From the IMG/VR virus record IMGVR_UViG_3300047546_003519, positions 1 through 34,606 of that record: DNA of 34,606 nucleotides. One strand, 5' to 3'. A program made the position numbers and the translations under genes. How positions within the stretch are numbered: the stretch's first letter is position 1; each line of letters opens with the position of its first letter. Source of the DNA: a virus. Of this stretch, positions 1-34,606 are shown in pieces. The notes below the pieces were generated by a model. It worked only from the letters and a program-made list of their open reading frames with translations, had not been told where the DNA came from and did not search any database.

Positions 1-2067
1 TCACGCAGTTGCAAAGATGTGGCCGCTGTTGATCTGCGCGGATGATCCGGCATTCGTGCAGACGAATCTAGCCAACCGCCCCACAGATCCTGCGTTAATC
101 GGGATGGGCGTGATTGCTCCGGGAGTCACAGCCTCGGAAGCAGAAACATCGAACCACCCTTGGCCATCCACGGCGAATTGGATCTTAAATTGCGCCGGAA
201 TCGAGGCGGTGCCAGCATCAATGGCGAAGGTGAATTGCTTACAGCCAGTAATGTCCCACGCTGCACCGTCCCCAACTGAGACCGGCCCCGACGTAATGCC
301 ATTGGTGCGATCGAAGAACTGAACCACTTTGGGCGCGGCAATCGAGTGTTGGGCAGCAGTCACTGTAAGAGAAAACGCAGTTGGAGCGGCTCCATTGTGA
401 AGGTACGCCCAGCGGCGGCGACCGTTTGGTTGCAATGGCGGCACGAAATACACCCCAGCTCCCGAAAGCCGAGGAATGTGGAAAATGTCGCGCCAGTTTG
501 CGTTGTCCGGGCTATCCTGAAGGAATAGGTCGATTCCCGTGCAGGCTCCGGGCGTATAGGATGCAAGGTTCACCAAGAAGCCAACAAACCCGCCCATACC
601 ATCCCCCGGCGAGGGCGCTGAAAGTCCGGTCTTTACGTTGGCCACGTTCAGCGTGGCTTGAGTGGCAGAATTGATATCCACCGAGCTTGTTGCCGAAATC
701 AAACCGACCGTGGGAGCCGAGGAAGATCCGCTGTTGGGGCGAGCTGAAACCACGGCGGCCCCTCCGTAGCTGTTGATTCCGGTTGCACTCAGGAGCGCAG
801 AGTTGGAGTTTGAGAGCCGGGCATTCGCACCAGCCACAGCTATGTTCACGATGGAGCCTGCGGAATAGGCTGTAAAGAAGAACCTCGCCGATGGTTTGAA
901 CGTGAAAGTGCCTGATGTAGTCGCGGTCTGGGCATTGGCTGCGAAGGAACTGCTTGTGACAGCGTTACAGGAATTGAAACTACCTCCATCCGTGGCTCCT
1001 GTTTGCCTCCATGCAGCCGCTTGGGAAGTGCCAGAGAACGAAGCGATATCGAGCGTGATTTCCGAAAGCCCGATAGTATCGATCGGCATGATGAGCGGAA
1101 TCCCAACCGGGAACGTTCCAGACGTTGCCGCTGTGTACGACACAAAGGGAATGGCTATCGCTCCATTGTCCCGGTCGTATGCGTCAATGTCGACGCGCAC
1201 CGCAAAAGCCGTTGCCGCCCCAAAAGCTCCAGCCAGAGAAATAGCCGAGAGCGAGAATTGGAGAAACCGATCGTTCGGTCCCGCAATGTAGCGATAGAGA
1301 CCGGGCGCAACGGGAGCAGCCGTAGCCGTGGCATCAAATGGAAAGCCAAGCGGCAGTGCAGCCACGGGAGAGAACGTGTTGCCATCCGAGGAAGCCTTGA
1401 ATACTCCACTGAAGCTTCCAGCAGTCACTCCAACCGATTGTGTACCGGAGGCCGTGGCAGGAAGGCTCATTGTGAACCCAGTTCCGGGCACAACGGATTT
1501 CACAAACGCTCCTGCAGGGATTCCGGTTCCACCTAAAAGCTGCCCCACCTTTGGAGCGGCTCCCGTATAGGCCACACTCGTACTTCCCTTCGTAACCATA
1601 CAACCCGTGAGCGTGTTGCCTACAGCGCCGAGCGTTGTGATAGTTGAAATGCAAAACACGTAGGCGGCTCCCGGCTTTACCTGTACGGTGACCGTTTGAC
1701 CGGCAGCCGTGAGTTGGTTGCTCCCTGCTTGCGGCACCAAAACCACGGGTTTTCCGAGAAACGGCTGATCTGCTGCCAGCACAACGGACTGCGATTTATC
1801 GGCGGCTTTTTGGCCGGGCGAAGGAGCGGCAATGCCATCCTCGTAATAGATGAGAAGGGAGTCCAGGTTCGAAGCGGGCGGAGTAGCCGGAACAATGGTA
1901 GAATTGGCGCTTTGAGTGTAGGCCAACGCAGCCTGACCTACGGCGTGTAAAATCATCCCGCTACTGGCATCCGCAATCAGTAGAATCTGTGACAAGGGCA
2001 CATTCACACCCGTGAGCGTAATGGCGCCTCCGATAATCGAGTAATTCGTGCAGGTTTGTTTAGCCAT
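1..2067 (-). CDS. Large tail (fibre or tip) protein, 688 aa
   Basis: This is the last gene of the leftward tail block and ends with TGA at the window edge. It is rich in Ala, Gly, Ser and Thr, has no membrane segment, and contains no enzyme motif that I recognise. The composition resembles beta-rich phage fibre or receptor-binding proteins. The start chosen is ATG at 2067 (MAKQTCTN). An in-frame TTG nine bases upstream is possible. No Shine-Dalgarno sequence is visible. It follows two genes with fibre-type N-termini, so a role in the distal tail or host recognition is inferred from context. There is no family-level assignment. Confidence 0.6.
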   Translation of the reverse strand: MAKQTCTNYSIIGGAITLTGVNVPLSQILLIADASSGMILHAVGQAALAYTQSANSTIVPATPPASNLDSLLIYYEDGIAAPSPGQKAADKSQSVVLAADQPFLGKPVVLVPQAGSNQLTAAGQTVTVQVKPGAAYVFCISTITTLGAVGNTLTGCMVTKGSTSVAYTGAAPKVGQLLGGTGIPAGAFVKSVVPGTGFTMSLPATASGTQSVGVTAGSFSGVFKASSDGNTFSPVAALPLGFPFDATATAAPVAPGLYRYIAGPNDRFLQFSLSAISLAGAFGAATAFAVRVDIDAYDRDNGAIAIPFVSYTAATSGTFPVGIPLIMPIDTIGLSEITLDIASFSGTSQAAAWRQTGATDGGSFNSCNAVTSSSFAANAQTATTSGTFTFKPSARFFFTAYSAGSIVNIAVAGANARLSNSNSALLSATGINSYGGAAVVSARPNSGSSSAPTVGLISATSSVDINSATQATLNVANVKTGLSAPSPGDGMGGFVGFLVNLASYTPGACTGIDLFLQDSPDNANWRDIFHIPRLSGAGVYFVPPLQPNGRRRWAYLHNGAAPTAFSLTVTAAQHSIAAPKVVQFFDRTNGITSGPVSVGDGAAWDITGCKQFTFAIDAGTASIPAQFKIQFAVDGQGWFDVSASEAVTPGAITPIPINAGSVGRLARFVCTNAGSSAQINSGHIFATA

Positions 2068-2076
2068 AATCAGCAA

Positions 2077-2373
2077 TCAGGAGAGGCAAATGGCAAACGC
2101 GATGGCATGGTTCACTGATGCCCGGCTTAGATCCGTGGGATGAACGTGGGCGGCATCAGCTAACTGTCCGCTGGAACCCGGAGCAGCACTTCCATTTGGG
2201 AGCGGTGCAGAATTCGCAATCAGCCCGCCAATCTGCCGAACGGAGTCATCGTGTAGTTTCACGAATAACCGACCATCGGCTGAGTTGAGAGCGGGTTCGG
2301 CCTCAAGCAAAACGCTTTTGTCCGGCACTGCTCCGGGAGTGCTGCTGAAGCGGAGTTGAATTGGTGTGCTCAC
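2077..2373 (-). CDS. Small tail fibre-type protein, 98 aa
   Basis: The N-terminal half has the pattern common at the start of phage fibre proteins: a TPGAVPD segment, a run around LEAEPALNSADGRLFVK, then DDSVRQIGG. The gene starts with GTG at 2373, eight bases after the stop of the preceding fibre gene, and ends nine bases before the next ATG. The C-terminal part (SGQLADAAHVHPTDLSRAS) resembles the end of some fibre modules. It is probably a structural tail-tip or fibre component. Its exact role is unknown. Confidence 0.6.
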   Translation of the reverse strand: MSTPIQLRFSSTPGAVPDKSVLLEAEPALNSADGRLFVKLHDDSVRQIGGLIANSAPLPNGSAAPGSSGQLADAAHVHPTDLSRASVNHAIAFAICLS

Positions 2374-2381
2374 AATCCGTT

Positions 2382-3185
2382 TTAGTAAGTGCCCCCGGAA
2401 AGAACCTGCCCGTCTACGAGCACAGCCTGTCCGTTCACGCTAATGGCCGAGGATGCGGCAATCACTTGGGCGTTCGTTGTTCCGGTTAAAGTAGCGTTGT
2501 TCGCAGGCACAGCTCCCGCTATGTCGCCCACTCCCAACGAAAGAGCGGCTTTGGCGGCAGCGGGATTGGCCGCTGTGATGATTTGCCGCCCTGTGGAGCC
2601 CGAATCAGTGAGATCTCCTGAGCTAAGCGAAACAGCACCCGTTCGCCCGGCAACACTCAACACTTCTGATGCAAGACCATCGATTTTGTCCCAAGTCGTG
2701 CCGTCGAAAACGATGTGGTCACCGAGGTTCCACTGGCTGATGCCATCGATGGATGAACTTCCGGCCACACTCACTTTATACAGCCAGCCTTTAGTACCCG
2801 TTCCGCTTGAGAGCCGGGGCGTGTTGGTGGATGCATCCCACGTTCCCTGATAAATGATGCCACCGGTCACTGAAGCCGGAAGCTGGGATGCCGGGATTTT
2901 TCCAGCAGCATCCAGAGTTGCGATTCCCGAAGCTGCGGCCAGTAGTGCCGATGACACGCCGTTTGCGATGTCAGAAATATCGAGGGCTACGTTCCCTGAT
3001 TTACCAGCCACGGATTTAACCGGAGCTGCGTCGTGAACCAAACCGTCTTCTCCTTTGAGAAATATGGAATTGGAAGCCGTGTTGACGGCAATTTCGCCGA
3101 GTTGCAGAGCACTGGCGGGAGGTGGAGCAACGGAACCGGGTGTAGCGTTGCGTTTTGGGACAATCGGATTCACGGGAGAGGCCAT
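2382..3185 (-). CDS. Tail fibre protein, 267 aa
   Basis: Residues about 5-55 carry the fibre-type N-terminal signature (KRNATPGSVAPP, then LQLGEIAVNTASNSIFLKG). The middle contains segments typical of fibre shafts (VAGKSGNVALDISDI, and VAGRTGAVSLSSGDLTDSG, a second copy of the same motif). A segment around ASQLPASVTGGIIYQGTWDA, also common in fibres, lies between them. The protein ends in GGTY, as does the product of the gene just upstream. The start ATG lies 13 nt after a GTTGACAC copy. It probably forms or caps a tail fibre; receptor binding is inferred. Confidence 0.75.
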   Translation of the reverse strand: MASPVNPIVPKRNATPGSVAPPPASALQLGEIAVNTASNSIFLKGEDGLVHDAAPVKSVAGKSGNVALDISDIANGVSSALLAAASGIATLDAAGKIPASQLPASVTGGIIYQGTWDASTNTPRLSSGTGTKGWLYKVSVAGSSSIDGISQWNLGDHIVFDGTTWDKIDGLASEVLSVAGRTGAVSLSSGDLTDSGSTGRQIITAANPAAAKAALSLGVGDIAGAVPANNATLTGTTNAQVIAASSAISVNGQAVLVDGQVLSGGTY

Positions 3186-3198
3186 GCCTCAATCCACC

Positions 3199-3206
3199 GT
3201 GTCAAC
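3199..3206 (-). promoter_or_regulatory. GTTGACAC start-associated copy
   Basis: Exact octamer 13 nt before the ATG of the tail fibre gene at 3185. It lies in the 38-base gap after the collagen-like gene. Confidence 0.6.
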
Positions 3207-3223
3207 CGATGCAGGCCCGCTCC

Positions 3224-3520
3224 TCAGTAGGTACCGCCGGTAATGGCGTTCCCGTTTGGAATCCCGGATGCGCCCCTTGGGATTATGAGATTAAGCACCT
3301 GTGTAGGGCTGGTACCTGAAATCGACGCGGATGCTGGCTCATCTGCGTCCCCTGAAACCACGCTGCCAATGGAGAGCGAGTTGGGGGGCCCGGGTTGACC
3401 ATCTTTGCCGTCCTTTCCATCCAAACCGGGCGGTCCTTGGCTGATACGAATTTGCAGGGAACCCGTGTCATTCGTGATCCGCGTGACCAGATTCACCTGA
3501 GAAGTAACGCTTACGTTCAT
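3224..3520 (-). CDS. Collagen-like tail protein, 98 aa
   Basis: Residues about 29-46 hold a short Gly-X-Y run (GPPGLDGKDGKDGQPGPP), which is the collagen-like pattern found in phage tail fibres and thought to form a trimeric triple helix. A second partial Gly-rich stretch (PRGASGIPNG) is near the C-terminus, and the chain ends in GGTY. The ATG overlaps the TGA of the upstream gene (ATGA), suggesting translational coupling. It is probably a small trimeric fibre or a trimerisation adaptor for neighbouring fibre proteins. Confidence 0.7.
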   Translation of the reverse strand: MNVSVTSQVNLVTRITNDTGSLQIRISQGPPGLDGKDGKDGQPGPPNSLSIGSVVSGDADEPASASISGTSPTQVLNLIIPRGASGIPNGNAITGGTY

Positions 3521-3867
3521 GGCCGTGAAGCGGAGCGCACCAGAGTGAAATCGCCCTGCATCAATTCCACAACCACACCATCCGGGCGCGTGCCGAGCAA
3601 ATCATAGTAACCGTTAAAGTTCTTCATCCCGTAAGTGGTTGAAGCCGGGATACGAAAAGCCATTTGCCCGGCTCCCGGATTGGCGAGCGTAAGCGTTGGG
3701 GAAAAAACCACCTCCTCGCTCCCGTACTGGCGCACTTTGGATACAAAGGTCCAGCCAGCGAAATCCAGAGGCGTTCCTGAAGCATCGCTGAAATCGAGCT
3801 TAAGGAAGAAATCCACCCCGGCCTTCGCTTCAATGTGAAAGCTGGCATTTTGCGCCTCGGCGGCCAT
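3517..3867 (-). CDS. Tail-associated protein, 116 aa, unknown family
   Basis: A small protein without membrane segments. Alternating hydrophobic residues and a segment around SGTPLDFAGWTFVSKVRQ suggest a compact beta domain, as in baseplate or tail-tip upper-fibre proteins (for example the N-terminal part of BppU-like proteins). This resemblance is by eye only. It overlaps the collagen-like gene by four bases (ATGA), so the two are probably translated together. The start ATG at 3867 has no good Shine-Dalgarno sequence. Confidence 0.6.
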   Translation of the reverse strand: MAAEAQNASFHIEAKAGVDFFLKLDFSDASGTPLDFAGWTFVSKVRQYGSEEVVFSPTLTLANPGAGQMAFRIPASTTYGMKNFNGYYDLLGTRPDGVVVELMQGDFTLVRSASRP

Positions 3868-3899
3868 TGGTTCGTTGAAACAATCCTAAATTCGGTGCC

Positions 3900-4151
3900 T
3901 TACACAGAAGCGTAGGAACCCGGGACCGCCAGATTAGCAGCTGTTTTGAGGGCCGAAAGGTATGCCAGCAAAGAGGTGTACCGAGCGCCGCCAGCAGTCA
4001 CGATAGCGTCTTGCGTCAGCCCTTGGGTGCCGGTCAGGATTTTTTCAATCGAGGCAACAGACGCGGCATTGCGTGTGATCATCGCCGAAAGAATCGAGTC
4101 AATGCGGGATGCAGCCTGTTCGGCAGCCGTAGGAAGAATGGAGGTGCTCAT
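3900..4151 (-). CDS. Small Ala-rich protein, 83 aa
   Basis: I do not recognise the family. The chain is helical and Ala/Ser/Thr-rich (TAAEQAASRIDSILSAMITRNAASVASIEKIL), with no charged tail or membrane segment. The start chosen is ATG at 4151 (MSTSILP), because a GTTGACAC copy lies exactly 13 nt upstream. The longer reading from 4199 would place that element inside the gene and overlap the previous gene. Position in the distal tail block suggests a minor tail component. Confidence 0.6.
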   Translation of the reverse strand: MSTSILPTAAEQAASRIDSILSAMITRNAASVASIEKILTGTQGLTQDAIVTAGGARYTSLLAYLSALKTAANLAVPGSYASV

Positions 4152-4164
4152 CTCTCGACGCAGC

Positions 4165-4172
4165 GTGTCAAC
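4165..4172 (-). promoter_or_regulatory. GTTGACAC start-associated copy
   Basis: Exact octamer 13 nt before the ATG at 4151. Its internal TGA is the stop codon of the upstream gene (4168-4170). Confidence 0.6.
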
Positions 4173-4611
4173 GCCGCGCGGCGCGGCGGGCCCGGGCAAT
4201 GGCCAGTTTCAGGAGAGCTCGTGCCGCGAGTTCGATAAACGGTAGGCCACGCTTTAACGACTCTTCCCTAAGCCAGCCAATAATCTCGCTCGCGTTCTGC
4301 TCACACCAATCGATGCCCCGCTTGTCCATCATGGCCGCGCGTTTCTGGCAGCTACAATGGGGCGTCGGCTCAATGCCTAACCGGCCAAGAAGCCGCTTGA
4401 GTTCACTCCCCACCCCTCCACTGGACGTTGACTGGAGCGAAACATGAAGCGCCTGTGGGCCCCGATATTTGGCCACGAGTCGCATATAATCCGCTCCGTG
4501 TAGGGCAACCATTCCGTCCTTCACTTCCGCAACAGCCAACACCTCCGACAGGTATCCGTCAGGTCGTTGTTTGGCAGTGTCCTGTAATGCTTCGAGAGTA
4601 AATCGGATCAT
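4168..4611 (-). CDS. Unknown protein with a Cys pair motif, 147 aa
   Basis: The second half contains CSCQKRAAMMDKRGIDWC followed by a helical stretch (EQNASEIIGWLREES), a C-x-C...MD..G..WC..N pattern that may bind a metal. The C-terminus is basic (RARRAARR). The start ATG at 4611 overlaps the TGA of the upstream Cys-rich gene (ATGA). A longer reading from 4632 would extend further into that gene and is less likely. It is encoded in the tail block, but its function is not evident. It could be an assembly or tail-tip factor. Confidence 0.6.
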   Translation of the reverse strand: MIRFTLEALQDTAKQRPDGYLSEVLAVAEVKDGMVALHGADYMRLVAKYRGPQALHVSLQSTSSGGVGSELKRLLGRLGIEPTPHCSCQKRAAMMDKRGIDWCEQNASEIIGWLREESLKRGLPFIELAARALLKLAIARARRAARR

Positions 4612-5114
4612 GGAGGGGTTCCGTTTCCGCACGCCTTTGCCACGTTAAAGGTAATGGTTCCTGGACCACCAAACGACTGCTCATCGCTCCCTCCATCCGG
4701 CCCTGAAATCGACCATGTTGCGTAAGTGGCACAGCAGTTCAGATGATCCAGCTCCAGTCGAAGGTGTAACTTGCCGCAGGAGTCCACGTATTGCTCATCA
4801 ACATGCACTTCTTGGGTGATCTTAGTTTGAGGGCATTCCGCGCCACTCTCCGATGTGCCGCAGCAGCCCGCAGGACTCGACACCATATCCACTAGAAACA
4901 GAAAGTCTTCGGTCCCGTCATTCTTAAGAGCGTACACATTAAAAGCATCGTCCTCGCACCGGTTCACGTCGGTGTACGTCATAGTTAAAGAACAAACCGA
5001 CTGAAGACAGGGGCAGGACTCCGTTTCGAGCACCTTATATGGATACGGAAAATCTTCATCGATCGGTTTAACCCCAAGAATGTGCCGGTCTCCTGTTAGA
5101 AATAGACTTCGCAT
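4608..5114 (-). CDS. Cys-rich tail-region protein, 168 aa
   Basis: Eleven cysteines occur in 168 residues, including CPC, two CC pairs and single Cys in ECPQ and SCGK contexts. This is unusual for a phage cytoplasmic or virion protein and suggests metal binding or disulphides in an exposed domain. There is no signal peptide or membrane segment. It sits between the 846-residue repeat protein and the small Cys-pair protein, which it overlaps by four bases. No family is recognised. A surface-exposed tail-tip protein is an inference from position. Confidence 0.6.
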   Translation of the reverse strand: MRSLFLTGDRHILGVKPIDEDFPYPYKVLETESCPCLQSVCSLTMTYTDVNRCEDDAFNVYALKNDGTEDFLFLVDMVSSPAGCCGTSESGAECPQTKITQEVHVDEQYVDSCGKLHLRLELDHLNCCATYATWSISGPDGGSDEQSFGGPGTITFNVAKACGNGTPP

Positions 5115-5123
5115 AGCCGTGGA

Positions 5124-7664
5124 TTAACACTGTTGTGGGTCGTCCCAGAAGGGACCGGAACCCGGATCACACCGCAATACGGCCCCTGAAGACGAGGAAG
5201 TGGACAACCATTGTGGTTTGCCATCACTTCCAAGAATAAGCACAGCCCCGCTGGAACCTTGATCCGGGGTAATGGTTAGCCATTCCTGACTATCTCCATC
5301 GAAATAGAGCATTGCCCCGTTTACGGGCGCTATGTTGATCGGCACCCATTTGGTTTTCCCGGCATTCCACGCGATCAGGTCACCTGTATTTTCACCGTCC
5401 TCTACAAACAAGGCTTTCTGCGTACCGTCTTCGTCCGTGTGCTCGATCTTGTTCTTTTGAACGGACATCGAATCCGTGCCGTCGCTCAAGTATAAATTTG
5501 GTTCGCTACCATCCACGAATAGCTTGGCGTAGGTGCTACCGCCGTCGTTGGTTAAATAAAGCGTAGGAGAGCCGCCTTCCACGGCGAGTTTCACCTCATT
5601 TGCGGAAGCATCCTGCAAATCCACCTCAGGATCGCCATCTGTAATCTTCGAGGAAATAAACGCCTTGCTCTGATCGTAGAGCATTGCGCTTGGCTCGCTG
5701 TCTTTAGAAATGCTGAGTTCGTTATACGAACCAGTATCCTCGTCATCAAAACGTAGCGAGGGCTGCTCAACCAGCGTTAGCGTTGCTCGTTGCTTATCCT
5801 TTAAGAGCTTAATTTGCGGACCATCTCCACCGTCCCCAGCTTGAACTGCGAGCGACAATTTCTTGGTTCCGCCTTTTTCATCCTCAAGCGAAATCTCAGG
5901 AATATCATCACTTACTTTTGCTGTGATGGACTTGTCGTTCTCGTCCTTCAATGCGAGCCACGGACGGTTGTTATCGAGAAATGCCTTGATGCGGTTAGAT
6001 GAATCTTCCTTCTCGTAATTGTCATTGAGGGAAATCTCGGGCCCGGAGTCCGTGAGAGTGGCACGAATTTCCGCCTTGTTTGTATTCCTTACAGTCAGTT
6101 TTGGCCATTCCACCCACTCCAACTTGATTTTGTTAGGCGCATCGCTGTCCCCATACTGGAAACGTAATTCGTCATTTTCAGTCCCGTTGTCATCCCCAAC
6201 TACAAGTGAAATAGAGCTGGCGGTTTCATCCTGTGGGTTCAGAGCACGGAGGCCGATAGCTTTAAGCGGATCAGGGGCCTTTGGTACAAAACTCGACTCA
6301 ACTGCGCCAAAAGCGATCGAATGTCCGTCCGCTGGCGTGCCGCTCCCAACAAGCCATGGCGGGACTCCACTTGCCGCTTCAAGTGCTGCAGGAATGGCAC
6401 ACACAAGCGATTTAAGTTCTCCGCCATCGGTCGCTTCACCTTTTTCAATGGCACGCGTCATCTCAAGGTGGTCTCGCACGTACTGCGTTACAACAGGTGC
6501 TCCGCTCCCGTCCGCATCCACTGTGGCTAGAACAATGGATGCGCTAGTTTGAGTAGGGTAATCCTCGCCATCGGTCACAACGGTACCGCTCCATTCGTCT
6601 CCAGCAAAATCACTCTTGATAGAAGCGGCGGTGACTTCCGGCCATTCGCCAAACTCTACCTCAAGCCATACCCGACCCCAGCTGCCATTCCACTGAGTCC
6701 ATCCATCTGAATCCCCGTAAATAAGTCCATCCACCATCAATTCGGGAACTCCGCCGCTCCAGTCTTTCGATGTAAACAACCGCGACTCGCTCTCCACTCC
6801 TATCAGGTAAGTATCAGGATTGTTAGGATCGGATTTCGTGCGAACCGCAAACGGTTCATAGGTCGTACCCTTCTTTCCAAACTCCCAAGGTGTTTTTGCG
6901 TCGGTTTGATCGACGATTGGCGCGCCGCTTCCATCTGAAACAGTACCAGGCTGGGTATGCGGAAGGGTAACGAGCAGATCCAGCCCCGGATAACTCGCCG
7001 AATCTAAAGCGTTGGCCGGTACTAACAGCAGGTTGTTTTTAAGGGCCTGCACAACCTTTACTGGCGACGCTCCTTCCCAGGGCGTTACAAGTAGCCCGTC
7101 CCTCGAATCCGAATCCGGGTCGCTCACTTCGGCTATCAATTCGCGATAAAATTCCTGAAACGGCGTTGAGTCCGTATTGATACCGATTGGATCCGGATAG
7201 TTCTCCCAATCTTCACTGGCTACAGCGCCATAGCGGATACTGATTCCTTGAATGTTCCGCCGGGAATCCAGCGTGATTTCGAGCCAGATCTTTTCACCAG
7301 TCGCAGGAACTTCAAATGCACCGTCTGTTCCTTGACCGCTCCAAAGCCCCCACGAAGCATTGTCTTCCTCAAGGCCCTTTGCCGTCAGAGCATTGATGAT
7401 GTGCCCGTAATTGACCCCAAGTTTAGCTGGCTGGTTAGCCTCTGAAGGCACAAGAACCACCTGAAATGGCGTCACAGGAAGCGTCGCAGCTATGCGGCCG
7501 CCACTCTTTGGCAGATCGACCGCCAGCGTCGTGCCACTTGCCGTGCGTTGGATACGTACTCCTGCTCCCGGACTGACTTGAGAAGCGCGTACAAAATCCA
7601 CGAGCGCATTCCAGTCGGCGGCTTTTATGGGGTCACCCGGTTTTACTTTTGAGGGGAGAGCCAT
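5124..7664 (-). CDS. Large repeat-containing tail protein, 846 aa
   Basis: The N-terminus (KVKPGDPIKAADWNALVDFV) is of a kind seen at the start of phage tail-tip or fibre proteins. From about residue 535 to 740 the chain is built of about nine repeats of 19-23 residues. Each has a hydrophobic strand, a Pro near the middle and an acidic turn, for example ISLEDEKGGTKKLSLAV, PTLYLTNDGGSTYAKLFV and PNLYLSDGTDSMSV. This suggests a beta-solenoid or stacked-strand shaft. The C-terminus is Ser/Gly-rich. It starts two bases after the upstream gene ends and probably forms a long side or central fibre. Confidence 0.65.
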   Translation of the reverse strand: MALPSKVKPGDPIKAADWNALVDFVRASQVSPGAGVRIQRTASGTTLAVDLPKSGGRIAATLPVTPFQVVLVPSEANQPAKLGVNYGHIINALTAKGLEEDNASWGLWSGQGTDGAFEVPATGEKIWLEITLDSRRNIQGISIRYGAVASEDWENYPDPIGINTDSTPFQEFYRELIAEVSDPDSDSRDGLLVTPWEGASPVKVVQALKNNLLLVPANALDSASYPGLDLLVTLPHTQPGTVSDGSGAPIVDQTDAKTPWEFGKKGTTYEPFAVRTKSDPNNPDTYLIGVESESRLFTSKDWSGGVPELMVDGLIYGDSDGWTQWNGSWGRVWLEVEFGEWPEVTAASIKSDFAGDEWSGTVVTDGEDYPTQTSASIVLATVDADGSGAPVVTQYVRDHLEMTRAIEKGEATDGGELKSLVCAIPAALEAASGVPPWLVGSGTPADGHSIAFGAVESSFVPKAPDPLKAIGLRALNPQDETASSISLVVGDDNGTENDELRFQYGDSDAPNKIKLEWVEWPKLTVRNTNKAEIRATLTDSGPEISLNDNYEKEDSSNRIKAFLDNNRPWLALKDENDKSITAKVSDDIPEISLEDEKGGTKKLSLAVQAGDGGDGPQIKLLKDKQRATLTLVEQPSLRFDDEDTGSYNELSISKDSEPSAMLYDQSKAFISSKITDGDPEVDLQDASANEVKLAVEGGSPTLYLTNDGGSTYAKLFVDGSEPNLYLSDGTDSMSVQKNKIEHTDEDGTQKALFVEDGENTGDLIAWNAGKTKWVPINIAPVNGAMLYFDGDSQEWLTITPDQGSSGAVLILGSDGKPQWLSTSSSSGAVLRCDPGSGPFWDDPQQC

Positions 7665-7666
7665 TT

Positions 7667-8317
7667 TTAAGTCCGGTTGTAGATTTCACGGTCCCATCCA
7701 CCGGCTCCGCTCGCCCGGTACTCTCGGGTCACTTTCCATGTGGAAGAACCCACTCTTTCCGCGTCTACACCTACGAGCAGCCAGTTTCGACCATCCGGAA
7801 GGCTCGGTGCTCCCGGCGGCGATTGAATTCGTCCAATTCCGCCAAGATCAGGTCCACTTTGCCCTTCCTGACTTACTCGCATTGTGACTGTTCCTAGCAG
7901 GTAATCGTCTATACCACGGTTACGGTATGCGTAGTACTTCTTCATGCCAGTTGAGGCATCGTCACCATCTGGCTTCCAACCAGCCAGATCCGGGTCGCGA
8001 GGATCTGTTTCCCAGAGCTTCCACTTTTTCCATTCGTCATCCTCGATGCCGTAGCCTCCATCGGAACCAAACATGGGATGCGTACCAATAGGCTCCTGAC
8101 TCACTCCTCCCGTAATGGTGTAGGTTGCGTCCGCGCCCCCCGTAAGCAGCGTGTAACGGCTCACATACTTTCCGTCCTCGTGCGAGCGCTGGATGTTTTT
8201 CGCGCCATTAGGGATGTCAGGGTAGCTTTGAAAACTCTCCACCGTGTAGGTGGTTTCTTCTCCGGCACTCGGCGTCCAGCTGATCGATTCTGATGTGTAA
8301 ACGGAATCTCCACTCAT
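7667..8317 (-). CDS. Tail protein downstream of tape measure, 216 aa
   Basis: I do not recognise the family. The chain is rich in Gly, Asp, Trp and Tyr with no long hydrophobic segment, consistent with a compact beta-rich virion protein. The first codon overlaps the tape measure stop (ATGA), so it is probably translated with it. In siphoviruses this position is usually held by the distal tail protein or a tail-tip protein, so that is the likely role by position only. No catalytic motif is visible. Confidence 0.6.
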   Translation of the reverse strand: MSGDSVYTSESISWTPSAGEETTYTVESFQSYPDIPNGAKNIQRSHEDGKYVSRYTLLTGGADATYTITGGVSQEPIGTHPMFGSDGGYGIEDDEWKKWKLWETDPRDPDLAGWKPDGDDASTGMKKYYAYRNRGIDDYLLGTVTMRVSQEGQSGPDLGGIGRIQSPPGAPSLPDGRNWLLVGVDAERVGSSTWKVTREYRASGAGGWDREIYNRT

Positions 8318-9912
8318 ACGAACGCGGCGTTTAATGCTCCGGATTTCTGGCCCGATGGACGAAGAGCGGTGTTTCGCGCAATCTGCGAGAGCAGACTTGT
8401 TTGGCGTCGGGTTTCCTCGAGAAGCGGATCTTTGCCACCTCCCACAGTCCTTCCACCTCCGCCAATCTTTGCGAGCGTTTGTACGAAAGCCGCACCGAAC
8501 TTCATCTTCGGCTCCGCTTCAATGTCCGGAACGACACCCTGTTGCTCTGGGCGATTACGGGCATTGAATTGATCCGCTGCAGCTTGGTTGTCGCTGACAA
8601 TCTGAACCAATCTGCCAAAGGAATCCTGCAGCGATTTTCCTGTGGCTTCTGTATCAAGCTGAGGAGTAATAACCTTCCCTTTGTCAAAGGCGTCCCCTAT
8701 AGCAACCAGACTATCAGCGAGCTGCGCCTGAATCTTCTCCACCGCAGGGGAGAGGAGATCCGCTCCTGTGTCCCGGTTCTGCTGCCCTGCCGCCCGTATG
8801 GATGCTGCTTCTGACCTGACACCGCTTGCTGCAGCCTCGGCCTTTTTTCCAATTCCTGGTACGTCCTTGAGCTTGTCGAGAAGGAGTGCCACGCCATCGA
8901 GGAGCATTGCAACGAAGCCTTGGGCTATCCCCAGTAATGCATCTCCCAGTCCTTTCCAGAAGCTCGCCGTGGTCAGGATCTCAAACAGCGTTATGAATCC
9001 GGGTACGATTTCCAGAAGCCCTTGCCCCACTGCGGCAAGGATACCTGTAAGATTACTCAGGAGGAAATTGGATGCTTGCTCAAATGCAAGTATCAGCGAT
9101 TCACCCACGAGATTCACGATTTCGCCCGAGGAAAAGGCGGTAATGAGAAGCGCAATCGCATCGCCGATTTGTTCTCCGATTTGGCTGAGGTCGATCTTCG
9201 CCAAAGAATCCAGAATCGGTTTAATCGCGGGACCAATGCTGGCAGCCATGGGTGCCCAGATAGCGGCCGTTTTATTGGAAATCTTCTCCAGCTTTTTTGA
9301 GATGTCCGCGAACAGAGCGGAGTTCTGATCGAGAATTTTCGCCTTCTTGCCCACGTCCTCAGCCGCGTTAGCGATAGCTCCAGAGGCAAACACCTTGAGC
9401 ATCTCCTGTCCCTGCTTTCCAAAAATCGACATGGCGATCGCCGTGCGTTCAGTCGGGTTCTGGATCTGCATGATGGCCGAACCAATCGCCTTCATCTGAT
9501 CCGTTGCATTGAGTTTACCAAGATCCCGGATACTCACGTGCAGCCGAGCAAACGCGTCGCGGCTCGCTCCGCCTTGCGCCGCGTCCGCAATGACTTTACG
9601 CATCCGGCCAATCATGGGAGCCACCCGGTCCGCTTCCACTCCGCTCGAACTGAACGCCTTTTGGAGCACTACGAGGTCTTTGACGGCAGTACCCGTAGCC
9701 GATGAGAGTGCGTTGAGCTGTCGGCCGATGTCGAATTGCTCTTGGATCTTGAGAGCCGTAGCACCCGTGGTGATGGCGGCAAACGCTCCAACGAGCAGCC
9801 CTTTTATGCTCATTACTCCGCTCTTGAGTGACTGAAGCCCGCGCTCGGCGCTTTTGATTCCGGCACTAAACGCTCCGGTTTTGAGGATGAGTTCGGATAC
9901 AATCGGACTCAT
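8314..9912 (-). CDS. Tape measure protein, 532 aa
   Basis: This protein sets tail length and is carried inside the tail tube. The N-terminal region (SAGIKSAERGLQSLKSGVMSIKG, then LLVGAFAAITTGATAL) is typical of tape measure proteins. Residues about 70-190 are helical with an NPTERTAIAMSIFGKQGQEML segment seen in many of them. Residues about 240-345 form long hydrophobic stretches, and the C-terminal part is polar and helical. The length is short for the family, which implies a fairly short tail (inference). It overlaps both neighbours by four bases (ATGA). Confidence 0.85.
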   Translation of the reverse strand: MSPIVSELILKTGAFSAGIKSAERGLQSLKSGVMSIKGLLVGAFAAITTGATALKIQEQFDIGRQLNALSSATGTAVKDLVVLQKAFSSSGVEADRVAPMIGRMRKVIADAAQGGASRDAFARLHVSIRDLGKLNATDQMKAIGSAIMQIQNPTERTAIAMSIFGKQGQEMLKVFASGAIANAAEDVGKKAKILDQNSALFADISKKLEKISNKTAAIWAPMAASIGPAIKPILDSLAKIDLSQIGEQIGDAIALLITAFSSGEIVNLVGESLILAFEQASNFLLSNLTGILAAVGQGLLEIVPGFITLFEILTTASFWKGLGDALLGIAQGFVAMLLDGVALLLDKLKDVPGIGKKAEAAASGVRSEAASIRAAGQQNRDTGADLLSPAVEKIQAQLADSLVAIGDAFDKGKVITPQLDTEATGKSLQDSFGRLVQIVSDNQAAADQFNARNRPEQQGVVPDIEAEPKMKFGAAFVQTLAKIGGGGRTVGGGKDPLLEETRRQTSLLSQIARNTALRPSGQKSGALNAAFV

Positions 9913-10550
9913 CGGAATCCGGCCTCCCTTGCGGCTTGTTTCTGGAAATGATCAACCTGTCGGTTCATTGCCGTAGCCCGCTTGTCAAGTGAGCGCTGAA
10001 TACGGCTTACGAGGCCTCTCACTCCCGGTGCGAACTTTACGCCATTCGCAATGACGATGCGGCACTCGGTGAGTGTGAAGGTAAGTTTGATGCTGCCTCG
10101 GCCCTTCCCATGCCGTGCAACCCAATCAGGCACCTTCGCTCCAAGCTGCATCGCCGCCGCGTTCCAGCCGCTTGCCAGAATCCCAACCTTTGCGAGTTCT
10201 TTCTGGATGTAAGAGGCGAGGTTTGTGACCCGGATCTTCTTTTTGAGAGCTACTCGGACCCTGCCCGTTGCGGGATCACGAAACTTGGTATGAATCCCGG
10301 CCGGATCGCTACTTGCCTTGGCTGAAGCCGATTGGCGCATGATTTTGCGGAGATCCGCTTTGACTGCGGCTTCGCCACCACGCCGATTGGCACGAAAATC
10401 CTTGTTTGGCGGCGTGATTAAAATGGCGTCCTGCACGAACAGTTTCGCCTGTTCCTTCAGCACTTCGACGCTGGACCGGCGAGAGTTCGCCTCGAACCGC
10501 TTCAGGGCAGAGCGGAAGGCACGGTCATCGATTTTTAGGTCAGCGCTCAC
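9909..10550 (-). CDS. Basic minor tail or morphogenesis protein, 213 aa
   Basis: A basic, largely helical protein without membrane segments, located directly before the tape measure gene and overlapping it by four bases. The N-terminal part (AFRSALKRFEANSRRSSVEVLKEQAKLFVQDAILITPP) resembles HK97 gp10-type head-tail or minor tail proteins, in which a helix precedes a segment such as TPxxTG. This likeness is by eye. The start is GTG at 10550, 12 nt after a GTTGACAC copy. Confidence 0.6.
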   Translation of the reverse strand: MSADLKIDDRAFRSALKRFEANSRRSSVEVLKEQAKLFVQDAILITPPNKDFRANRRGGEAAVKADLRKIMRQSASAKASSDPAGIHTKFRDPATGRVRVALKKKIRVTNLASYIQKELAKVGILASGWNAAAMQLGAKVPDWVARHGKGRGSIKLTFTLTECRIVIANGVKFAPGVRGLVSRIQRSLDKRATAMNRQVDHFQKQAAREAGFR

Positions 10551-10562
10551 TCCTGAGCGCCC

Positions 10563-10570
10563 GTGTCAAC
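10563..10570 (-). promoter_or_regulatory. GTTGACAC start-associated copy
   Basis: Exact octamer 12 nt before the GTG start at 10550. It lies in the 91-base divergent gap that also holds the AT-rich leader of the plus-strand gene at 10642. Confidence 0.6.
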
Positions 10571-10641
10571 ACCAAGAAATCTGACTACAAAAAATTGTTC
10601 GACCGCGATCTATTTGTCAAATTGCTAACTATTATCACCCC

Positions 10642-10971
10642 ATGAACCCGAACCCTAATACAACAAAAGGTGATTGCTACAAAGCTGCGTATAACGCGGT
10701 TCAAGAACTAGCAGCTATTGGACAATCACCGACCTTGGTTCATGGGACGATTGTCCCCCTCTCGGGTCCAAATGCAGATCAAACCATTCGACATGCATGG
10801 GTAGAACTTGAAGATGCATGCGTTTGCGTTGAGGTTAGCAACGGGCAACAGGAGCCATTCGGAAAGCCTTCATACTATTCAATATTGAAAGCTCAAACGA
10901 TTGCAAAATACACACCAGCTCAGGCTGCCAAAATGGTAGAAGACACAGGCCATTACGGGCGCTGGGATTAA
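10642..10971 (+). CDS. Plus-strand accessory protein with Cys/His/Asn motifs, 109 aa
   Basis: A lone plus-strand gene inside the minus-strand tail block, less GC-rich than its neighbours, so probably a later insertion (a moron). The product has GDCYKAAYNAV near residue 10, HGTIVP near 35, RHAWVELED near 50 and a VEVSNGQ near 64. A Cys, then His, then Asp/Asn order in such settings is reminiscent of papain-like or transglutaminase-like folds, but I cannot confirm a catalytic triad. The leader is AT-rich with a TATTAT, but no convincing -35 was found. Its stop lies two bases from the end of the chaperone gene, which converges on it. Confidence 0.65.
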   Translation: MNPNPNTTKGDCYKAAYNAVQELAAIGQSPTLVHGTIVPLSGPNADQTIRHAWVELEDACVCVEVSNGQQEPFGKPSYYSILKAQTIAKYTPAQAAKMVEDTGHYGRWD

Positions 10972-10973
10972 GC

Positions 10974-11605
10974 CTAACCAGTTTCGCATAATTCACCGAC
11001 AAACCGCTCCAACCTCACGAGCTGGTCTACCGCATCCGGCAACGGCGGCACCGTCCAGCAATTTGCCGCTCTTAAAGCGCAGTGGTGGTATTGCAGCGCT
11101 TCGTCCAGCGGCAGATCCCAGAGGATAAAATCGCGGCTCCATCCAGTTTCTCGGGCCAGAGCAAACACGCGTGCTGCCGTTTGCCCCGGCTCAATCAGTT
11201 TGGGGGCGCGTCCTCCGGCTTTTCGTCCGGTTTCGCCTGCACCTCCACAAACGCCGCCGAGGCCGAATCAATCACCCGCTGGATTTCCTGAATCGCTTGA
11301 GGAAACGCTTCCATGGGAAGCTGCATCGAAAACGGTAGCACCGTGTCGTCAAAGAAACTCGGTGACTGAATAGCTTTGAGAACTTCCGCGATCGGCTGGG
11401 ACTGGATGTAAAGAAAGGCCACAATCTGTTGCTGCTTTTCATCCTCCGAAAGGGATTCGGCATCCGCCTCGCCGGTCAGCATCGTAAGTTTGACCCTACG
11501 GCAAATGCTCAGGCTCCCGAGCGAAAACGGACGGAGCGTCAGCCCGGCAATTTCGGCTGGAGCCTGCGTGAAGGTGTATTCAAGAGTGGTGTCGCGTTGG
11601 TTCAT
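10974..11605 (-). CDS. Tail assembly chaperone GT, frameshift product, about 210 aa
   Basis: The G-type chaperone is predicted to be extended by a -1 frameshift at CCCAAAC (11198-11204), just before its TGA. After the shift, reading continues as LIEPGQTAARVFALARE and ends at TAG 10974, adding 74 residues. The extension contains GWSRDFILWDLPLDEALQYHH, similar to the T domain of other phages, which is thought to bring the tube protein to the tape measure. The frame, the slippery site and the absence of any stop between site and extension all agree. A separate start (GTG 11168) for the extension is the alternative. Confidence 0.75.
11159..11204 (-). promoter_or_regulatory. -1 programmed frameshift site and downstream stem
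   Basis: The coding strand reads C CCA AAC in the zero frame at 11204-11198, the canonical X XXY YYZ form. The zero-frame stop follows at once. Eleven bases downstream of the heptamer is an 8-bp stem (GGGCAAAC at 11186-11179 with GTTTGCTC at 11166-11159, one G-U pair). A shorter GCCG/CGGC hairpin starts 7 bases after the heptamer. Confidence 0.7.
11195..11605 (-). CDS. Tail assembly chaperone G, 136 aa
   Basis: This is the unshifted product of the chaperone gene. It has an N-terminal beta region (LEYTFTQAPAEIAGLTLRPFSLGSLSICRR), a helical core, and a Pro/Glu-rich tail ending PEDAPPN. This layout is typical of siphovirus gpG-like proteins, which solubilise the tape measure during tail assembly and are absent from virions. 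The start overlaps the upstream TGA (ATGA). The gene lies between tube-candidate genes and the tape measure, as expected for this family. Confidence 0.75.
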   Translation of the reverse strand: MNQRDTTLEYTFTQAPAEIAGLTLRPFSLGSLSICRRVKLTMLTGEADAESLSEDEKQQQIVAFLYIQSQPIAEVLKAIQSPSFFDDTVLPFSMQLPMEAFPQAIQEIQRVIDSASAAFVEVQAKPDEKPEDAPPN

Positions 11606-12054
11606 AACAGAGAAAGAATACGATCACGCAGGGCGGCATCTGCTCCCTGTGGTACGAGTGCCAGTCGGTTCCCTCGGCGTACAATGAGGAGCGGTTTGTT
11701 TTCCCGAATCTGCTCTTGGAGCTTCATGTATGTTTCGTAGAACCACGCCATGTAGGCGATCGGATGGTGCGGATTGTTTTTCCGCCACTCCGCGTCCTTG
11801 AAACGCCGGATGAACTCAGCCGTCGTGATCGTTTCCGCCTTAAACTCCGGGGAAAAATCGATCTCCATGTCCTTGAGGCACCACACGGTCTGGCGTTTGG
11901 GCTGTTTGGTGTTCGGATCCTCTTCAATCGTATGCAGAAAGGGACGGTCTCCAGAAAGCTCGATGCCACTCGTGGTGGCTGCTGCAACAATCGCAGTGTT
12001 CCGGCTTTTGAGCGGAGACTCGTTGTCTTTGAGGATGTGAAGGCGTCTTTCCAT
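11602..12054 (-). CDS. Tail-region protein, 150 aa, unknown
   Basis: I do not recognise a family. The sequence is of mixed charge, with a basic segment (LLIVRRGNRLALVPQG) near the C-terminus and a helical region around ITTAEFIRRFKDAEWRK. It lies between two paralogous tube-like genes and the G chaperone and overlaps the latter by four bases. Position suggests a tail assembly role or an upstream partner of the chaperone. No catalytic motif is seen. Confidence 0.55.
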   Translation of the reverse strand: MERRLHILKDNESPLKSRNTAIVAAATTSGIELSGDRPFLHTIEEDPNTKQPKRQTVWCLKDMEIDFSPEFKAETITTAEFIRRFKDAEWRKNNPHHPIAYMAWFYETYMKLQEQIRENKPLLIVRRGNRLALVPQGADAALRDRILSLL

Positions 12055-12056
12055 GT

Positions 12057-12374
12057 TTAGGCGCTGGGGTAGTTGGTGCCGGAGTATTCGAAGCTCTCGA
12101 AATCGTCGTTCTTCTGGCTGTGTTTCACTTTGAGGATCAGCGTTGTGCCTCCCGAGATCGTTGAAATACCCGAGGCACCAACGCCAACGGCCATTGAGGT
12201 GTCGCCACGGCCCTTCACCGAAAATTCAATCGTCGGATCAAATGCCTGTCCCTGACCGAATCCGCCTTGGGAGTCTTTAATCACCTTTTCCTCAACTTTC
12301 CGCTCCCACTCGACGGATTCAAGCAGGGTGCCGCTCGCTTGAGAGATTCCAATGCTGGTTGGTCCTGCTGGCAT
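12057..12374 (-). CDS. Tail tube-like protein, paralogue 1, 105 aa
   Basis: A small beta-rich protein with a segment VEEKVIKDSQGG, then FSVKGRGDTSMAVGVG, then a C-terminal KNDDFESFEYSGTNYPS. The same three elements recur in the next gene upstream. The shared layout points to a duplicated gene. Place in the order (after head-tail connectors, before the chaperone and tape measure) fits the major tail tube protein or a tube-related protein, which is an inference. There is no clear ribosome binding site. Confidence 0.6.
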   Translation of the reverse strand: MPAGPTSIGISQASGTLLESVEWERKVEEKVIKDSQGGFGQGQAFDPTIEFSVKGRGDTSMAVGVGASGISTISGGTTLILKVKHSQKNDDFESFEYSGTNYPSA

Positions 12375-12411
12375 ACAAATTACAGAGAAAAAGAGTTACC
12401 TACACGCGGTC

Positions 12412-12717
12412 CTAGGAGTAGCTGACGCCCGTGATTTCAAATGATGGGAAGTCGTCGTTGGTTTCGGTGTTTTTGACGGAGGTCACTTTTACCGAACCCG
12501 ATATTGGTCCGGCCGTGGCCATGAGGCTGCTCGTGCCGCGTCCTTTGATAGTTACGGTAGTTTTGACCATCCGGCTCGGCACTGCCCGGCAGGTGGTACC
12601 GGTCTCGTCCCGGATGGTTTTGGCCTCCACCTCATCCTCGGAACTGGATTCCTCCACCACGCCCCCGGAAGGCTTGGAGAGACCGAAGTTGTCACTGACT
12701 CCAAAATTCGCAGGCAT
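12412..12717 (-). CDS. Tail tube-like protein, paralogue 2, 101 aa
   Basis: It shares with the downstream 105-residue protein an EVEAKTIRDETG segment, a VTIKGRGTSSL segment and an ETNDDFPSFEITGVSYS end, so the two are paralogues. The N-terminal third differs. It has the best ribosome binding site of the tail block (AAAGGAG, seven bases before ATG), which fits an abundant protein such as a tail tube subunit. Two related tube-like genes could encode a tube and a tube-tip or a decorated form. Confidence 0.6.
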   Translation of the reverse strand: MPANFGVSDNFGLSKPSGGVVEESSSEDEVEAKTIRDETGTTCRAVPSRMVKTTVTIKGRGTSSLMATAGPISGSVKVTSVKNTETNDDFPSFEITGVSYS

Positions 12718-12719
12718 TG

Positions 12720-12920
12720 CTATTCTCCTTTGAGTATAAAATCAGCACGGTAACTCCCGTCCGCGCGTCGGGCGAACGAGGCAGCGCCGTCCACTTTGGC
12801 CACCTCTTCGGGAGCTGCGAAAATCACGATGTAATGACAGCTACCTTCACAAACGGGCATGTAGCTTTGGATGGTGCCGCCAACCTTGGTAATGGCTTCC
12901 TGAATGGGCTCTGGAATCAT
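12720..12920 (-). CDS. Small tail-region protein, 66 aa
   Basis: A short protein with a SYMPVCEGSCHYIVIFAAPEEV segment (two cysteines four apart) and an ADGSYRADFIL end, suggesting a small beta domain. It overlaps the stop of the tail terminator-like gene and ends two bases before the tube-like gene. No family is recognised. The start ATG at 12920 is 12 nt after a GTTGACAC copy, which in turn lies within the end of the previous coding region. Confidence 0.6.
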   Translation of the reverse strand: MIPEPIQEAITKVGGTIQSYMPVCEGSCHYIVIFAAPEEVAKVDGAASFARRADGSYRADFILKGE

Positions 12921-13327
12921 GCCCCTGTTGTGGTGTCAACCCCGACGACCACCTCGATCTCGGCCACCCAACGGCTATGCTCCAGGGAGGTCTGGCTTTT
13001 GCGAACGAAATAACCACGAACAGTTAGTCCCTTTGGTTGAAACGCCACACTCACGGCCTGTGGCTTATCGAGCCATTCCCGCAGAGCGTTCAGGCGGCGA
13101 TCATAGGCTGCTCGGTCGCCCTCAAAAGCCGGTGATTCCAGTCGGAAATGGACCGTGGCTTTCCAGAGTGGCCCCACGGAATGATCACACTCCGGGCAGT
13201 GAACGATAATTGCCGCTCCTTCAACCGGCATTTCTTCTGAAGAAACTCCAGTGTACCACGCCAGATCAGAGAGTTCCGGGAGCGCACCTGCAGCCGCAAC
13301 GAATGCCGACTCGATCACCGTGTTCAT
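12917..13327 (-). CDS. Tail terminator-like protein, 136 aa
   Basis: The length, position and pattern fit siphovirus tail terminator proteins: an N-terminal helix (MNTVIESAFVAAAGALPEL), a central CPECDH, a strand with FRLESPAFEGDRAAYDRRLNALREWL, and a C-terminal strand ending in EIEVVVG. This class of protein stops tube growth and joins the tail to the head. It overlaps its upstream neighbour by four bases (ATGA) and its downstream neighbour by four (ATGA). The two Cys in CPECDH are of unknown meaning. Confidence 0.6.
   Translation of the reverse strand: MNTVIESAFVAAAGALPELSDLAWYTGVSSEEMPVEGAAIIVHCPECDHSVGPLWKATVHFRLESPAFEGDRAAYDRRLNALREWLDKPQAVSVAFQPKGLTVRGYFVRKSQTSLEHSRWVAEIEVVVGVDTTTGA
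12933..12940 (-). promoter_or_regulatory. GTTGACAC start-associated copy
   Basis: Exact octamer 12 nt before the ATG at 12920. It lies inside the end of the upstream coding region, where it encodes part of GVDTTTG. Confidence 0.6.
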
Positions 13328-13629
13328 TTGGCCTGAACCGTGAGGGTGACCATCGGGTAAGACGGCGACTGGCTTACCCGCGAAATCCGGTAGGTTTTGC
13401 CATCAAACTGGATCGCATCATTCACCTTGGGGCGTAGTTGCCCAAGGGACGCCTTGGGAATTTTTACCGAAAAATCGTATTCTTCTCCAAACCCGCCGAT
13501 CTGGAGGGCTTCAGAGGATTCGATTGCCGTAATGATGGCCGCGTAAGTCTGGCCGTTCCAAACAACCGGTTCACCAATGTCCGCCACAATCCCGGCCAGA
13601 TCTGCGGCTTTTTCGTCTCGAATGTTCAC
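13324..13629 (-). CDS. Head-tail joining protein, 101 aa
   Basis: A small beta-rich protein with KAADLAGIVADIGEPVVWNGQTY at the N-terminus and DAIQFDGKTYRISRVSQS near the C-terminus. The latter resembles the fold of lambda FII-like or similar head-tail stoppers. The start is GTG at 13629, with a GTTGACAG copy 12 nt upstream and another at 13667-13674. It comes after a toxin-antitoxin insert that separates it from the capsid gene. It overlaps the terminator-like gene by four bases. Confidence 0.6.
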   Translation of the reverse strand: MNIRDEKAADLAGIVADIGEPVVWNGQTYAAIITAIESSEALQIGGFGEEYDFSVKIPKASLGQLRPKVNDAIQFDGKTYRISRVSQSPSYPMVTLTVQAK

Positions 13630-13641
13630 GCCACACGGGCG

Positions 13642-13649
13642 CTGTCAAC
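13642..13649 (-). promoter_or_regulatory. GTTGACAG start-associated variant
   Basis: One mismatch in the last base. It lies 12 nt before the GTG start at 13629. A second variant, ATTGACAG, is at 13667-13674 within the end of the interrupted toxin gene, 25 bases away. Confidence 0.5.
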
Positions 13650-13661
13650 GAGGGATCTCTA

Positions 13662-13949
13662 CTAACTGTCAATCCAGTGTTCGGGCTTCCGTGCAGCATG
13701 GGAGATAGCCAAAACTACAATTGCGTCTCCGCGAACTGCGTATGCGATGTAATACGGAAAAACTTTCAGATTAACCCGCCGGTAATCTCCCGATCGCAAC
13801 CGGGGGAGCGTAAAATTATCCACGATCCAGTGCAAATGCTGGTCGAACTCCTCTCACAACCTCTCGCCCAAGCCCGATTGCTCCGCTTCATAATACTCCA
13901 CGGCCTCCTGCAATTCCAATGAGGCTTGAGGAAGGATGACGAGCTTCAT
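13662..13949 (-). pseudogene. ParE/RelE-type toxin interrupted by an in-frame TGA
   Basis: Reading from ATG 13949 gives MKLVILPQASLELQEAVEYY, the usual N-terminal pattern of ParE/RelE toxins. At codon 32 there is a TGA (13854-13856). Beyond it the same frame continues for 63 more codons without another stop, with family-like sequence (LRSGDYRRVNLKVFPYYIAY, then VVLAISHAARKPEHW). An intact protein would be about 95 residues, the usual length. The ATG overlaps the antitoxin stop (ATGA). The gene is therefore probably dead, unless the stop is read through or is a sequence error. Confidence 0.8.
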
Positions 13950-14176
13950 CGACTGAACCGAAGCATCATGCTCTGGCGCAAAGTTTCATAAGGCACCGCC
14001 TCAACACGGCCTTCATCAAAGGCTTTCAACCGTGCCCGAATCTCGGTATCCCAGACCGCCTCGGCATCTTCAGAAGATTCATCCTCCAAGGTGAGAAGGA
14101 ATTGAGCGAGCGCAAGTCGCTGGCCTCGCGGTAAATCCAACGCTTCTCGGGTGATTTCTTCGAGATGTTTTGGCAT
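13946..14176 (-). CDS. Antitoxin of addiction-module type, 76 aa
   Basis: The sequence MPKHLEEITREALDLPRGQRLALAQFLL is the typical start of the addiction-module antitoxins paired with ParE/RelE toxins (Unstab_antitox type). The C-terminal half (EDAEAVWDTEIRARLKAFDEGRVEAVP) is also usual for the family. The chosen start is ATG at 14176; the longer reading from 14236 would enter the promoter. It has its own promoter and ends in ATGA overlap with the toxin. It probably binds the toxin and may repress its own promoter, although no operator was identified. Confidence 0.8.
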   Translation of the reverse strand: MPKHLEEITREALDLPRGQRLALAQFLLTLEDESSEDAEAVWDTEIRARLKAFDEGRVEAVPYETLRQSMMLRFSR

Positions 14177-14192
14177 AACGGTCTGTGCCGAA

Positions 14193-14221
14193 ATGGTACC
14201 TGAAAACAAGGGTAAAAGCAA
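14193..14221 (-). promoter_or_regulatory. Sigma70-like promoter for the toxin-antitoxin pair
   Basis: On the coding strand TTGCTT (14221-14216) is separated by 17 bases from TACCAT (14198-14193). The ATG of the antitoxin is at 14176, so the leader would be very short. The promoter begins right after the capsid terminator. Confidence 0.55.
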
Positions 14222-14222
14222 G

Positions 14223-14255
14223 AAAAGCCCCCGCACCGTTTTTCAGTGCTAGGGC
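14223..14255 (-). terminator. Rho-independent terminator after the capsid gene
   Basis: On the coding strand GCCCTAGCAC pairs with GTGCGGGGGC across a loop of about nine bases. Two inner pairs are weak or mismatched (T-G and A-G). The stem is followed by TTTT and then CTT. It starts 28 bases after the capsid stop and would limit read-through from the highly expressed capsid gene. Confidence 0.6.
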
Positions 14256-14282
14256 CGTTTACCGTTCACCCAAATTTGTCTG

Positions 14283-15194
14283 CTATTTGCCCGGTGCTGG
14301 AGCCGGAGCCACGATGCGTTCCAGCATCGGTTTGTTCGCCGCAGTGAAGCCGTACATCAACGTGTAACTGACTTCCTGCCGCCCGAGCCTTCCGTCGTAA
14401 CGGTCACGCACCTGCACCGAAAGCCCAGTGCGTGGATCCGTCACAACATCGATCTCGGTGTCGCCCGTGTATTCAGGCACGTCAGGTACTCGCGCCGCCA
14501 TAATCAGCCCTTCGCGAATCCCTGCAAATCCAGCCAAACGTTCCCCGTTATCCGGTAACGCCGAATACTCGACCACCGTAAATCCGTTCACGTTTGGAAG
14601 TACGCCCGTCACCACCACATCCCCGACCTGCGGAGCGATGTAGGCTTTGTAGAGCGCTTCATCTTTCTGGAGCGCGTTGTAGTAGTCCGAGTTTACGAAC
14701 AGAAACCGTCCCATGTCCGGGATGAAGCGTTTGTTCATCTTGGTCCCAATATCTACGATGGTATTGCGGCCGAAGGTCGTCACATCCGCCGTTGTCGCGT
14801 TCGAAAAATTCGCGGCCACAATCAGCGCGAACAAATCATCGCTCACCTTACGTCCAAGCGCATAGGCCACCTTGTCGGAATAACGCTGGTTTAGGTCGAT
14901 CACACTGGTGGAACGCTCGACGTCCGTGATCGCGTACCCGGCATAGGCATGCCGGTCGATTTTCACTTTCACGTCCACCTGCGCCTGATCGCTTGGAACA
15001 TAACCCGTGGCCGGATCAAAATTCTGCGCCACCGTAGGCGTCACGATTTGGGTGACAATATCCTGCTGAAACTTCACGGACTGGTCACTGAAGTCCGTGG
15101 CGATCTGGGTCAGGACCGGAAACTTGGCAAGAAGCGTAGTCAGTGCCTGCTGGGCAATCAGCGGGGCATTGATCGTTGCATTTTGATTTGGCAT
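14283..15194 (-). CDS. Major capsid protein, 303 aa, HK97 fold
   Basis: The pattern is that of HK97-fold coat proteins: an N-terminal arm, a segment around KVKIDRHAYAGYAITDVERSTSV, a long helix (YALGRKVSDDLFALIVAAN), a conserved GRFLFVNSDYYNALQKDEALYKA stretch and a C-terminal segment ending AANKPMLERI. Its gene is directly after the protease-scaffold gene and before a terminator. There is no Shine-Dalgarno sequence before the ATG at 15194, which is unusual for an abundant protein and suggests that this phage does not rely on one. Confidence 0.85.
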   Translation of the reverse strand: MPNQNATINAPLIAQQALTTLLAKFPVLTQIATDFSDQSVKFQQDIVTQIVTPTVAQNFDPATGYVPSDQAQVDVKVKIDRHAYAGYAITDVERSTSVIDLNQRYSDKVAYALGRKVSDDLFALIVAANFSNATTADVTTFGRNTIVDIGTKMNKRFIPDMGRFLFVNSDYYNALQKDEALYKAYIAPQVGDVVVTGVLPNVNGFTVVEYSALPDNGERLAGFAGIREGLIMAARVPDVPEYTGDTEIDVVTDPRTGLSVQVRDRYDGRLGRQEVSYTLMYGFTAANKPMLERIVAPAPAPGK

Positions 15195-15205
15195 AGGGCT
15201 TTGGA

Positions 15206-15670
15206 TTAAGCGTTAAAGAGAGGTTGGAGATGTTTCTGGTAATACTCGGCTGCCGCCTTGGGCTGCTTGCGTTTGATCAGATCGTTGTAGTGAGCGATGC
15301 GCTCCTCGGTCGTTTTCTGCTCAGGGCCGGTCACTCCGGCGTCTCCAGCGGGAGTAATTCGGGCGGGATTCGAAGTGCCGGTACTCGCCACAATTTCAGC
15401 GGCTCGCAGAGCAGCCCGTTTCTCAAGGTCCTGTTCGCGCGCCTCCAGACTAAGGGCTTTTGCGTTCGCGGCCTCCAAAGCCTTCCTTGCCCCAGTCAAA
15501 TCCGTGTTCAGCCGGTCGCGTTCTTGGGAAAGCGCGGCGATCTGTTGCTTGAAAGTTTCCGCGCTCGTGGACGCTTCCGTAAGAAGAGCGGCGTTTACCC
15601 CGGCCTCCGTTTCCAGTGATTGAACACGGGCCAAGGCTTCTGCAAGTTGATCCTCGATGGTTTTAGTCAT
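15206..15670 (-). CDS. Internal-start scaffold protein, about 154 aa
   Basis: An in-frame ATG at 15670 inside the protease-scaffold gene starts MTKTIEDQLAEALARVQSL and would yield only the coiled-coil scaffold. A GTTGACAC copy is 13 nt upstream, the same spacing as at other phage starts, which supports the internal start. This is the same plan as lambda C and Nu3. The product has a long coiled coil (residues about 1-80), then a Gly/Pro-rich linker and a basic C-terminal helix (about 125-154) that could bind the capsid protein. Confidence 0.7.
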   Translation of the reverse strand: MTKTIEDQLAEALARVQSLETEAGVNAALLTEASTSAETFKQQIAALSQERDRLNTDLTGARKALEAANAKALSLEAREQDLEKRAALRAAEIVASTGTSNPARITPAGDAGVTGPEQKTTEERIAHYNDLIKRKQPKAAAEYYQKHLQPLFNA

Positions 15671-16516
15671 TACACGGGAACCCGTGTCAACGCGGCGACT
15701 GAGCGCACTCGCCGAACCGTGGAAGGAGCGCAGCCTCCCAAGAGCTTCCGTCCGGTCCCGCACAACTCCGGCAAGATTGAGTCGCTGCGCCTGTTTACCT
15801 GAAAAATCCTGCCCCTCCATGGCCTCTGGCGGAATCCTCCGGCCCCGGGAAAGCACAGCCGCATGGAAGTCACTCGCCACCTCCTCGATGTTCGATTGTA
15901 TCATCGCCCGTTGATCTTCGGTGAGCGACACGCCAGGAGTGCCCATGCCCTTGAACTTCCCGACCGCAAACACCTCCACTTTGATTCCCTGACTGCGAAG
16001 CGCCTCGGAATCATCAATCACAGGTTGAATGACGCCAATCGAACCGACCCGTGCGCTTGGCGTCACGTAAATCGCCTGTGCCTGACTCGCCACCCAGTAA
16101 GCAGCCGAACACATGAGCCCGGAGCTAAACGCATACACCGGCTTTTCCTTACAGGTGTCCGCCACGGCTTGCGCCAGTTCCGGCGTTCCGCTCACGGTTC
16201 CTCCGGGGGAATCTATATCGAGAAACACCGCCTCCACGTCCTTGCGATCAGCTGCTTCACGGATGGCTGCGCCCAGTTCTTCAGAGTCCGTTGCGCCAAA
16301 GAGGATCTGCGAAAACAGATCAGGTTTCCGGATCATTGGCCCGCTCATCGCCACAACGCCGATGCCATCCTCGATGGTCAGTAGTGGCGATTTGGTGCTC
16401 GTTGGTAGTTCAGTGCTGTTACCCAGAAACAGACTCGCAGCCGTGCTCATCGCACGAAATGCGTCCGGCTGGATGAGCCAGGGTTGTTTCAGGAGCAGTG
16501 TTTCGGCAAGCGTCAT
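15206..16516 (-). CDS. S49 prohead protease with scaffold domain, 436 aa
   Basis: Residues about 45-250 match phage S49 (SppA/ClpP-like) peptidases: VFLDIDSPGGTVSG near 97-110, the nucleophile region LMCSAAYWVAS with Ser137, SARVGSIGV near 154-162, and Lys187/Lys189 in GKFKG as the likely general base. Residues 283-436 are the scaffold. The protease is expected to cleave scaffold and capsid N-termini during prohead maturation. The start ATG (MTLAETLLLK) is 12 nt after an ATTGACAC copy. The portal gene ends inside that copy. Confidence 0.85.
   Translation of the reverse strand: MTLAETLLLKQPWLIQPDAFRAMSTAASLFLGNSTELPTSTKSPLLTIEDGIGVVAMSGPMIRKPDLFSQILFGATDSEELGAAIREAADRKDVEAVFLDIDSPGGTVSGTPELAQAVADTCKEKPVYAFSSGLMCSAAYWVASQAQAIYVTPSARVGSIGVIQPVIDDSEALRSQGIKVEVFAVGKFKGMGTPGVSLTEDQRAMIQSNIEEVASDFHAAVLSRGRRIPPEAMEGQDFSGKQAQRLNLAGVVRDRTEALGRLRSFHGSASALSRRVDTGSRVMTKTIEDQLAEALARVQSLETEAGVNAALLTEASTSAETFKQQIAALSQERDRLNTDLTGARKALEAANAKALSLEAREQDLEKRAALRAAEIVASTGTSNPARITPAGDAGVTGPEQKTTEERIAHYNDLIKRKQPKAAAEYYQKHLQPLFNA
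15684..15691 (-). promoter_or_regulatory. GTTGACAC start-associated copy, internal to a gene
   Basis: Exact octamer 13 nt before the internal ATG 15670, inside the coding region as VDTGSRVM. The following bases make an inverted repeat ACACGGG-TT-CCCGTGT. Confidence 0.6.
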
Positions 16517-16528
16517 GCAAGCCGACCC

Positions 16529-16536
16529 GTGTCAAT
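16529..16536 (-). promoter_or_regulatory. ATTGACAC start-associated variant
   Basis: One mismatch in the first base. It lies 12 nt before the ATG of the protease gene at 16516. The TGA within it is the portal stop codon. Confidence 0.55.
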
Positions 16537-17992
16537 TGTCCTGATCTCCGGCCCTGGTATCCACGGGCTCGGATTGAGCGGCATTTGGCACCACCGAACC
16601 CGTGCTCGGGTGCCATAGGAAATCAATCGGGACGTTGTACTTCGCCGACAAATCCATCAGGAGCCGGGCGTCTTGGGCGCGGATTTCTGCTTGTTCTTCA
16701 AAATCCAGACCCAGTTCCGCGTAGGATTCCGAGAGCGTTTTGAGCCCTGTTTCCACGTCCGCTCGGTTCTGCTGAGCTTCCCGTCCGGCATCGACGGTCA
16801 CACGCGCTGGTCGCTGGAACCTCACTTTCCACCAGTCGGGGATCGCCGGAAGTGCTCCGGTTGCCACTGCATCACCAATCACATAGGCCCACACCGGCCG
16901 CAGAAGCCGTGAAATCAAAATCAACTGCCGAAACGCAAAGCGCCTTCCAGCCTTCGCCACAATGAGCCGGACACCCGCTCCGCCCACCTTGCTGGAGTCG
17001 GCCGCGAACTCAAATGGCAGGACACCCAGCGCGGAGTTACGGTGTAAATGCTCCAGAAATCCAGTGAACACTGGGCTTGGCCGATTCGATTGGAAGCTAT
17101 CCAGAGATTCGTTTGGCTTCAGAGCTACGAGTTTCCCGCCCACGATTCGCTGAAGCTCTACGGGGTCGCTTCCGTCAGGACTCGATGCCATGGAAGGCAG
17201 GCTGAAGTCGCCGTTCTCATCCAACTCACCACGCTCGGTCTTGAGGACACGGGCAATGTCGGCGTTGTCTTTGACCGCGTGTTTTTCCAAGGCCAGCAAC
17301 TCCATCTCGTCCAAGATGTGGTTGATCGAATGTTGAAGCGTCGGCGCGTGTCGGATGGCGGTGACCGATTCCGGCTCGAAAATGTGTAGGACCGAAGCCG
17401 CAGGCAAATCCCGGAACGCTCCGGCATCCTCAATCGTGCGGTAAAAAGTCGGCGCACCAAACGCATCTACGCCAATTCCGTCCAAGGAATCCGGCGATCC
17501 CGAAAGATCGCCCACACGATGGGATTCGATGAGCTGCAAAAGTGGTCGTCCATCCGCCCCCCGTGTCTTGTGAACGAAATACTCTCCGTCGACATCCATG
17601 GCCCGGCAGATAATCGACTGACATTCATCAAACGAAAACCGGTTGGTCACCTCGCAACGGGCCGCCCAACGGCTGAAGTATTCCTCGGCCAGTTTGTTCC
17701 AGAGCGGATCATTCGACTGCGCCTGCGGCTTGATCCCGTCACCCGTGGAATAAATAGCCATGGAACCGACGAGTTCCCGGACGAATCCAGAGTTTTTGTG
17801 CAGGTAACGCGAGCGGCGAACCAATTCGCGCCTCACAGCGGGCGAAAGATCCCGCTTCCCGTCCTGCGGAGGAACGCCGGGAACCCGGCTTCGGCGCTGG
17901 GAGTAATTGGCTCCTTCATAGGCCGACCACCACGCTTTAGGAACGAGCACCGGGGGAATAAACCGCAATGCAGCGCGCAGAATCGGATTCAT
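16532..17992 (-). CDS. Portal protein, 486 aa
   Basis: Matches the lambda B-type portal family. The early segment LRFIPPVLVPKAWWSAYEGA is followed by the usual RELVRRSRYLHKNSGFVREL, then CRAMDVDGEYFVHK, FAADSSKVGGAGVRLIVAKA and QRPARVTVDAGREAQQNRAD. Twelve subunits form the ring at the packaging vertex, which admits DNA and connects to the tail. It lies between a small connector candidate and the protease-scaffold gene, as in many lambda-like phages. Length is typical. Confidence 0.85.
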   Translation of the reverse strand: MNPILRAALRFIPPVLVPKAWWSAYEGANYSQRRSRVPGVPPQDGKRDLSPAVRRELVRRSRYLHKNSGFVRELVGSMAIYSTGDGIKPQAQSNDPLWNKLAEEYFSRWAARCEVTNRFSFDECQSIICRAMDVDGEYFVHKTRGADGRPLLQLIESHRVGDLSGSPDSLDGIGVDAFGAPTFYRTIEDAGAFRDLPAASVLHIFEPESVTAIRHAPTLQHSINHILDEMELLALEKHAVKDNADIARVLKTERGELDENGDFSLPSMASSPDGSDPVELQRIVGGKLVALKPNESLDSFQSNRPSPVFTGFLEHLHRNSALGVLPFEFAADSSKVGGAGVRLIVAKAGRRFAFRQLILISRLLRPVWAYVIGDAVATGALPAIPDWWKVRFQRPARVTVDAGREAQQNRADVETGLKTLSESYAELGLDFEEQAEIRAQDARLLMDLSAKYNVPIDFLWHPSTGSVVPNAAQSEPVDTRAGDQDN

Positions 17993-18249
17993 AGCGGCAG
18001 AAATGCGGGTATCCCAGATTGAGCGGTGCGACGACGCGATCCGTAGGTTTCGGGATCAAGCGAGCGCAAAGCTAAGGCGCATTCCTCCAACACTTCTTTG
18101 ACCGGCATCGCAAACTGGCGGGTGGCATTCGAGCCGCCGTCCGCCCAGCTCATCAGCGTTTTGCCTTCCATCAGCATTTCCTTGGCCTTGGTTTGGATAT
18201 GCAAAACCTCGGCCACCGTGAACCCGACAATAAATAGTCCCTGCGCCAT
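17989..18249 (-). CDS. Small head-tail connector candidate, 86 aa
   Basis: Located directly upstream of the portal gene and overlapping its start by four bases, the place where lambda has gpW. Length is similar to gpW, but the sequence (MAQGLFIVGFTVAEVLHIQT, then ECALALRSLDPETYGSRRRT) is not clearly the same family. The early part is helical, with a GGSNATRQFAMPVKEVLEE segment that could be a hairpin. A role as a small head-completion factor is inferred from position. A GTTGACAC copy lies 12 nt before the ATG. Confidence 0.55.
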   Translation of the reverse strand: MAQGLFIVGFTVAEVLHIQTKAKEMLMEGKTLMSWADGGSNATRQFAMPVKEVLEECALALRSLDPETYGSRRRTAQSGIPAFLPL

Positions 18250-18261
18250 GCTCGAAGAAAG

Positions 18262-18269
18262 GTGTCAAC
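18262..18269 (-). promoter_or_regulatory. GTTGACAC start-associated copy
   Basis: Exact octamer 12 nt before the ATG at 18249. It lies between this gene and the end of the RlpA-like gene at 18277. Confidence 0.6.
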
Positions 18270-18276
18270 AGGCGGG

Positions 18277-18738
18277 CTATCCAACCAAGTGGATAGCCCC
18301 TCCAACGACCCGGTAATCGACAACGATTTTCCCGATCGAAAGCGGCGCAAATTCCTTAAAAGCAGCCACTGTCAGGTCAATGCCGTGACCGGTTCCGGGA
18401 GACGGTCCCAAATCGATCACCGGCACTGAAATTGTCTTATCGAGATGCGTCACGAGCACCTGTGTTCCCCAAGGTACTCTTGGAATGGGCGACCCGGCAC
18501 ACGGCCCAAAGTTCATAGGCAGCGCACAAGCCACAATAGCAGGTCGTTTGATCGTGCTGATACCACTTGCCGTCTCTCCATTGTCCTCTGGATCGCTTTT
18601 TCCTCCGAACCAAGTCGCCACGGTTTGTTTGACCACAAGATCTTCTCCATCCACCTCCACAACGAATCCAAAACGATCGTCGCCCTTCACAATTTGAGGT
18701 TCAGCCATACCCAGTAGATTTTTGATACAGTCAAACAT
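18277..18738 (-). CDS. RlpA-like double-psi beta-barrel protein, possible endolysin, 153 aa
   Basis: Residues about 40-150 resemble the RlpA/DPBB fold: ATWFGGKSDPEDNGETASG is like the RlpA opening (aromatic, Gly-Gly, then a TASG), with VPWGTQVLVTHLDK and VIDLGPSPGTGHGIDLTVAAF typical of the barrel. RlpA-type proteins act on peptidoglycan, some as lytic transglycosylases. There is no signal peptide. It follows the holin/lipoprotein gene, so it is probably the phage endolysin, but it could also be a virion peptidoglycan enzyme. Similarity is by eye. Confidence 0.6.
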   Translation of the reverse strand: MFDCIKNLLGMAEPQIVKGDDRFGFVVEVDGEDLVVKQTVATWFGGKSDPEDNGETASGISTIKRPAIVACALPMNFGPCAGSPIPRVPWGTQVLVTHLDKTISVPVIDLGPSPGTGHGIDLTVAAFKEFAPLSIGKIVVDYRVVGGAIHLVG

Positions 18739-18741
18739 GGG

Positions 18742-19170
18742 TTATTTCGCAGAGGTTCGCGCCGATGCAGCGGCGTTGTTGAGGCCAGAGGCAAGCTGCT
18801 CGACGATCGTCGCCGACTTGAGTTTGCCAGCCGCTTGAAGAGCGTCGGACGTGATCGACCCAAGTTGTCCGGCAAGGGTCTGCCATTGTGCTCCGTCGTT
18901 CGGGCTCCAGATTCTGGCGATCGCCTCCACGTCATCCGAAGAAACGATCGTTGTTTCGTTCTGGCGCAGGCCCAAAGCAACCGAATCAAGAAAGTCGGCT
19001 TTGAAACCCTTGTCCGCTTCGTTTTCCGCCAACGCGAGCAGGACCTTCTGCGCCACATTTAGCGCCCGCTGTTCAACCACCGCAATCGTGGCGTCCACCT
19101 GTGGTTTGTGTGCCAAGAGCCAACTGCAAGCTGGGAGCGTCAGTAGCGAAAATAATGCAGCAGTAACCAT
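18742..19170 (-). CDS. Possible internal-start lipoprotein (spanin-like), 142 aa
   Basis: Within the holin-like gene there is an in-frame ATG at 19170 preceded by AGGGAG ten bases upstream. It begins MVTAALFSLLTLPACSW, a short hydrophobic stretch ending in LPAC, which is a good lipobox with Cys15 as the modified residue. Beyond it is a mostly helical region. If used, this start gives an outer-membrane-type lipoprotein resembling an outer spanin or a lytic lipoprotein. If unused, the same segment is an internal part of the longer protein. Confidence 0.4.
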   Translation of the reverse strand: MVTAALFSLLTLPACSWLLAHKPQVDATIAVVEQRALNVAQKVLLALAENEADKGFKADFLDSVALGLRQNETTIVSSDDVEAIARIWSPNDGAQWQTLAGQLGSITSDALQAAGKLKSATIVEQLASGLNNAAASARTSAK

Positions 19171-19437
19171 AAGAGGTGTGCTCCCTGCGGCCGGGGGCGT
19201 TCCGGAATCAGGCTTGTCGTTCGATACGCTACCACCCGTGACTTGTTTATCCTTCGCCGAATAGGCAAACGTTCCTCCAGAAACGACGGCGATTAGTCCA
19301 GCGACTCCGGTAATGGTTGACCGGATGCTCTCCGGTAAAAACTCGACGAGTTTCGGGTTCACAGCGATGGCGGATGCGAGAATCGCGATCCAGCCCGAGA
19401 GAGTAGTACGCCAGTTGGCTCCAAAGAGGGTGTTCAT
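18742..19437 (-). CDS. Holin-like membrane protein with lipobox segment, 231 aa
   Basis: The N-terminal 90 residues contain two hydrophobic segments (LSGWIAILASAIAV, about 13-26, and ITGVAGLIAVVSGGTFAYS, about 42-60), as in small phage holins. A Pro/Ser/Gly-rich linker follows, then a third hydrophobic segment (LMVTAALFSLLTLPACSW, about 89-106) with a lipobox, then a long helical C-terminal domain. It directly precedes the RlpA-like gene, so the two make a lysis pair. Whether it is one protein or two nested products is unclear. The ATG overlaps the end of the ParB-methyltransferase gene. Confidence 0.55.
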   Translation of the reverse strand: MNTLFGANWRTTLSGWIAILASAIAVNPKLVEFLPESIRSTITGVAGLIAVVSGGTFAYSAKDKQVTGGSVSNDKPDSGTPPAAGSTPLMVTAALFSLLTLPACSWLLAHKPQVDATIAVVEQRALNVAQKVLLALAENEADKGFKADFLDSVALGLRQNETTIVSSDDVEAIARIWSPNDGAQWQTLAGQLGSITSDALQAAGKLKSATIVEQLASGLNNAAASARTSAK

Positions 19438-20762
19438 GATTCCACTTCCTCCGTGTCAATTTGTGCGCCATTTGAAAACTCAGCGCTCACGTCTTCCTCG
19501 CGGCCATCCCGAACCCTGGTCACACGGCGACCCTCTCCTAAATCGAGCCACCTTTTTACAATCACGTCGCAGTACGCAGTGGAAATTTCGAGTCCATACA
19601 CGCGCCGCCCCAGTTGCTCCCCTGCAATAAGCTGGCTTCCGCTCCCACTGAAGGGCTCGTAACAAAGACCGCCGCGTTTTGTGTGCTGCCTCATCGCGAT
19701 GGCGAAACACTCCAGCGGTTTTGGCGTGGGATGGTCGGGCCGTTCCTCTTTGTTCAGGCCCTCGATTTCCCAGACACTTCGCTCGTAATCCGACGTTTCA
19801 CGAGGCGGTTTGTTGCCCTTGATCCAGCCCATAAAACACGGCTCGTGAGCCCACAGAAACCACGAACGCGTCAGGATCGGCCGGTTTGGTTTCGCCCAAA
19901 TGATCTGTTGATGCACAAACGCACCGTTCTTTTCCCACGCGTCCTCGACCATTCGTTGCCGCCGACTTGCGTGCCAGCAATACCATGCCGCATTCGGATC
20001 AATGGCCTCGCTTATCGCCGCCTTTATGAATCGATCGTAAAGGTCGCAGTTGCGTTCATCATCAGCCTCATCCCAAGTCGCCCCGTAAGTCTCGCTCCAG
20101 TTTGTGTTTTTTGTCCGGGTATTTCCCGGATGATTCGTTCCGTCGTAACCCACGAGGTAAGGCGGATCGGTTGCGAACAGGATCGCTCTTTCGCCTTTCA
20201 TCAGTCGCCGGACATCCTCCGCATTCGTGGAATCTCCACAGAGTAAACGATGTTTTCCAAGAAGGAACAGGTCGCCCGGTTTGGTCACCGGATTGATTGG
20301 CGGAGGAGTGACCGTGTTTGCCGGTTCCTCGTTGGTTCCGAGCCGCTCGAGCAGATCGTCCAGTGAATCCTGATCGAAACCAGTCAGATCCAAATCGATC
20401 TGACCATCGAGTTCCTTGAGGAGCGCTTTGAGTGCGTCGTCGTCCTGCTCAGCAAGCTCCGAAATACGGTTGTCAGCGATTAGATCCGCCCATTCGGCCG
20501 CCTCGTTTTCGTATTCCTGAAAATCCACGGGCACCCGCTCACATTCCAGCACTCTCGCGGCCTCAAGCCTGCCATGGCCCTTTACTATGAACCCGGAACG
20601 CTTCGACACGACAATCGAGGATCGCCACCCCTGCGCCCTGATGATTTTCGCCAGCAACTTGATTTGACTTTCCGGGTGGCGGTTCGGGTTCCTCGGATTG
20701 GGAACCAGTTTCTCAATATCGACGAGTTCAGTGTGGGCGCAAAAAACAGCAGGATCGCTCAT
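19434..20762 (-). CDS. ParB domain-DNA methyltransferase fusion, 442 aa
   Basis: Residues about 10-100 form a ParB-like domain (IEKLVPNPRNPNRHPESQIKLLAKII, then IVKGHGRLEAARVL). Residues about 155-440 are an N4/N6 amino methyltransferase with the order typical of the beta class: DPPY at 199-202 (catalytic), then FSGSG at 371-375 (S-adenosylmethionine binding). Such fusions are common in phages and probably protect the genome from host restriction; the target sequence is not predictable. It ends with ATGA overlap with the holin-like gene. Confidence 0.85.
   Translation of the reverse strand: MSDPAVFCAHTELVDIEKLVPNPRNPNRHPESQIKLLAKIIRAQGWRSSIVVSKRSGFIVKGHGRLEAARVLECERVPVDFQEYENEAAEWADLIADNRISELAEQDDDALKALLKELDGQIDLDLTGFDQDSLDDLLERLGTNEEPANTVTPPPINPVTKPGDLFLLGKHRLLCGDSTNAEDVRRLMKGERAILFATDPPYLVGYDGTNHPGNTRTKNTNWSETYGATWDEADDERNCDLYDRFIKAAISEAIDPNAAWYCWHASRRQRMVEDAWEKNGAFVHQQIIWAKPNRPILTRSWFLWAHEPCFMGWIKGNKPPRETSDYERSVWEIEGLNKEERPDHPTPKPLECFAIAMRQHTKRGGLCYEPFSGSGSQLIAGEQLGRRVYGLEISTAYCDVIVKRWLDLGEGRRVTRVRDGREEDVSAEFSNGAQIDTEEVES
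19453..19460 (-). promoter_or_regulatory. ATTGACAC start-associated variant
   Basis: First-base mismatch. It lies 15 nt before the ATG of the holin-like gene at 19437, two to three bases more than the usual spacing, and is inside the end of the methyltransferase gene. A GGAGGAAG follows it. Confidence 0.4.
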
Positions 20763-20934
20763 GTCTCGCGGCCCGGTGTCAACACATCGATTTGACAGGC
20801 CGCCACTTAAAACGGCACATGCAGCTCGTGTGCCATATTTCTGTAAACAAGCAGTTTGAATCGAAATAAACCTGCAGAAATGAAGGTCAATTCACTTCCA
20901 ATGACCGGCCACTCAGAGCGTGTATGTCGCCGCA
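20763..20934. promoter_or_regulatory. Divergent intergenic region with a 21-bp imperfect palindrome
   Basis: The region separates the leftward methyltransferase gene from the rightward small-gene cluster. At 20814-20834 the arms GGCACA and TGTGCC flank a nine-base centre that contains AGCT, giving a possible protein-binding site. A second weaker inverted pair (GGTCA and TGACC, twelve bases apart) begins at 20885. No clear -35/-10 pair was found on either strand, although TTGACA on the plus strand at 20792-20797 could be a -35. Confidence 0.4.
20776..20783 (-). promoter_or_regulatory. GTTGACAC start-associated copy
   Basis: Exact octamer 13 nt before the ATG of the ParB-methyltransferase gene at 20762. 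Confidence 0.6.
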
Positions 20935-21168
20935 ATGAAAACAAAAAGCGCACCACAAAAAACAACACGCCAAGCCGCCCCTGAGACCGCCTTGGCCGCC
21001 TTCACCCACGAGGTTGCAAGCGCCCGCGAGCTTCTGACCCTGATTCGTCGCTTCCTCGACGACAACCTCGAAACCGCCCCATCCGAATTGGATTGGGGAA
21101 ACGTCGGAGACGCCGCCCGAATCCGCGCGGGCCTTCAGGAAATCACCGAAACCTTCAACCTCAACTAA
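20935..21168 (+). CDS. Small hypothetical protein, 77 aa, plus-strand island
   Basis: A basic N-terminus (MKTKSAPQKTTRQ) is followed by a helical body (LAAFTHEVASARELLTLIRRFLDDNLET, then AARIRAGLQEITETFNLN). The start chosen is ATG 20935 rather than the in-frame ATG at 20920. It is the first of three same-strand genes. No family is recognised. The antisense reading of the same bases (20887-21210 minus) is biased and looks like a shadow. Confidence 0.6.
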   Translation: MKTKSAPQKTTRQAAPETALAAFTHEVASARELLTLIRRFLDDNLETAPSELDWGNVGDAARIRAGLQEITETFNLN

Positions 21169-21182
21169 AGGAAGCCACAACG

Positions 21183-21380
21183 ATGAACCCCAAGAAGCAG
21201 CCCAAAACACGCACCGAAACGATCGAAGAGATCGCCCGCAAGGTCATGCTGATCGAAACCCTCGAAACCCGAAACATGGACGGACTGGACTTTCACGAAG
21301 TGGCCGTCTGGCAAGTGCAGCAAGCGTTGGAGATGGCGTTTGTAGCAGGCCGCAAATCCCGGAACCGGAAAGGAGCCTAG
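21183..21380 (+). CDS. DUF6900-like small protein, 65 aa
   Basis: Contains TIEEIARKVMLIETLETRNMDGLDFHEVAVWQVQQALEMAFVAG, the pattern of a small domain found on plasmids and in phages (DUF6900-like, recalled from the LETR...LDFHEVAVW motif). The function is unknown. It has a good ribosome binding site (AAGGAAG, nine bases before ATG) and starts 15 bases after the preceding gene. Confidence 0.65.
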   Translation: MNPKKQPKTRTETIEEIARKVMLIETLETRNMDGLDFHEVAVWQVQQALEMAFVAGRKSRNRKGA

Positions 21381-21384
21381 AGCC

Positions 21385-21654
21385 ATGGACCAAAAGGATT
21401 CACTGAAGGCGGGCCAAAAGAACAAGATTTTCGGATTCTCGGCCTGCGCCGTGGCCCGCGCACTCGGCAAGGCTGGTCTGAAGTGGGAGGAAGCCGATCG
21501 TATCCTGCGGGCGCAGGGCGTCAAAATGAGCAAGGCAAGTCTGTCCGTGCAGCTCGGCTTTGGGCGCAATGAGACCACTTGGGGAAAGCGGGGCGAACCC
21601 GCTCCACTCACAGACGACCAGCTTGCGGAGCTGCGCGCGGCGGTTGGCGAATAA
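21385..21654 (+). CDS. Small hypothetical protein, 89 aa, probable HTH
   Basis: Starts four bases after the previous stop with AAAGGAG ahead of the ATG. The region AVARALGKAGLKWEEADRILRAQGVKMSKASLSVQLGFGRN is compatible with a helix-turn-helix, and the end (RGEPAPLTDDQLAELRAA) is common in mobile-element proteins of similar size. It is probably a DNA-binding regulator of this plus-strand island (inference). Its stop lies three bases from the terminase stop on the other strand. Confidence 0.6.
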   Translation: MDQKDSLKAGQKNKIFGFSACAVARALGKAGLKWEEADRILRAQGVKMSKASLSVQLGFGRNETTWGKRGEPAPLTDDQLAELRAAVGE

Positions 21655-21657
21655 TGG

Positions 21658-23472
21658 CTATTCGCCTTCCTCATCCTCCGATCCCTGGACCGCCTCGCGT
21701 CCGATAATTTTGAGCATCGTGGCAGCCGCCACCTGCATACATTCGCAGTCCCAAAGGTGATTCGGTCGGTGACCGATTTGCAGCCAGATCCATTTACCCT
21801 TTTCCTTTACCCGATGCTCGCTATCCATCTGGGCTAGGTAATCTTCAGGCACGTTGTCCGGCACTTCCCAAGTCACCCCGTTCGCCGGATCCTGATTCCG
21901 ACGCAGCCGGGCTAGACTGTCCTTGATGTTCAGGTTGCTCCAGTAGTGCACAAAGCAGGAGCGCCCATGCGCAATCACCACCTTCCGGCTCGGGGAATAG
22001 AAGCGTTGGATTGGTTTTCCTCCCTTGGTCTTGTGGACGAACGTGGCCCGGCGATCTCCTATCAGCGCCACCCAGCCACGCTCGGAACACTGTCGGTAGA
22101 CCTCGTAAGCGGCATGACCTGCATCCACGAATACGAGGTTTGAGTGAACAAAAAATCGCTTCTGGACGGCATCAATGTCCTCCCACGATACCACTCGCTC
22201 GCACCAGAGTAGTCGTGACGAACCTTCCACGGACCACGAGCGAACCACCAAAAAGAAATGGTCCATCTGGCAGTCCACAGTCAGAAACCGCAGCGGGATC
22301 AGCTTCGCCCCAACTTCAAACGGAGGCGCAATGATGCGGCCGGTGGCATCGACCGCTCCTTCGTCCGCCCAAGGCTCCCCAAGTCGATAGCCGCTCCGGG
22401 TGATATCTAGTTTGAAATCCTCAACGTACTCGCGCCAAGGAAGGCCGAGGCGTTTCTGATAAAATTGTTGGAGCAAACTCGCATCGCCCTTCCGTGCCGC
22501 CTGTTTTGCACGCAGATACAATTCCGCGAGCTGTCCCCACGACATCGTTGCGATCGCGTTCCAATGAAAACCCGCGTATTCCCGAGCGGCCTTTGGATTC
22601 TGAACCACGAACCGCCCCGTGGCATTGAGACGGCGACGGCTTTCGTCGGAATCCGGAATGCCCACCCTGCATGAAGCGCACAGCAGCACCGTGGATTCGC
22701 GCAGCCGAGCAAAGTCGTATTGTTCGTTCTCATCCTTGCAGTCCTTGGCCCATTCCACGTTTTCCCAAAGAAACGCCTGCCGGTGCTGGCAATATGGACA
22801 CTCAAACGTCCACTCCCGCTGGTCTGTCGTTTCAAACTTACGGTGAAAATCGTCCTGCTCCTCACCGCCCTGACTCATCCAGATACATTTCCCAAGCCAG
22901 CCAAAAGCGGTAACGCGAGCCTCAGCTTCAGCCATGTGACCGGGCGGGAACTGCCAGCATTCGTCAGCGAAAATCCAGCGGATCGACCGACGTTGGAGGT
23001 TTGTCCGGTTGTGCGCGCCAAGCATCCAGAGCGTCATCCCGCTCGCAAAATGGATCGTCTGGTTACGCTTCTTGTGCGGGTTGCCGGGGAACCGGCTTTT
23101 CACCGGCAGGCAAACTTCAAAGAGTTTCTGGAGCCGCGATTCACTCTGGTCCTTGGCGTCCTCATCGGTTTCGTTCAGCCACAACGTTGGGCCGGGTTCG
23201 TTTGCTATCACGTAACAAAGACCAATCTCGCCAGCGAGCGTCTTGGAGGCTTGCACCGCTGCCATAACACAAACCTGCCGCACTTTCGGATCCACAATCG
23301 CCTCAAGCACCTCCCGAATCTGGGGTGAGTTCTCGATCCGGAATTTTCCAGGCATGGGCGAGTACGGAATCGATTCGATGTGCTGCTCCGCCCACATCCA
23401 AGGAGGAGAACGATCTGGGGGACGCCATGCATCTCGCCAGAGATCCTCGAGCTTTGTGTTGTTCCCACTCAT
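21658..23472 (-). CDS. Terminase large subunit, GpA type, 604 aa
   Basis: Matches the lambda gpA family. A Walker-A-like AAVQASKT is at 71-78 and the Walker B IFADE is at 167-171 (Asp170-Glu171). A zinc-finger-type CPYC and CASC pair follows, then LTVDCQMDHFFLVV and LVFVDAG, the acidic residues of the C-terminal nuclease. It cuts the concatemer and drives DNA into the prohead. The ATG overlaps the small nuclease gene by four bases (ATGA). Length is usual. Confidence 0.9.
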   Translation of the reverse strand: MSGNNTKLEDLWRDAWRPPDRSPPWMWAEQHIESIPYSPMPGKFRIENSPQIREVLEAIVDPKVRQVCVMAAVQASKTLAGEIGLCYVIANEPGPTLWLNETDEDAKDQSESRLQKLFEVCLPVKSRFPGNPHKKRNQTIHFASGMTLWMLGAHNRTNLQRRSIRWIFADECWQFPPGHMAEAEARVTAFGWLGKCIWMSQGGEEQDDFHRKFETTDQREWTFECPYCQHRQAFLWENVEWAKDCKDENEQYDFARLRESTVLLCASCRVGIPDSDESRRRLNATGRFVVQNPKAAREYAGFHWNAIATMSWGQLAELYLRAKQAARKGDASLLQQFYQKRLGLPWREYVEDFKLDITRSGYRLGEPWADEGAVDATGRIIAPPFEVGAKLIPLRFLTVDCQMDHFFLVVRSWSVEGSSRLLWCERVVSWEDIDAVQKRFFVHSNLVFVDAGHAAYEVYRQCSERGWVALIGDRRATFVHKTKGGKPIQRFYSPSRKVVIAHGRSCFVHYWSNLNIKDSLARLRRNQDPANGVTWEVPDNVPEDYLAQMDSEHRVKEKGKWIWLQIGHRPNHLWDCECMQVAAATMLKIIGREAVQGSEDEEGE

Positions 23473-23795
23473 GCTGCTTTGAGAAGAGCCACGATTCGCT
23501 CGATTACGTGCGCTTTGATTTGGTCATCCACAAGCCGGAGCACCCGCCAACCAGCCAGCGTTGCCTCAAGATACTTTTCAGCGTCGGCCGCAAATCCCCT
23601 CGGTGACGTGTGGCGTCCACGAACCCAGATGCCACCCTCGATTTCGATCAGGGTTCGCGATGGCAGATGGGCAAAGTCCGAGCGCCACTTTCTTGTTGGA
23701 TGAAAACGGAACTCCCGCTCAAGATACGGACCGTTGACCACCCGCCAAAGCCACTCGAAACGCTGCTCCAGCTTGGAAACTTTCGCCGCGCTCAA
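23469..23795 (-). CDS. VSR/DUF559-like small endonuclease, 108 aa
   Basis: The core REFRFHPTRKWRSDFAH, then LIEIEGGIWVRGRHTSP, then GFAADAEKYLEATLAGWRVLRL resembles the VSR-type PD-(D/E)XK nucleases often seen in phages. Likely active residues are Asp (SDFAH) and Glu (EIEGG). The start chosen is TTG 23795: it overlaps the small terminase stop (TTGA) and has GGAGG ten bases upstream. The longer reading from 23831 would overlap the small terminase by 40 bases. Being between terminase genes suggests a part in packaging or recombination. Confidence 0.7.
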   Translation of the reverse strand: MSAAKVSKLEQRFEWLWRVVNGPYLEREFRFHPTRKWRSDFAHLPSRTLIEIEGGIWVRGRHTSPRGFAADAEKYLEATLAGWRVLRLVDDQIKAHVIERIVALLKAA

Positions 23796-24406
23796 GGAGT
23801 CGTCCCTCCGCCGGTGTGCAGGATGCCGCAAACTTCATCAATGGCCTTGGCGCATTCTTCCCGGATGCCTTGTGCGTCTTTGCCGCTCAAAATCGGAGGT
23901 AGCTCGTTTTCAAACTTGGCCCGCAAGAGCGCGATCGCTTTTCCAACCTGCGCCACCCAAGTGGAGCGCACATCATCGAGGCGAACGAACTCGCCCTTTT
24001 TCACAGCCACCTTCAGCTCCCGTTCCTCCACTTCAGCGAGGAGTTTGCGCGCTTTGAGTCGCTCGACTTCTGGCGAAGGCAGCTTCTTGAGATTGCGTAC
24101 CTTCACGAACTGCCGCCAGTCCGCAAGAGGAAGTCCACCTTCTGGGAGCGGCTGGGGCGCGCCCTCCAGCTTTCTCCACCGATTGATTGTTCGGACGGTT
24201 ACGCCCAGAAGCTGCGCGAGTTCCTCGAACGTCTTTACCGAAATCGATGCGTCTTCGGCATCCGGGATGCCACTCGCTGCCTTGGCTTGGATCAGCTCCC
24301 GTTCAGCGGCGGTGAGGGTTTTCCCGTCGGCAACCTTGCGGGCCACGTTGCGGAAATCAGCCGATAGGATTTTATCTGCCTGCTCGGGGGTGATGAAACT
24401 GCTCAT
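23792..24406 (-). CDS. Terminase small subunit, 204 aa
   Basis: Residues about 55-100 contain a helix-turn-helix-like segment (KTFEELAQLLGVTVRTINRWRK) similar to Nu1-type small terminases. A coiled or helical linker follows (PEVERLKARKLLAEVEERELKVAVKKGEFVRL) and then a C-terminal helical domain. It is the DNA-recognition part of the packaging motor and would bind sites in the adjacent gene-poor region. A TTTGACAC copy lies 12 nt before the ATG. Confidence 0.8.
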   Translation of the reverse strand: MSSFITPEQADKILSADFRNVARKVADGKTLTAAERELIQAKAASGIPDAEDASISVKTFEELAQLLGVTVRTINRWRKLEGAPQPLPEGGLPLADWRQFVKVRNLKKLPSPEVERLKARKLLAEVEERELKVAVKKGEFVRLDDVRSTWVAQVGKAIALLRAKFENELPPILSGKDAQGIREECAKAIDEVCGILHTGGGTTP

Positions 24407-24418
24407 GCCAAAACCGGC

Positions 24419-24426
24419 GTGTCAAA
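24419..24426 (-). promoter_or_regulatory. TTTGACAC start-associated variant
   Basis: First-base mismatch. It lies 12 nt before the ATG of the small terminase at 24406. Confidence 0.5.
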
Positions 24427-24577
24427 ATGCACGACATGGGATCAGACATTTGCCGCGTGCTGAAACCGGACATTCTTCAGACATCCGAGTGCCGGGTCCG
24501 ATTGTCATGTCCGGCTTTTGGAGGATGCTTCCAGCTCGCTCTACTCTGTTGAGCGACGACCCGATGGCTGGGAGACC

Positions 24578-24721
24578 TTAACAAAATCGGACATTCGAAA
24601 AAATCACTCCCTCTCTAACTGGCAGGGCGTCGGAAAGCCCCGCCGAGAGAAAGCCTCCGTGGGACCCCGAAATAATACTTGGGCAGCCATTTATGAAAGG
24701 ACACGTACTCGGCGCTTTCAT
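24578..24721 (-). CDS. Doubtful small ORF, 47 aa
   Basis: ATG 24721 to TAA 24578 gives MKAPSTCPFINGCPS and 32 more residues. No family or Shine-Dalgarno sequence is seen. It is kept because a GTTGACAC copy lies 16 nt upstream, three more than usual. It crosses the GACAT repeats and may not be translated. Confidence 0.25.
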   Translation of the reverse strand: MKAPSTCPFINGCPSIISGSHGGFLSAGLSDALPVREGVIFSNVRFC

Positions 24722-24737
24722 TTCCAACTAACGGAGC

Positions 24738-24745
24738 GTGTCAAC
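24738..24745 (-). promoter_or_regulatory. GTTGACAC copy, weak gene link
   Basis: Exact octamer 16 nt before a short doubtful ORF at 24721. It lies just after the stop of the small membrane protein gene. Confidence 0.4.
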
Positions 24746-24753
24746 GATTGAGG

Positions 24754-24864
24754 TTAGCGAGTCCACATCACCCAGATGTCGTGAAGCACCCCAGAGACGA
24801 ACGATGCCGCAATAGCACCAACAAAAATTGCCAACAGGTAATCGAAGAAGCGTGAAAGGTTCAT
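24754..24864 (-). CDS. Small membrane protein, 36 aa
   Basis: MNLSRFFDYLLAIFVGAIAA and SFVSGVLHDIWVMWTR give one membrane span (about residues 8-27) with a short N-terminus and a charged C-terminus. The gene starts two bases after the stop of the DUF3102-like gene. No family is recognised. Small membrane proteins of this kind are common in phages as pinholins, superinfection factors or inhibitors. It is shorter than usual holins and is distant from the lysis pair. Confidence 0.6.
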   Translation of the reverse strand: MNLSRFFDYLLAIFVGAIAASFVSGVLHDIWVMWTR

Positions 24865-24866
24865 AA

Positions 24867-25415
24867 TTAGAGTTTGGTGTAAAGTTCTGCAAACCAGCGC
24901 AGTTCGTTTTTGAGGATGCGTCTGGAGTCCTCCGGCCACGTGTTGAGCGGGTCGGCATCCATCCGCTTGTTGAACCAGAGGCGGAACCCGTCGAGGTAAC
25001 GTGTGAACTTTACCCACGGCTTGTTGGGATCAGGCGCTTGCTGCCTGTTCTCCTGGACGGGCAGCAGGCCAATGGCGACGAATGCCTGCCGTAAACTGGC
25101 GGCGTCTTTCAAATTACCACCACTGGTGGTAATTTGCTCCTTCTCGGTGTCCGCCACAGATTCATGCGCAACCTTGGCTATCTGCATGTATTTGCGGACG
25201 GTTTCCCGCTTCATGTCAGGCAGGTTTTCGGCCTGCCAATCCAGCCAGCTTCCATGGCCAAGTGCTGCCTTCTGCTGGATAAGCAGTTGGCCACACTCGA
25301 TGGCTTTGGCTACGGCCTCCGAGGCGTAGCCTTTTGCCTGTTCCGCAAAAGCATGGGCTTGTGCGTGAGCCGCCAAGATTTGATCGGCTAGATTGATTTG
25401 GATTTCTTCGGTCAT
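24867..25415 (-). CDS. DUF3102-like protein, 182 aa
   Basis: Residues about 20-85 have the pattern of DUF3102-type proteins: AKAIECGQLLIQQKAALGHGSWLDWQAENL, then KRETVRKYMQIAKVA, a winged-helix or HTH-like end. These occur on plasmids and phages and are thought to bind DNA. The C-terminal part is basic and aromatic (KPWVKFTRYLDGFRLWFNKR). It may regulate replication or early genes. The start ATG at 25415 follows an ATTGACAA copy by 13 nt. It also overlaps the upstream stop. Confidence 0.65.
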   Translation of the reverse strand: MTEEIQINLADQILAAHAQAHAFAEQAKGYASEAVAKAIECGQLLIQQKAALGHGSWLDWQAENLPDMKRETVRKYMQIAKVAHESVADTEKEQITTSGGNLKDAASLRQAFVAIGLLPVQENRQQAPDPNKPWVKFTRYLDGFRLWFNKRMDADPLNTWPEDSRRILKNELRWFAELYTKL

Positions 25416-25981
25416 ACCGCTGGCTTCGTTGTCAATTTGTGGCGTTCATGGACGGCCTTGGCTCGTTCGCGGTACGCAACCCGTGAGCGTTTGGACTTCA
25501 TTGCGCGTGAGGGAGGCAGGCCAAACTTCACGCACCACTCCACGGCTATCTTGGAGAAGGCTTGCTTTGTAACACCATGCCGTGCTGCCAATTCCGTTGC
25601 ACTCTGCCCCTCCATTGCAAGAATGCCAGTGCCATAGCAAACCGCATCAAATACGAGAGCCGGGTTAGAACAGCCCCTCATTCTGGCGCAAAACGACGCC
25701 AGAGCATCTCCACAAACTTCTGTGGTTGTTACACCTGATGGCTTTTCGCCGTCGATATGTTCCACAATATCTGAGGGTGCCGACGCCAGTGAGGAGTCGG
25801 CCAAGTCCCTGTCAAAACGGGCATTTGATCCATGGTAGTTGATGTCTGGGCGATCGATTCCGAGGCTGCGTAATTGCGCACGCTCTGCCTCTGGGAGCGT
25901 GTCAACCCAGCGGCGATAATCCTCCGCATGTTGGGCATCTCTCTGCGCCTGCCTGAGCGCGTAGGCGTTGTCTTCGCTCAT
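25412..25981 (-). CDS. HTH DNA-binding protein, 189 aa
   Basis: The C-terminal third has a helix-turn-helix (GQSATELAARHGVTKQAFSK) and a basic end (RAMKSKRSRVAYRERAKAV). The N-terminal part is acidic and helical without recognised motifs. It is probably a phage transcription regulator (inference). GGAGG lies eight bases before the ATG, which overlaps the stop of the upstream gene (ATGA). A GTTGACAC octamer at 25899 is inside the coding region (WVDTLPEAE) and is not linked to a start. Confidence 0.65.
   Translation of the reverse strand: MSEDNAYALRQAQRDAQHAEDYRRWVDTLPEAERAQLRSLGIDRPDINYHGSNARFDRDLADSSLASAPSDIVEHIDGEKPSGVTTTEVCGDALASFCARMRGCSNPALVFDAVCYGTGILAMEGQSATELAARHGVTKQAFSKIAVEWCVKFGLPPSRAMKSKRSRVAYRERAKAVHERHKLTTKPAV
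25429..25436 (-). promoter_or_regulatory. ATTGACAA start-associated variant
   Basis: Two mismatches (first and last base). It lies 13 nt before the ATG of the DUF3102-like gene at 25415, within the end of the HTH gene. Confidence 0.4.
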
Positions 25982-26451
25982 GGCCGACCTCCGCTTTTAA
26001 GGCTTATTTTCGACCCTCCGGCCCGCATTTCGACCACTGTGGCGGACCGCATGAAAAATGGCCGTTTTTGGGCAACCTCGTACGATCTTGAGGTATCTGC
26101 TGCATGGGGCGCGGCGCCAGCTTGACGCATTTTCGCCCGCCAACGCAGCCCTTCAATGGCCGCATGGTCACCATCATCCCTATGAGCTGACTTGAGGTCC
26201 CGGCCCTTTTTTGGGGGGTTAGGGTAAATTAAGGCATAACAAGTCTTCAGCGACTCAAGAACTCGTGCACTGGTGCTCTTAAGCACATCAGTGCATGCGA
26301 ACTTCGTTTTAACGATTCGCACTGATATACTACGTATATCTATCTCGCAGATAGTCTCGCACGAGACAGGCTCGCGCTTACGGGACTGGTCTCGTTGTGT
26401 GCGAGACTGTCCTGAAATCGGCAACGAGATCAAATTGAGGTCAGCTGACAT
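25978..26451 (-). CDS. Basic hypothetical protein, 157 aa, spanning a palindrome cluster
   Basis: No family is recognised. The chain is rich in Arg, Lys and Ser and has no clear domain, with a basic segment KKGRDLKSAHRDDGDH in the middle. Evidence that it is translated: GGAGGGG ten bases before the ATG at 26451, overlap with the primase-helicase end on one side and with the HTH gene (ATGA) on the other. The upstream half (26267-26407) is full of inverted repeats, so the DNA may have a second role. It is also possible that the frame is open by chance. Confidence 0.45.
   Translation of the reverse strand: MSADLNLISLPISGQSRTQRDQSRKREPVSCETICEIDIRSISVRIVKTKFACTDVLKSTSARVLESLKTCYALIYPNPPKKGRDLKSAHRDDGDHAAIEGLRWRAKMRQAGAAPHAADTSRSYEVAQKRPFFMRSATVVEMRAGGSKISLKSGGRP
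26267..26407. repeat. Cluster of inverted repeats, candidate origin or operator array
   Basis: At least six inverted repeats occur in 141 bases. GATATAC-TAC-GTATATC (26324-26340), CTATCT-CGC-AGATAG (26340-26354) and GTCTCG-CA-CGAGAC (26354-26367) lie end to end, sharing border bases. GTCTCG and CGAGAC recur at 26389-26394 and 26402-26407. On the other side are GTGCT-CTTA-AGCAC (26273-26286), GCAC-TG-GTGC (26267-26276), and ATCAGTGC at 26287-26294 pairing with GCACTGAT at 26319-26326. The area is richer in A and T than its surroundings. Confidence 0.65.
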
Positions 26452-28477
26452 AGTTGCGGCCCCTCCAGAGCTTTGTTGAGCGTTCAAAAACGATCGGTCC
26501 GTTCTTCCCCCGGCTGCTCATGCACGCGAACGCGTGGTAAATGCGGGTGCCTTGCGCGAGCGAACATTCGCCCTCGGCCGTCGCGACTCTCTGACAGATG
26601 TAGGCCACCACATCAGACAATGAAGGGTCCCTGTCGTTTTTGAGCGGAGGCATCGTCTCGCACAAAGGGCCGTATTTTTCGGCCAGACTCCCAACCTTAT
26701 ACGTTGCCTTGGAGGGTTTTGCTTCGGCCTTTGCAGCACGCAAACGGCTGGGGTCAGCGTCGTTGTTTCGCTCGAACTGCACGCCCCGCCACTGGACCAC
26801 AAAAGCCTCTACTGGAGGCAGCGCTCTTATCGTCAGATCAACGACATACGCATCCTTTTCCTCATGCGGCGTCATGGTCAAAATCACGTCCGGGTCACGT
26901 GCAAATACGCCCGAGCCTCCGATGCGATCGATGGCGTCTTTTCCCGCCTGGTTGCCCTTGCTGTAGTGAGCACCAAATACCACGGCCGCACCGGATTGCA
27001 CGGCGAGCTGTTCGATCTCGTTACAGAGTGAGGCAATGTCGCCCGCCTTGTTCTCGTCGCGCTTTCCAAGTCCTTTGTAAACAGGATCAAGCACGATCAG
27101 CGAATACCGGCACTCCTTGATCCGGGAGAGGATCTTAGGAATTAGCTCGGAGAAATCCGTGGCGAATCCGCGTAGATTCCAAAGGTCGCATTCTGAAAAA
27201 TCGCCGATGCTCTTTGCGGCAGCGACCGCCCGAAGCCGCGCTTGGAATGCGAATTCGGGCAGCTCGAAGTTGATGTAGAGCACGCGCCCCTGCTGGGTCT
27301 GAAAACCCCACCACGGACCACCCGAGGCCACGGAAAGAGTGAGATCAATGAGGCTCCAGGATTTCCGGGCTTTGCTGGCTCCACCGATGATCATTTTACA
27401 TCCCTGATGCAGCACGCCAGCAATGAGTTGCGGCGGCTCAGGTCGAGGCGTTGCCATGAACTCTTGGGCACACACAATCTTAGGCAGGCCATCGGGCGAA
27501 TTGGCCGTTTCCCACTCCGCCCATGACTTCGCACCCAGCCCCACGGCGAGGAGTTGTTGCCGTCGTTTCTCGCCATCCACAGTGCGCCACCCGTCCGGGC
27601 AGCGCGAGAGGCGGGATGGATTCTTGTTCTGTTTGTCCAGGGAGAGGCCGTCGAGCCAGTCCCACACAATGTCAACGCGGCGGCGGTATTCCGCAGCATC
27701 GGGCGCATCGACCCGCACCCATGCGTGGATCGATTTGTTGCCGGAATCGATCACAACGGACACAGGCAACCCACTCGATACAATCGCTCCGAACTGCACG
27801 TCCTTCGGGATAGTCTCGCCCGCTTCATTGCGGTCGAACTCCACGAGCGCATGCCGAAACGCGGTCACGTCCTCGTTTTTCGCCCCGTCTTTCTGCATGG
27901 GGTTGAGGCGAATATAGAGGCCGAGCGTTGTCGAAAAACACCTATCGATGCCGCCTTTATTGGCCACCCGCTTTTTCCACTCTTCCACCTCCAGCGTGAC
28001 GCCCCGCTTGGGCATCACGTTGCCTTCGCCGTCCTCGCCAGCGGGAGCAATCGCCACGAATTCGCCCGGCTTAAAACACGCATCCAGCAGCCTCGTAAAC
28101 CCGCCTTCTATCGCCGTTGGTAGCGGCAAAGGTTCAGACGAGAACTTTGGACCGGATGACCGCAAAGACTCCGGTTTATGCGCGTTTCGTTGGGCAGCGG
28201 CCGGTGAAGGAGCGGCTCCGACGGAGGCTGCTTCCCGGGGCACATGAGCGAATGCGGAACGAATCGTGGTTCGCGCTTCAAACTCGCCAAGGCCATCGGA
28301 AATGGCTCGCGAGAGCAGCCGGTTCTCGGCTTCGGCCGCAGCAATTCCGGCATCCCTGAACTGGCAGGCGGCATCGAATAACTCGGCGTTGCGCTGCCCT
28401 TCGGGAGCACCGTGAGCCAGATAATCGAGGGTTCGTTTCGGGAGATTTTGATTGGGAGCAAGTGAACGGTATTTCAT
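26441..28477 (-). CDS. Primase-helicase, AEP-like and RecA-like domains, 678 aa
   Basis: The middle part (about 205-300) has the order typical of archaeo-eukaryotic-type primases: LVEFDRNE (Glu213-Asp215), a SIHAWV with His251, and NPSRLSRCPDGWR near 286-298. The C-terminal part is a RecA-like ATPase of the RepA/AAA_25 type: GGASKARKS at 365-373 (Walker A), a SLIVLDP with Asp464 (Walker B), and FGAHYSKG near 501-508. The N-terminal 90 residues are helical. Together they would unwind and prime DNA in phage replication. Confidence 0.8.
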   Translation of the reverse strand: MKYRSLAPNQNLPKRTLDYLAHGAPEGQRNAELFDAACQFRDAGIAAAEAENRLLSRAISDGLGEFEARTTIRSAFAHVPREAASVGAAPSPAAAQRNAHKPESLRSSGPKFSSEPLPLPTAIEGGFTRLLDACFKPGEFVAIAPAGEDGEGNVMPKRGVTLEVEEWKKRVANKGGIDRCFSTTLGLYIRLNPMQKDGAKNEDVTAFRHALVEFDRNEAGETIPKDVQFGAIVSSGLPVSVVIDSGNKSIHAWVRVDAPDAAEYRRRVDIVWDWLDGLSLDKQNKNPSRLSRCPDGWRTVDGEKRRQQLLAVGLGAKSWAEWETANSPDGLPKIVCAQEFMATPRPEPPQLIAGVLHQGCKMIIGGASKARKSWSLIDLTLSVASGGPWWGFQTQQGRVLYINFELPEFAFQARLRAVAAAKSIGDFSECDLWNLRGFATDFSELIPKILSRIKECRYSLIVLDPVYKGLGKRDENKAGDIASLCNEIEQLAVQSGAAVVFGAHYSKGNQAGKDAIDRIGGSGVFARDPDVILTMTPHEEKDAYVVDLTIRALPPVEAFVVQWRGVQFERNNDADPSRLRAAKAEAKPSKATYKVGSLAEKYGPLCETMPPLKNDRDPSLSDVVAYICQRVATAEGECSLAQGTRIYHAFACMSSRGKNGPIVFERSTKLWRGRNYVS

Positions 28478-28519
28478 TTGATCAAGAGCAGTTACGTATT
28501 TGAAAAGAGTCGCTTCGGC

Positions 28520-30055
28520 TTACGAAGGGACTGAATCGAAGTGTTCGTTCAGGAAGGCGGTGGCCTCCTCGAACGTAGCGAGTTCGGGGTTTGGGTGACC
28601 GAACCTGCGTAGCCAGCGCACCTGTTTGGCGGAGGCGAGGCCGAGGTCTCGCCTTAGGAAGAGCTTGTCGATGATGGCCGAGGCCTGTCCCTTGCATCGG
28701 ATGGTAGAAGCATTGATCCCGACCCGGCCGAGGATTTCGATTTGCCTCGGTGTCACGGGATCCTCATGCCAGCCCATCGTCGGAACAAACTCGACGAGAT
28801 CGGGTTCGCCAATACACAGGGCAAACTCCATTGCATCAAAGATGCGGCTACTACGCTTCGAGTTCAGCCGGAGCCGTTCCTGAAGGCTGCGCGATCTGTC
28901 CGCAACAACCGCCGCCTGCGCCTCTTCCAGATCACCATCGCCGCCAAGAGCATCAGTGATTTGTCGGGCTTCCTCCTCGTCTTTTGCGATGAGATTGGCT
29001 GGACGGACAAGACTGTGTTCCTCCGTAAGCCACAGGAAATCGAGCAGTAGCAGATGGTCTTTGCCGGGATAAAGCCGGGTGCCGCGCCCGACAATTTGCG
29101 AGTAAAGCCCCCGCACTTTGGTCGGCCGCAAACACACCACACAATCAATCGATGGTTCGTCGTAACCTTCGGTGAGGAGCATCGCGTTGGAAAGCAGGGT
29201 CGTTTCGCCCCTGCTAAAGCGCGCCAGACACTCTGCGCGGTCAACAGTTTGACCATCAACGTGTTCAGCTGCCATCCCGCGTTTCCGGCACATGGCAGCG
29301 AACTGCTCGGAGAGCCGGATAAGCGGCAGGAACACGATCGTTTTACGATGCCGATGCTCGAACATCAGATCCGCAATCCGCTCAAGGTAAGGCTCAAGCG
29401 CATGACCTAAGTCCTCGGCGTTGTAGTCTCCTGCCGTGGTCCGAACGCCCCGCAAATCGAGCGGGAGCGGCACGGTTTTGACCTTAATCGGGGAGAGCCA
29501 GTTCTGCTTGATGAGATCCAGGAGCGAAACTTCGTAAGCAATGTTCTCGAAGTAGCGCCCAAGGTTCTTGCGATCGCCCCGATCCGGTGTTGCTGTAACG
29601 CCTAGCACACGAGCTGTTGGGTCAAAATACCGCAGCGTATTGAGGTAACTGTCGGCGATTGTGTGATGTGCTTCATCCACGACCACGAGACCGAAGTGAT
29701 TTCGTGACCAGCGGGACCGGCGCGCCTCACGCATCAGTGTTTGCACACTCGCAACCACTACTGGCGCGTGATGGCTCGCGTATTGATCGGCCATTTCCAC
29801 TTCGGCTCGAAGGCCTGTGGCTCTGGCAATTTTATCGACCGCCTGCTGAATCAGCTCCTCCCGGTGAGCGAGAACAAGGGTTTTCTCTGGAGCGTAATGC
29901 GCTGCAAGAGACGCGAATAAAACCGTTTTACCCGATCCGGTTGGCTTTACTACCAGCTGCTTGCGGTATTCGCCAAACCCCTTAACCACGGCTTCATGGG
30001 CCTGAATCTGGTAGGGACGCAGTTCCAGTACCGGCTTAAAAAGGGATGTTGTCAT
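28520..30055 (-). CDS. SF2 DEAD/DEAH helicase, 511 aa
   Basis: KPTGSGKT at 37-44 (motif I), DEAH at 127-130 (motif II) and TATP at 154-157 (motif III) are present, and QIVGRGTRLYPGKDHLLLLDF near residue 330 is the motif VI region. The start is ATG 30055: AAGGAGG lies just ahead and the ATG overlaps the end of the DUF669-like gene. Reading from 30115 would add 20 residues within that gene. Phage SF2 helicases of this type act in replication restart or recombination. Confidence 0.85.
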   Translation of the reverse strand: MTTSLFKPVLELRPYQIQAHEAVVKGFGEYRKQLVVKPTGSGKTVLFASLAAHYAPEKTLVLAHREELIQQAVDKIARATGLRAEVEMADQYASHHAPVVVASVQTLMREARRSRWSRNHFGLVVVDEAHHTIADSYLNTLRYFDPTARVLGVTATPDRGDRKNLGRYFENIAYEVSLLDLIKQNWLSPIKVKTVPLPLDLRGVRTTAGDYNAEDLGHALEPYLERIADLMFEHRHRKTIVFLPLIRLSEQFAAMCRKRGMAAEHVDGQTVDRAECLARFSRGETTLLSNAMLLTEGYDEPSIDCVVCLRPTKVRGLYSQIVGRGTRLYPGKDHLLLLDFLWLTEEHSLVRPANLIAKDEEEARQITDALGGDGDLEEAQAAVVADRSRSLQERLRLNSKRSSRIFDAMEFALCIGEPDLVEFVPTMGWHEDPVTPRQIEILGRVGINASTIRCKGQASAIIDKLFLRRDLGLASAKQVRWLRRFGHPNPELATFEEATAFLNEHFDSVPS

Positions 30056-30464
30056 CGCTTCCTCCTTTCTTGGTTTGAGTTGAGGAACCCGCAGCACCTG
30101 CGGGCTGTGGAACAAGCCAGGCAGTCACCTTGTTGCGTTTGCGGCCGTTGTATTCGTCGACGATCAGTCGCGCTCTTCCCGTGCGGCCGATTAGCAGGTC
30201 GCAGTCGATGTTCACTTCCTCGTCTGGAATGACCTTTTCGCCGGTGGCAGCCCGGAAGGCGTCGATCTTCCAGAAGGCGTTTGGCGTGAAGACGAGGCTG
30301 TCGAAACAGAGTGCGCCGGAGGGTTCGATTTTGAGCTTCAGCTCAATCATGTCGTTGCCCTGTTTGGAGATGGATTCCTCGGCGTTGAGGATTTCCACGA
30401 AGTAATCTCCAGCGGGCACGAATTCAGTACGGGACGTAGGTTCAGAGGATTTGTAAGTAGGCAT
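30036..30464 (-). CDS. DUF669-like ssDNA-binding candidate, 142 aa
   Basis: Residues about 10-110 resemble DUF669 proteins (SRTEFVPAGDYFVEILNAEES, then KLKIEPSGALCFDSLVFTPNAFWKI, then IVDEYNGRKRNKVTAWL). The C-terminus SDDNIPF is the acidic tip typical of single-stranded DNA-binding proteins that recruit partners. It sits between the helicase and the DUF2800-type nuclease, which agrees with an SSB-like role in replication or recombination. It overlaps the helicase start. Confidence 0.75.
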   Translation of the reverse strand: MPTYKSSEPTSRTEFVPAGDYFVEILNAEESISKQGNDMIELKLKIEPSGALCFDSLVFTPNAFWKIDAFRAATGEKVIPDEEVNIDCDLLIGRTGRARLIVDEYNGRKRNKVTAWLVPQPAGAAGSSTQTKKGGSDDNIPF

Positions 30465-30469
30465 AAGAG

Positions 30470-31483
30470 TTAGGCTTTGCTTTGGGTTGCGGTGTCAGGG
30501 CGCAGCGAGACGGTGGCTTTGCCCTGTTTGACGAGGTGTTCCGGGAAGGCCTTCTCCCGGGGCATTTTGAGTTCCCATATTTCGCGGAACTTTTTGGCGC
30601 TGAGGTTTCCGTAAGCCGCGAGCACAGCTCCGAAGCCGAGTTCCTTGAGGTGCATGCCGACGCTCACGTGATCGACGAACTCCGAACCTTTGCGGCTCGC
30701 GAGTTTCCAGCCGGGGATCGTGGCACCCGCTTGAATGCGTTCCTTGGCGGTCGCCTCCGCTTTTTCGCGGTAATCATCCAAAATGGCGCAGGCACTCAGG
30801 AACCGGCCAAGCGCAGCATTGTCTGCAAGCACTGCGGCGAGGTTGAACTCGGGCGCAGTCACCGTTTCGAGCGTGGTTTGAACGCTTCCGGTACGCGCCT
30901 CGCAGGTGGTCTCCTTCGCGCACCAGTCGCAATAAACGCACGGAGTTGGCTTCTTGTTCGGATCGTTGAACTTGGTAGTGACCTGTTCCACGATTCGTTT
31001 GGCTTCCTCGAGCGTGAACCGGAAGGTCACGACTTCCCGCTGGTCGCAGAAGAGGAGGTGCGCCGTCCATTCGGAGGCAAAGAACTGTTCCATGAACCCC
31101 AGCGCGTAAGCCGCCATTTGTTCGCGGTAATTACGCTTCTGACCGGTCTTGAGATCGGCGTGGGCGAGCTTCGCCGGGATGATGGCGTCGGCGGTGCCAC
31201 CATTCTTGAACCCAGGAATATCCACACGACATTCCTGTTCACGCGTAATCACTTCGCTGCTTCCAGCGAGAGCCGTGATGGTTATGACCGACCACTCGAT
31301 TGCGTCCCAGTCGGCCTGCGTCGGCTCGTAAAACATCTCGGGCTGAGGCGGCAGCCCCGCCATCCGGTTACGGAACAGCGAGTCGAGCGCTGAACCGCGC
31401 GCGGCTGCCGGTCCGGCATTGGGGTTCGGTTCGTAGCAGGCGCACTCGGCCAACTTCGGAAGATTGGATGGGCGCAGGCTCAT
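30470..31483 (-). CDS. DUF2800-type Cas4-like nuclease, 337 aa
   Basis: SLRPSNLPKLAECACYEP, then a RGSALDSLFRNRM, then GGTADAIIP and HADLKTGQ give the PD-(D/E)XK order of DUF2800 proteins (Asp and Lys of the last two as metal and catalytic residues). A Cys group CVYCDWCAKETTC near 185-197 may bind an Fe-S cluster, as in Cas4-like enzymes. It is expected to be a phage recombination exonuclease paired with the neighbouring ATPase. It overlaps the upstream gene by four bases. Confidence 0.8.
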   Translation of the reverse strand: MSLRPSNLPKLAECACYEPNPNAGPAAARGSALDSLFRNRMAGLPPQPEMFYEPTQADWDAIEWSVITITALAGSSEVITREQECRVDIPGFKNGGTADAIIPAKLAHADLKTGQKRNYREQMAAYALGFMEQFFASEWTAHLLFCDQREVVTFRFTLEEAKRIVEQVTTKFNDPNKKPTPCVYCDWCAKETTCEARTGSVQTTLETVTAPEFNLAAVLADNAALGRFLSACAILDDYREKAEATAKERIQAGATIPGWKLASRKGSEFVDHVSVGMHLKELGFGAVLAAYGNLSAKKFREIWELKMPREKAFPEHLVKQGKATVSLRPDTATQSKA

Positions 31484-32445
31484 TGTGCACCTCCCGCTAC
31501 GAACTGATCCACCGAGTGTATAAACCGCTCCGGCTGCTGAAGAACACGAGTGGCGTAATCAGGAGCGATGTCCGCCCAAGAACCACTCGCCTTGATCTGG
31601 CCACGGCTCACAAGAAACGTTCGAACCGCTTCCTCACGCCCCGAGAACAGAGCTGCAAGTCGCTCGGCCAATGTTTGTTCAGGAACTGGAGCAGCCTTTG
31701 TGACTGCGCTTGTTCCCGCAAACACCGAGGCTATGGAGCTGAAGGCGAAGGGCAGCTTGTCTTCCAAGCCGTGGCGATTTTTCGCGTCGTAAGCCGCTGC
31801 GTGGGTTGTGAAAAGCACGCGTTCTTTACCGCCGACACCGCGTCGTTTGCCGCTGTCGCTTTCGGCAACCCGGGTCACGTAGTTGGCGAACAGGATCAAG
31901 TCCGCCCATTCTTTGAGAAGCGGCCCGACCTGTTTACTGAGCTTCAGTTCGTAGCGGTCGTAGCTCCCGGCTTGATCGGGAGACTCAAACTTCCGGACCG
32001 TCGAGTGGGCCAGCAGCACAACGTGCATGCCCTTGCGAAGCAGGCCGTCTAGGCTTGCCAGAAACTTCGAGAACTCCTCGGCCAGCAGGATGTAGCCTTT
32101 GCCGTAGCCGAAGTCCTCGATGCTGTCCTTATTCGTCTTACGGCAGATGGCTTCAGCGAGACGTTTTTCAAGCCAGTCGGCTGTATCGATGACAAGCGTT
32201 TTGAACTCGTGCTGGCCGCTGGCGAGCTGGGCAATGGCCGCAGCGATAAGCTCCCAGTTTGAAGCCTCGGTAAACCGCACCACATCGAGGTGATGGGTGC
32301 CGCCTTCCGTGTCCAAAAAAACGGGCGCTGGGAATTGACTAGCTAGGGTTGATTTACCGACACCTTCCGGGCCGTAGATGACGGTTTTCTGTGGGCGTTG
32401 GATGCGGCCAACGCTGATAGATTGGATAGGGATATTAGATGACAT
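31480..32445 (-). CDS. Sak4-like RecA-fold ATPase, 321 aa
   Basis: GPEGVGKS at 25-32 (Walker A) and LVIDTADW with Asp87 (Walker B), followed by GKGYILLAEEF and VVLLAHSTVR, are the pattern of phage AAA_24/Sak4-type ATPases. These work as single-strand annealing or RecA-like recombinases with an SSB. The C-terminal third (EQTLAERLAALFSGREEAV) is a helical tail. It is the first gene of the replication block; a long hairpin lies in its leader. There is no Shine-Dalgarno sequence. Confidence 0.8.
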   Translation of the reverse strand: MSSNIPIQSISVGRIQRPQKTVIYGPEGVGKSTLASQFPAPVFLDTEGGTHHLDVVRFTEASNWELIAAAIAQLASGQHEFKTLVIDTADWLEKRLAEAICRKTNKDSIEDFGYGKGYILLAEEFSKFLASLDGLLRKGMHVVLLAHSTVRKFESPDQAGSYDRYELKLSKQVGPLLKEWADLILFANYVTRVAESDSGKRRGVGGKERVLFTTHAAAYDAKNRHGLEDKLPFAFSSIASVFAGTSAVTKAAPVPEQTLAERLAALFSGREEAVRTFLVSRGQIKASGSWADIAPDYATRVLQQPERFIHSVDQFVAGGAQ

Positions 32446-32448
32446 AGA

Positions 32449-32503
32449 GTTTCAGACTTCGGTTGCTTTGGCGCACAGCGGAGTGCCGTGCGGTGTCTGA
32501 AAC
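32449..32503 (-). promoter_or_regulatory. Hairpin leader before the replication block
   Basis: GTTTCAGAC on the coding strand (32503-32495) pairs with GTCTGAAAC (32457-32449), nine perfect pairs. Inside is a second stem, CGCAC (32492-32488) with GTGCG (32476-32472). It ends three bases before the ATG at 32445. It may control access to the start or be a protein target. Confidence 0.55.
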
Positions 32504-32508
32504 AAAGC

Positions 32509-32516
32509 GTGTCAAC
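32509..32516 (-). promoter_or_regulatory. GTTGACAC copy upstream of the leader hairpin
   Basis: Exact octamer 63 nt before the ATG of the Sak4-like gene; the 55-base hairpin lies between. If the hairpin folds, the element is separated from the start by only eight unpaired bases. Confidence 0.45.
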
Positions 32517-32716
32517 GCGCATTGGTATGTAGGGGGATGAAAGGCCCATGAACGCTCATTTGGGAGGCAACTTGGGCCGGTGCTGCGTCCAATTCGGGGT
32601 GCTGGGAAGGCCCATGTTTGTCCCACCTTCACCCATATGGTGCGGAAAAAACCCATATTGGAAACAGAGTGAAATCTAGAGCCACCCTGAACCGGAGTGA
32701 GTAGAAACGAACCGTC

Positions 32717-34606
32717 ATGCAATCACAGCTTCCACCCACTGCAGCCTTTCACCGGATCAAACGCCTGCGTGTTATTGGCGGGTTCCTCGACGGCACCGAT
32801 ATCGAATTCTGCGACGGACTAAATTGCCTGATTGGTCCGCGTGGTGCGGGCAAAAGCACAATTCTTGAATTGATCCGTTACGCCCTTGATGTGATGCCGG
32901 GACGGGACGGCGATCCACTGCGCAAGCGCATTGATGGCGTAATCACCCACAACCTCGACGGGGGCCGTGTCGAGCTGGAGGTCGAGACAAAGGACTCCAT
33001 GGTATATAAGATCATTCGCGCCGCCGAAGAGGAGCCCATTGTTCTGGATGCCAACGAGTCGGCAGTCTCTTTGAAGAGTTCCCGACTCATTCCCGCCGAC
33101 GTGTATAGCCAGAACCAGATGGAAAGCATCGCCGAGAAGCCGCATTACCAGTTAGATTTGCTCGATAAATTCGCGTCTTGGGAGCTGTTCGAGATCGAGG
33201 GAGAAATTGAGGGGGTTACGCAGGCGATCCGATCGAATACCAGTCAACTACTTCCCCGTCTCCAACAACGGGATCGCTTGGCCGAACAGATCAAGGAGAA
33301 AGCAGTCGTGGAGGAAAAGCTCAAAACCTTCGCGAAATCCGGCGGGGACAATGCCGAAGCAATTAACAAGGCGCATGGCCTAAAGGCGCTGCGCGATCGG
33401 GAGGACCGCGCTTTTGATTCCTCCTGTGAGGCGGTGAAATCCATCGCGATGAAGCTCAAAGGCGTCACAGGGATGCTGGCCAGTGAAGTGCCGCCGATTT
33501 TCTCCCAAGAGATGCTCGGTGGGCCAAATGCTAGGTTCATGGATGACGCTCAGAAGACTCTCCAAGTTGCGGCAGCTGATGTAGACCGGATCCTTGAGGA
33601 AGCTGTCGATCGGCTACGTGCAGCGCACGAGACCCTGAGGAAGCTGCGAGGGGGGCTCGAAACCGACCACTCCGCCCAGGAGATCGAATTCAAAAAATTG
33701 ATCGAGAAGTACAAGGAAGCCCAGTCGCAGTCGGCAGAACGCGCCAAAGTGGAAAAGCGACGAAACGAGCTGCTGTCCATGGAGCGGCAGTTGATCGACA
33801 TCAATAAACAGATCACGGCTCTGGAGGAGGATCGCATGCAGCTCATGGCCAAGCTCTCCGATCAACGCGATGAACGATTCAATGCTCGGCAAGGAGTCGC
33901 CAAACGGCTCAACGAACACCTACAGCCGGCCATCAAGATCGAGGTTAAGCAATTTGGGGAACGCACTGAGTATCGGCAGCTCATCGAGCGGGCCCTAGCG
34001 AACGCCGGAGTGAAAAAGCAGGTGGTTGCCAGTCGGGTATCAGCCAACGTGCCACCCTCAGAGCTCTATGATATTGTCCGCCGCCAAGCGACAAAGGAGT
34101 TAGTTCAACGCTGCGAGCTCAACGAAAATCAAGCGGCGGCGATCATCATGGAAATGCAGAAGCCGGAAAACCTCTACGAGCTCGAGGTGGTAGAGATGGA
34201 CGATCTGCCCTCCATCCAGCTCCGAGACGGGGATGACTATAAAGATTCGGCCTCTCTGTCTACCGGCCAAAAGTGCACGGCCATCCTGCCGATCTTACTT
34301 TTTGACAGCGCAAACCCGCTCCTGATCGATCAGCCTGAAGACAACCTCGATAACGGATTTGTCTTCGGTACCGTAGTCAAAAGCATACGGAAGGTTCACG
34401 GGACAAGGCAGCTGATCTTCGTGACCCATAACCCGAATATTCCGGTCCTAGGGGAGGCTTCCCGAATCATCTTGATGCACTCTGACGGTCGCGCCGCACG
34501 TCCACGGGCGGTTGGCGATGTGGACAGCTGCAAAGATCACATTGTCCTGCTCCTGGAAGGGGGAAAAGAAGCCTTCCAACGACGAATGGAGCGCTACCAA
34601 TATTGA
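32717..34606 (+). CDS. SMC-like AAA ATPase, 629 aa
   Basis: GPRGAGKST at 40-48 is the Walker A. Near residue 514 is LSTGQKCTAILPILLF, the ABC signature, followed by LLIDQPEDNLD (Asp538, Walker B, with QPED) and FVTHNPNIPVLG near 568. The middle (about 160-410) is coiled coil. The C-terminal half resembles ATPases found in anti-phage or DNA repair systems (TrlF-like and others), but no PHP or other nuclease domain is visible. The ATG has only a weak Shine-Dalgarno sequence. It may be a phage cargo gene or belong to the host side of a prophage. Confidence 0.65.
   Translation: MQSQLPPTAAFHRIKRLRVIGGFLDGTDIEFCDGLNCLIGPRGAGKSTILELIRYALDVMPGRDGDPLRKRIDGVITHNLDGGRVELEVETKDSMVYKIIRAAEEEPIVLDANESAVSLKSSRLIPADVYSQNQMESIAEKPHYQLDLLDKFASWELFEIEGEIEGVTQAIRSNTSQLLPRLQQRDRLAEQIKEKAVVEEKLKTFAKSGGDNAEAINKAHGLKALRDREDRAFDSSCEAVKSIAMKLKGVTGMLASEVPPIFSQEMLGGPNARFMDDAQKTLQVAAADVDRILEEAVDRLRAAHETLRKLRGGLETDHSAQEIEFKKLIEKYKEAQSQSAERAKVEKRRNELLSMERQLIDINKQITALEEDRMQLMAKLSDQRDERFNARQGVAKRLNEHLQPAIKIEVKQFGERTEYRQLIERALANAGVKKQVVASRVSANVPPSELYDIVRRQATKELVQRCELNENQAAAIIMEMQKPENLYELEVVEMDDLPSIQLRDGDDYKDSASLSTGQKCTAILPILLFDSANPLLIDQPEDNLDNGFVFGTVVKSIRKVHGTRQLIFVTHNPNIPVLGEASRIILMHSDGRAARPRAVGDVDSCKDHIVLLLEGGKEAFQRRMERYQY

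Follow-up and report, generated by a model that had tools for sequence, protein, structure and literature searches.

The stretch of about 190 bp directly behind the primase-helicase gene (26266-26451, minus strand) is probably the replication origin of this Verrucomicrobiota phage. The window is IMG/VR virus record IMGVR_UViG_3300047546_003519 (34,606 bp), and in the nucleotide search it had no match among named phages. The first-pass annotation had offered two roles for a chain of palindromes at this place. The origin is supported by the recurrence of hairpins and a repeat module, with different sequences, behind the same primase in relatives; the strong operator is less favoured, no sigma-70-like promoter being found at the element.

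All three of the abutting palindromes that had been described are present and share border bases: 26324-26340 (stem 7 bp, loop 3), 26340-26354 (stem 6 bp, loop 3) and 26354-26367 (stem 6 bp, loop 2). The eight-pair inverted repeat was also recovered, with arms at 26287-26294 and 26319-26326. The palindromes are real and not chance occurrences. Among 2000 dinucleotide shuffles, 2 produced at least three such hairpins per 141 nt; the mean for the window is 0.13, and no 141-nt stretch elsewhere in the window contains three. Folding of 26217-26440 was not equalled by any of 200 shuffles, either as DNA on the plus strand (z -5.95) or as RNA on the minus strand (z -5.19). The recurring TCTCG/CGAGA words are likewise found: six of the 36 CGAGAY copies of the window lie within 89 bp (Poisson P about 8e-10), and with direct and inverted copies of a short word at regular spacing they are of the iteron type. 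The region had been called AT-rich; its GC content is indeed below that of the window, but only mildly (50% vs 56%), with 40% in 26296-26350.

On the minus strand, following transcription, the element consists of the repeat array followed by three structures designated P1, P2 and P3. The array holds the copies CGAGAT (26425..26430, plus strand), CGAGAC (26402..26407, plus) and CGAGAC (26389..26394, minus), and a proximal module (26342-26367) that is conserved as a unit. The sites of this module are a (CGAGAC, 26362..26367, plus), which is inverted relative to the others, b (CGAGAC, 26354..26359, minus) and c (CGAGAT, 26342..26347, minus); the inverted copy is followed after 2 nt by a direct copy and this, after 6 nt, by a second direct copy, which is separated from P1 by 1 nt. 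P1 (26324..26340, minus) is the AT-rich hairpin or palindrome GATATAC-GTA-GTATATC. P2 (26296..26321, minus) is a hairpin with a 2-nt bulge on the 3' arm, and the abutting P3 (26266..26295, minus) has its 2-nt bulge on the 5' arm. P2 and P3 are alike in shape, not in sequence. Because the bulges are on opposite arms, P3 on the plus strand has the form of P2, and each strand thus offers one hairpin with a 3'-side bulge. The palindromes first described correspond to these conserved units in part: 26324-26340 is P1 and 26354-26367 comprises two of the three module sites, but 26340-26354 is not a conserved unit.

The element lies within an open frame of 157 amino acids (25978..26451, minus strand). 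The frame begins with a purine-rich, SD-like stretch and an ATG at the end of the primase gene, and its TGA overlaps the ATG of the next gene, which encodes a small protein with an HTH-like stretch (25412..25981, minus). The spacer from P3 to this next gene (26266-25981) is about 280 bp, clearly longer than in the relatives, and the frame is open throughout it.

Relatives were found by primase searches and by a DNA pattern of the hairpin core in viral contigs and Verrucomicrobiota genomes, the latter including Chthoniobacter flavus Ellin428 (L105), Akkermansiaceae and Verrucomicrobiaceae. The strict core pattern matched 14 of 23 records, with exactly one site in each, host genomes included. 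Six matches to the DNA pattern (L020, L025, L029, L031, L038 and L044) had no primase end or repeat array adjoining and were judged to be due to chance. All 51 close relatives measured, which are phages and prophages of Verrucomicrobiota, carry the same element with a different sequence right behind the primase; some of these loci are near-identical, and the distinct variants, including the window, number 35. Conservation of the palindromes in relatives, on which the earlier proposal had been made to depend, was therefore found in every case compared, as hairpins and repeat module behind the same primase.

P1 is a perfect inverted repeat in all relatives compared, with 14 different stems. Three successive hairpins were found in 35 of 35 distinct variants and in 48 of 700 shuffles (7%). 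The extra unpaired bases of P2 are on the 3' arm in 29 of the 35 variants and those of P3 on the 5' arm in 33, which gives the ssi-type layout with one hairpin per strand. A MAFFT alignment of P1-P3 placed P1 out of register, and pairs were therefore counted hairpin by hairpin. In 28 of 40 variants the proximal module spacing, common to L002 and others, gave the best fit, either exactly or with a shift of one.

The repeat word differs between lineages. It is CGAGAC in the window, CCTTAC in L002, CCTTGC in L009, GGAAC or GGGAA in L003, L096 and L105, and TTTGAACCC plus CCTTAC in many other relatives. A second, distal TTTGAACCC array is present in the 5' part of the element, besides the proximal CCTTAC-like sites, in L005, L048, L100 and most of the Akkermansiaceae and Verrucomicrobiaceae loci.

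The primase-helicase gene (26441..28477, minus strand) matches PHROG 2597, DNA primase. Its product comprises a domain of AEP primase fold (about 27497-28111), a RepA-like AAA_25 helicase (26951-27460; Pfam AAA_25, 6e-27) and a C-terminal winged helix (about 26444-26704), predicted as helix-helix-helix-beta-beta, all encoded on the minus strand. The N-terminal half was modelled with AlphaFold (pLDDT 86.8). The best matches of the AEP model were the PrimPol of cyanophage S-2L (6zp9, Z 14.7) and, tied with it, RSF1010 RepB' (3h25, Z 14.1), with other AEPs from 9.8 down, so that a RepB'-like AEP primase is encoded together with the element. The sole credible match of the helicase among solved structures was RSF1010 RepA (1g8y, E 0.004). 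The C-terminal model has three helices and a two-stranded wing; a PDB search with it gave mostly winged helices, individually weak (Z up to 5.1) and with no single convincing relative. Alignment and the secondary structure of the model place a predicted recognition-helix segment at 26513..26560 (minus strand; RIYHAFACM...); it contains an insertion of 3 residues that sets this phage apart. The primase gene of the Chthoniobacter flavus prophage (L105 / L008) appears to be frameshifted near its end, ahead of the C-terminal winged helix.

The recognition segment and the repeat word vary together. The segment (F/Y)(Y/H)C(L/F)A(N/S)MK goes with the word CCTTAC, YKCMSVMK with CCTTGC and an FD-LLRNPR-like segment with GGAAC/GGGAA, and the altered helix with the insertion in the window goes with CGAGAC. 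Word distance and recognition-segment distance were correlated when primase-body distance was allowed for (partial Mantel 0.61, p=0.0002). Because the words were hand-picked, with about four independent word classes and the relatedness of lineages not fully corrected for, this covariation is a strong suggestion, not proof. The L005 group has a diverged proximal module yet an ordinary helix. On these comparisons, the C-terminal tail of the primase appears to read the repeats.

The small HTH protein or the DUF3102-like protein had also been put forward as binder. Neither is favoured, since the word follows the C-terminal winged helix of the primase itself and the element persists where the next gene differs. 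For the HTH protein, the HTH stretch is alike by eye in L002, L005, L008 and L009 despite their differing words, and the next gene differs in further relatives. Within the DUF3102-like gene, at 25110-25136, lies the perfect 12-bp palindrome CAAATTACCACCACTGGTGGTAATTTG, which has the longest stem in the window and is possibly an operator of that gene's neighbourhood. A gene for an SMC/SbcC-like ATPase (32717-34606, plus strand) is divergent from the recombination/replication module and is cut by the end of the window.

An autoregulatory operator would explain the repeats and P1 as dyads to which the replication protein or a repressor binds, switching transcription of the operon or the next gene, with no start of replication at the site. 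Repeat words and dyads do resemble protein-binding sites and change with the winged helix, and iterons often double as replication and regulatory sites. The element is, however, situated inside an operon, between co-directional genes, and a consensus scan of 25900-26600, limited to the sigma-70-like type, revealed no promoter. The operator also leaves unexplained the opposite-arm bulges of P2 and P3, and the fixed place behind the primase although the next gene is swapped for other genes in relatives. It is regarded as unlikely. The consensus scan found no terminator at the element either.

An RNA structure within the operon transcript, serving the next gene as a leader, attenuator or translation-coupling element, would be consistent with the strong RNA folding, the covarying stems and the overlapping SD-ATG and ATGA junctions. 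The stems vary widely, but G.T pairs are few: 11 in the coding-strand structures of the 35 variants and 4 of 1037 pairs on the other strand. In RNA stems that vary, G.T pairs are usually not rare. The scarcity of these pairs, together with a translated frame whose ribosomes would traverse the hairpins, favours DNA over RNA. The gene that follows is not the same in all relatives, and Rfam gave no match in the window at gathering thresholds. A role as RNA is thus decidedly unlikely.

Packaging, attachment and partition sites also combine repeats and palindromes, and the element might be a cis site of one of these kinds. That is very improbable, as it follows the primase in every relative compared, rather than terminase, integrase or ParA/ParB genes, and its repeat word tracks the primase.

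The frame through the element is itself conserved. It is open in 51 of 51 relatives with its start and stop context kept, and in most of them its stop overlaps the start of the next gene as ATGA; in L058, L068, L069 and L076 it runs on into the next small protein. In L003 (about 6880-7700) and L096 (about 12050-12900) the element occupies, in frame, the 5' end of a gene similar to the exonuclease domain of DNA polymerase I; an origin-like site there would therefore be the start of the polymerase gene. The frame has no Pfam, PHROG or NCBIfam match. Its pN/pS among the relatives is 0.76, near the values of two other frames (0.80 and 1.06), and purifying selection on its amino acids was not detected by this measure; the value for the primase end is 0.097. 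It is a conserved open frame with scarcely constrained amino acids. The doubt expressed in the first-pass annotation, that the frame is weak and perhaps secondary, was thus justified for the amino acids but not for the frame. The contrast between 0.76 and the 0.097 of the primase rules out a conserved small protein. That the site is coding sequence only, either a small gene with repeats that arise from its amino acids or the in-frame insertion of a mobile palindromic element, agrees with the conserved frame and its start and stop context, but is extremely improbable given the pN/pS and the retention of stems and repeats while amino acids change, and the mobile element is ruled out by its single copy at one fixed place.

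Cumulative GC skew gave no consistent support for an origin in the window and five relatives. Its turning point in the window is about 1.8 kb away from the element. In the five relatives, where the element was mapped, 5-9 kb separate it from the skew extreme, whose position seems to depend on the direction of the genes, and GC skew was therefore not used as support.

At the proposed replication origin, the primase-helicase would use its C-terminal winged helix to bind the hexamer repeats, and would help to melt the adjoining AT-rich P1. The exposed strands could then fold, P2 on one strand and P3 on the other, and the AEP domain would recognise the bulged hairpins as single-strand initiation sites and start one primer on each strand, in the manner of RepB' at ssiA and ssiB of RSF1010. 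That P2 and P3 are ssi-like priming sites is a plausible idea that stops just short of being probable; it is suggested because the enzyme fold and the hairpin layout, not the hairpin sequence, are like those of RSF1010. An open frame through the site may serve to let ribosomes continue into the gene that follows, and the peptide itself probably matters little.

More distant relatives, most of them with another helicase or C-terminus, have other repeats and one large, mostly C/G hairpin right behind the primase. Their repeats are TGCTGCAA, TGCTGACA, GTGTTCC, GAGTTCC, GTGTCC and TTTTCCC. No such element was found behind the gene in L010, in which the primase match stops early, or in L121, in which the C-terminus differs. 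Six named phages with a primase 35-40% identical were also compared (Enterococcus EFC-1, Streptococcus Javan273 and Javan253, Flavonifractor Castelnaud, Paenibacillus Diane and Faecalibacterium Aster). Right after the primase gene, significant repeats were found in five of the six and hairpins of at least 7 bp in four.

Origins next to AEP primase-helicase genes are already known. What is new is the combination of lineage-specific words tracking the winged helix of the replication protein, bulged hairpins on opposite strands and an open, unconstrained frame through them. As a tentative generalization, fused AEP primase / RepA-type helicases could have a self-contained class of phage origin, in which the protein's own winged helix reads fast-changing hexamers and the primase domain reads two bulged hairpins, one per strand, all inside a translated frame. 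If so, related phages would have their origins kept separate by winged helices and words that change jointly. AEP primase-helicases occur widely among phages and mobile elements, and for many phages of a single bacterial phylum the candidate DNA partner of the winged helix is here narrowed to about 190 bp. The correspondence between word and helix predicts which protein reads which word, and together with the candidate site it opens the way to direct tests of how this enzyme class recognises origins and places primers. For uncultivated phages, a simple rule for finding the origin would be to look right behind the primase-helicase gene.

Among known systems, oriV of RSF1010 (IncQ) resembles the element in having repeats and two hairpins, one for each strand, and in its use with an AEP primase and a RepA-type helicase (PMC4434180, PMC4234260). 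Each strand has its own ssi hairpin, which RepB' recognises (PMC4434180, PMC4538821). RSF1010 uses three proteins, RepA, RepB' and RepC, whereas the phage has one fused protein with a winged helix of its own, and in place of RepC iterons there are short lineage-specific hexamers. The hairpins are similar in layout, not in sequence, and, unlike in RSF1010, the site belongs to a phage and has an open frame through it.

In Streptococcus thermophilus phage Sfi21 a 302-bp non-coding region right after the putative primase gene is annotated as the origin of replication. It is AT-rich, with nine copies of AGTAAC and with hairpins, and the genes before it (Sak4-like, helicase, SSB and primase) form a module resembling that of the window. 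A passage of PMC6356513 citing Foley 1998 describes the Sfi21 element as behaving as an independent origin and interfering with the phage. The two sites share the position directly downstream of a primase gene, a repeated hexamer and hairpins. They differ in that the primase/polymerase and the NTP-binding putative primase of Sfi21 are separate genes, and in that its origin is annotated as non-coding, has other words and has no recognised P2/P3 pair.

In plasmid pRN1, a stem-loop directly behind orf904, which encodes an AEP primase-helicase, is required for replication, and its structure is kept while its sequence is not; the same arrangement was noted in phage BIP-1 (PMC4234260). These stem-loops are like the element in being a structured site just behind the gene of an AEP primase-helicase with a C-terminal winged helix (PMC4234260), but the helicase is of the SF3 type, and there is one large stem-loop and no iterons. 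The primases of the PrimPol-PV1 supergroup (PrimQH family) in mobile elements share with the phage protein the AEP domain, a RepA-type or other helicase and the C-terminal winged helix, a likeness that is not a phylogenetic placement, and recognition of the origin by their winged helix has been proposed from protein domains and sequence (PMC5862659). The alpha protein of phage P4 is likewise a multifunctional primase-helicase and uses a winged helix to bind origin repeats, as is proposed for the present protein, but its primase is of the Toprim type where the present one is an AEP (PMC4234260).
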